From assembly GCA_000333855.2 (NCBI GenBank), contig CM007317.1, positions 844,729 through 898,159 of the forward strand: a stretch of 53,431 bases of DNA. Reading direction: 5' to 3'. The position numbers and the translations under genes were made by a program. Every line of letters begins with the position of its first letter. Positions within the stretch are counted from its first letter, which is position 1. The DNA comes from Endotrypanum monterogeii (Eukaryota > Euglenozoa > Kinetoplastea > Trypanosomatida > Trypanosomatidae). Below, piece after piece: positions 1 to 53,431 of the stretch. The notes beneath the pieces are model-generated. The model saw only the letters and a list, made by a program, of their open reading frames with translations. It made no database searches and was not told the DNA's origin.

Positions 1-90
1 GTTTTTATTTTTTTTTTTTTTTTGGGCATCTGAAAAAAAAAAAAAATAAAAACAAACTCGAAGTAAGGGGATGGAGTGGTATCAGAAGGA

Positions 91-93
<3 letters not shown>

Positions 94-122
<29 letters not shown>
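94..122. repeat. (AT)n microsatellite
   Basis: Uninterrupted AT dinucleotide tract of about 29 bases. It is the first of a series of such tracts found in most spacers of the window. Confidence 0.95.
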
Positions 123-790
123 CGCTGATCTAGCAGATCGGGAAAGAAAAAAAGCCGTGGCCTCTCGATTCCTCCTTTTTTTTTTTCCAAGGACACAAAA
201 ACACACACACACACAGACACACAAGATCACATTTTTTTTACCTACATGCAAAACACGAAGGGAGCCCCCCCCCCAAAAAAAAAGTCTTCAACAGCTTTTG
301 TCCCCTTCCGTCTCCTCCACTCACACGGGAATCCCTGTATGCGGGATAAATGTGACGGCTGCGTGAGTGGTGCTGTCGGCTGACGGAAGACTCACTGAGG
401 GTGGGGGGGGGGTTTACTTTATTTTTTTTATCCGTTTTCAAAATTTCTTAAAACTCGTCGTGATCGTGTTACGTCACGGAGAGTTAAAAAACAACAAAAA
501 AGGAGACGGATAAACATGTATTCTCCCCTCCGCAGACGCCTGCGCTCTCTACCTTCGTATCGCCTCGAAGCCTCGAGATTGGAGGATAAAAAGGGAAGCA
601 CTGACGTGGGGGCGATGCGTGCGATGCATGCGTGTGCCACTCGGCTTTAAGATACATGGGTGTCGCGTAGGCATTTGGTGTATTCGTGTGGTGCTTAGCA
701 TACATGTATATTTGTAAGCCTATACATGTTGGTGATGGTGAATTTTCCGAGGTATTCATCTATGTTTGCATTTTTATTCATCTTTCTGCA

Positions 791-857
791 TGTGTGTGTG
801 TGTGAATGTGAAAATCGTAAATATCGTAGATGCACACACACACACACACACACACAC
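791..857. repeat. Facing (TG)n and (CA)n microsatellites
   Basis: A (TG)7 tract at about 791-804 is followed after about 28 bases by a (CA)n tract at about 832-857. The two are complementary, so the transcript could fold into a hairpin with an A/T-rich loop. Confidence 0.8.
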
Positions 858-2810
858 CCATACGATGAACCTAGGAAAAGTGAACGTTTTTCGTTTTCGT
901 GTTAATCATTCTTCAGAGAGATTAAATAAATAAATAAATATATATATATATATATAACTGGATCTTTTCATTTATACATTTCTTTTTGCATCTTTTCAGT
1001 ACATACATGTATGTTTGTATGTAATATAATTTCTCACGTGGACTCTTTGTCTTCTTCCCTCCACTGTTCAACGCACACCCTCCGCCAATATGTTTTTTTT
1101 TGTTATTTTGTAGTTTATTTTTTATTCGTTTTAGGGGGAGCGTATGCTGTGGATATTCGAGTATAGTTGTGATTGTGTACTGTGTGTGTGTGTGTGTGTG
1201 CCTGTGTGTGTGTCTGTGTTCTGCTCGTGTGCGCTGTTTCAGTGTCTCGCTCGAGTTCTTGTTTGTCTCCTCCACGGTTTTTTTTTCCCGCTTCCTCTTC
1301 CTCTAATTTTTTTTTCCACCTCGTTCGCCTTTTCTATTCGTGTGTCTGTCTGTCTGTGTGTGTCTCTCTCTCTCTCTGTGTCTGTGTGTGTGTGTGTGGG
1401 TCGATGCGATAAAAGGGGAAGGCGGTGGGCGGTGTGTATTGTTTACGATTGCCCGCATGTTGTTCTTAGGGGCTGACACTGGCACGGTATCGACTGATAA
1501 TGTGAGAACAAATAGAGAGAAACAGGCGTGGGTTAGGTTGATATGCGTATTCATTCGGCTAGGCCTTGGTGCATTCATTTCTCTGCTGGATTGTACAGGC
1601 GTTTCACCTGATGCCATAGTGGACGAGGCGTCTCCCCTCAGCTGGTATCTTAAAAACAGCTACTCCCTTTTTTTGTGTGTAAATGTTTGCGAGGTGGGAT
1701 ACACGCTGCATGCACATCACACGCAGGCAGTCCGCAGGTAAACACGTCAACAGCTCTTTTCTGTGGCGTGGCGACACAGGGGAGAGAAACGACACCTTCC
1801 TACAAAGCTGAGGAGAAAAGAAAGAAAATCATGGAGAATGGCGCCATTAAAGTTTGCAAATGGGGGACACCGGCGATGGTCACGCAGAAGCGCTGCCCGA
1901 TTTATTTATATATTTATATATAAATAAAAGGGTTTAGGGAAAAGGGGGGGGAGTTGCAGGAGCAGTGCTGTGGTCATTTTAACAGTATTCTTACCTACAC
2001 TCTTGCATTCCTGAGGCAGTGTACACACAGATATTCTGCATGTGCCCGATCTTTCTTCGCTTCCAGCAGCGCATGAATGTCTGTGAGCGTGTCGAGTGCA
2101 CGGCTGCCGGAAGTGGAGGTTGCGCCGCGCCTCCTCCATCTCGCCCCTCCTTAGTTTGAGCTTTGACACTGACTGATGTGTGTCGCTGCGCGTTGGTCGG
2201 TATTATGTTTCTCTGCCTCTTTCAGACTCATCTCGTTTTCTCGATCGCTTCTGATTTGAATGTTTTATGGATTCTTCCTCGCATCGCTCACAGACGCATT
2301 CTATTACCTCTCCAGGCAACGGATGGATTCTCTGCCTTTTCTGTAGCATTCCACATTCTTGATAACTAAAGAGAAGACAAAAAAGGGGGGGGGCGTGTAT
2401 CCGCACACCGGGGTAAGCTGCGACGCGCACAGGCGCATTCATAGCGTTCCCAATATTTTTTTTTTGTCAGCTTTTTCCTTTCCTCTCACGTCTCATCTGT
2501 GCAGGGGTTGTCTCCTTTTGAGTGAGACGCGACACGATTACGGCCAGCGCTACGAGGCCTTCGGCTAACGCGTGAGTGCGGCAATATAGATGGTAGGTGA
2601 GTAAGTGAGTGAGTGTGTGAATGGTTGCTTTATCATCTTTCCCCTCTCCCTCTCTAATATATATACATATATACGTACATAGTCATTTTTATATTTATAT
2701 ATACATTTATATAAATCGTCTTGTGTCATTTTCTGTGCTCCCGCCACCACGATTGCCGCGTCGCATGTTGTGTGAGCGAATTCGTCGAACGATGCATGTC
2801 CCCCCCCCAC

Positions 2811-2850
2811 CCGTTACCGTCCCGTTACCGTCCCGTTACCGTCCCGTTAC
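2811..2850. repeat. 11-bp tandem repeat, about 3.6 copies
   Basis: The unit CCGTTACCGTC is repeated exactly at 2811-2821, 2822-2832 and 2833-2843, with a partial copy to 2850. It lies in non-coding sequence directly after a poly-C run. Confidence 0.95.
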
Positions 2851-3653
2851 ACTCCTCTCAGGCAACTGGATGTGTCTGGGCTCTGTCATCTGTCGAACGC
2901 ACGCTCCTCTCCCCGTGAGGATGTACGCATCTGCTGCAGTTAGCTGTGGAGCTCTTTAATAATAATAATAGATGCATCTTTGAGGGTTGAGGCTCAACGA
3001 ATGTTTCGTGGTGTGGAATATGTATATTTGGCTTGTTGTGCATAACGTACATGTGAGAACAGCTTGGCGGTATCCACCTCCTTTCCACCTGTGGTGCGCT
3101 CTTGTGATTACTTTCTACTGCTACTTCCACCTTTGTTCGTTATATATGTGACGTTGAGGGTAAAAAAAAATATATATATATATTTCCGCTGCTGCTCCGA
3201 CGCTTGAACCTCTTGAGCCACCTCTGCTACCACTGCCACCATTCGCACATGGGAATTTTGCTCTCACTGTCGCACCGCGTGGCACTCACACGAAGTGAGG
3301 AGTTTTCCGAAATGACATTGCGCACCGGCAGGCTTAAACAAAACCCTTGCTGATGAGTTGCACCACAGACACCTCTTGAAATCTAAGAGAGAGAGCGAGG
3401 AAAAAAAAAGAAAACGGCATGGTCACATCATCTCTGCCTTTACTGACGCCTCACCTCTCACCCCCCTGCCACTCGCGAGTAATAATAATAATAATAATGG
3501 ATATGAAAATAATAAACACGCATACTTTTACAGACTGGAAACAGGACATACTAATTTCTTTTTAGCACCCCTTCCTTCTCCTCCCCCCCCCCACACACAT
3601 ATATATATATATATACATTTTGTATTTTACTATTTTTGTTTAAATCTTCTCCA

Positions 3654-3655
3654 AG
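3654..3655 (+). promoter_or_regulatory. Candidate spliced-leader acceptor AG for the MDP-1-like gene
   Basis: First AG after a T-rich tract at about 3617-3652, 11 bases before the ATG at 3666. In trypanosomatids the spliced leader is normally joined at the first AG downstream of such a tract. Read by eye only. Confidence 0.5.
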
Positions 3656-3665
3656 ACTACAAAGG

Positions 3666-4271
3666 ATGGAGAGGACTGCTGGCAAGGGCGGGGGTGACGT
3701 CTCCACGGAGCTGCCCCGAGTGATTGTCTTCGACCTTGATGGAACTCTTTGGAATCCGGAGATGTATCAGCTATACGGGGGCTCACCGTTCAGGTCGCAC
3801 GCGGACGACCTCAGTATAATGATCGATAGGTCGGGTGAAGAGGTTAAACTCATCGGAGAGTCTCGCGTCTTATTGCAGACCCTTTTCACGGACCTTAAAT
3901 GGGCAAACACTTATCTAGCCATTTCTTCCACTTGCGATGAGCCTAGTTGGGCAAGGGAGCTGCTTGGAAAGTTTATGTTCACAAACCGTGAAGGGCGATC
4001 GGTGCCGATGAACGCTCTGTTTGGTGACCGTATCGAGATTTACAAGGCGAACAAGGCGCGACATCACGAGGCGATTCTCCAAAAAGTCAACAAAATCGAT
4101 CCGAGTGTCTCATCCTACAAACAGATGCTTTTCTTCGATAATCAAAGAGATAACGTTGATCACGTTTCCAGCATTGGTGTGCCATCCTATTACTGTCCTA
4201 GGGGAATGGAAAGTGGAACGTTCGAGATAGGGCTGGGGAGGTGGTTGTCCGCACAGGCATCGAAGATGTGA
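3666..4271 (+). CDS. MDP-1-like HAD-superfamily phosphatase
   Basis: A 201-residue protein of the magnesium-dependent phosphatase-1 group of the HAD superfamily. These are cytosolic enzymes using an aspartyl-phosphate intermediate; family members act on phosphotyrosine and on protein-bound sugar phosphates. Motif I is FDLDGTLW near residue 22. The motif II Ser/Thr is in AISST, the probable motif III lysine is in IYKANKARHH, and motif IV is FFDNQRDN. Order, spacing and total length match animal and plant MDP-1. The frame is open from 3636, but the ATG at 3666 is preferred because the candidate splice acceptor at 3654 removes the earlier codon. Motif IV is unusual: relatives usually have two adjacent acidic residues (FFDDE), while here the second is Asn. 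The family is clear, but the substrate cannot be told. Confidence 0.9.
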   Translation: MERTAGKGGGDVSTELPRVIVFDLDGTLWNPEMYQLYGGSPFRSHADDLSIMIDRSGEEVKLIGESRVLLQTLFTDLKWANTYLAISSTCDEPSWARELLGKFMFTNREGRSVPMNALFGDRIEIYKANKARHHEAILQKVNKIDPSVSSYKQMLFFDNQRDNVDHVSSIGVPSYYCPRGMESGTFEIGLGRWLSAQASKM

Positions 4272-4799
4272 AGGGATATTGCGTGTGTGAGAGTCTGGCG
4301 CGAGAGGCAGGGGAGGGATATGTGCATCCATGTGGGGGCTACCTACACACTGCGCTCTTATTCTTCTCTCTTATTTTTTTTTGTTTTCCTCGTGCCTTTT
4401 CTCCTGACGTGTATCGGAGGGCAGGGGAAGTCTACGCTGCGCTTTGCATCTTTTTGACGAAGCCCCAGTCCGGGGCGAGAGGAGGAGGGTAGGGAGGAGC
4501 ACATGAGGGAAAGATATGAAAATAAATACATGAACGACAAAGCGCAGGCCATATTCCCACCAGTGTGACGGAGACTCAGGATGCGGAGTTGTTTTTTTTT
4601 TTTTTTACCCTTTCCTTTCTTTCCCTATGTTTGCTTGCATAGGGATCATCCTTTCCTCCTCCTTTTTCACGAAAAAGGGAAAAGCATGGGGCTGAGCGAC
4701 TCATCCTCGCCTTCATTCATAATTTTGTTTCTCTCCTGACCACTTGTTGCTTCTATCTAGTCGGAGGGAAAGACAAATATAAAAACTTGCTCCGTCGGC
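4272..4799. other. Spacer downstream of the phosphatase gene
   Basis: Holds the presumed 3' UTR, a 16-base T run near 4591-4606 and a pyrimidine-rich stretch ending in an AG near 4759-4760. That AG could serve a short reading frame downstream. No other feature is seen. Confidence 0.5.
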
Positions 4800-4823
4800 G
4801 TGAGGTGGACGAAATGGAGGGCG

Positions 4824-5021
4824 ATGCCCTCACACGTCTTAACAGGAACCATCATATTACCAGCTCATTTCTTGAGGATACATGTAAAGACTGGACCCAA
4901 AGCAGAGGTGATGCATGCGTTGCGCCGCTGTGTCGTTCTCAGGTCTCAGCAATTGGGACAGGCTGCGTATATGGTTGGCGCTCGGTGTGGTGTTTTTCCT
5001 CATAGCGTCCCTTGGAGGTAA
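4824..5021 (+). CDS. Possible small ORF (65 residues), low confidence
   Basis: A short open frame in a locally GC-rich island between two clear genes. It begins MPSHVLTGTIILPAHF and ends VFPHSVPWR, and the frame is also open upstream to about 4800. A pyrimidine tract with AG near 4760 precedes it, and a separate tract with AG near 5230 serves the next gene. This is the layout expected of an independent small gene. A second overlapping frame (ATG 4814, about 63 residues) is equally open, so the frame choice is uncertain. No family is recognised; it may be chance or part of the long leader of the next gene. Confidence 0.27.
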   Translation: MPSHVLTGTIILPAHFLRIHVKTGPKAEVMHALRRCVVLRSQQLGQAAYMVGARCGVFPHSVPWR

Positions 5022-5374
5022 TATATATATATATATGTATATACATACATACGCATATGTTTACATCTTTAAATAGGATAAAAGACGACTCACAATCCGC
5101 TTTGGTACTTTCTCCTTCCTTTTTTGAATTTTGCACGTGGGTGCACTCTCTGGGGGTCTTCTCATGCGGGGTGTATGGGCTTCCTAAACAAATTCCCCCC
5201 CCCCCGCTCCTCTGCCCCATTCTGTCTTGAGTCTGTGCTTTGACACAGGGTTCACCGTGGGCCCTCAACTTGTACTTGCCGAGCGGCAGAATTTCAGGCC
5301 TCTGTGGCATACCTCAAACATCGGAAAAACAAAAAAATATATATTATTGTCACTGCTTCAGTATTGTTCTCGTT

Positions 5375-8300
5375 ATGGGGACTTTCGCTTTGTGCTGGGA
5401 GAGCGCGGCGCGCGATATTCGCTCGTTGCTCACGCTTCATCGTGTTCATCCTCAGGTTCGTACCGACATTCAGCGCATTCTTAGCAGCCTTCTCCGGAAA
5501 ACATACGAGCATATGACCGTGTCCCTCTCAGAAGACCTCACAGATTCTCCGGAGCAAGTGTGCCGCGCAATAGTAGACGACATTGTAAAGGACACCTTTT
5601 CTTCGGCACTTCCAGAGTCGGATATGCGTGCCTGGAAGCTTCGCTGCATGACGCTCGAGGAAGAAAAGGCGAACCTCAAAGCGTCCGCAGCAGAGGATGC
5701 CCGTCGTATCGCGGAGCTGCAGGGGCTGCTGGGAGATCTAAAGAAAGCGCACGACTACATGTTGCACAGCTACTTTAGAGAAGTTCTTATGTTGCGCTAC
5801 CGTGCCGACGATCTTCACCGACAGCTTCGCAATCGACGTGCGCACGCAACAGGTCTCACCTCGCACCCTGGCGGCACCAGTTCCTCACCTCAGACGGTGG
5901 CGTCCCAGTTGCATCAGTTTGGTTCAAAGACAGCTTATTCAAGAGGGCGGTGCTGCTCGGCCAGTCAGAGATCAACTTCGGCGCTATCACCGCCTGCGCC
6001 TTGTGACACACCTGACATGAACACCGGAGTAGGTTATAAAGGCGCTCAGGTGCAGCACTCAGCTCACCCCGACCTCCAAGAAAATCAGTTTGAGGCTGAT
6101 GCCCATGTACGAACACCAGCAGCTGCAGCCAGCGTGGCTACAGAGGGTGCAGCTGCGACATCGCTGGATGACACGAGTGTGTGTGTGTCACATCGAATGC
6201 AGGGTGGCAAGAACCACGATGTTTTTGGCTCCTCTCTGGGACGAACGGGTTCCCGGCCTCCGAAGGTTGCATCGCCACACACAATAGGTGTGCCAACATT
6301 TGCAGCTATGGACGGCACGGAGAACGTTGCTGCCGACAGCGTCGACGCGATTTTCGATTATGAAGAGTACATTCGCATCTTTAATGGCGAGAGTGAGAGG
6401 CATGCCGCTTTGCAAAGTCGTTTATCAAGGGCTTTAAGCATTTCAGAGCCTCGAATTACGGAGAACCGTCATCGATTGCATAATGCGCGCACTCAGATGC
6501 ACCCTGAAGCTTACGTACCTGTCGGAAGCACTTCTGGCAGCCTCCTCGCGAATTTAGAGGCCGCTTCCGCGGCTTCGCTGACGGATCAAGGAAGCGTGAA
6601 CTCCAATGGGTTTCGCTTGTTGTTGGGCATTGTGCTGGAGCCGATCCAGCACGGTTTCCATATACAGCTGGAGGAGCTGCGGGAGGCTGTGACGGCAATG
6701 CAACAGAAGCACGCGGATGATATGCGACAAATTCGGTATGCACTGAATGTCGTTCAAAATTGTAACGATGCATTGCTCGACTTCCTCTACACATTTGTGC
6801 ATCAGACACGGAGTATCGTCTCTGCGATCGCGAAGGATGCGCAGGCGCAGAACATCATGGAGCTGCTTTCTACCGCTGCGCCTTCCGTTCAAGCGAGTGA
6901 GGCCATGAGGCCCTTCTTCACATCCGCCGAGTCGGCGACGACGGCAGTCGATCAACAAGGTCCCTCCCCGCCAGCAGACTCATCACCGCCAACACCACCA
7001 CACTTTCCGTCTGCGGAGGAGTCGTCTCGGGGGCCCGCCGCGCGCAACCTGTCGTCGAGGAAGAAATGGCGCCTTAAACCCAATGTGGCGCTCCGGGTAC
7101 AGAGGAATCGATCGAGCGCGTTCTCCATGCATGCTAAGCAGGGGGGCGCGTGCTCCGTTGAGATGGCGTCTCGAATGCCACATGCACCCAAGAACACTGC
7201 CGAAGAGGTCAACTACTACCGTGCTGACTTGTCACTGCCTTACTGGAGGTCGCATCCCGTCACTTCCCAGGTACAGGTAGTCTTTGATGAGCTGCTAGAG
7301 GCCGTTGCAAAGGTTCGCGCTGTGCGGGCGAGCCACCTCTTAGAAGCCGACGGATCTGGAAATGCGAAGGAATTTCGCCTGGAGAGGGAGGTCCACGACG
7401 CCATGGCTCTGAGTCGATACAACAGCGATCAACGGAACAGCCGCTCTCAGTGTGTAGCCTCCGAAGCTGATGAAGCCGACATCTCACACTATTTTTCTTC
7501 CAGCCTCGAGGGAGATGACCTGAGTGAGATATGGGGGGGTCATCGCTCTCTACCGGAGGGGTGGCGCACATCGGTTGTCAGTGGTACGGACGGACTGTCG
7601 GCTGCGGACTTGCTGCACGAACTTTCGAGTGCGCGGATGCGCCGGGCGTGTGACCGGGTGCGTCTTAAAACTGTGGAGGCGAGCCTTCTGCAGGTTGACA
7701 GGGATGGCACTTCACGGACAGAAGAAGAGCTGCGGCAGACCACCGAGTCACGCGTTCGACAGGCGGACGGGGGGCTGGTTCAGGGAGGCAGTGAGGCTCG
7801 CGTTCGGCAGGCAGACGAGGAGCTGGTTCAGGGAGGCAGTGAGGCACGCGGTCGGCAGGCGGACGCGGATTCGTTGCGTGTGAGCGTGCTGGAAAAAATC
7901 CACAAACGAACGCAGAGGCGGATGACATCCACATCGATGCGTATTTCCGAGATCCAGCGACTTCTCTCTCGCCACACGAGAGAGTTCAGTCTGCGGAGTT
8001 CGGATGTGTCTCTCAGGTCACAAGGGTCGAAGGCAATGGCAGCTGGGGAGTATCAGGAACACTTCCCTCTTGACAACATCTCGAAGACAGAAGAAGAACT
8101 TTGGAGCTCTCCCTACCTTAATGACACCACTCTAGACATGATCAATCGGTATTACTCACGAGGTGGCGCCTACAGCCGTTACTGTCGTAAGGGGGTGTTG
8201 TACCTCCCGGTTGGACTAATCCCGGAACAAGACGCCGACGGCAACACTGTCGGCGGCTCTGGTTCCTTCATCGTACTGGACGGCTCGACAGTCTCTGCAG

Positions 8301-9877
8301 CGCCGTTCCCGGGGACATTGGAGGCAATGAGGAGAGCTGAGGAGGACAGCGTTGAAGGAGCGAAACCGCTGACAAAGGGGTGTTACTTATCACCGTTTGC
8401 AGCTGTTATGGATTACTGCCAAGGTGTGCAGATGGGCCGCCCTCTTGGTCGCCGTGCTGGGCCTGTGTATGTCTTCCAGGCTGAATGCGGTGGCTATTAC
8501 GTCGGCGATGAGACCGGCCGAAATATCCTGAAAGACGCCGACGAGGCTGCGGGCGATGCCCCGAGTAACGCGCGATCAGGACCGGGTGTGGGGCGCTCAC
8601 TTCTGCCCATGACACGTATTCTATTTCCAGCACCGGCAGGGCTCTCGTCGGACACCACCGAGGCTGCTTCTTCGGTGGGGGTACCCTTCATGAAGGTATC
8701 TGTCGAGCCCCCAGCGGGGCTCAATCCCATCTATTTCGTGCCCATGGCAATTCCCATGGAAGACGACGACGCGGTGGCACGAGAAGGTTGGCAGGCGTGC
8801 CACCGACACGGCCACACACGCCACGATCCAATCTACTACCCCACTTTGGACCCTCTTCCACTGTCCATTTCACCTAATCATGTTGTGCCCCAGCCGGGGA
8901 ATCCAGAGGATGTTGCGCGGGCGAAGGCGATGACCAGCATAACTCCTGTAGGATACTTCGGTCCTAGCAGTACTTCGAGAAACCGCTACTTCCACAGTCC
9001 GCCGCGGGTGTTCCGGCCGGCGGACGAGTCAGCGAAAATGATTCGCATACGATCGGTGCAGCTGCAGAAGTCCCAAACTGGGAGCGACGATATTGCTGAT
9101 GCCGCGGCGGTCGCACACAACGGCGTTGCTTGTGCAGGTTCTGGTTCTTCTTCCCCGAGCAAGGTAGCACACTTGGCAATGGCCACGTCCGCCACGTTTC
9201 CTTCCGCGGCCGGCCATTGCTCCGGATGCTCCACCGTAGATGAATCTCCTCCTCTCGCGACGTCATCTGTGCTAACCACCGGTTCCCCAGACATCCAAGG
9301 CAATGTATCAACCGCACCTCTACTTGGTGATCCTCAATCTCTCTCTACGCTACCGTTGATGCCCTCTTTGTCAACAGCTCCGGGAGCAGGGCTAACCACG
9401 ATGGCGAATGACAGCGCATCAGACCCTGCCAAGCCTGTGCTTCTCACCTCTCCTGGTTCCACTTCAGTCTTTTCCTCTGCACGCAGTACCGGCCCCTTCG
9501 CTGCCGCACTGGTGGTTGCTAAGGAGCAGCGAAACCGCCGACTCGCCGAGGAGGCAGCGCGAACGTCAGAGGAGACAACTTCTCACCCATATTCATTTCG
9601 TAACCAAGTTCTCTCGAGCACCGTGCCGAGCACGGAAGGCGACGCTCAACGTGTGCCGGCTCGTCATCTAGCTCCCCTCCCTAGCCTGCACTCAAGTGGT
9701 CACGCGCCCACTGTGCTACCACCCCCTGCCGAATCAGCGCGGTTGCAGAGGAAGCTGCCTGCAGGCAAACATCTAAGGACGGTGGCAATACCACCGTCGC
9801 GGTTGCGTGAGATCAAACGTGGCGGCGGTAGCGCAAATCTTTGGAATCTCAAGAGTGAAGGCTTTGATGCGGAGTAG
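5375..9877 (+). CDS. Large coiled-coil / disordered protein, function unknown
   Basis: A 1500-residue protein that I do not recognise. The frame is open from 5240, but the first ATG in it is at 5375, downstream of a C-rich tract with candidate acceptor AG at 5230-5231. Residues about 1-75 look folded and helical. A coiled coil follows at about 90-160 (LEEEKANLK, with YFREVLMLR near its end). A second helical block lies at about 412-495. Long Ser/Ala/Pro/Thr-rich stretches between them are probably disordered. A 16-residue unit with core RQAD..LVQGGSEA is repeated near 793-832. A more conserved-looking segment with aromatic residues (YYSRGGAYSRYCRKG) is near 920-1040. The C-terminal 400 residues are low complexity. 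No signal peptide or membrane segment is seen. A cytoskeletal or basal-body role would be a guess. Confidence 0.85.
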   Translation: MGTFALCWESAARDIRSLLTLHRVHPQVRTDIQRILSSLLRKTYEHMTVSLSEDLTDSPEQVCRAIVDDIVKDTFSSALPESDMRAWKLRCMTLEEEKANLKASAAEDARRIAELQGLLGDLKKAHDYMLHSYFREVLMLRYRADDLHRQLRNRRAHATGLTSHPGGTSSSPQTVASQLHQFGSKTAYSRGRCCSASQRSTSALSPPAPCDTPDMNTGVGYKGAQVQHSAHPDLQENQFEADAHVRTPAAAASVATEGAAATSLDDTSVCVSHRMQGGKNHDVFGSSLGRTGSRPPKVASPHTIGVPTFAAMDGTENVAADSVDAIFDYEEYIRIFNGESERHAALQSRLSRALSISEPRITENRHRLHNARTQMHPEAYVPVGSTSGSLLANLEAASAASLTDQGSVNSNGFRLLLGIVLEPIQHGFHIQLEELREAVTAMQQKHADDMRQIRYALNVVQNCNDALLDFLYTFVHQTRSIVSAIAKDAQAQNIMELLSTAAPSVQASEAMRPFFTSAESATTAVDQQGPSPPADSSPPTPPHFPSAEESSRGPAARNLSSRKKWRLKPNVALRVQRNRSSAFSMHAKQGGACSVEMASRMPHAPKNTAEEVNYYRADLSLPYWRSHPVTSQVQVVFDELLEAVAKVRAVRASHLLEADGSGNAKEFRLEREVHDAMALSRYNSDQRNSRSQCVASEADEADISHYFSSSLEGDDLSEIWGGHRSLPEGWRTSVVSGTDGLSAADLLHELSSARMRRACDRVRLKTVEASLLQVDRDGTSRTEEELRQTTESRVRQADGGLVQGGSEARVRQADEELVQGGSEARGRQADADSLRVSVLEKIHKRTQRRMTSTSMRISEIQRLLSRHTREFSLRSSDVSLRSQGSKAMAAGEYQEHFPLDNISKTEEELWSSPYLNDTTLDMINRYYSRGGAYSRYCRKGVLYLPVGLIPEQDADGNTVGGSGSFIVLDGSTVSAAPFPGTLEAMRRAEEDSVEGAKPLTKGCYLSPFAAVMDYCQGVQMGRPLGRRAGPVYVFQAECGGYYVGDETGRNILKDADEAAGDAPSNARSGPGVGRSLLPMTRILFPAPAGLSSDTTEAASSVGVPFMKVSVEPPAGLNPIYFVPMAIPMEDDDAVAREGWQACHRHGHTRHDPIYYPTLDPLPLSISPNHVVPQPGNPEDVARAKAMTSITPVGYFGPSSTSRNRYFHSPPRVFRPADESAKMIRIRSVQLQKSQTGSDDIADAAAVAHNGVACAGSGSSSPSKVAHLAMATSATFPSAAGHCSGCSTVDESPPLATSSVLTTGSPDIQGNVSTAPLLGDPQSLSTLPLMPSLSTAPGAGLTTMANDSASDPAKPVLLTSPGSTSVFSSARSTGPFAAALVVAKEQRNRRLAEEAARTSEETTSHPYSFRNQVLSSTVPSTEGDAQRVPARHLAPLPSLHSSGHAPTVLPPPAESARLQRKLPAGKHLRTVAIPPSRLREIKRGGGSANLWNLKSEGFDAE
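7751..7870 (+). repeat. In-frame 48-bp tandem repeat inside the coding region
   Basis: Two full 48-bp units (7751-7798, 7799-7846) and a partial third encode a 16-residue glutamine/glutamate-rich motif. The unit is a multiple of three, so copy-number change would keep the frame. Confidence 0.85.
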
Positions 9878-10934
9878 GGGGTCACCCCTCGAATGTGCAC
9901 TACTGAACGTTTTTCCTCACCATCTCGTCTAGAATCTGAGGAGGAGATAGCGGGGGAGGGGTGGGTGTGAGAGGACGAGGTACAGGACCGTGGCCTCATG
10001 TCGTTAGGGGTGGGTGGGCGCACCTTCAGATATGGTCACCTTTTCCCATTTGTTATTATCTCAGCTGGCTTCGGCTTGTATCATATTGGTTTCGTCCATT
10101 TCCCGCGCGCCCTCTTTTTTTATTTAAAACATCTTTTTGCTTTCATGATGTACAGCATTGCCTCCGCGGCAAAACATGTAAGAGACGATCGAAAAGGGTT
10201 TCCACATACTTTGAACGTATGCTCTTCCTCCTCCTCCTCCTCCTCCTCCTCGTCCTTGGTGCTTATTTTCTTCTTTACAGTGCAGAATAAAAGAAAAAAA
10301 AGAAAATTCACAAGGTATCGAGATCAGTGGGGCAACAGAAAAGAATGGGAGGAAATCCGCCAAATATCTTCTTCGTTTGGGATTTATTTTGTCATGAATT
10401 TTTTATTTACTGTTGCTATTAGAAAGGGAGGCTCGACTTGTTCATTTTTAAATCTTTTCTGTCTCCCTTGGTGTCTTGCGTCTTTGCGTATTGCAAAACT
10501 GGGAGTCATGCGCTGTGCTCAGCCGTCTTTACTTTAGCACTGGGCATCGGCGTGGCTGGATGTGTTGACTTCCAGAGATTGCTGTGCTTAGACATTAGCG
10601 CATCCTCACACAAAGAAAAGGAGATGGGGGCTAACCAGGGATCAACCGTGTACCCATGCGGGAGTGGGACGACAAGGAGACATAATAACGGACAACCATG
10701 TATGCAAACTTCACATAATGAGAGAACGTGCATCCACATGTGTGTGTGTGTGTGTGTGTATGCGTACTGCGCATTTGAGGAAGTGGATACCACAAAGATG
10801 GAATAAAGCTGCCGATTCATTATGTTTCGATGTTGGCATACCGAGCGTCTTGTCCTTTGTTGCTGCGTATCTGAGAGATGTTATGAAGTGCTTATCGCTT
10901 GTATAATACAAAAAAAAAAATATACAAACAAATT

Positions 10935-10965
<31 letters not shown>

Positions 10966-13410
10966 GTTGTATATGTATGTGTGTGTGTGTGTATTGCCTC
11001 GTACATTATGTCTCCCCGTCTTGTCCAGACAAGGCGTGCATGCGTCTCCAGGAGTTTGTTTTGTATGGGCTTCAAACACAGCGCTGTCTTTTTCCCTCCT
11101 TCCCCCCCCCCAAAAAAAAAAAAAAAAAACGTCGACTCTTTATGTCGTCGGGCATGCCACAGGTCATCATAGCGCTTGGAAAAGGGAAAAAAAAAACAGG
11201 TTCGTGCCCCTTCCCCATTTTTACTTCTGTGCCCTCTTTACTGCTCTAGCTCAATAGCGTGGATCATCATCCGATTTCGTTTGCACATACTCAGCTCAAG
11301 TACATGGCGCCAAGCCCCTCATATCCTTTGTCCTTCGAGGAAAAGAATGTGTTTAAACTAATCTCAGAACCAGGAGTCATGTGTACCAAAGATGAAGGCA
11401 AAGGAATATATCTGCTTGTGTGTACGCTTTGTAACACAGCTGTGTTGTGCTGGCTGCCGACAGTTATTTCTCTCGACTCTTCTGCCTTCCCCTCCTCTTT
11501 GTCTTCCACGACTTCGCCATCCTCCAATCTCATATGCTCTATCTTATATTCTGTGTATAACACACGCCGAATTAGTTGTGGTACTCTCTCCGTTTCCCCT
11601 GTGTGACGGAGCAGGAGCGGAGGGGAGGTGGTGACGGTAGCTTCTTTGTGTCCGGAGACAAAGCAGCCCGCATTTTCCCCCTCCTTAAAAAAAAAAAACC
11701 CAAACCTCTGCGCCACTTCTGCTTCCGAACGGTGGTCAAGTGCCTGGCATAGAGAGAGGGGTGGCCGTAACGACCTCTCGCATGTCCCCACGTGAGCAGG
11801 GTCTGTGCCGTGGTCGGGGTGTCAAGGGAACACAAAAATGCTTCACTAGGCCTTCACCCTTTTTTTTGCCTCCTCCTCCTCCTCTGCCTCCGAGTCGATG
11901 GGGTATATATTATATAGGGTATGTAGACCATGCTTGGGCGATTAATATCGGTCACGGCTGTCGCGGGCGCGTGTGCGGCAGTATACTCCCCCATTTGTTG
12001 TGTCTCGGGGGTGGAGGGGGTGGGGGGAGCAGGGAGTTGTGGAGGAGATGATGAGCACACTTGCTTGGTGGTTGCAGAGTGTAGAATACGTAGCCTGTCG
12101 TTTTTAACGATAAGCGCGAATATAATAAAAATAAATGTTGAAAAATCAGTATATAGTTTTTGGATGTTCTACATATGGATTCCTCTAGCGGCTCTTTTCC
12201 CCACGTGGGTCTGTTGATGTTGCATTGATTTTTTTTTTTCCTTCACTGTTTTGCTCCTCACAGTCTGGAGCGCGGCTTTCTTTCTTTTTTCCCTCTTTTC
12301 TCTATTCCATTCGTTCCTTGAGGGTTCCTTCTGGTATGCCATACCATAGGCTTCAGTCTTCCTTCCGTTTTACATAACTGAGCTATCAGCCTTATTTTGT
12401 TCTTTTACGCTGTTGTACCAAAACGTGTGTGTGTGTGTGTGTGTCTGTGTGGCTGGACGACAGGGACTGGCGGATGTGCAAGTTATCCTTCTCGAACCTC
12501 GTCTGGATGGTCGGGTATGCACTCATTTTTTTTTCAGATTCTCATATATATATATATATATATATGTATTATTCACGGTTCTGCTGCTGTGTCGTGTTCT
12601 TCTTCTTCTCCAAACATGCACACACACACACGTACAAGCATCTAAATTGTGTTGCATGAATCCACGGAGTGACTGTCTTCACCCGACCTGTGGGGCAGGG
12701 GAAAAACGACGTCTCATCGTTTCTTGTCGCGCACGAAAGAGGTCGCCAAGGATTAGCGGCGTAATGGAACCGCTTATATCATGGTTTGGGATGGAAAAAA
12801 AACTAATACCTCGAGCAATGTACAGGTCACTTTTTACAATGCTACTGCATTATAGATTTCCTGCGCCGCTCTTGCTGGTTCCGGCGCCGCGATTCCAAGC
12901 TTTTTTTTTTTTCAGGGACGATTAAACAAAGCCATCATTTTATTCATCACGTGCATGTGGCACGCACCACACACTTACATCATATGCGGGAATTGAAGAA
13001 AGGACCGCAGCTACCTGACACACTCACGGTGCTTGCATTCTTTTTTTATTTTTTTTCTCCCAAAGTTTTCTTTTTCCTTTCTCAACTTTTTTTTTTTGGG
13101 TTTTTAGCAAATCGTTTGCTTATTGGAGCGACGTGTGGCAGGCAAACCATTGCAGTCCATCGAGGGAAAGGACGGTGTTGGATACTAGGAACCGTCCCGT
13201 TAAGTCCTTTCTTCTCCCGACCTCCCGCACCCCTCGTCTCCTATTTCTTCTTGAACACTGTTCTGAGGAACTAGGCCCGCATCTGTATTCACCCTCTTTC
13301 CACAAACGAACATATTTTGCTCGTCGACTTTTCTCTTGCCCGTTGTTCCTCATCACGCTTCGTGCTATTACACGCTGGTGTAACTCTTCCGTCGTATTCA
13401 CAGATGGCAT

Positions 13411-13432
13411 GAACACGCTGCGCAGCGTGTTC
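13411..13432. repeat. 22-bp perfect palindrome
   Basis: The sequence GAACACGCTGC is followed directly by its exact reverse complement. There is no spacer, and it is GC-rich within AT-rich surroundings, so it is unlike the microsatellite palindromes elsewhere in the window. Confidence 0.95.
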
Positions 13433-13644
13433 TCGGACTCCTTCCACGTTCCACTCGTATATGTATATATTTTTGAGGAAAGCATTTTCCTTCCATCTCC
13501 TCCTTCGAAATTCTATTCCCCTTTATATATGAAGCACACATCGCCACCGAGTGAGCAGATACAAGTTTCTCGCACTACATATTTATCGCTCCCACTTGCT
13601 AGCTGTTCTTCTTTTTGTTTCTGGTAGCAGAAAGGGTCAACTTC

Positions 13645-13742
13645 TATATATATATATATATACTTATATCTATATATATATACTTATATCTATATATATA
13701 TATATACTTATATCTATATATATATACTTATATCTATATATA
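13645..13742. repeat. Compound TA-rich tandem repeat
   Basis: Four runs of (TA)n are separated by a CTTATATC-type interruption, giving an irregular higher-order repeat of about 18-26 bases. Confidence 0.85.
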
Positions 13743-13907
13743 CCTCAGGTCGGATTTCGTCTCGACATGTTTGGGTGAGTGTTTCCCTGCCTGCCTGTGT
13801 TTGTCTGTGTACCTTTTCCAGACCCCTTTCTTGTTTCTTATCTGCAAGTGTCTTGGTGATTTCTGCCTTTAGGTTTCCTCCCGTACCCAACGTTCACACA
13901 TTCCCTC

Positions 13908-13954
13908 CCCTCCCTCCCTCCCTCCCTCCCTCCCTCCCTCCCTCCCTCCCTCCC
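13908..13954. repeat. (CCCT)n microsatellite / polypyrimidine tract
   Basis: About twelve copies of a CCCT tetranucleotide. It is 86 bases before the ATG at 14040 and, with the T/C-rich stretch ending in AG at 14005-14006, may act as the polypyrimidine tract for trans-splicing of the next gene. Confidence 0.85.
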
Positions 13955-14039
13955 ATGCTTTTGAGGTGACCTTAGCTCTTCCTGTCTGCTCGTTTTATTT
14001 GCCTAGGATACGGAAGACGGGGACCTTGAGAGGAATCAC

Positions 14040-17000
14040 ATGTTTGGGGACACCAACGTTGCGCTGGACAGAGCCCTGACGTCTTGCGGCGCAGCGTCTC
14101 CTGTGAGCGACTATGATGACAGTGGTAATGGATCCGGCGCTCGTCGCGAGGAGGCCTCGTGCCTGTGTGATGGCGGCGATTTGCGCTACATGGGAATTGC
14201 CAACAAACGGGTCTTCTCAACACCCCGCCTCGGTGCTGCCATCACCAATCCAACTCTTCGGTATGCCTGCTCCATGCTATCCTCGTCAACGAACTCACGC
14301 AGCACACTGGCCGCACCCACCACGAGATTCGCTGCAGCCGCATCTTCGAGGGCAACCATGGCGGCAGTGTCGCAGCAGCTGACACCCGTTCGCCACCCAT
14401 TTCTCGGGCGACCGTCTCAGCCGCAGACACCGTATCACCACAGTACATTAGACGACCACGAACAATATCAGCGCTTCCTTGCCAATGCTGTGCTGAGCGA
14501 ATCTGAGGCGGGGCGTTCGTCGAGTGTTTTGTCGTTTCCGATGCGAACGCCAACGAGGCTAGGCTCGGTAAGGTGCCAAGCAACACCGGACCCCAGTATC
14601 ACACCAGGGGTGCTTCGATGTGGCGCCGATATCACAGACAACGATGTATTGACACGCACATCTGCGCTTGGAATATCCGAAGAAATCGCTTCAGATCTCA
14701 CGTGCTCGCGTCTTTCCTCAGGTTGGGGTGCTGAACTGATCGATGAGGGCACCCGGTTTGTGCTTGCGCAAACGACGAAGTTACAACAGGGGGAAGGAGG
14801 CGTAGGCGTTAAGTGTTTGTGGTCACCTGGGGCAAAGGCGCATCGCAACGCTGAGGGTTACAAGGATATCGCGGGGTCGGAGAGCACGTCGGACGACGCT
14901 GCAGATACATCGAGAACGCCGGCGCCGTTTATTTACTTTCATCGGGCACCCCCGGTGCAACCTTCGTCGACTCGTCACCAGCGCATTTCAGGGCGGGATA
15001 CCGAAGAAATGTGCGGTGCGGTGGTGCTGGGGCTTGCACCCACTGAGGGAGGTGAGGCAGAGGGCGCTCTTCACGCAGCCCAGCAAACTCAATACACCCG
15101 CGAGGGTTTCGGTGCCGCGACAGCTTCGGGATTTCCGCATACACCAAGGCTGACGTATAGCGACTCCACCGTGGACGCGAATGTTACTGTTGCTTCATCT
15201 TCCACTCCGCGCAACTCACCGTCTGCATTATTGCCGGAGGGCCATGCGGGATGCCTCGATGGCGTCCAGACCCCACTTTACCTTCGATCTCAGATGGGCC
15301 AGGAGGCCATTGTGTGCACCCCGCCGGCACCGGCGCCACTGACTCCAACGCTCGCATCGCGGATCTCAAGTCGCCGTGAAAATCATCGTGCCGGTAGTGA
15401 AGAGGCGCCTGCAGTGTGCTTTTCCCCCCCTACCGACTGTGTCACTGAGACAAGCTACGCCACACCACTGCTGTTCTCCTTGACAGATAATTTCATTCCA
15501 GCGGGGCCGCCTTTGTCGGCTTGGGTACGGGCGCGGACAACTACTCGGACTTCCTTCCTTCCGCCCGATGAAGCTCGTCATCCCCACGGTGATCAGTCGT
15601 CCTTTTCTTCCGTACGGCGGCAGCTAGCTACGCCACAGAGCCGTCTGTTCACACCGGTCCAAAACACTGATAACTCGATCCGCAGCGCCTCGATCGCAGG
15701 CTCTCCGGCGACCGCGTCGAGCGATTTTTTAACTCTTTCCTGGTCTAGTTCTCGGCCCACGGCTGCTTCGCTCGATGCGACGTCAAGCACAAAGTTTGCA
15801 GCCACGCACCACCGCGGTTTGAGCCACCACCGAGACGACGGCTCGAGCGTCCCGCACTCACACGCGCACGGCCAGATGCAGCCGCATAGGTGTCTCAAGC
15901 GTTTTTCGTTTCAGTTTGTTCGAGCGCTGACTGCCGGTGAGGTATCCACGGATGTGCGTCACCACCCGGTGCAATGGGGTGCATTTGGAATACTAGTGGC
16001 TCAGCCTGAGGAGGTGTGGTGCGTGGGAAGGGCACGCCCCTTCCGCCTCTTCCCGCCTCAGGGCGAACGGCCTCAGTGGCTGCCATCGCCTGGTGAGCTG
16101 CAGGTATCTGCGGTGACCACGACGGAGCAGCTGTCTCTCGCTCAGTGGGAAGCCGCCACGATGGAATCGAAATCATCTGAGGAGTCGCCGCCGGTGGTGG
16201 TCTACGCCGCCGTCGGCTCCAGTGCCGGCGACGTCTTTGTGTTCGGCTACTGCAAGTGTCCGACGACAGCCCCCGGTGCCATACCGGTCATTGTGGATAC
16301 AGAAGAAGGGCTTGTGCAGTGTGCATGCACAGTCCGGTTAGAGCGGCAAGGGATCCTGCGACGTGCGGATCGTGTCCGTGCCAGCGATGGAGTCTCAAAG
16401 GTCGACACAAGTGTGTTTCCCGTCTATGAATCTCTTACAAGCGAAGGGAGCATCGTCTCCGTCGTGCGTCTCGTTGATCACTGGCTGTATGTTGGAGATC
16501 AGTCTGGTCACGTGGCCCGCTATAATCTACAAGACGCATCTTTTCTGAGTGGTGAGTCGTGTGCCGTCAAGTGGGCCACGCCCAATTCCTTCTCGTGGAA
16601 GCGAGAGGAGATCAGCTTGTTAGGCACCTGTCGCGATCCTGTTGTGAAACATTTTTTACAGAGAGTGAGCTCTCGCATCCCTCGCCACCGCTCCAAGATA
16701 TCTTGTTTGCTCACGGAGGCGGCTGCAAAGGAAACCGCTTCCAAGCAACCGGAGTGTGCACCCGTGGGCTCCACACCGACGCAGCATTTTCACTATGCCG
16801 TTAACGTCGAGGAGCCTGTGTATCATATTGAAGTAACACGCAACCAGGGATACTTGGCGGTCGGAACGCAGACTCGGCTGCTGGTTTATCGCACCGCCCA
16901 GCTGTCTCGCGTGTGGGAAACTCCGTCACTGCCTCCGAGGTCGCCGTCGCTGCCGTTTCAGGCTTCTCCCACGGTCACGTCGATGGACTCCTCGGCTTGC

Positions 17001-18233
17001 GCAAGTGACATTGGTGGCAGCTATGCTCTTCGCGGACACGCCGACAGCGCGACTCCGCTAGTTGTTGTCAGCGATTTGGTGCAGCCAATGCGTTGCTTTT
17101 CCTGGATGTTATGTGACTACGAGTCGTTGATGCAGTCGCCTGATGCCCGGTCGCTTGAGGAGAGGCGCACCGCCTTCTCACACGGTGATGACGACGATGA
17201 CTTCGGCGCTTCTTTTCTTGTTGCCCCGGTAAGTGGCGACGGGGTTGGCATCGGTGAAGCGTCCCACAAGTTTTCTTCCCGGTGTAACGCCTACAGTCGC
17301 CACACGCCAATGCCAAGCCTCGTGTATGCCACGCAGTGGCAGCAGCCGATAAATGCGGCAGAAGGTCCGTGTCCCCAGCAGCTGGCGCCGCAGATGATAA
17401 CGGACATTCGCGTCTTCCGTTTGGCAACGCAGAAAAATGTGACTTGCTGTTCGCTTGACTATCCTGTGCGATCATTGCAAGTGTTACCCGGCAGCACACG
17501 CATCATTGTGGGCACTGGCGCTGCGGTGGAGCTGAGTGGTGAAGTCTGTGCTGACGCGCCTTCCCTGGATGCTCAAATCATCAGAACCCCCGCAACGTCA
17601 CCCGTTGATGCCTTGACAGGGTTATCGCTGAGCCGCTCAGGCACTCTGTCATCCTTCAGGACCACCGCCACCACCACCACCACCACCACCACGGCGGCTG
17701 CTGCTTCTGCGTTCCGCTCGCCGGCTATCATGGGACACCGCCCCTCACTTGCAGTCGTAGCTGCCGAGCGGCTGTGGCACCAGTCTCCCACCATTCGTCC
17801 CACAGTGCGCAATGTGGACCCGATGGATGCCGGTGTCGCGCAGGTGCAGAGGCGCCAGCAACAGGGTGAGCCCACCGATGACAAGAGTGGTTATGTTTTT
17901 CTTCTGGAGGTGTGCCCCGCGGACGACCCTGCGGTGGTGGGGGACGAGGGTGTTGATTGTCGCGTGTTTCTGCGCGTGCGGGGGGAAGTGAAGGTGGGCG
18001 ATGGGGAGAGTGTCGTTTGCGGCACGCTGGGCACTGGTTTGAATCATATTGCCATGCTCACACGCCCCACAGAGGACAGGGTACGCACCGCGGCCTCGGT
18101 GCCGGAGGATGGGTCACGGGAAAGGGTAAAGGTATGGAGGATAACGACAGATGGGCAATCAGATTCGATTGTGCCCAGCGAAAGGAGACTCTCACTACAC
18201 TCTGAATCGCAGCGCATGGAAAGTCTACGTTGA
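14040..18233 (+). CDS. Large protein with WD40-like beta-propeller blades
   Basis: A 1397-residue protein. Residues 1 to about 620 are Ser/Thr/Pro-rich and probably disordered, with repeated S/T-P sites typical of kinase targets. From about 640 on, the sequence alternates hydrophobic strands and short turns that read as propeller blades: VYAAVGSSAGDVFVF (about 721), LYVGDQSGHVARYNL (about 816), YLAVGTQTRLLVYR (about 938), ITDIRVFRLATQ (about 1120) and ERVKVWRIT near the end. Blades are interrupted by long inserts, including a Thr run from an ACC repeat at 17661-17692. The Gly-Asp-x-x-Gly-x-V pattern is like WD40 proteins and loosely like the Cdc20/Fizzy group, but I see no C-box and the size is far larger. 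The ATG is 34 bases after a candidate acceptor AG at 14005-14006. The exact role is unknown. Confidence 0.85.
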   Translation: MFGDTNVALDRALTSCGAASPVSDYDDSGNGSGARREEASCLCDGGDLRYMGIANKRVFSTPRLGAAITNPTLRYACSMLSSSTNSRSTLAAPTTRFAAAASSRATMAAVSQQLTPVRHPFLGRPSQPQTPYHHSTLDDHEQYQRFLANAVLSESEAGRSSSVLSFPMRTPTRLGSVRCQATPDPSITPGVLRCGADITDNDVLTRTSALGISEEIASDLTCSRLSSGWGAELIDEGTRFVLAQTTKLQQGEGGVGVKCLWSPGAKAHRNAEGYKDIAGSESTSDDAADTSRTPAPFIYFHRAPPVQPSSTRHQRISGRDTEEMCGAVVLGLAPTEGGEAEGALHAAQQTQYTREGFGAATASGFPHTPRLTYSDSTVDANVTVASSSTPRNSPSALLPEGHAGCLDGVQTPLYLRSQMGQEAIVCTPPAPAPLTPTLASRISSRRENHRAGSEEAPAVCFSPPTDCVTETSYATPLLFSLTDNFIPAGPPLSAWVRARTTTRTSFLPPDEARHPHGDQSSFSSVRRQLATPQSRLFTPVQNTDNSIRSASIAGSPATASSDFLTLSWSSSRPTAASLDATSSTKFAATHHRGLSHHRDDGSSVPHSHAHGQMQPHRCLKRFSFQFVRALTAGEVSTDVRHHPVQWGAFGILVAQPEEVWCVGRARPFRLFPPQGERPQWLPSPGELQVSAVTTTEQLSLAQWEAATMESKSSEESPPVVVYAAVGSSAGDVFVFGYCKCPTTAPGAIPVIVDTEEGLVQCACTVRLERQGILRRADRVRASDGVSKVDTSVFPVYESLTSEGSIVSVVRLVDHWLYVGDQSGHVARYNLQDASFLSGESCAVKWATPNSFSWKREEISLLGTCRDPVVKHFLQRVSSRIPRHRSKISCLLTEAAAKETASKQPECAPVGSTPTQHFHYAVNVEEPVYHIEVTRNQGYLAVGTQTRLLVYRTAQLSRVWETPSLPPRSPSLPFQASPTVTSMDSSACASDIGGSYALRGHADSATPLVVVSDLVQPMRCFSWMLCDYESLMQSPDARSLEERRTAFSHGDDDDDFGASFLVAPVSGDGVGIGEASHKFSSRCNAYSRHTPMPSLVYATQWQQPINAAEGPCPQQLAPQMITDIRVFRLATQKNVTCCSLDYPVRSLQVLPGSTRIIVGTGAAVELSGEVCADAPSLDAQIIRTPATSPVDALTGLSLSRSGTLSSFRTTATTTTTTTTAAAASAFRSPAIMGHRPSLAVVAAERLWHQSPTIRPTVRNVDPMDAGVAQVQRRQQQGEPTDDKSGYVFLLEVCPADDPAVVGDEGVDCRVFLRVRGEVKVGDGESVVCGTLGTGLNHIAMLTRPTEDRVRTAASVPEDGSRERVKVWRITTDGQSDSIVPSERRLSLHSESQRMESLR
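17661..17692 (+). repeat. (ACC)n run encoding poly-threonine
   Basis: Trinucleotide run within the WD40-like gene giving a Thr tract followed by an Ala tract. It lies in an insert between putative propeller blades. Confidence 0.9.
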
Positions 18234-19582
18234 CAGGCGAGCGAGGGCGGAAGTTGCAGTGCCTTTTTTTTTTGTCTTGTAGCACATGTCGAGAGTTGAC
18301 TGAAGCACAAAATCGCTGAGAAGCTGCGAAGTAACTCGAGGAGCAGAAAGGGAGAATGAGGGCGTGGAGAAAGAGGGGGACGGACGGCAAGAGAGGGAGA
18401 GGGAAAGAATAAAAAAAAAAGAGGGGAGGCAGGAATTTCGAAGGCGTTCTTCCCCTCCCCCTTGTTTCTTTTTTTCGTCATCCCTATGAAGTCTCTTGTA
18501 AGCAGTTCAGCCTCCCGGCTTATTTTTTTTTTCCTGAGTATTTCCGAACGCGTGAGCGCCCGCCTGCAAGGCTCACATCGTGCATCGTCCACTCATACCT
18601 TGGCTGATCACTCCGTTTCCAATCCTATATATATATATATATATACACACACATAATCACGCATCTATCGCCTTTGACGCTTCCGTTTTCCGTTCGCTCC
18701 ATATTTTAAAAAATATTATTATTATTATTATTACATTTCACGTTTTTGTGCCACGTCTTGATTTGGTTCCCACTGTCTTCCACACTGTCTCATCTTGCGT
18801 TTCCGATCTTTTTTTTTTTCGAGGGTGGGGTAGTTGTTGTAGTTTGTGTTCAAGGCCGCAGCGGACGAGTTGAGGTCCTTGAAACAAAAATTTCACCGAC
18901 ACGCACTCACACATACAAAGAGCAATAAAAAAAACAAAAAAGAAACCCATTCTCCTCCCCGCAGTTGTGCGACGTGTAGCTTCCATAGCCTTTACCCTCT
19001 TTTCAAATCTGGTATGTGTGTCTTTGCGAGTGGGGGGGAGGGAGGGTAGTTAGGTCTGCAGGACAGGGCCATCTTGTATAGGTGTGGTTCATGTTTTTTT
19101 TTTTTTTTAGGATATGTTCTTCCGAGGAGAATCTAAAAAAAAAAGGAAGTCAAGGTGTTAGGCTGTATTTTATATAACGCCAAGGTTCACTCTCCACTGT
19201 GATGCTTCTCCTTCCCCTTCCCCGCTCTCTGTGTGCGTGTCGTTTCATATGCGCACGTCTCATTCCCCTCCCTTTTTGCAGTTTCTCTTGCGTATGTCCT
19301 GTTTCACCTTCCTTTTTTTTTTTGTCTGTTTGAGTGCAGATCCTTGTTAAAAAAAAAATAAGGTACCGTAGGGTCACATTGTCTCGCTCTCTACGTGTTC
19401 CCCCTGGAGTGGTGCTTCGGTTCCGCACACCACTATTGTACTACTGTCATGAGCTCCTTTTTTTTTCTTCTGTATTCGTCTTTCTCCGCGTGTTTTGAAA
19501 AAAAAGTAATGATACTTTTCTACTCAAAGCCACCTTTGCTTATATATACAGGCCGATGCTCATACACAAATACATATATATT

Positions 19583-19584
<2 letters not shown>

Positions 19585-19617
<33 letters not shown>
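19585..19617. repeat. (TA)n microsatellite
   Basis: Uninterrupted TA tract of about 33 bases. Confidence 0.95.
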
Positions 19618-19622
<5 letters not shown>

Positions 19623-20003
19623 TAGTTCTGTACGCACGCTAGTGCATTCGATTTTTCCCCTGTCTGTTTTTTCTTCGGTCGTCATATGCACGTTATGCGA
19701 TTCCAGGACTGTGTACTACTACTTAACATTTCACCTACTCTTGTACGCTCTCTGCTGCTTTTGAGAATTTTTTTTTTTCAAGAGATACCTTGAAGCTGTG
19801 ACTGCTTTCCTGTACCCTTACCTCCCAGCAGCAGATTTGGTCTCTGATTGGTTAGAATGAAAATTCAGTTGTGCAGTATGAGAGCAAAAAAACGCACGCG
19901 TCTGTACTTGATACAAATTCGGAAAACTTGTATCATATTTTTTTCTCTTCTTTCTTATCCGTCACCCTCTTCACTTCGCCCCTCTTTTTCCTTTGCAGGG
20001 GGT

Positions 20004-20004
<1 letters not shown>

Positions 20005-20036
<32 letters not shown>
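20005..20036. repeat. (TA)n microsatellite
   Basis: Uninterrupted TA tract of about 32 bases. Confidence 0.95.
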
Positions 20037-20037
<1 letters not shown>

Positions 20038-21365
20038 CGTAGTATTATTTTTTCCTCTCATTTTCCATCATTGTTATCGTCAAGAAGGTTCACAAAAGAT
20101 AGTGGGTCTCTGTTTGTCCCATCCTTCTGTGTGCATGTGCATGTGTGTGCTGGTCTTCTTTTTATCTCCTTCAAGCCTCCCCCACATGTCACCTTTTTCT
20201 GTTTGTTTGTTCCCTCATTTGTTTGATCTGTTTGCGAATGTCTCGAGTGTCTTTTTTTTTTTTTAAAGAGACCACTAAGAGCATTCAGGGAGGATGTGAT
20301 GGTAGTCATTTTCATCACGATACTCAGATGCTTCTCTAACGCGGATACTCACGTGCCTTGTCTTTAGTTGCCGTACCCGCCGCTTCTACCCGCATGCTGG
20401 GTTCTACTAGGGGTCTCTGCCGGTGCTCGTAGTATCTTTCCCCCTTTGTAGACCGGCATATCAGACTATTTTCACACTTCGTAGTATTTTCACCACAGAG
20501 CCGACCCTTCCCCGCCTTCTACGCTCTTCTTTCCCCCTCCCCCCCCCACACACACAAGTACGTAACAACAAAAAGTTGAGGTAATTATTATTGCCTTTTT
20601 TTTCTGTACTGCTCATCACCGTGTTTTTTTTCTGTGCGTGTATGTATGTATCTGTGTCTGTGAATGGGATCATTGTGTTTCTTCAATTTTCTCGATAACG
20701 TTCTCATTTTTTTTCTCCTGTCAAGTTGTCACTGTCCCCCTTCTTCCCCTTCCTTCAAAAAAAAAAAAATCACATCACATCACTCAAAATGCACCGAATG
20801 GAGTAGAAGCACATTTCGGTTTCATTTTTCTTTCTCGAATCGACCACCTCGGCTGTACGCATTTACATGGGCACGAAGTGCATGGAGTGCAGCATGTACA
20901 ATAAATAAATAAGGTCGAAGTTGAACTTTTTGCAAGCCTAATGCAGCACGATGTCAATGGACTCTTGCTGCTACTCTTCTGGTTTCCTGTCCTTGAGTGC
21001 CTTTGTTTGTACTTGTGTGCGCACTGGTTGAGTTCACTAACAACGCGAATAGTCTCGTCTCAGTGTGTGTGTTTTTTTTTTTTCGGGACTCCGATGCCGT
21101 ATTTTTTTTTTTTTTGAGGTGACGTCTGCGTGAGCTGTAATATCTCACTTCGCCAAGAAGAAGAACCGTTTTTTTGTTTTTTGTTTGTGTTGATACGCGT
21201 TATGGTCGTCTCCTTCGCTGCCTCTGCGTTTTTGATTGTTGCACACACGCACAAACACACAAACATACACGCGCACAGATACACGCTTGCCCCTCTTCTA
21301 TGTTTCTGTATTATATTGTTTAGTAGCGGATCTCACCTCCGCTATCTTTTTTTTTTTTTGGTGGC

Positions 21366-21369
<4 letters not shown>

Positions 21370-21398
<29 letters not shown>
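21370..21398. repeat. (TA)n microsatellite
   Basis: Uninterrupted TA tract of about 29 bases directly after a poly-T run. Confidence 0.95.
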
Positions 21399-21403
<5 letters not shown>

Positions 21404-21688
21404 CTGCATCCCACTCCCGTTGCTCTGCACCTCACAGCGTGTATGTGCTCCTTCTGTATTTGTACTTCTGCAAATTAAGTTTTTCTTCTTGACTTTCACA
21501 CCTTTTACCGTTCGCTCAATCTCACCGACAGTGCCGTGACAATGTGCACACCCTTCCATCAGTTTCCTCTTGCTCACTAGTCTCTCCTCCCCCCCCCCCA
21601 ACACACACACTCACGCTCGCTCGCGCTCACGACCACTCGCACGCGTCGTACTCGGACTCCACGACTATACTACTACTACTATAGTACT

Positions 21689-21708
21689 NNNNNNNNNNNN
21701 NNNNNNNN
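21689..21708. other. Assembly gap (20 N)
   Basis: Twenty N bases. The left flank is a CA/CGCT-rich stretch plus a short (ACT)n run; the right flank contains long C runs (21732-21766). The true length of missing DNA is unknown and the flanks may be inaccurate. Confidence 0.98.
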
Positions 21709-21731
21709 GTCCTCACGTACCGTCCCTCCTA

Positions 21732-21766
21732 CCCCCCCCCCCCCCCCCCCCCCTACCCCCCCCCCC
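21732..21766. repeat. Poly-C tract with one TA interruption
   Basis: Two long C runs separated by TA, just right of the assembly gap. The real length may differ because such runs are hard to sequence. Confidence 0.85.
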
Positions 21767-23893
21767 GAGTTCGCGACCCAACTTTAGTTGTACACCGCGA
21801 CGTGGCGTCACACCCACTGCGCTGTGGGTGGTCTAACACACATTATATATATATATATATATATAGATATATATTGGAAGGGATGGTGTGGGTGGAAAGG
21901 GCAAAGGTGTGCAGCGTTCACCTGAGGGAGGGTAGGATAAATGTTTTTCTTTGCTTCCAATATCGGTCCGCTGCCTTAAACCGTTCGCGGGTGGGATTCA
22001 CTTCCAGAGATACCCTTCCTGTGTCTCGCCCGCACACACATGTACGATACATTCTGTCACGTATCTGCACCGTTGTTGAGCCCGTCGGGGGCGCGTACAC
22101 CTATTTTCCTTCCGTGCCGTCCGCATATCTGTTTATCTCCATCCTTTTCCCCACCTTAAAAAAAAAAGAAATGTATGTTTGTGCTGAAAACGGAAAAAAA
22201 AACAGTTTCGGTCAACAAAGCGAGAAAGATATACATACGCAGATTGTTACATCGTAGCCCTCTTTACTTGGTTGATCTTTGCTTCCCTCTTCCCATTTCC
22301 TTCCCTCAACTCTCACCCTCCCCGAAAGCGCTTTCTGTGGTCGTGTCACTCCAAGGCGTTTCGTTTAGGGTATTAACGCGTACACCTTTGAGGGAGAGGC
22401 AATACGCTTCGTCCATTCGGGATGTGGTACTGCAGACCATATTTGACGACAATAGAAGGTTGGGGCTCTGTGGATCTGTTGAGGGGGTGAAAAAAGGTTG
22501 GGGAGAGGATAGAGTAGCACAATGGATGAAAGGATTCACATGAGCACCAAATGTGAGATCTGCTCATTTCCCCCTTTCCTTTTTTTTTGCTTTTGTCATT
22601 GCTATTTCCTTCCTTCCTTCCTTCCCTGTGACGGCCCGAATCGTCATTCGATGTAATCATTGTTTTTTTTTTTTGCCCCACTACTCGCACCGATGACTCG
22701 GCTGTGCGCACTCACTAGCTTCCCATTATCATTATTATGAGTTTAAAATTCTCGTGAGCGAAGAAAAAAAAAAATGGTGGTGGTCTCTCTCACATAGCGG
22801 TTCAATTTATAAAAACACAATTTTTATTTTCCCTTGTGACGCTCGATTTTTTAATTTTTTTTTGTGTGTGCGTGTGCTTCCCACTCTTCGCGTTGGCCTT
22901 ATCTAGGGATGCTTTTGTTCTTGCGTTTGCATCATTGTGATCTTTGCGAAGGGTATTTTCCCTTTTTTTTTGGATGTTAAGTTGCAACTCATCGACTCAT
23001 CGTGAGAAACAATGAAAAGGGGAGGGGGGGGGGGCGTAGGAGGAGACACTATCACACACTGGTGCACATATACCCCCTCGCCCTCTTTTGCACCTTCTCT
23101 TTCACAGGTTAAATCTGCATGCTCGTGGTTTATGCCTCTTTTACTGCCTGGCGACATAGCTGTGGTGACTGACAAGTCTTCGATGTCTTTGAGACCTCTC
23201 TTATTCTATTCCGTTTTCGTTTTTTTGTTTGTTTTACTTGAACTCTCTAGCACACTCGCCAACTCTTTACACGCGGTTTTTTATGAATACACTGCAATGG
23301 GTACTTCCCTTTCGTTACTGAGGAAGCGAACGGAAAGGACACGTATACACACCCACACACACTAACAGACATAGAGACAGACAAACAGATACTTGCTGCT
23401 GACAGAATCCTCGCAGGATGATCCTAGGCGGGAGTACATGTGTATGTTAGCGTCTGGTAGCGGTCAGCAGTTGTCGAGGTGTTTCCTATTGTGGGCCCCT
23501 CCTACGCCTGACGTTCTTCTCTCTTCGTGGTGCCTTTGCTTCCCCTTTTTTTTCCTTGTCACGGCATTTGCTGATTGATTTGTGCCTCATGTTTTCCCTC
23601 ACTTCTTGCACTCCTCCTTTGTGCTCCCTCTTATCTTCTCCCCCCTTCCTGCTTCCTTCTCTCACTGCTTTTCTCCGCACACTTTGTTGTCATTATTATT
23701 ATTTTTTCACTGCTCACTTGGCCTCAAAACATAGCGAAGTCCTTGTCCAGCGACGTTGCACCCCATACCCTGTCACATTCACACACATAGTCAAGCCTGG
23801 AAGTACTTCAACTCTAACCAAGTCTCTCCTTTCCAGGTGTGTGTGTGTGTGTGTGTCCTGGAAGGCCTTGTGCTCAAGGTGTGCGGCATAGAC

Positions 23894-26800
23894 ATGTCAT
23901 CTTCGTCCACTGCCGCCATTGCTGATGGCGTTGCGGGTGCTTCAGGGAATCGCAGGTGTCCTCGCAGCGATGCAACTTGTGACGGGAGAGACCCCCGACA
24001 CCTTGTGTCGTACACACGGACCACCGAGTTTTATTTTGAGCCGATAACAGAGGTATGGCTGCGCTCATCTCGTCTGGCGCCATGACACGCATCAGATGAT
24101 TCAAGTTTGTCTAGTCCGGGCACACCGTGTAACAGTCTTCGCAATCACCATGCTTCTATTTCCCCTTCATTGAAGCTCCAGCAAATATCGACCCAATCCT
24201 GTCTGAGCTCCGCGGACACAATTGAGTCTGTGACGCTTCGAGCACTCACCAAGACGGGTGGTGGATTATCGGCCACCAAAGCAGCGAGGCAACGATTACA
24301 CAGCGACAGGACGGATCGACAAGGGCACCTCTTGCTACGAGGAGAACACACGAGCATGTTGTTGTGGTAACAAACGCAGTCATCATTCTTCTCCCCAAGA
24401 CTGCAGAGGACCCGAGATATGTTGGTACTCTAGCGCCTCGACTACTGTGACGACGAAATCCAACACACAGGAGCAATGCTTTGAAGTTATGAGGGGAAAG
24501 GTATGGACTGGGTGGCACTCCCCTTGCACGCGAGGTGGTGGTGCGAAATATTCCGATGTGCTCACTTGGGAAGCGCGTTCCCCGGCTGCGCCGTCAGCGA
24601 ACACGGCATCTCACTGTTCACCTTCATGCAGTGGGGAGAAGTGAAGCCGCCAAGGAGCAGTGTGCTCGGCAACTACCGCACACGTGCACCAGCAGACATC
24701 CACTTCGAGGAAGCAGGTGCGACAGGCCCCACTCTCTTGCAACGCTAACGTTTTGCATGCCAACATTTTTGTTAGTCCTTCCTCTTCTTCACTACTGAGT
24801 GCTCTTCACACGCCCAGTGAGAGCGTCTCCCTGTTCGCCAGTGGAGACACCCGGGAGTGCGCCTGGTCTGCCTTTGCGCAATTGATTGCAGCAGTCAGCC
24901 CTCCTTCGATCAGGCCGCATGCCCGATGGGCAGCTTCATCTAAATCCTTGCAGGACTTCTCAATGACAACGCGACCGATGCCCTCGCTCCAGAGAAATGA
25001 ACCAATGCCATCGGTGAAGCTGGGGGGCGTACAACGTCGCCATGTCGTCCGTCAAACCCCATGGCTGGCGCGACGATCAACCCCCTTGTGTCGACATACA
25101 ACGAGTGGCAGTTGGAGCAGCTGGTTCATCGTCGTGTCGAGGCTCTGCTGCTGAGGGACGAATACTTCTGTGGCAATGCTTTTGCGATTCCTGCAACAAG
25201 CGTCTCCGAGATCGAGACGGACGACGTTGGGGTCTGGCGCCCCAACGTGTTGCCTTTACAGGAGGGAAAATAGTCTCAACAGGGACTGTTGCTTCGCGTC
25301 GGTCACACCACCTTCTTCACATCATTTCCTGCCGACGAGCTCGCGGACTGTCTTTGATGCTGGATCGTTGCCAAAAATGAGGTAAGATATCTCTGTGGGC
25401 TATGTCAGACTCACAGGCCCAATGTAGTGACCCGTATGACCATCACATGGAACACTCCTCTTCATTGCCCCTCCGCGTCGGAAGAGGTCCGCTGCGGCAG
25501 TGAATTCGCATCGCCGACGCCTGCTGCCTCACCCAAGAAGAAGAGGTGGGTGTTGGTACGTTGTCGTTGCAGGGTGCAGGTATAGACCCACCCCGAAAAA
25601 AATGGGTGAGGAGCGCGAGGCTGCTCGAGAGATGAAAATGAGGCATCATAATCACCTCCGAGGTGACCCTCCTTACACTGGGGATGGTGGGGGCGTTGCT
25701 GAAGGCTATTTGATGCGTGAACACTCGGCTCATCTTCTCTTGCCGACATCGTGCAAGGACAAACGCAGGCTCTGTTTCATGAAACCCCTTGCATCTCAGC
25801 GGCGCCAAGTATCCCCCCCCCCCCCCCCCCCCAACTTGGTGTCCTTTTTTGAGTCAGCGCAGCTCTGTGCCCGTGAGAGGCCATGACGCAGCTGAAAGGG
25901 AGCACCAGCCAGAGAGATTTTCCCTGTCGACCTCGCTCTCTCGCCTTGAGCTTTTGCCGGCTTGTCTGTCTGGATGCCGTGAAAGGGCTGATGGTTTTTT
26001 TCTGCGAGGTCGCACCAGCAGGTACACGGCAAGTGCATCACTACGAGGTAGTGTATGACGTGCTCAGCTGTGAGGAAAGAATTAAGACATTGTCTCATGC
26101 TGCCGGGAATGGTTTTGGACAGAAGGACTCCGTTGAGAGCCTCCCTCGCGTGGCTCCAGTCCACGAGGCGAAGTCATCAGTGCTCTCGCCGACTGCGAAG
26201 GAATAAATCACCCCATCGCAGACAGTGCGGACAGCGTCGCCGTCATCAGGAAAAGTTTACGACGAGCAGCTCACTCGCCTACGCAGGCTCAAGGAGGAGG
26301 ATCAGCGACTCCTGCTCACAGGCAACTGCCCACCACCGCCCACTTTCCAGCGGTGGATTGAGCGGTATGTTGACGAGCGTAAATGCTTTTGCGCGGCTTC
26401 CGGGGTTGTTTTGCGGTCGTTGGCACTCCCTGCATTAGCGCCGGACGACCTTGTCACGCCTTCTTTCCCGGGGTGCAAATCATCCCCTCTTCTTCAACCT
26501 GACCAGGTTGACAGTACAGGTGCTGTTATTGCAACCAGTGATACTGCGCTCGTGCACATCTTTGCAACAATTTCAGAGAGGGAGAAAAAAAAAAACGTAT
26601 TCAGTCTCCGGCGAGTGTTATGGGTGTCGATCAAACCAATGGGTCGATTCTGTGCTCTGTCGGCACTTGCGCCATTGATAGACAATGGGGGCTGCAGGCC
26701 TTGTAGCGTGGCTGCGGTGAAACAATTTTCGAGCGACTACAGCAACTGCGTGGCTTCTCACTGGAGGTGGGGCGACGTGTCGGCTACATCATCGCTTTCG

Positions 26801-27157
26801 TTCCCAGAGATGGAGAACGATTCTGGCACGGCTCCTCCACAGGCGCCAGATCCCCAATTTCTAAGCATGGGTCACAGTGCCTAGGATCGAAGCTAATCAT
26901 CGCTGTCTTCGTCGGCGGTATCGTCGCTGTGCCCATCATGGGCGCCGACTGGCGCCGATCAAATCGAGGTGAAGAAAACGGTTGAGCTCTCACCCAGTTC
27001 GCCGAGGTCCGTGACAACCGACTCCTGTTCCTCTCGCATGATTACACACCCGACGGAGGCATCGTATCGCGCTCCTGCTGATAGTGAGAGGAAAGAGGGG
27101 AATGAACTCATGGACGGGTTTATCGATGGGTTTCTGCAGATCGTGGAGGCAAAATAG
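23894..27157 (+). pseudogene. Decayed large protein-coding gene, identity unknown
   Basis: A 3.26 kb stretch that is GC-rich like the real genes but broken. An ATG at 23894 (MSSSSTAAIADG) and a stop at 27155-27157 (ending GFLQIVEAK) lie in the same frame, 1087 codons apart. Most coding-like segments also lie in that frame: 23894-24367, about 24500-24745, 25061-25270, about 25883-26600 and 26969-27154. It is cut by in-frame stops at 24083, 24368, 24431, 24482, 24746, 25271 and 26204. Other pieces look coding in other frames (about 24352-24447, 24770-25060 and 26767-26985), which implies compensating indels. Homopolymers sit near some breaks, namely 20 C at 25813-25832 and 10 A near 26584. No family is recognised. 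No intact copy is in the window. Sequencing error alone is unlikely because neighbouring genes are intact. Confidence 0.72.
25813..25832. repeat. Poly-C run inside the decayed gene
   Basis: Twenty consecutive C bases between coding-like segments; a likely site of slippage and frame loss. Confidence 0.95.
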
Positions 27158-28994
27158 TTCCGCCCCACCCTTTCCGTCCTCGCTTTCTCTCATAAGCACA
27201 CTTGATGCTTCTGTTCTTCAAAGAAAGTTTGTTCCGCTCATGGTGATCCCTCCTGCTGCTGGTTCTCCTCGTCTTGTCCCTCCAGGCGAGTGAGGCATAA
27301 TGAGAAGCTGTTTCTTTACGACTTCTCTTATTTATGTGTGATGTACGCCGCGTGGATTACATAGGAAGACATCAGGTGTACGAACAGCTTTCAGACTTTG
27401 CGCTGTTGACAAAAGATTTATGTATAAGTTTTAATTATCATTTTAAAAATACTAAAAAATAATTGACGATTCTTAGATCTCCTTTTGCCTTTTTCTCTCT
27501 TGGTTGCATCTCTGTGTGTGTGTGTGTGTGTGCTTTGTAACTGCAGCTATACTCGGTGGTGTTCGTGTTCCCGTCTTTTTTTTTTGCTCCGCGACACACC
27601 GGATGTCGGCTTCATCTCTTCCAGTGCCCTTGTCATTCTTTCTCTCCCTCTACTGGTCTTTTGCGTTTATACATGTATGCATCGTAATCGACTGAAAAGA
27701 AGCATCTGCCTCTCTTATTCATCGATATTTACCCCCCCCCCCCCACACACATACACAGAGACAGGCTCGTGGAAAACCCGCTAAAATTGGAATGCGGCAA
27801 CAGCTTCAAAAAGGAAGTCTCCTGTTTTGATTTCCCTTTTCTATTCTACGCGCAGGAAGATGGACATTTTCAGTATAGCCGAAATGTGTGCACGTGAGGA
27901 AAAGAAGTTGCACAACAGATGCGCGTGTTATTGTTGCCTCTTTTTTTTTCTTTTTTTTTTGCTTTCAGCATTACACATTTCCCCTCTTTTTCTCCCATTG
28001 GTTACAGTTTTTATTGCGTATACACGACTGAGGTTGTCGATGGGAAGCGTTTAGCTTGCTGCGCTAGGATTTTTAAATCATGTCTTCTTCACGTCGCAAC
28101 TCGACTTCATCCAGTATCCTTCCCCCCCCCCCCCCATGGTTAGACTTGTCTTCGCTTGCTTGGCACCCGAGTTGGTGGAAGACTACGTCAAAAGGCTTTA
28201 TGCGCATCTTGTGCAGTTCCTTTAAAAAAAAAATATTCCTTTTTTTACTATTCATTCTACTGTAGCCAGCTGCCTTCGCGGTGGTGGGACAAACATTCGT
28301 ATACCTCACACAAAACATATCTTGCTTCCCCATCACCAGCCCGTATAAAAAAATATATATATATATATTTCGCTTTGTTGAGTTTCTCACTCTTGCGTTG
28401 GACCACCTACAGGAGAACATAGTTGCAGGTGTAGGACGAAGCTTTTCGCATCACGAGCTCGTGGATACAACTGACGGCGGCTGGGCTCGAGCATTCGCGC
28501 GGCTGGACGATCAGACCTTCGGTGCGATTGACTCGCGCGCGAGCGGACCGTGTATCACCCACAGCCATGCGAAGCCACCTTCATGTGCAGGCCGATGGGA
28601 GCAAGCACACTATCCCGGCTTCATGGTTCTTCACGCCTTCTCTTTATGACTACCTCACTTCTTTCTATCCCCCCTCTCAATCACCCACTACTCATCGCCG
28701 AAGTGTCTTAAAAAGTACTTCGTTTGTTACAGGTCATCGACACACGCACACACACACACCCTAAAAAAGAAGTGAATAGGGGAATCGGTTTTCATTTAAC
28801 ATTCCTATGGTTGCACTTATTGTGCGTCCCCATCCTTGTCACCGGTCGTCGTGCTTTCCCTCTCTTGGTGTGCGTAGGCGTACGTGTCTGTGATTATTAT
28901 GGTTGGTTGCTCCTGCCCCGAAGTTTCTCAGCGAGTTGGTCTGAAGCGCAGGTGGGGATAGAGTGTCGGTGAGAAGGGTGCCTCAGTCACCCCA
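27158..28994. other. Spacer between decayed gene and next intact gene
   Basis: Mostly AT-rich, with (TG)n near 27513-27532 and poly-C near 27731-27744. Two GC-richer patches at 28080-28230 and 28430-28650 look weakly coding and are listed separately. A pyrimidine tract with several AGs before 28995 presumably serves the next gene. Confidence 0.5.
28080..28650 (+). pseudogene. Possible remnant of a second decayed gene
   Basis: An ATG at 28080 opens MSSSRRNSTSSS, then a 14-base C run. After the run, the coding-like frame (MVRLVFACLAPELVEDYVKR) is one base out of phase with it and stops after about 30 codons. A second patch, up to 28649, reads FVEFLTLALDHLQENIV and then GWARAFARLDDQTFGAID before a stop. 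Both are GC-richer than the surrounding spacer. No family is recognised and the two patches may be unrelated. The evidence is weak. Confidence 0.25.
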
Positions 28995-30371
28995 ATGCTC
29001 ACATTTCGTAGTTCTTGGGTACATCTTACGGTACTGTCTGCGCGTGGTTGTGGGTCGAGGCCCGCGCTGTACAGGTGCAGTTTTCTGAGAGGCGGTGTTG
29101 GTTCAAAGACGACTCGCGTTATGAGGACTCCTCTGGGACTGAGCTGTTATCACCCATGTGTGGGCGAGCATCGTTACATACACACTTCACGTAAGGATCC
29201 GGAATATGCCGCTCCTCAAGCAGGGCCGAAGGCAGTCACTGATGCGCTTCTCTCTCAGTGGAGTCGGCGCAGTAAAACCGGGTCAACTGGCATTTCTCAT
29301 CTAGGAGGTGCTGGCCATGATGGATTGACCTACTCTGCAGATCCAGAGGCTGTTACGGGTTTGTCGCCCGCTGTCACGGCCTCCGGTCGTCACGTGGCGG
29401 ATACTTCTGCAGGCGATCCAGCTTGTTTGTCTTCAGCTGCACCCGAAGCCGCGGCGGTGTCGCCACCATCTGTTGAGGATTTTTTAGCCGGTGTGGATGA
29501 GGCAAACACACATGTTTCTGCTTCTTTCCCCATGAATCCTCTCGATGAAGAGGTGGTCGATTCGCACAGGGACGATCTGCGGCACGACATGGCACTGCCT
29601 CAGTGGGCGGGCGTCTCCGCCTCTGCGGCTTTCGCGTGTTCGGGGAGAGATGCACTCGACGACGCTTGCAGCCTTTTTCGTTCGCCCAATACGTCTACAA
29701 CTTCTATGGGTGAGACCGCGCTCCTCGAGGCGGTGCTGCAAGAGCAACCTTTGGAGGGGCTTGGTAGCCATGTAGGGGATTCATCGGAGGAAGGTTACGA
29801 CGAGGTGGACGGCGCGGCGATGTTGAGTTGTGGGGCAGACTCAAACGATTTTTATTCCAGTCCCTTCAATGACGCACTCGACTATTCTGCCGAGTTGAAG
29901 CGCCATGCGCATGTGGGGGTAGGTGTCGACGACGTCAACATCGAGCTGGACGCCAAGAGTGAGCCCATCGAGGACGCCGTAGATGAGGAAGAGTCGATGG
30001 AATCTGTGCTGGAGGAGGAGTCGGATCGCATGTATCGTGCTGCCTTGGAGAGCATGGCCCGGGAAAAGGGAAGCGCGAGTGAGGGAGGTGCGGGTCGCTC
30101 TTCGTTCGGTGACTATACCTTTTTCCCTCCAAGCGCTGTGGCTGCGGCGGTGGAGTCTCTGTCGTCGAGTGCTAGTACCAGTACCGGCAATGCGACTTCA
30201 TCATTTCTGCCCTCTGATCGCTACAACAGTGATGCCTCAGCATTGGCCATAGAGTTCGATGATGATGCGGCGCGAAGGGCAGAGATCGAGTCTGTGGGCG
30301 ATGACATGACGACATCAGAGTCAGCTGCCGTTGTCTCCAACAAAACAAGGGCGGAGAAGGGGGGCTGGTAA
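28995..30371 (+). CDS. Probable mitochondrial acidic protein, function unknown
   Basis: A 458-residue protein that I do not recognise. The first 60 residues contain many Arg, Ser and hydrophobic residues and no acidic residue (MLTFRSSWVHLTVLSARG and onward), which fits a mitochondrial presequence. The remainder is the opposite: rich in Asp, Glu, Ser and Ala. A notable acidic helix-like patch is near residues 325-350 (DAVDEEESMESVLEEESD). Most of the chain looks disordered and there is no membrane segment. The next two genes also encode proteins with mitochondrial-type N-termini, but trypanosomatid gene order does not imply shared function. The start is the first ATG of the frame. Confidence 0.8.
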   Translation: MLTFRSSWVHLTVLSARGCGSRPALYRCSFLRGGVGSKTTRVMRTPLGLSCYHPCVGEHRYIHTSRKDPEYAAPQAGPKAVTDALLSQWSRRSKTGSTGISHLGGAGHDGLTYSADPEAVTGLSPAVTASGRHVADTSAGDPACLSSAAPEAAAVSPPSVEDFLAGVDEANTHVSASFPMNPLDEEVVDSHRDDLRHDMALPQWAGVSASAAFACSGRDALDDACSLFRSPNTSTTSMGETALLEAVLQEQPLEGLGSHVGDSSEEGYDEVDGAAMLSCGADSNDFYSSPFNDALDYSAELKRHAHVGVGVDDVNIELDAKSEPIEDAVDEEESMESVLEEESDRMYRAALESMAREKGSASEGGAGRSSFGDYTFFPPSAVAAAVESLSSSASTSTGNATSSFLPSDRYNSDASALAIEFDDDAARRAEIESVGDDMTTSESAAVVSNKTRAEKGGW

Positions 30372-31854
30372 GAGGGATTCTCGTTGATGGCGAGTATGAA
30401 GTTCTACTAGGAAGGAAATTCATTGAGGGAAGGGCGAGTTGTTATGCCCGCACACATGTGAGTCAGGATTATCATGGATCACGTGGCATCACTCATCCGC
30501 AAGTTTGCGGGCAGCGGCAGTGTTGCCTAACTACTCGCTTTGCTTTCTTTGTTATTCACTGAGCTACTCTTTACCATTGGTCTGCGACGGCCAGCACTCA
30601 CACATCATTCCCCAAATATTGGGTGTAGAGGGAAGGCTCACAGGTCTGCAGCGCATTTGATTGATTGATGTACCCGTTGTTTCATCATCGCTGAAGATAT
30701 TTTTCGGCCCCTTTTCCGTGTGTGTGAATGGATCTGTGTGTGTGTGTCTCTCTCTCGGTCTCTAGCGGTGTCAGCGAGTCTACGTGTGTGGGGTCTGACT
30801 CTAGTCAAGGCGTCTCCAGGAAGGTCAGCAGCATGTTGACCCCTCCCCCCGTGGCCTCCTCCTCCTTTTCCCCTTGTCGTCCTTCCACGATTTACAATCT
30901 TTTCTTTGTGTTGTATTGCTTTATTTTTTTTTTTTTTGTAGACAGCTCGCAGATCAGACACACACACACACACACACACACAAAATCCAGCTTTTGGAGA
31001 TTTTTTTTATATAGCAGAAGTCTCTGCTATCACATTTTCGGTTTCACGGCTTGCCAGTTTTTTTTTTTTTACATGCAACTTCTGTGCGTGTAGCGGTGTG
31101 TTGCCCTCGTGCGATGCTCGCCTCCGCGAGACTCTGCGCACACGGTAGGGAGGTGGAGGGGCGCGCAGCGCTCGGAATTCGACTAGTGGTCGAATGGGAT
31201 GGGGTAGTAGGTCCAAGAAAGAATGCTGGGTGTGCGTATGGGTCGGCGACTTCTGTAGTGTCGCAATAGTGGACATGTTGAATTGACTTTTGTTTTATTG
31301 AGCGAGATGAGCTCGTCCTAATGTTCTTCGCGCCAACCCTTCATCCCTTTTCTTACCTCTACTTTTTCTCCATTAAAATCTGTTGGCTGGCTGGCAGGCT
31401 TTCTCATTCTGTGAAGCTCTTGTTTGCCTTCTTCACTATTTTTATCCACTCACTTCTTCTTAACAGCGATACAAACACCTACATTTTCTTTTCTTGCCTC
31501 TCCTGCTGCTTTAGTGCTTACATTTTGTATGCTCGTGTGCGTGTGTGTCTGTGTACTTCTTTCCGTATAAACTCTCTGCAATAGAAGTCCCTTGGCTGCC
31601 TTTCTTTTTTTTTTTTGCCCTATTCTGCCATCATGGGTTTCGTAGCCTCCGTCCTATTCCCCATTCGTGAGATTTGTTATTCTTTTTCGTGAAGGATCTT
31701 TTTTCACCTCGCACTCGAACCAAAAATAATAGTAATAATAATAAAAAAAGAGAAGTGCGATTTTTCTGCCGTTTATTCATTTGATAGGCGAGCGGGGGGG
31801 GGGAGGGGGGAGAAGAAAGGGGTCAGTTACGAAGTGCATGACCGAGTGCGCTTC
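30372..31854. other. Spacer
   Basis: Contains (TG)n near 30717-30750, a (CA)n tract at about 30958-30982, poly-T runs, an (AAT)n run at 31724-31743 and a G-rich run near 31794-31817. A T-rich tract followed by AG at 31786-31787 is a plausible spliced-leader acceptor for the gene at 31855. No gene is supported. Confidence 0.5.
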
Positions 31855-32748
31855 ATGCTCCGCCACGCGTTCGGCAAAGCCCCTGTGGGGAAGGCATCCT
31901 CTCTCACCTTTGTGCGAATGTGTTTAACAGGAACCCATTATTCCAGCAAGCGGATTTCTGTCTCATACTGGAATGCGGCGCCACACATCCAGGGCGTGGC
32001 AGTTCTTGCCTTTCCCACAGTTCGTCGCTGGGCTTCGGGTAGCGAAGCGGTTGATCTGCATTCAAAAAGAGATACGCTGCAGATGTCCAGATACGTTTTG
32101 CACACCTCTGCAGCCAGTACTGCACCGGCCATAGAGAAGGCATCTGATACTGCAAAGGTAGAGTCCACAGGCGACGCGTGTGTAACGAACCCCCACACGA
32201 GCGACAGCGCTGCTGCACCAGATCAGATGTCTAGTGCCACGAGCGCGGCCGCCCCTGCAGACGTGCAATGCACTCAGGAAAACGGTGGTGATGGTGTTCG
32301 GAAAAGCAGCAGCGATGTAGAAACCACGACGGGAATGGCAACCACATGCCAGCCTGGCGTGCTAGGTCGTGCTTGGTGTATTTTCAAAAGCGAAAGCTCA
32401 GATTTCTTTATATTTTATTTTCCCTTTTACATGGGTACCTTCCTGTTCTTCTACTTTGTCTTCTCGATGGGGCTGGTGCACAAGGAAAGCGCTTTCGATT
32501 ATGTGCTCTCTTGGATGGGCGATAGAGTCGACCGTGCCAAGCTGCAGGCTCGCATCGCCACGTGGGACACGTGGGTTAACCTGGGATTCGCTGTTGCTGT
32601 CAACGAGCTGATCGAGGTAGCCCGCCTCCCTGTAGTTTTTCTCCTCTACTATATCACGAGGCCGTACTCGAATTATTTTGCTCGATGGCTTGCCGGGCTC
32701 TGGCGTCGCGTACGGCGAGTGAAGTCGACCGATGGTCTAAAAAATTAG
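31855..32748 (+). CDS. DUF1279/FAM210-like mitochondrial membrane protein, first copy
   Basis: A 297-residue protein. The frame is open from 31834, but its first ATG is at 31855 (MLRHAFGKAPVGKASS), 68 bases after a candidate acceptor AG. The N-terminal 90 residues are basic and hydroxylated, like a mitochondrial presequence; a low-complexity linker follows. Residues about 180-290 carry two membrane segments, one aromatic-rich (FFIFYFPFYMGTFLFFYFVF) and one in WVNLGFAVAVNELIEVARLP. The second helix, ending in R-x-P and later R-P, resembles the DUF1279 domain of FAM210A/B. FAM210 proteins are mitochondrial membrane proteins linked to mitochondrial translation. The assignment is by pattern only. 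The same block recurs in the gene at 33516, so the two are tandem paralogues. Confidence 0.8.
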   Translation: MLRHAFGKAPVGKASSLTFVRMCLTGTHYSSKRISVSYWNAAPHIQGVAVLAFPTVRRWASGSEAVDLHSKRDTLQMSRYVLHTSAASTAPAIEKASDTAKVESTGDACVTNPHTSDSAAAPDQMSSATSAAAPADVQCTQENGGDGVRKSSSDVETTTGMATTCQPGVLGRAWCIFKSESSDFFIFYFPFYMGTFLFFYFVFSMGLVHKESAFDYVLSWMGDRVDRAKLQARIATWDTWVNLGFAVAVNELIEVARLPVVFLLYYITRPYSNYFARWLAGLWRRVRRVKSTDGLKN

Positions 32749-33515
32749 AAAAAAAGTGATCGGCTAACAGGGAGATAATCGACCTGCAACTGGCCTCGAT
32801 ATGATTTTCAGCGCCAAGGCCTTTGTGTTTGTGAGCTTGGAGGGGTGGGGCGCTGGCGGCTCGATATACGCCAAGTGGAAAGCACAACTGTCAGTTCATG
32901 AGTGCAATTATGGGTAGACAGGCGCTGGAGGAGAGTGGTCGGGTGGCGTGGTGGAGGTGTGCCGCTGCATTGACCCTCTGCATGAGGTGATGTGGTGTTT
33001 TTTTTTCACAAGGATTTCACTGAATCAAAAGGGAGAGGTGTATGTCAATGGACGACAAGTACTTCACGCAAACGAAAAAAATAAAATACAGCCGTTGCTG
33101 AAGTAAGGTAAATCCAAGGGCTTTTCCCCGCGGTGGGTGGTGATGCTGTTGCTGATGGTCGAGAAGACGGGCGCGCGAGTGAAGACTTCTAATTTTTTTT
33201 TTCCCGTGTATCCGTCTCCTTGCCCATGCCGTCGTCTTTTTTTTTACCTTTCTATCTGGCCGGTTTTTTCACCATCAAAAAACAAAAAAAATGTGCTTCT
33301 GGAGTTACCAAAGCATCCAATCGACGTTCTGCACTTGACTCCCTGTGTTTCCTATTATTGCACTCACCCGATCTTTTCTGCCTCGATAGGCACGGGAAGG
33401 CCCCCTCCCCCTCCCCCTCCCACCTTTACCACCGTCACCAACTTCTTCTTCTCTCACTCCTCCCTCGGCTAATCCCAAGGTCCTCTCAAACGTTTTTTTT
33501 TTAAATCTGCAGGCG
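32749..33515. other. Spacer between the paralogues
   Basis: Contains T runs, A runs and a C/T-rich stretch at about 33400-33475. Two candidate acceptors are visible: AG near 33478-33479 after the C/T-rich stretch, and AG at 33511-33512 after a T run, only 3 bases before the next ATG. Confidence 0.5.
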
Positions 33516-34379
33516 ATGCTCTCTCGGATCCTTGATACGCAGCTGCGCCGTGGTGGGGCTACGGCGGCAGCGACGGCGTTGTCGGCGAGACTCTGCGCAA
33601 CGTCATCATCAATGCCCTCAGGTGCGCTTCGTGCTCATTGCTTTCGAAGTTCTTCAATCGGCAGTAGCAACGGAAGCCGAATCGGAAATTGTGAAATCCA
33701 ACCGGCATCATCTTTTTTCCTCCTGAACTCAAAGCGGTTCGTTCAGTTTGAGAAGACCAGTAGCACGTTGTTGGGGGTCAACAAGAATAAACGGGCGATG
33801 CACAACCGATGGGTGAGCAGGAGCACAAAGGAGTATATGAGCGAGGCCGACTCGAAGCTCTCCAAGGGCAACAGTCTTCTTTTCAGCGCACGCGAGCATC
33901 GACGTGAGAACATGGAGCGACGCAAGGAGCGTATTCGTGAAGTTGCGGCGGAGACGGACCGCACCTTTGAGCTGGAGTTGGATCGAATGCGGGAGGACAA
34001 CGATAGGCGGTGGAAGAAGGGCTTTAACTTCTTTAAGCGACAGGGGAAAGCATTTATATTACTGTACATATTTGCATATGTCGCACCACTGACCATTCTC
34101 TACTTGGGCTTTGCTAGCGGATTGCTTCCTAAGGATGCCGTATTCGAGTTTCTCTTCTTCTTTCTACAAACCTTTATTGATCGTGACATGTTCTTCAAAC
34201 GTGTTGAAGCGTGGGACACGTATTCTAACTTTGGCTTTGCATTTGTGGTAAACGAGATGCTGGAGTTCGCGCGGTTTCCATTGGTCATGTTTTTTTTTTA
34301 TCAGGCTCGTCCGTTTCTGACCGGGGTCAATCAACGCATAAAGGCTTCCATTTTTCGTTTCAATGCGGCTGAGTCTTGA
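33516..34379 (+). CDS. DUF1279/FAM210-like mitochondrial membrane protein, second copy
   Basis: A 287-residue protein. The N-terminal 100 residues are rich in Arg, Ala and Ser with few acids, like a mitochondrial presequence. A highly charged helix, probably a coiled coil, follows at about 123-172 (RRENMERRKERIREV). Residues about 174-280 form the membrane block: AFILLYIFAYVAPLTILYLG, then a linker, then YSNFGFAFVVNEMLEFARFP. The stretch from W-D-T through N-E-x-x-E-x-A-R-x-P matches the first copy at roughly half of about 39 positions. The coiled coil is absent from the first copy. The pair could form a heteromeric membrane complex, which is an inference. Start at the first ATG. Confidence 0.82.
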   Translation: MLSRILDTQLRRGGATAAATALSARLCATSSSMPSGALRAHCFRSSSIGSSNGSRIGNCEIQPASSFFLLNSKRFVQFEKTSSTLLGVNKNKRAMHNRWVSRSTKEYMSEADSKLSKGNSLLFSAREHRRENMERRKERIREVAAETDRTFELELDRMREDNDRRWKKGFNFFKRQGKAFILLYIFAYVAPLTILYLGFASGLLPKDAVFEFLFFFLQTFIDRDMFFKRVEAWDTYSNFGFAFVVNEMLEFARFPLVMFFFYQARPFLTGVNQRIKASIFRFNAAES

Positions 34380-34878
34380 GTGAATTTCTCTTTTTTATTT
34401 CACGTGCAAGGTCCAATCGCCTCGTGCTTCTATGAGCCTTTGTGTGTGTGTGTGTTAGTGGGACGCATGGATGCACTGTCAGCTCCGCGTCGCGAGAGGT
34501 GAAGGTAACGGATAAACAGGGGGCTGTGCTCATGGCGAGGTATAGGTAGATGCTTGATGACGATGTGTCGAGATTTTTCTCATCTATCCGGAGACCCCTC
34601 GACTGTGAGTTGGTCGCGTCGTTTCTTTAGCAGTCGTGGCGTCGAGCTTATTCCCAACGCAGGGCCACGATCTCCCTCACTCTCTCTCTTTCACATTTTT
34701 TCCCCTTCATACGGTCAACACGGGAAGTGGAGAACACAGCTTATTTTTTTTTGTTGTTGTTGTGGTACTCTCGTCAACAGACAAAGATATCACCTATGCG
34801 CTTCGACACGACTATTTTATGAAGCAGACACTGTTGCAGTGGGGTAAGCTCGTGCTACATGCACAGCAATCTCTTTCA

Positions 34879-34930
34879 CACACACACACACAGATATATA
34901 TATATATATATATATCTGTGTGTGTGTGTG
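34879..34930. repeat. 52-bp perfect palindrome built from (CA)n-(AT)n-(TG)n
   Basis: A (CA)7 arm plus GA, 22 bases of (AT)n, then TC plus a (TG)7 arm. Every base pairs with its mirror; pairing breaks at 34878/34931. The DNA could form a cruciform and the RNA a long hairpin. Confidence 0.93.
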
Positions 34931-35078
34931 CGCGTTCATCTGTCTCCCAAGTCTTCTGTCCTTCTCAGTGTTATTTCTCGAGCTCGTCTCGGATGCGACT
35001 CACCTCACTTCTCTTTACATCCATTTTCCTCAATCGCTTTGTGTGGTTTTCAAGTTATCGCGCGCATACACACTCACG

Positions 35079-35081
<3 letters not shown>

Positions 35082-35131
<50 letters not shown>
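35082..35131. repeat. (AT)n microsatellite, the longest in the window
   Basis: About 50 bases of uninterrupted AT, about 380 bases upstream of the CFAP91 ATG. Confidence 0.95.
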
Positions 35132-35135
<4 letters not shown>

Positions 35136-35504
35136 TACATATATGTGTGTATATTTGAATCTCACACGAGGGTGGCGACACGGGCTGAACCAGAACAAAC
35201 ATTAGCTGCGGCTGCTAGGGCAGGAAGTGTATCGCTCCTCACTTGACATCTTTTACTTTTCTTCGTCTATCGCCAAGAGGGAGAGGGGAAGGGACGAGGA
35301 CACACCCGAGCGACTTTGTGTCTGCTTTCGGTGCTGTTTTGCCTACAGCTTCCTCCTGGCTTCTGCAACACGGCTGTGCATACAAGGACTGGTTGCTTCT
35401 TTTAAGTGAATACACCCTCAACACGCAAGCGGGCGAGCGGGGGGGGGGAACCTCCATCATCGTTTGAATTATTACTTCTTTGCATTTTCTGGTCACAATT
35501 TGAC

Positions 35505-35506
35505 AG
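35505..35506 (+). promoter_or_regulatory. Candidate spliced-leader acceptor AG next to the CFAP91 ATG
   Basis: AG after a T-rich tract (about 35470-35500), leaving a single base before ATG 35508. Use of this site would give almost no gene-encoded leader. An upstream acceptor remains possible. Confidence 0.4.
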
Positions 35507-35507
35507 G

Positions 35508-37760
35508 ATGTATAGACAACAGCGAGTGCAAAACTTGCGGGATGGTCGTGGGTTAGCGACGGAGGTGGAGGGGCGAGACCGCGCCATGTTTTTCCGTCGT
35601 CCTGTGGAGCCCGGCAGCGATGTGTTCGACAACACCTACAACAATTTAAAGTCCGGCGCCTCCGGGGAAGGCATGCAGGTACAATTCACTGCTAGCTGTC
35701 CAACCGTTTTGATGCCGGCTAGTGCCGCCTCCATTTCACGCGTTGGATCGGCTGGCAACCACGGACATCAGCCCTCTTCTCCACATAGACGACCTCAGCG
35801 GCGCTTCCGCTCCCCCGACTCCATAGTGGGCAGTCTGCGCATTCGTAGGGCTGGTGGCGGACAACGAAGGGCGAAGCCCTATCACCTTCCGAGCCTCAAG
35901 AGGGGCAACTCTGCCGACAGTGTTGGCATTGGAGAAGGCACTCAAGCGAACCGGCGAGCTGTGGCAGCAGTGCAAACGATGTATCGTGATAACGAAGCGC
36001 AGACAGACCCTTACTCACCTGACTATTATATTCCAGAAGGAGCCCCTACTCCAGAGATCCTAGATCTTCAGTGCCTCACCTACAAAAATGGCGGGCTACC
36101 GTCCGGGAAAGAAGGTGTAGAACTTATTCAGCGACTGCGCCGGCGCCGAGATGTGGAGGCTTCGCTACCGACGGGAAACGATGCGGCCTCCATTGAGGCC
36201 AGGTACACGATGCTTCACGAGTTGGAGGAGAAGGAGTGGGCAGAGCGGGAGGAGCATGTTTCCCGGCTACAGCAGAAACGGCTAGAGCGAATGCGGGAAT
36301 CGCTGCAGGCACGCGAGAATGCTCGCGAAGAAGCCAACCGGAATCGCCTGGAGCGCATCAAGTCGCAGTGCCTTCAATCCCTGGGAGCCAGGTTGACGTC
36401 GCTCGAGAAGCGCCGCATTGCGTTCAATAGGCGCGGAGTAGACAAGAAGGCGCAGCTCCAGGCGTTAGAGAGTGGCTGCGCACCTGGCCAAACCTACGTG
36501 TCAGGGGAAATTGTTGGTGTTCCTCAGTCAGTTGCTTCGATGAAGAGCGTCAACGCCTCCAGGGGCTCCAAAAGCAAACCCTCGATAGCCGTCTACGCGC
36601 GATACGGTACTGATGGCGAGCCTCCGCAGGTCGAGCAAGGCGGCGGGGCCGGTGGCTCTAGCATCGACTCGCAGCTTCGCGCAGCGCGGAAAACATTTCA
36701 ATACGATATACGGCCGCAGTTGCTCACTGATTCGACGGGAACCGAAGTTGTTGATAAGGAGCGCGGCGCCCGGATGGACCGGGTTGCACCCAAGACGTTT
36801 GTGGCCCCAGAAAATGAAGCAGTGCAGCGTCTGCCAACCGTTTACCAGCGCCGCGAGGCAGAGAAGGTCCTGTCGTCGCTTGATTACGCATATAACAAGT
36901 TGTACCCATCCGAGGATGCTGAGGCTGCCAAGGCGGCGGAGATGAGTCCACAACGCGTGCTGGAGCTCTACCGAGCCACACCAAAATTGCAGCGGCCCGA
37001 GACACCGGTCTTAATGCTTGACGGTGATGAGCAGGAGGAGCAAGAGGACGCTTGTATTCTCCTCCAGCGCTTACTGCGTGGCCGTGCTGTTCAGAATGAC
37101 TTCTTCGATGGCCGTGAACGTTGTCGTGGACTTATCGAGGAGTTGCAGGCTGCCTCCAAAGCGCAAGCAGCGGAGCAGCAGGCCGAGCCTCAGCGGAAGG
37201 CAGAGGCACTTGCGAAAGAGCGGAAGGCCCAGGCGCAGTACATTGCGAGCAGCGCTCTGGGCGCAATCATCCACGACACACTCGGCTTTCTATCCCAGGA
37301 GCTGGGCCGTCACCAAGACATGGCGGCACTGCGGCGACTGCAGGCAGAGGCCGAGGTCGTGCGTGCGACTCGGGAGGCGGCCGAGCGTGCTCGTCGTGCC
37401 CACGTGCGCAAGCAGCGCGACCGCAACGAGGTGGCCTATGCAGCGTATGCTAGGGCTACAGACACGACCCTGCAGTGCTTTCTGGACGATGTCACCCGTT
37501 CTGCGATTGAGGAGACGGCAATGGCCGCCGCAGTGGAGAGTGAGCGGGCCCGCCAAGCCTCTCGTCCCTCACCCGAGCATCCGTCGACTGAGGAGGAGGC
37601 CCAGAACATGGTGTGTGACATGCTGGATGGGTTCGTTATTCCAGCGATCGTGGATGCAATTGGATTGCAGGCCCGTGATTTCGAGAAGAAGGCGGTTGCT
37701 GGCGCGGCTTTGGATGCGGGTCACAGGATGGGGAAAACCAGTAGCCAGCCACCTCAATGA
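35508..37760 (+). CDS. CFAP91: Cilia- and flagella-associated protein 91 (CFAP91/FAP91/MAATS1)
   Basis: A 750-residue protein, close to the usual length of the family. CFAP91 sits at the base of radial spokes in the axoneme, as part of the calmodulin- and spoke-associated complex, and is needed for flagellar motility. The hallmark is YRDNEAQTDPYSPDY near residue 157. The family's GLPSGKEGVELI segment and the REEHVSRLQQKR coiled coil follow. An IQ-like helix, ILLQRLLRGRAVQNDFF, lies near residue 518; the family has the same motif there. Conserved C-terminal helices include FLSQELGRHQDM. The frame is open from 35406, but the ATG at 35508 (MYRQQRVQNL) is preferred because a T-rich tract and AG precede it directly; the upstream residues are low complexity. 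The N-terminal part is more divergent than the rest. Confidence 0.93.
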   Translation: MYRQQRVQNLRDGRGLATEVEGRDRAMFFRRPVEPGSDVFDNTYNNLKSGASGEGMQVQFTASCPTVLMPASAASISRVGSAGNHGHQPSSPHRRPQRRFRSPDSIVGSLRIRRAGGGQRRAKPYHLPSLKRGNSADSVGIGEGTQANRRAVAAVQTMYRDNEAQTDPYSPDYYIPEGAPTPEILDLQCLTYKNGGLPSGKEGVELIQRLRRRRDVEASLPTGNDAASIEARYTMLHELEEKEWAEREEHVSRLQQKRLERMRESLQARENAREEANRNRLERIKSQCLQSLGARLTSLEKRRIAFNRRGVDKKAQLQALESGCAPGQTYVSGEIVGVPQSVASMKSVNASRGSKSKPSIAVYARYGTDGEPPQVEQGGGAGGSSIDSQLRAARKTFQYDIRPQLLTDSTGTEVVDKERGARMDRVAPKTFVAPENEAVQRLPTVYQRREAEKVLSSLDYAYNKLYPSEDAEAAKAAEMSPQRVLELYRATPKLQRPETPVLMLDGDEQEEQEDACILLQRLLRGRAVQNDFFDGRERCRGLIEELQAASKAQAAEQQAEPQRKAEALAKERKAQAQYIASSALGAIIHDTLGFLSQELGRHQDMAALRRLQAEAEVVRATREAAERARRAHVRKQRDRNEVAYAAYARATDTTLQCFLDDVTRSAIEETAMAAAVESERARQASRPSPEHPSTEEEAQNMVCDMLDGFVIPAIVDAIGLQARDFEKKAVAGAALDAGHRMGKTSSQPPQ

Positions 37761-38189
37761 CCGGTATAACTGTGCCCGCGAAGGTCTTCCTACCCACTTC
37801 TTCATTTCGTACAGAGGACCATTTTTTCCCTCTTTGATTCATGCTCCCCCCTCCTCCCTCCCCCTCCTTTCATTTCGGTAGATTCTCATACTCGTCTTCG
37901 TTGTCTTCACGTGTGCAATTAGATGGTACCGAATGAAATGAGTGCATTCTGCTAGAGCGCTGTCGTTTCATTACGACTGAGGGGGTGAGTGGGTAGGCTG
38001 GCAAGTATGCTTCCTACGTGAGGGTGATCCTGGCATGGTTTGCGATGACCTCGCGTCGGCGTTTTGGCGAGTGCGCGCCTACTTCTACTCCTCCTCTCAC
38101 CGTGTTTCAATGTCTGTCTCTGTGTGTGTGTGTGTTTCGCGCATGTGTGCGCCTCTGTGTGTTTATGTGTGGAGTAGAACAAATCGCAT

Positions 38190-38192
<3 letters not shown>

Positions 38193-38234
<42 letters not shown>
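38193..38234. repeat. (AT)n microsatellite
   Basis: About 42 bases of AT, about 430 bases downstream of the CFAP91 stop codon. Confidence 0.95.
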
Positions 38235-38237
<3 letters not shown>

Positions 38238-38466
38238 ATCATGATGTAAAGAAGTGAAATCGTTTATCTTTTTTTTTGTTTTTGTTGTTGTTCGTGCTGA
38301 TGGGAATGAGAAAAGGGGTGCCGACCTCTGGGAAACGACGAGGGTCAACAGAGTGGGCTTACTTTACCACCAAGTGTTTAGATTGTGGAAAGAATCAAGC
38401 TTTGCTAAGGATCGGTTACTCTCCCTGCATGGAGGCCCCATGGCAGTGTGACTCCTTTCTGAACAC

Positions 38467-38468
<2 letters not shown>

Positions 38469-38533
<65 letters not shown>

Positions 38534-38542
38534 TGTGTGTGT
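38469..38542. repeat. Compound (AT)n / (GT)n microsatellite
   Basis: An AT tract of about 24 bases passes through ATGTATG into about 46 bases of almost pure GT. Confidence 0.93.
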
Positions 38543-39467
38543 TTGTCAAGCTGTGTGTCTGAGATTCCAAAGCCCTTCTTCAGGGTTAATCCTTCTCTTT
38601 GTACTCGATGTTATGCCCCCATTTCTTTCAAAAAAAACACTATTATATCTGCCGAGGCGCTGTTGCGGTGCGCCTGCCCTGGGCTTCGAAGTGTTTCCCC
38701 ATTTCGCCTTCTCCACCGTTCCGCCCGCTTTGTCGATCCCTGCTTAGCGCTGAGGATTATTGCACGGATCATCAACTCTAATGTATTTTTGGGGCGTAGG
38801 GACTGCTTTGCCTACTTGCAAGCCATTTCGCCTCTACTTTGAAAGGAGAGGATCTTCAGAGTATTCGAGATACTCTACCTGTCCAGAGGTTACCTTCTTT
38901 CCTGATTGGGAATGTGGATTTTTTTCTCGATTTTGGGTTGATGGGGCGAATGCAGGGGAGGGGAAGGGGCTCGTTGCTGGCGACGGTCACGAACAACATG
39001 CCGAGTGTTCAATTTCAGCGAATGTAACCTTAGACTTCTGTCTATGCTTTTCTTGGTGGACCCTCCTACTGTTTTTTCTTCACTCTGCATGAAAAGAACT
39101 GCGAGGGACATTTTTCCACCAACGCTCCCGCTACTAACTGTTGTGCCCCACACACTTCTCTCTCCTTCCCTCAATTTTTCTCGCGCCACGGGAATACTTC
39201 GCTTGTGTTTATCACATCGCGTCTCTTCCTCCCTGCCTTAATCACACTAGTAGCCAAGCATCCCTTCTCCCTTCCCCCCCGCCTCTCTATTTGCTCGCTC
39301 GCGTGGCGGGGGCAGCACGCAGCGAGCCTTGTATTGGCGAAGCCCAAGGTCACAGAAGCAGCCGTCTAGGCAGCTGTTCAGCTTGAGGGCGAGTGCCTTC
39401 GTTTTAGTATTGCGCCACCTCAAGAATTTGTCCCCTTCCCTCGCTCTTGGCTTCATAAAGACCGGTA

Positions 39468-41267
39468 ATGTCCGATGCTTTTGTGCCTCAGCTGCAGCTG
39501 AACACGTCGCGTGGTTCTGCCCACAGTGACGGTGCGTCGGTACCTCGCCTCAACCACACCTCCGCCCCCTGGACGGACCCTCTGTTGTACCGAGAAGGAA
39601 GAGGACATGACGAATACAGGGACGAAGACCGTTGGCGTACCATCTTCGGCGCGCTGAACAGCAACAACAGCACCTCCTTGACGAACAACACCTCGAACAC
39701 TGATTGGTTGCGAGACAGTCGAGCTGGCGGCCGAAACACCTCTACTGCCGCCGAGCCGCTTTCCCCAATCCCTCGTGTGAGCGAGTCAGCAATGAGCTGG
39801 GGTGGCGCACGCCAGTTCTACGCGGGTTCACAGCCCACAAATGGCAAGGCTGACTACGCTGCATTCCCCGGCAGCACTAATCGTTATAGCAGAGTCGATC
39901 TGGCTCCCTCCGCAACTCGCCCCCTTTTCACGACTTTTAGCATCTCGCAGCCACGCGATAAGAATTTTATCGAGGGTGACACTGGACGCATCTGCCACAC
40001 GACGCCGCTCTATTACTCAAGCTACCGACCAAAGACAAATTCTAGCACCGACGCAGCGGGTGCTGCCTTTTTGGGATTGTCCTCGAGTGCCTCTGTGCCG
40101 CTGTTCGCGGCGAGTGCTGGGCTCAGCAGCCCATACCTTAGTGCTCCGGGGGGGGCTTCGACCTCTCGTAGCGGAGGTTACAATGGTGGCGGCTTCGTTC
40201 GCGTGCCGTATGCGGAGTGGCGTAGAGAAGTCGGAAGGGGAGGTGGTTTTACGGCAGGGGTTGGCGATGCTTCAGGTGAGAGTGTTGCCGGTCTTGTGAA
40301 TAGCCGTTCTCGAGCGCGTGCCGACCGCTGGACAGACGAAAAACTGCAGGGTGGGACGACGAACAGGGTCACGTCGCCAGAAAGAGAGAGAGGCGCGACA
40401 CGGACTGCGTCTTCTTCACCTCCTCTGGAGGACGACAGCGGGCATCGGTCGTCCCGGCAACGGCACCACAGCCAAAAGTCTCGCCATCTGCGCGGCCACC
40501 GCGATGTTGAAGGAACAGGCTCGAGTGATCACTCCGATACCGACTCGGACAGAATGTCGGGTGTTATCGGAGATGATTCGCTTTCGATAGCGAACGCCAT
40601 TGCTCATGATTTGGATGCTAAGCCGATTGTTCCGCTTGATCTTCTTCGCAGTGCGCAGGAGAGCCCGTTTGCCTGGAGCGAGCACCCCAGTCACGGCGTT
40701 GTCTTGTCGCTGCTACAACGGCGCGGTATACATCTCTTATTTTATCGGGAGCTGGTCGAATACCACATGGCGGAGTTGTTCCTCAATTACTTAGATCTTT
40801 GCCGCGATGGGGCCTACTTTGTCTATTACGCACCCCACAAGTGGCCCAAGGAGCGTTTTTTGCGCATCCGCATGTTGCCCGTGGATCGGCGTGATGCAAA
40901 GACGAGGCGCATGCCGTACCTTGTTCTTACGTTTCACGAGGGCGGCGTTCGTATACTTGAGTCGATACCCCTCGATGAACTTGTCAATGTCACAACTACG
41001 CCGCTGACTGCGTGCTTTCGGCCATTTTTGGAGTCCCATACGACGCTAGTCGGCTGCCGGGGAAGCCACGGCCATCGTGCACGCATGCCTGTCGACGGCG
41101 CCTTCAGTCTCTGGTTCAGGCACTCGTCGCACAAGATGCCGCGGAGCGTAGACATTTTGACATGTGATGCGAAAGTCTTCGACATCTGGACAAAAGCATT
41201 TCGAGGTCTGCTTAGTGTGAACAGCTCTTCCATTGTACATGCGAGTCTAGGGCCACGCGGGCATTGA
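39468..41267 (+). CDS. Protein with a C-terminal PH-like domain, function unknown
   Basis: A 599-residue protein. Residues 1 to about 395 are Ser/Gly/Arg/Thr/Asn-rich and probably disordered. Around 300-370 there is a charged stretch with many Arg, His and Ser (RSSRQRHHSQKSRHLRGHRD), possibly nucleic-acid- or tubulin-binding. From about 405 to the end the sequence looks folded: a helical segment (VVLSLLQRRGIHLLFYREL), then strand-rich sequence with a KERFLRIRML motif. The chain ends in a helix (VFDIWTKAFRGLL). Alternating strands ending in W-x-x-x-F/L-x-x-L are typical of PH domains, and W-P-K-E-R-F resembles the second strand of lipid- or protein-binding PH-like domains in other trypanosomatid proteins. 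No catalytic motif is seen. The start is 8 bases after a candidate AG acceptor. Confidence 0.82.
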   Translation: MSDAFVPQLQLNTSRGSAHSDGASVPRLNHTSAPWTDPLLYREGRGHDEYRDEDRWRTIFGALNSNNSTSLTNNTSNTDWLRDSRAGGRNTSTAAEPLSPIPRVSESAMSWGGARQFYAGSQPTNGKADYAAFPGSTNRYSRVDLAPSATRPLFTTFSISQPRDKNFIEGDTGRICHTTPLYYSSYRPKTNSSTDAAGAAFLGLSSSASVPLFAASAGLSSPYLSAPGGASTSRSGGYNGGGFVRVPYAEWRREVGRGGGFTAGVGDASGESVAGLVNSRSRARADRWTDEKLQGGTTNRVTSPERERGATRTASSSPPLEDDSGHRSSRQRHHSQKSRHLRGHRDVEGTGSSDHSDTDSDRMSGVIGDDSLSIANAIAHDLDAKPIVPLDLLRSAQESPFAWSEHPSHGVVLSLLQRRGIHLLFYRELVEYHMAELFLNYLDLCRDGAYFVYYAPHKWPKERFLRIRMLPVDRRDAKTRRMPYLVLTFHEGGVRILESIPLDELVNVTTTPLTACFRPFLESHTTLVGCRGSHGHRARMPVDGAFSLWFRHSSHKMPRSVDILTCDAKVFDIWTKAFRGLLSVNSSSIVHASLGPRGH

Positions 41268-42228
41268 GGAGGGGAGGGGGCCGGCGGCGGTGCAGGTGCA
41301 GACCACATGTCAGAAATAAAGCGAGGAGTGAATCCTGACGAGCACATTGTGTCTGTGACCCTCTACTCAATAGAAAATGCTCATCGTTGACGGTGTAGTG
41401 ATGCGAATGGCACGAGGGGAAGGTACGGATGGCGCTGAGGGAAAAAAAAAAATGGTCCTGGGCCGGAAAACAAGTTCTTCTCGCCCTTGTCGTCTTTCCG
41501 TCCTCACCCTCGACTCTCAGCGGTATTCACGTCTTGGGAACATACAGGCATATATATATATATATATATATTTATTTATATTTATTTATATATATATATT
41601 TATATATTTAGATACTATTCTTATAGATACTTCCGGGCCGTTTGCTCTGCTGAGGTCAAGTGCTGGAGAGGAACTCAGGTGGGTAAAGGAGGACTGCGAC
41701 GGAGGCGAACCGGACCTCTCTTTTCCCCTCACTTCGCACGGGCAAAGCAGAAAAAAAAAAAGATGTGTTTCTGCTTTTCTGTAGCTTGTACACTTTCATT
41801 TCACATTTTGATTCCTTCGTGCAATCAATGGAAGTCTATCCAAAACAACTCTCCGCCTCACGGGCACCTAATTGAGCACTTTTGCTCCTACCATACTCAC
41901 TGGAATAAGAGCTGCGCCAGCATGCACCTGCGCACGCCTCAGCCCCACCACTCCACCAGAGATATCGAGAGTCTCCCTCCCCCAAAAACAACAACAACAG
42001 GGGACAATGTCGGCGTTACGGGGTGGGCATTAGGAGGGAATTAACCCACAGGTAAAGCCCCTCTAGGTGCGTGTGTGATATACAGTCACTTCATCACTGC
42101 TGTTTCTTGTTCTTTTAATGTTTATTATCCATGAATACTTCGTCCTTTTTTCCCTCCGCGCTGCACAAACAAGAGTCAAAACAGATTGCGCTGAGAACCC
42201 TGTGCGCGTGTTTCGCATCATCGTCATC
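41268..42228. other. Spacer
   Basis: Contains a TA-rich repeat at 41550-41610 with TTTATTTATA interruptions, and A runs. A pyrimidine tract at about 42139-42159, followed by AG at 42172-42173, lies 56 bases before the preferred start of the next gene. Confidence 0.5.
41550..41610. repeat. TA-rich repeat
   Basis: About 21 bases of (TA)n followed by alternating TTTATTTATA blocks and more TA. Confidence 0.88.
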
Positions 42229-43164
42229 ATGAATACTCGCCGCAAGATGATTCAGGCCAAGCCTGATATCCCATCTTGTCGTTGGCATCTTATGAACGAG
42301 AATTTTTACCCGCTCTTCATGGCGGACAAGCGCGAGCAAGTAGAGTACTGGTACAATATGATAGCACCGGGTTTACAACGCGATATATTTCGCCGTATTT
42401 GCAGCGAAATCTATCGTCAAGATCCTGCGAAACCTGAGCCAACTTTCAACGCCGCTTACACCGAGACTGTCGAGTTGCAGCAGGTGCACCTCATTCTAAA
42501 GAATTACACTCTCGTTTTGTCCGACGATGTTGGCAAGCCTTTGACGCGTGTGTGGCTGCTGCATTGCGGTACATCGTCTCGAGACCGCAAGGACTTCCGC
42601 TCCGTGTTCACTGGTTGCCAGACTACCTACGAGAACCGTAGCGTTACTCATACAGACTACGTGGCGCCAGATGCTGACAAGTACCCGACGGATCGCACCC
42701 ATAATGTGCGGCGTGCTGACTGGAATAATCTGAATGCGAGGAGTGCGATGCAAGAGCTTGATGAACAGCGCCGCTCGCACGGGGCGTTAGCGGAAAGCAA
42801 CGTGCGCAGACGTTCCACTCTCCTTGTAGAGGACCAGCGCCGCTATAACAGTGATGGTACATTAAAGCCACGCTTCACGAAACCGAAAAGTCAGTTCGAC
42901 GGTGTCAACTTTCTTGCCTCTTTGGGCTTCGATGGAGTACCATCGGAGGAGGCACTCGCACAATTGAAGGCCAACCGGAAGGCGCACCGGGAGGCTGAGA
43001 CGTATTACGTAGACAAAGACGGCAGCACCGTCTACAAAGCACGTGCGATCAAGGGAACGGGTCTTCCGCATACCGCAGGAAGGTGTGAGATGGGTGAAGG
43101 CGGTATTCTCGGCTCCGTCACCTCAGAGCCGATTACGCGGTGGGTCGACAAGACATGCTTTTAG
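42229..43164 (+). CDS. Conserved-looking basic protein, function unknown
   Basis: A 311-residue protein that I do not recognise. The frame is open from 42118, but the candidate splice acceptor AG at 42172-42173 lies inside that extension, so the ATG at 42229 (MNTRRKMIQAKPDIPSC) is the likely start. An ATG six codons later is also possible. The N-terminal half looks folded and helical (REQVEYWYNMIAPGLQRDIF). The rest has short conserved-looking stretches with many Tyr, Asp, Arg and Asn (VTHTDYVAPDADKYPTDR) and little low complexity, which is unusual for this window. There is no signal peptide, membrane segment or catalytic motif. The extended, Tyr/Pro/Arg-rich middle resembles small axonemal proteins in general style, but that is only an impression. 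Confidence 0.82.
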   Translation: MNTRRKMIQAKPDIPSCRWHLMNENFYPLFMADKREQVEYWYNMIAPGLQRDIFRRICSEIYRQDPAKPEPTFNAAYTETVELQQVHLILKNYTLVLSDDVGKPLTRVWLLHCGTSSRDRKDFRSVFTGCQTTYENRSVTHTDYVAPDADKYPTDRTHNVRRADWNNLNARSAMQELDEQRRSHGALAESNVRRRSTLLVEDQRRYNSDGTLKPRFTKPKSQFDGVNFLASLGFDGVPSEEALAQLKANRKAHREAETYYVDKDGSTVYKARAIKGTGLPHTAGRCEMGEGGILGSVTSEPITRWVDKTCF

Positions 43165-44248
43165 GGCAAGTCAGCTTTGCTGCTTCCTTCATTGATCGGC
43201 CGTTTTTTTTTTTTTTGCTGTCGTGCATATGTATCACTGTACGTGTGCGCTGCTTTGCGATGTACCCCTAGTATTGACATTCACTTTTTTCCCCCTTTTT
43301 AAATTATTTTCAGCTGAACATCTCGTTTTATGTCTCGAGAGGCGAGTTGGTTTCTCTCTTGGCATTGGGATTAGAGCGTCTGTAGCATCCACTCGTGGTG
43401 TGAGCGAGTGTACATGTGTGCGTGTGGGTGTGTGCATGTCTGCGGGTACAGGTCAGGATTTACAGGAGCTTTTTGGGCAGGGGGGCCTCCCTGCTTCACT
43501 GCATGTTCATCCTTGCTGTGTACTCTCAATGTATCTACACCATCGCAGGTAAAGGTGGAAAAAAAATCATCTACCCGCTCTAACTGTTGCGGCCACCACC
43601 GACCCTCCTTCCCTCTTCCTTCCTTCCCTCCTTCAAAGGAAGATGCCACAAGAGGTATGATGTGTATTTGCTGGAAATCAAATAATAATAATAATAATAA
43701 AAGACTTGGACACACCTTTCTGCACTCCACAGTCACTTCTCGACGGCTGCTCATTGCCCTCCACAACACCTAATCCTGTGCTCACTCACCTCAGCAGCTT
43801 GGGCCGGCGCACAGTCGCACTTGCCGTCTTCTTCGATGTTTTGAGTGTCCTTAATTTCTCTTTGATCATCTCGTATAATGTGCATATATATGTTTCTCTT
43901 TCCCTCTTCTGTCTCTTCCCATCTCACGTCGTCCCACCAAACTCACCCATCTGCGCTGTCGTGGCCATTCCCGCTTTATGAGGGAGATTTGACATCAGAC
44001 TCAGACAGTACAAGTGGGACGCCTTTCTTCCCTTCCCCGTAGTCAAGAAAATAAAAAGTATCGGGAACTTGTTCCCGTGCATCACTGACGGGTGCTAGTC
44101 TTATTAATGGGAACAAGTACAAAGGGGGTTGCTTGACTCCTGTTGCGTAATAGTTTATTTTTTTTTTCTTGGGCAGAGGTTAGACATACCCCCCCCCTTT
44201 GTGTTCAGGCGCTGTGGTCGACGTGTGCGCCTGCGATCTCCCTAAGCG
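43165..44248. other. Spacer
   Basis: Contains T runs, an (AAT)n run at about 43681-43699, an inverted-repeat cluster at 44062-44118, and a C-rich tract with AG at 44207-44208 that probably serves the next gene. Confidence 0.5.
44062..44118 (+). repeat. Overlapping inverted repeats (alternative hairpins)
   Basis: CGGGAACTTGTTCCCG at 44062-44077 is a near-perfect palindrome with a two-base centre. Its right arm, ACTTGTTCCC, is also complementary to GGGAACAAGT at 44109-44118. The RNA could therefore fold into either of two hairpins. Confidence 0.7.
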
Positions 44249-45607
44249 ATGGAGGGCATCATTCAGTACAGGCTCCTGGGCAACCACCCAGCCGCTTCGG
44301 GTCGTTATCTCACGGTCGGCTTCCCTGGCGAGACCACCACCACTGATCAAATACTAAATCAAGTTGTTCAAGAGCATCGCATCAACACGAGTCGCTATAA
44401 ACTAGAGGTCTGCCGACTTGTGCCGGCTCGTGATGCCCCAACGTCTGTGCCGACCCCGGCGCCACCTCCACCAGAAGGCAGTCATGATGCTTTTTCGCTC
44501 TCAGGCGTAACGTCAGGTGCGCATAATGCGCTCATTCCTGTCACGATCTACGGGCCTGATGAACTACACACGTACGATCGTTTAACTATTACAGTTTCAA
44601 AGCGTGACATTGCAGATGACGAAGCGTCGAGGAAAGAAACGGAGCGGCTTGAGCACCAGAGGCGCCTAAAGGAGATGGAGGAGCAACTGCTCTTATCAAC
44701 TTCTAGGGTTGGTCACTTTATCGGCGATGGTGGTGTTGCTCACGCCGCAGCTATACCGCCGTCCCAACCTTCAAGCTTTACCGCCAGTGCACGACAGTCT
44801 TCGTCGTCAGCGACGGCAACGGTGGATAATCTGCGATTTCAGCGCGCTGCCGCACTGGCTGGGCAGCTTTTCCCTATATTGAAGGACCAGTGCGGCCCAT
44901 CGACGGGTCTTCACGATCTTTCGAGCACCCATAAGTGTGTTTTGTGTCGTTTCGCAGCATTCGAGGAGATGCTGACAGCGTGTTGCTCCTTTCGCGTTTG
45001 CCGCAGTTGCTATGTGTCTGCCTCAGAGATGGTCATGAAAGAGGACCAGTGTCCTGTTTGTGGCACAACAGCCTCTCCTGTGTCCTCTACGGGCATTATT
45101 GCGGGCGCGGCTTTCAGTAGCGGAGGTGTCGCGAAGGCTCGCGTCAACTCTACCCCGTACGGGAAGCGTCGGCGAGATGTCATTGCTGAAGACCGGACTT
45201 CATGGAAGACCGAGAATGGTGATGAAACAAAACTCCTACGCCCAGGGATGAGCGCGCATGCTGACAGAACCTCGGAAACCCTGGGCCGACACGGCATCGG
45301 TGGGTCCACGGTGACCGTCGCGGCGGGGCCTCGTAATGCAGCCGCAAGTGCCTCTGCATCTCGACCACTCTCCGAGTGTTCCTCCCTGACAACGGCTAAG
45401 GCGCCAGCGTATTGTGCCGCCAGCCGTGGGGGGGCCGACAATGTCGCAGTCCCCAGGAAGCTTCCGGAGGATGTTCTGCGGACCGAGGCGCGTCTTCGCA
45501 ATGATTTGGATCAAGCGCTCTCAATGCTGGATGCACCCGATCCTCTGCCGGTGACTGCGAAGGCAAAGCGTATTATTAGCGCCGAGCTGGCAGCCTTGTG
45601 TGAGTGA
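44249..45607 (+). CDS. DWNN-RING protein, Mpe1/RBBP6-like
   Basis: A 452-residue protein. Mpe1 (yeast) and RBBP6 (animals) are subunits of the pre-mRNA cleavage and polyadenylation machinery; they combine a ubiquitin-like DWNN domain, a CCHC zinc knuckle and a RING-like domain. Here residues 3-130 resemble DWNN: IIQYRLLG at the start and NALIPVTIYG then TITVSKR at the end, with a low-complexity insert near 65-95. A charged helix follows at 130-155. The RING is at 229-270 and starts CVLC. Its cysteines fall at relative positions 1, 4, 16, 17, 22 and 25, then C-x2-C, the same spacing as the C4C4 RING of RBBP6, including the CC pair. I see no zinc knuckle between the two domains. The C-terminal 180 residues are disordered, with a short helical end. 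The start follows a C-rich tract and AG at 44207. Confidence 0.78.
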   Translation: MEGIIQYRLLGNHPAASGRYLTVGFPGETTTTDQILNQVVQEHRINTSRYKLEVCRLVPARDAPTSVPTPAPPPPEGSHDAFSLSGVTSGAHNALIPVTIYGPDELHTYDRLTITVSKRDIADDEASRKETERLEHQRRLKEMEEQLLLSTSRVGHFIGDGGVAHAAAIPPSQPSSFTASARQSSSSATATVDNLRFQRAAALAGQLFPILKDQCGPSTGLHDLSSTHKCVLCRFAAFEEMLTACCSFRVCRSCYVSASEMVMKEDQCPVCGTTASPVSSTGIIAGAAFSSGGVAKARVNSTPYGKRRRDVIAEDRTSWKTENGDETKLLRPGMSAHADRTSETLGRHGIGGSTVTVAAGPRNAAASASASRPLSECSSLTTAKAPAYCAASRGGADNVAVPRKLPEDVLRTEARLRNDLDQALSMLDAPDPLPVTAKAKRIISAELAALCE

Positions 45608-46731
45608 GCGTATTTCGTGTGACATACTCATTTCGCTGACCAGAGTTTACCCCCCCCCCTCCTTTTGTGTGCCTGTGTTTGTGTGTGTGTGTGTGCTGAT
45701 GCAGATACCTTTGACGCTGTACGGCAGTTGTCATGTTACAATGCGAGGGAACTCAACAGCAGAACAAAAAAAAAATAAATGCACTTACCAGCAGAAATAT
45801 TTCTTTCGTGCGTTGCCGTTTCATTTTCGGCGCGAAAGGTGTTTGACACATTTTCTTGATTGACGCGTCATTCGTGTCTATTCATAACTGAGTTGTCATG
45901 CGGTCTCGTATCCCATGAGTCGATATATATATTTTTGTCTCCGATACGACGTCTCTTTTTTTTTCTTTCTTCCTCTTTTGAGCTATCGATATCGTGTTCT
46001 ATATGCTCCATTTTTGCGCGTCCCGTGTTTACACTTCCTCATTTCTAAGAAAACACCACCACTGCCACGTGCCTATTCTTCCACAATCCCACTCGTTTCT
46101 TCCCCTCTACTCGCAAACGTGTAACGCCCCCACCACTACTCTCTCGCTCTCTCTCTTGTTTCAACCCTCGCACACGAACCCGTCCCAAACGATACCGCAT
46201 CGCACTGAATGCACCGAGCGTGAGACTGTGTCGCGGTGTTGTCCTCTTGATGCAGAAGAAATATATTCAAGTCAACGTTTTTTTTCATTTGGTTTGCATT
46301 CAAGTGTCGCGCGATCGCCGTTATTCGCCAAGTCGACCACCGCTGCGCTGTGGAGCACGCCTCCTTTTCACGATAACTTTTCTGTCCTGCCGTTGTTGTC
46401 CTGCAGAGATAGTCATCCAGAATTTTACAGTCGATCAAATTCGCGCATCCTTTGACAGGTTAGTCCCTTCCCTGACCCCACCTTTTTTTCTCATCTCGTG
46501 GGGTGTGGGGCTGTGGGGACACAAAATCTGTACCCCCACCCACCTCTCTCCGATCACTTTTTTTCCGAGCTGATCTAGCTCCCTCGCCTTGCTCCCGTAT
46601 TTTTATTTGTGGAGACTTGTGCTGTGCCGAGTTCGTGTCGCCTCTGCAGTGCATTCTGTGGGAGGTCACAGTCATCGTGTCATCTGGTCTTGGGGTCCTC
46701 AGAGTTCTGCATCGCAAGTCTGCTTGCATCC
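45608..46731. other. Spacer
   Basis: Contains a C run, (GT)n near 45676-45694, A and T runs, and a CT-rich stretch near 46136-46160. Pyrimidine tracts with AG at 46613-46614 and near 46649 precede the next gene. Confidence 0.5.
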
Positions 46732-49700
46732 ATGTCTTCATCTTCATCGGCACACAACACTGTGTCGCTCTACCGCTATGACCTCACACAGGGGATGGCC
46801 CGCAGTCTCGGGCCAATGTTGATCGGGCGTCCGCTCGAGGGAATCTGGCACACCTCCGTCGTTGTGTATGAAAAGGAATACTATTTCGACGGTGGCGTTG
46901 GTATTGTCGCTGCCCCCAATCCCGGCAGCACTCGCTTTGGCCAGCCATATCGAATTGAAATACTTGGGCAAACAACAAGGAGCGCGGAGGAGTTCTTTGC
47001 GTGGACGCAGGTGCAGCGTTACTCAGGCTTTGGCCCCAACGATTACAATGTTCTCCACAACAACTGCAACAGCTTCTCGGATGCGTCGAGCATGTATCTC
47101 CTCGATCGCCACATCCCACAAGATGTGCTTGACATGATTCCCACATTATTATCTACGCCTTTAGGGCAAATGCTGCGACCCATGCTAGAGCAGGCCACGT
47201 CTGGTGTTGCAGGCATGAGTCCACCTGGCGTCGTTTCTTCCCCCAATCCTTCCCTTGCTCCCGCAGCGCTACCGGCGACTGCCGGCAACCGTGACGCGTG
47301 TGCTGGGCTCCTGAGCAGTCGTCAAACCGTAACAGAAGACGACGAGGAGGATTTAATGGTTGTTCAGGCGATGATGGAGAGCAACGAGACCATCGCAGAT
47401 GGGCACTTGAGTCCTTCTGATTCTTTCGAGAAGACATTGAGCGGTCTGAAGCTACTGCGCATGGTGATGCTTAACATTATCGAACACCCCACCAGCGCCA
47501 AGTACCGAGCCCTGTCTACCGCGAGCACTGCTTACCAGACCAAGTTGAAGTCACTTGAGGCATACGGGGTGACGGAGATTATGCGCATTGCCGGCTTTTG
47601 CCGCCGACCGCACAGTGGCGGCACCGGTGGTGAGCAGTGGTACCTGCCTGACAGCGATGGCAGCGCAGTTGTGCTGCGTCGCGTGACGGAAGTTCTTGGG
47701 GCAACTATTTCGAACATTCAAGCTGCTGCTGACGAGGCGGCGAAGAAGCGTGGCGCGAAGGATCGCGCGGCAGTGGAAGGTGACGTTCATACTTACACGA
47801 GCGGCGCTGTTCAGTTTTGCACGCTGCCCTTTCCGAGCGAGTGGACGCCGCTCCCCGTTGGGGAAGAATCTGGTGCTTTACTTTTTTTAATTCGCGTCCG
47901 CTCTACCAGTACTTCAGAGAATCCGTATTGCTTCGGCAAGGTTTGTTTTTCTGCTGATCAGCAGTACCAGCAGGCACACTGTTGCACCAGTGATGGCAGG
48001 GAAGTCAAGGTAAATGGGGAGTATGAGGTACTCTGCGTGCGGCATGGGGAGGAGCGTACTCTGACGTGGGTGCCTGCGCCACTAGCTTCCGCTGTGCAGG
48101 CGCAACATAACACATCGTTCATAATTGCGGCATACCACCATTTTGGAATTGTGCGGGCCGAGCAGGGAGGTAGTTTCCACCCTGGGGTCATGGAGCCCTC
48201 TGGTCGCTGCGTAGTCCCCTATGGCGGGCGCGCTGTGGTGGTCACCAACGATGCTGAGGTACTCTGCGAGACGACCAGGCTGCCACAGGCGGTGCTGCAG
48301 GAGTTGGAGGCTCTCCAACATGGCACCCACTTGGCAGAACTCCTGCGTGCCGCAAGCGGTGGGCCCATCGGATCATTTGACCAGCTTCTGAAGACTTGGA
48401 AGCCGCCGGTTTTCTATATGAAGCCGCGCCCACTGCGTCCGCACACCATTTCAGGACCAGCCTTACTGGGGTGGTGTGAAGCAGAAGACGACTCCAAGGG
48501 AACTTCATCGATTACAGCATCTGCACAGCCATCGCCGACCAAGGCTGGGAAGGCGACACACAGCGTGAAACGGGAAGGTCCATGTCTGCTTGTGTGTCAC
48601 GACATGTGCGGCGGTTATACACTCGCCGATCGCCGTGTTTTTCTGTGTGAAGGCGCACCATCGTCTGCTACCGCGTCTGCTGAGGATATAGAAGAGAGTG
48701 CTGGTGATGGCGTACACGTCCGCCTTCCGGCAGTGGAAGGCGCATACACGCCAAGCTACTGGAATCGCGCCGACTGCTTTGTCTACTTTTCGCATAAACG
48801 GATTAGTGTGCCTCCGCGTGAGTGGATCGACAGCGGCCACGCCCACGGTGTTCCTGTGCTTGGCACCATACTCACTGAGGGAGAAAGCGGTGCCGCAGAC
48901 TTGCGCTTACTCTTGACCGATGCGGGGGTCATGGCAGCCATCATTGCGCGCCTCGTGGACGTGTGCAACGCCTATGGTTTCGACGGATATCTTATCAACT
49001 TTGAAAATAATCTCCCCAAGAACCTGGCGAAGCGCCTCGTCGTCTTCTGCACGCAGCTCCGAAAGCACCTTAACCGCGCATCTTCAGCTGCTCGTGAGGC
49101 ATCGCCTCACACGGCTGTTCCTGATCGACTTGTTATATGGTATGATGCCGTCATGGAAGACGGGCATTTGAGCTATCAGAACGCCCTCAACTCCTGCAAC
49201 AAACCCTTCTTTGACAGCTGCGATGGCATCTTCACCAATTACTTCTGGAACCCGATGAGCCTGGCTATGTCTAGAGCAGTTGCTGGTAGTCGAAGTGCCG
49301 AAGTCTACGCTGGTGTCGACGTGTACGGTAGGCACATGTATGGCGGGGGTGGCCACAACACGTACGTGGCTGTCGCCGAAGTCGTGCGTGCGCGTTTGTC
49401 GGTGGCTCTGTTTGCCCCTGCTTGGACGATGGAGTGTGAGGGCAAAGGAAGTCGCGACTGCTTTCAACGGGCAGAGGGTCGCATGTGGTCTCCTATGCAG
49501 GAGAAGTTCCCCTACCACGCTCGGCTCCTATCGTGCACAGATACGTCCACAGATACCTCGCTACCCACTCCCCCGGATGGTGTACGGGGTGCACACCACG
49601 AGCGGAGGCTTTGTGCGTGGACCTCGTTTCGGTCTGGAGTGGGCTACGATTTTTATGTCAACGGCCATCGCATTACTGGAGGTGGCACTGCTGCTTTTGT

Positions 49701-50886
49701 TGTCCGAACCAGTGGCTGGTGTGAGGTCTCTGGTGCGCACAGTCTGCCTCCGTTCCTTTTCCAGGCACCTTCATCGGCTTCGTCTGATGAGGTATCTCCG
49801 CGTTCTGCAGACGCAACTACAGCGGGTTACTCAGCCCCCTTCGCAGCACTTCCGATACAGCTGCCGATGACGACGCTAAAGCACAGCGTGTACGGAGGAG
49901 TGACTCGCGCCGAGTGGCGCTACGACAAGGCTTGGTTTGGCGATCGTCATCTCGTGTGTTTTGTGCCGCCAGTGGGGGCAGCTGAGGTGCTACGGTGGTA
50001 CGTGCGCGAGGCGCTGCCGGCTACTCCCTTTACTGAACTTCACATTGAGGTGGTGTATGAAGAGACACATGCAGCCCATGAGCCCGCGGTGCACCATCGC
50101 GGGTTACATCTCGCGTTGCTCTCTGCCAAAGGTAATCCCTTCCAGGCAGCTATCTGGGAAATCCCCGCGTTGGCGTCAGAAGTGGCGGTAGAGGGCGTGA
50201 ACGGCATCGTCGCGCGTGTGTCCAAGACAAGCGAAGGCGGGGAGGAAGCGGGGAGTGGTCAGGAGGGATCTACCTCCCGCTGGGTGCGAGTTCTCTACCA
50301 GCTGCGGAACACATCAAGGGAGTCGTATCACTTGACTTCTATTGCAATTGCCAATAATAACCCTCACCAAGCACTGACCTGCGCTGTAGGCGGGGTTGGC
50401 GTCTCTCATTGTCGTGTGGATACGTCAAAACTGTCAACAGGCGCAGAGACGCCCTTCACTGTCTCAGCGCCACACCATCCCATCTTGCATGCCGAGGGTC
50501 CTTATTCGTGGAGTCACCACCACACCTTCTGCACACGCCGAGGTTCTGAGAAGGTGCTGACTCTCGAGGGTGCGGGCCAGGTGTTGACACATCTTCGTGC
50601 CAAACATGGAGCTCATGTATCTATCGTGGTATTTGCCAGCGTCGCCAGAGCGGCAACGGGGTCCACAGTAGGCGAAACCAAGCGCGGCGAGAGTGATGAG
50701 CAGGCCTCCAAGGAGGTGATCTCGTGCGCAAGAAGACACAAGGAGTCTCACACTATGTATGCTGGTCATTATTCTATTCTAGACGCCGACGCAACATATA
50801 AGGATTCCTTGCCGATTCCGGTCTCGCTGCCATCCGGGGTGGAGGTGGTGAAGGTGTTCTATTACCTGGTGCCCGAGGGCTACTAG
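46732..50886 (+). CDS. DeSI-type isopeptidase + PUB + DM9-like + GH85 endo-beta-N-acetylglucosaminidase fusion
   Basis: A 1384-residue multidomain protein. Residues 11-153 are a PPPDE/DeSI domain, a permuted papain-like fold that removes SUMO or ubiquitin. Its probable dyad is His40 (IWHTSVV) and Cys112 (HNNCNSFSD), as in DeSI. Residues about 231-326 match a PUB domain (NIIEHPTSAKYRAL), which in peptide:N-glycanase binds p97/VCP. Residues about 356-520 hold two DM9-like repeats, the second with CVVPYGGRAVVV. Residues about 555-940 are GH85, the cytosolic endo-beta-N-acetylglucosaminidase fold that cuts the chitobiose core of N-glycans. GFDGYLINFENNL carries Asn756 and Glu758, equivalent to the catalytic Asn and Glu of the family. 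FFDSCDGIFTNYFW and VALFAPAW also fit. The remainder is beta-rich. No signal peptide is seen, so it is probably cytosolic. The frame opens at 46609; ATG 46732 is preferred because DeSI starts right after it. Confidence 0.92.
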   Translation: MSSSSSAHNTVSLYRYDLTQGMARSLGPMLIGRPLEGIWHTSVVVYEKEYYFDGGVGIVAAPNPGSTRFGQPYRIEILGQTTRSAEEFFAWTQVQRYSGFGPNDYNVLHNNCNSFSDASSMYLLDRHIPQDVLDMIPTLLSTPLGQMLRPMLEQATSGVAGMSPPGVVSSPNPSLAPAALPATAGNRDACAGLLSSRQTVTEDDEEDLMVVQAMMESNETIADGHLSPSDSFEKTLSGLKLLRMVMLNIIEHPTSAKYRALSTASTAYQTKLKSLEAYGVTEIMRIAGFCRRPHSGGTGGEQWYLPDSDGSAVVLRRVTEVLGATISNIQAAADEAAKKRGAKDRAAVEGDVHTYTSGAVQFCTLPFPSEWTPLPVGEESGALLFLIRVRSTSTSENPYCFGKVCFSADQQYQQAHCCTSDGREVKVNGEYEVLCVRHGEERTLTWVPAPLASAVQAQHNTSFIIAAYHHFGIVRAEQGGSFHPGVMEPSGRCVVPYGGRAVVVTNDAEVLCETTRLPQAVLQELEALQHGTHLAELLRAASGGPIGSFDQLLKTWKPPVFYMKPRPLRPHTISGPALLGWCEAEDDSKGTSSITASAQPSPTKAGKATHSVKREGPCLLVCHDMCGGYTLADRRVFLCEGAPSSATASAEDIEESAGDGVHVRLPAVEGAYTPSYWNRADCFVYFSHKRISVPPREWIDSGHAHGVPVLGTILTEGESGAADLRLLLTDAGVMAAIIARLVDVCNAYGFDGYLINFENNLPKNLAKRLVVFCTQLRKHLNRASSAAREASPHTAVPDRLVIWYDAVMEDGHLSYQNALNSCNKPFFDSCDGIFTNYFWNPMSLAMSRAVAGSRSAEVYAGVDVYGRHMYGGGGHNTYVAVAEVVRARLSVALFAPAWTMECEGKGSRDCFQRAEGRMWSPMQEKFPYHARLLSCTDTSTDTSLPTPPDGVRGAHHERRLCAWTSFRSGVGYDFYVNGHRITGGGTAAFVVRTSGWCEVSGAHSLPPFLFQAPSSASSDEVSPRSADATTAGYSAPFAALPIQLPMTTLKHSVYGGVTRAEWRYDKAWFGDRHLVCFVPPVGAAEVLRWYVREALPATPFTELHIEVVYEETHAAHEPAVHHRGLHLALLSAKGNPFQAAIWEIPALASEVAVEGVNGIVARVSKTSEGGEEAGSGQEGSTSRWVRVLYQLRNTSRESYHLTSIAIANNNPHQALTCAVGGVGVSHCRVDTSKLSTGAETPFTVSAPHHPILHAEGPYSWSHHHTFCTRRGSEKVLTLEGAGQVLTHLRAKHGAHVSIVVFASVARAATGSTVGETKRGESDEQASKEVISCARRHKESHTMYAGHYSILDADATYKDSLPIPVSLPSGVEVVKVFYYLVPEGY

Positions 50887-52660
50887 GAAGATTGCTTCCG
50901 ATCAGAGTGACGGGTGGAGGATAGGTGTTTCGATTGGGCGTACGTATAAATCTTCGAGACCTCCTTTTTTTTTCTTTTGCGTGTATGTACTGCACAACGA
51001 CGACTCTCTTTTGGCTGATGGCATGCTTGTCGTGGGGTGAAGTGTGTAGGTAGATGTTTTTTTTTTTTTCGGGAGGGGCATGGGGAGCGCGGGTCGGGCA
51101 CTCATGTGCGTCCCTCGCCGTTTGAGTTGATTTTGGTGTCCACAAGAGAATCTTTACCCCACCCCCACTGCTTCCCATCACCCGCAACCACGTCACACGC
51201 TATATGTTGGACGCATTTTCCAAATCCACCCTCGCATTCCCTTACTATGATATTAGTTTGTTTTTTCCCTCCCCAATTCGCTTCGCCTCAGTGTAGTTTC
51301 TATGATCTTGATCCGCCTTGTTCCTCTTTTTTTGGATTGCCTGTCTTCTTGCTTCACGCAGCTTGTTTTATGGAATAGGGCATAAGGCAAGGCTAGCATA
51401 TCTGTGAACGGGGTAAGTGGTGAGGGGGGGGGTCTTCTCATTCCCCGTTCCCCTCTCTCGGGTACACTCTCCCAAAGGACAGAGCAAACGCACGTTTACG
51501 AATGCGAAAACAAAAAAAAAACTGCACTAGAAAAAAAAAAAAGAACACGGCAGCAACAAATAGCAAAAACAGAAACCAGAAAATGAATTCTCTCAGCCTG
51601 CCGCGTAATAACGTGCTTCTCTCCCCATGTTGTGCCTCGCCTTGTTGACACATCCACAGAACCAAACATCTACTTATTTATCTGCGTTGTGACACGACGT
51701 ACATGTGCTAGCCCGTTCAGAGACCGACTTCTTTTCTCTATCCATTTCTGTCCTCCTCTCTCTCCATCACGATGTTTGTTGTCACTGTTCATCGCTACCT
51801 TCCTTGTCCTTCTTTATCATGTTCCTTTCAAAAAAAAAAAACATCTCCCTCTCCCTACCCATGTGTTTTTGACTGACTTCACACATGCTAACCGCCGAGG
51901 GGTTTAACGTACGAGATACGGGCAGAGCGAATACGATTAATTCCCAGCGAAACATTCCAGCGTATCTTCAGCAATCGTAGTTGTACTATCCCTCGGTTTG
52001 CGAAGAAATTTATCTCCTCTGGAAAAACTGCCTGGTGGTGAGAGCAAGAAACTTGACGCGCATACATTTGCTTATATATCTATAATTTCGAGAGGTGCAA
52101 TTACCTTCCCTTCGTTCTCGCCCCTTCAGACGCAAAAACATACACACACACACACACACACACCCGCTCGAGGATATATCACCAGAAGTTGTTCGTTGTA
52201 CTTTTCTTTCGTATCGCACATTACCATTTTCGCATAGCGGCCGAACTCCGCGCTACCACTTTTGAGTATTCGCTTTCCTTAATATATTTTCCAGTGCAAA
52301 AAAAAAAAACGAAGTAAAATTTCTGGAAAGGGCAAAAAAAAAAACAGAACATTTCCAGGCAGCGGGGCGCGAAAAACAGCCGCATCGCTAACGCAGAGGT
52401 GACCTCCAACAGCTTTGTGACACTGCAGATTTGTTCCCACACAGACCTTTGCGCTTCTTACACGTTTGTGGCTTTTCCAGTGCCGATCTTACACCGATAG
52501 CGGCAAACGCAGAGAGTCACTACGAGCACAAAAATACGACCTTCCCAGCGACGAGAAAAAAACAAGACAAAAAAAGATATATCAGACAATTGCAGTATAG
52601 AAACTTATTACACATCTGCAATTGAAACCTCAAAGTGTGCACTGCGACATTACGCTCTAG
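50887..52660. other. Spacer
   Basis: Contains T and A homopolymers, (CA)n at about 52141-52163 and pyrimidine-rich stretches. The best candidate spliced-leader acceptor for the next gene is AG at 52479-52480 after a T/C-rich tract, giving a leader of about 180 bases. No gene is supported on either strand. Confidence 0.5.
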
Positions 52661-53431
52661 ATGAGTACTTTACTTGACTTTCGTGAGGGTTCTCCTGGGG
52701 CGCAGGTGCCCATGGGAGAAGAGTCTTCCCGCGACAGATCGGCCTCCCAGTCCTCCTTCACGACAACTCACTCACTCAGTTCCAGTGGCAGCGCCTACAG
52801 CACATCCAACTCAGGCGTTGACAACGAAGCACACCAACACCTCAAACTCGAACTTGACGTTGCACATGAGAGTCTCGCCGAAATTCATACAAAATATGAA
52901 GATCTCGACCGGAAATCGAAGTATGATCAGGGTCAACTAGTGCTTCAAATTGAGAATCTTCAGTTTGAGCTTCAGCAACTCAGCACGAACGCTTCCTTAT
53001 CTCAGCGGCGCGCCACTGAGCTCGAGGCTGCGAAGGCTGCAGCTGAGGACAAGGTGCAGGAGCTGGAGACTGCTGCCGCGACAAGCGCGGAGAAGGCCAG
53101 CCAGGAGACTGCTCGCGCTGCTGAGCTGGAGGCTGCGAAGGCTGCAGCCGAGGCCAAGGTGCAGGAGCTGGAGACTGCTGCCGCGACAAGCGCGGAGAAG
53201 GCCAGCCAGGAGACTGCTCGCGCTGCTGAGCTTGAGGCTGCGAAGGCTGCAGCCGAGGCCAAGGCGCAGGAGCTGGAGGCTGCGAAGGCTGCAGCCGAGG
53301 CCAAGGTGCAGGAGCTGGAGACCACTGCCGCGACAAGCGCGGAGAAGGCCAGCCAGGAGACTGCTCGCGCTGCTGAGCTTGAGGCTGCGAAGGCTGCAGC
53401 CGAGGCCAAGGCGCAGGAGCTGGAGGCTGCG
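52661..53431 (+). CDS. Repetitive alanine-rich coiled-coil protein, 5' part only
   Basis: The open frame runs from ATG 52661 to the window edge without a stop, giving 257 codons; the 3' end lies outside. Residues 1-60 are Ser/Thr-rich and disordered (MSTLLDFREGSPGAQ and onward). Residues 60-118 begin a coiled coil (LKLELDVAHESLAEIH). From residue 120 a 35-residue unit is repeated, built of ELEAAKAAAEAKVQ, ELE, and an Ala/Ser/Glu/Thr-rich half. The pattern of Leu and Ala every three or four residues predicts a long continuous helix pair. Long alanine-rich coiled coils in trypanosomatids are often cytoskeletal, Golgi or flagellar proteins, but none is identified here. Repeat number may be mis-assembled. 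Confidence 0.85.
   Translation, partial: MSTLLDFREGSPGAQVPMGEESSRDRSASQSSFTTTHSLSSSGSAYSTSNSGVDNEAHQHLKLELDVAHESLAEIHTKYEDLDRKSKYDQGQLVLQIENLQFELQQLSTNASLSQRRATELEAAKAAAEDKVQELETAAATSAEKASQETARAAELEAAKAAAEAKVQELETAAATSAEKASQETARAAELEAAKAAAEAKAQELEAAKAAAEAKVQELETTAATSAEKASQETARAAELEAAKAAAEAKAQELEAA
53018..53431 (+). repeat. 105-bp in-frame tandem repeat with a 42-bp sub-duplication
   Basis: Units start at 53018, 53123, 53228 and 53375. The third is 147 bp because a 42-bp block is duplicated inside it. Copies are nearly identical, and the array continues past the window edge. Confidence 0.93.

Follow-up and report, generated by a model that had tools for sequence, protein, structure and literature searches.

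Endotrypanum monterogeii encodes, in one uninterrupted reading frame, a 1384-residue protein in which a DeSI-type isopeptidase domain, a PUB domain, a DM9 lectin fold and a GH85 endo-beta-N-acetylglucosaminidase (ENGase) barrel follow one another. The gene occupies 46732..50886 (stop codon included) on the plus strand of the window, by which we mean the whole 53,431-nucleotide stretch of DNA analysed; all features described below lie on the same strand. We consider it fairly likely that the protein is a cytosolic ENGase built to work on p97, carrying out ERAD de-N-glycosylation without PNGase.

Gene and domain organization

The open frame has its first in-frame ATG at 46732 and its stop codon at 50884-50886. 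As the initial annotation had read from the frame, four domains are present in a single chain; all exceeded their curated cut-offs in a Pfam scan, DM9 only just. An NCBIfam scan of the protein returned 0 families, and no signal peptide was evident, as in cytosolic ENGase. The frame is not a chance read-through, because orthologues on other contigs align with it end to end. The folds predicted by AlphaFold2 were supported by Foldseek and VIA-align.

The DeSI / PPPDE domain covers residues about 8-158 (46753..47205), with a Pfam match to Peptidase_C97 at residues 10-152 (E 2.9e-25). The structures nearest to the N-terminal part by sequence were those of DeSI-1, 3ebq (E 2e-31) and 2wp7 (E 1.9e-30), with 39-42% identity over the domain and a common His/Cys pair. 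This pair, His40 and Cys112, was found where it had been predicted and was kept in 35/35 rows of alignment A3, which excludes P0016 and P0051, both without the N-terminal part. The permuted papain fold carrying the pair identifies a member of the DeSI / PPPDE family (peptidase C97), and the domain is predicted to remove SUMO or ubiquitin. DeSI-1 stands alone as a short protein (the solved chains have 168-170 residues), whereas here the DeSI domain heads a chain of 1384 residues.

The PUB domain and its first helix span residues about 201-330 (47332..47721), with a Pfam match at residues 233-309 (E 1.2e-11). Residues 205-328 of the model aligned to 2hpl_A in fold comparison, which establishes a PUB fold, and the best fold match was the PUB domain of PNGase. 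K257-Y258-R259 aligned with the KYR of mouse PNGase PUB, a match that is weak by sequence alone (E 0.017); position 258 was Tyr or Phe in 33/35 rows, and Arg259 was kept in 34/35. The acidic helix at residues about 200-219 had been considered as a UIM. Eight orthologous pieces gave 0 UIM matches, and comparison of the model with 2hpl_A assigned the helix to the PUB fold as its first helix, so the UIM idea was dropped.

The DM9 fold lies at residues about 360-515 (47809..48276). Its best Pfam stretch, residues 473-513, scored 28.2 bits against a cut-off of 26.2 (E 2e-6), and it fell under the cut-off in the six-frame genome search (E 0.019, 19.4 bits). When the A3 rows were re-scanned, DM9 was called in 18/35, no single DM9 stretch passing the cut-off on its own; in the more distant rows the assignment rests on the alignment. 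A 9-row profile searched against PDB missed CGL1, the oyster DM9 lectin, and gave only two chance matches (E 1.3 and 1.7). Fold comparison of the model did recover CGL1, identifying a DM9 fold, and is the firmer evidence for this domain.

CGL1 is reported to bind mannose and high-mannose N-glycans with strict specificity, with Asp22, Lys43, Glu59 and others forming mannose site A (PMC4932603, available text). A full-length DM9 segment was present in 24/35 rows, the 11 short-segment rows being excluded from residue counts. K403 was kept in 23/24 and E424 in 22/24 of these rows; reading the motif register by eye, we take them as the putative counterparts of Lys43 and Glu59, and E379 may correspond to Asp22. 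The second-repeat counterpart of Lys43 was absent in 24/24, a point counted against the p97-linked function. Since this Lys is lost and K403 and E424 are kept, one mannose site may remain in the domain, whereas CGL1 is described as a small, free lectin that forms a dimer and has two sites. Nine Trypanosoma-type rows had only 18-25 residues at the place of DM9, and the lectin is thus dispensable there, which was likewise counted against that function.

The GH85 barrel and its edge occupy residues about 616-974 (48577..49653). Glyco_hydro_85 matched residues 670-974 with 282.6 bits against a cut-off of 22.2 (E 5.7e-84). By sequence, this part was nearest to bacterial enzymes (E 8e-15 to 3e-13), and Foldseek matched it to 2vtf_A (E 1.8e-21). 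The Asn756/Glu758 pair sits where the initial annotation had put it and was present in 38/39 rows of alignment A4, which include three plant or fungal enzymes; in the one deviating row, P0050, Gln replaces Asn. With the significant domain match and the Asn-x-Glu pair, the protein belongs to the GH85 family, and the barrel is predicted to cleave the chitobiose core. The beta-rich C-terminal region, residues about 975-1384 (49654..50883), was modelled by AlphaFold2 with a pTM of 0.85. It probably corresponds to the beta domains found after the barrel in bacterial members of GH85, as judged from the model; the Foldseek alignment to 2vtf_A covered 844 columns at an rmsd of 8.7 and does not establish a domain-by-domain equivalence.

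The p97 tail, PNGase and other loci in the genome

The genome (30.7 Mb, 44 contigs) was searched with profiles in six frames. The p97 of E. monterogeii is a 788-residue frame ending in DDDDLYS, and therefore carries the tail expected of a PUB ligand. In a study of Leishmania VCP, LiPUB1 was docked in silico on DDLYS, PUL was described as binding the p97 tail like PUB, and a third PUB protein was found through a genome search (PMC7403338, available text). The available text of that paper does not name the present fusion protein, which was counted against a p97-linked function. Two LiVCP-cofactor pull-downs reported there contained the hypothetical protein LinJ.33.1130; it was not equated with the fusion gene, because its number should place it at some distance from that gene along chromosome 33. 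There were four PUB loci in our genome, one of them under the cut-off; LiPUB3, LiPUB2 and LiPUB1 may correspond to the loci on contigs 36, 11 and 9, respectively, with chromosome number as the sole basis. The binding of p97 by the PUB domain of the fusion is putative.

The initial annotation had pointed to a separate PNGase gene as something to look for. Transglut_core, the PNGase-type core, gave no match in the six-frame search at E<=1, while 10/14 control genomes matched. This absence refers to one Pfam model, and its dependence on a single model was counted against the p97-linked function. The fusion protein itself matched 4 Pfam families at E<=1, none of them Transglut_core, and so lacks the transglutaminase-like catalytic core of NGLY1. 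A PAW-domain search matched in no control genome and was given no weight. One GH85 locus was found. No GH38 mannosidase was detected at E<=0.1 (4/14 control genomes matched); the lack of such an enzyme to process released glycans also counted against the proposed function.

Four C97 loci were present. Contig 32 encodes another DeSI protein, which had a sub-cut-off PUL match (E 5.2e-4), an observation counted in favour of the p97-linked function. Rad60-SLD, a SUMO-like family, matched nine places at E<=0.1, six of them over the cut-off, and no control matched; ubiquitin-like genes may be among the nine. PPPDE proteins from the literature, namely LinJ.09.1360 and LINF_090020400, which bear chromosome-9 numbers, and T. 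cruzi TcCLB.506755.50, which was not mapped to the fusion gene, were not used as evidence. Four of nine scanned neighbouring frames had a Pfam match at E<=0.01, CFAP91 and PH_31 being over the cut-off, and no match in the nine pointed to glycan or ubiquitin work.

Proposed function and alternatives

In the proposed mechanism, the PUB domain would hold the C-terminal tail of the p97 hexamer, and DM9 would catch ER-extracted N-glycoproteins via their oligomannose glycans. The GH85 barrel would then cut between the two core GlcNAc residues, leaving one GlcNAc on the protein, and the DeSI domain would free the client, or p97 cofactors, of ubiquitin, SUMO or some other modifier. In a lineage where PNGase went undetected, the fusion would perform the ERAD de-N-glycosylation step that falls to NGLY1 in other organisms. 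A p97-docked ERAD module had been put forward in the initial annotation, and the analysis supports it in part. The domains, the folds, conserved catalytic residues, a fitting p97 tail and a single GH85 locus were established here, and no PNGase-type core was found; p97 docking, glycan binding, the two activities, the order in which they act and the part played in ERAD are what we infer.

The protein would resemble NGLY1/Png1 in docking on the p97 tail through PUB and in removing N-glycans from retro-translocated proteins, as both are proposed here. NGLY1, however, uses a transglutaminase-like core and leaves Asp, whereas the fusion has GH85, would leave a GlcNAc stub, and carries DeSI and DM9 in addition. 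With cytosolic ENGases of animals and plants it shares the GH85 barrel with its Asn/Glu pair and the lack of an evident signal peptide. The animal and plant ENGases among the matches listed (best 120 of 181 in one search) had GH85, often with PF25529, and neither C97 nor PUB. The architecture was thus absent from the animal enzymes listed.

A more tentative proposition is that kinetoplastids have perhaps swapped PNGase for a p97-docked ENGase with its own lectin and isopeptidase, so that clients would reach the proteasome with single N-GlcNAc stubs, deglycosylation and deconjugation being coupled on one chain. If true, this would provide a natural example of glycoproteins being disposed of by ENGase without PNGase, and a ready-made test case for the coupling of deglycosylation and modifier removal on p97. 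It would also bear on NGLY1 deficiency, in which N-GlcNAc stubs have been proposed as the cause of harm; trypanosomatid cells may show how such stubs are tolerated. Loss of Engase partly rescues Ngly1-null mice, according to the available text of PMC5398483.

That GH85 trims mainly free cytosolic oligosaccharides, with PUB and DeSI serving regulation or location, is unlikely. The GH85 fold is ordinary, and ENGase in mammalian cells is described as acting on free oligosaccharides (PMC2909182, available text); such activity of ENGases elsewhere was counted against the p97-linked function. However, the combination of a p97-docking type of domain with an isopeptidase in one chain suggests protein clients, one of the usual sources of free glycans would be lacking as no PNGase-type core was found, and no GH38 mannosidase was found either.

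Clearance of damaged lysosomes involves UBXD1 (PUB), PLAA (PUL) and a deubiquitinase. Modelled on this set, the fusion could be a damage sensor in which DM9 reads luminal glycans that become accessible when lysosomes or other organelles break, and directs p97, deglycosylation and deconjugation to the site, a role that we regard as quite improbable. Little credence is given to a PUB partner other than p97 with a tail-like motif. Complexes of HOIP PUB with OTULIN and SPATA2 motifs were among the fold matches, but HOIP PUB also has a p97 complex (4p0a), the best match was the PUB of PNGase, and the p97 of the same genome ends in DDLYS. The p97-linked ENGase is preferred over these alternatives.

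Part of the domain combination is already in print. T. cruzi Peptidase C97 DUBs Q4DM33/Q4DJ21, which like the present protein have C97, PUB and a glyco-hydrolase domain together, were put forward as a drug-target idea in 2018, and the available text is silent on DM9, p97, ENGase activity and ERAD (PMC5976635). Orthologues already carry the database names ENGase, glycosyl hydrolase-like or PPPDE protein, and no experimental study of the fusion architecture was found in open-licence PMC literature. The 2004 work of Iyer, Koonin and Aravind on PPPDE peptidases reportedly mentions fusions to PUG/PUB and PUL domains.

Distribution, conservation and phylogeny of the fusion

Two protein searches gave 37 and 36 matches, in which 32 clusters besides that of the window carried C97, PUB and GH85 in one chain. 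Named carriers were Porcisia hertigi, six Leishmania records, Novymonas, two Leptomonas, and Trypanosoma melophagium, T. conorhini, T. rangeli, T. grayi, T. cruzi, T. cruzi marinkellei and T. vivax; the remaining clusters, by similarity only, are probably kinetoplastid. Exceptions were P0016 (L. tarentolae, without C97 and PUB), P0051 (T. congolense, without C97), P0050 (no PUB match) and P0059 (C97, ubiquitin and PUB without GH85). A Pfam re-scan of the 35 A3 rows found C97 in 35, PUB in 34 and GH85 in 33, the window row being a slice that ends before the barrel and hence has no GH85. It is scarcely credible that two or more genes were joined by error in assembly or annotation: the gene models P0016 and P0051 contain little or nothing of the DeSI part and P0060 has GH85 without C97 or PUB, but 32 further clusters hold the three domains in one chain, and the two short models begin internally and may be start-site errors.

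No T. brucei orthologue was seen among the best 120 of 181 matches to the T. congolense protein, which was counted against the p97-linked function; scoring in the three protein searches was confined to the 7990-7997 candidates with most words in common, which makes such absences soft. Some kinetoplastids may do without the fusion protein.

Conservation was compared in 19 pairs, of which 18 include the N-terminal part. In every comparison in which they were present, DeSI, PUB and the GH85 barrel were better conserved than the four measured linkers, and so was DM9 where present. For P. hertigi, the values were 87% for DeSI, 78% for PUB, 72% for DM9 and 78% for GH85 vs 39-59% for the linkers. The C-terminal region was less conserved than some linkers in several distant rows. 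Alignment A1 comprised 20 of 22 sequences, P0004 and P0007 being left out.

A GH85 tree was built from 37 chosen rows out of 166. A split of modest support (89/73) separated the 21 fusion-labelled rows (P0050 and P0051 included) and P0060 from the enzymes of animals, plants, fungi and bacteria. P0060 has GH85 by Pfam, DM9-like sequence by eye and a predicted frame without DeSI or PUB. As it is nested inside, the fusion label needs two changes on the tree, and no bootstrap tree shows one. This topology fits, and does not prove, a single origin of the fusion followed by loss, or by a cut gene model, in P0060.

DeSI proteins with a PUB or a possible PUL domain

The 618-residue protein P0059 (ena record) carries DeSI, ubiquitin-like and PUB domains on one chain and lacks GH85, indicating that the DeSI-PUB pairing exists separately from the glycosidase. 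A second DeSI protein of the E. monterogeii genome, L005 (contig 32, positions 506023-506439), generated a weak C-terminal match to PUL at an E-value of 5.2e-4, which is under the cut-off. PUL is described in a Leishmania VCP paper (PMC7403338) as a further domain, besides PUB, that binds the p97 tail. For glycan processing, the GH38 alpha-mannosidase profile generated zero matches at E<=0.1 across the whole E. monterogeii genome.

Variation among relatives of the fusion

The DM9 domain was absent from all nine Trypanosoma-type rows (P0018 and P0042-P0049) in the 35-row alignment of relatives, where 18-25 residues remain at its position. The gene models of P0016 (L. tarentolae) and P0051 (T. 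congolense) start internally, with the DeSI part missing entirely or for the most part; this may reflect either a start-site error or genuine loss. In P0050, a divergent relative known from a metagenome record, the DeSI His/Cys pair was retained in the same 35-row alignment, the GH85 catalytic Asn was replaced by Gln in the 39-row alignment covering the GH85 pair, and the PUB Lys-Tyr was gone in the alignment of relatives. P0050 may be a pseudo-enzyme.

GH85 joined to other lectin-like domains

FBA (F-box-associated) domains of Fbs proteins bind N-glycans. An FBA domain was found together with GH85 in one protein in the metagenome records P0024 (E 5.1e-9) and P0025 (E 9.9e-20). In P0023 the partner of GH85 is a jacalin domain (E 3e-10), which makes this the third pairing of a lectin-like kind.
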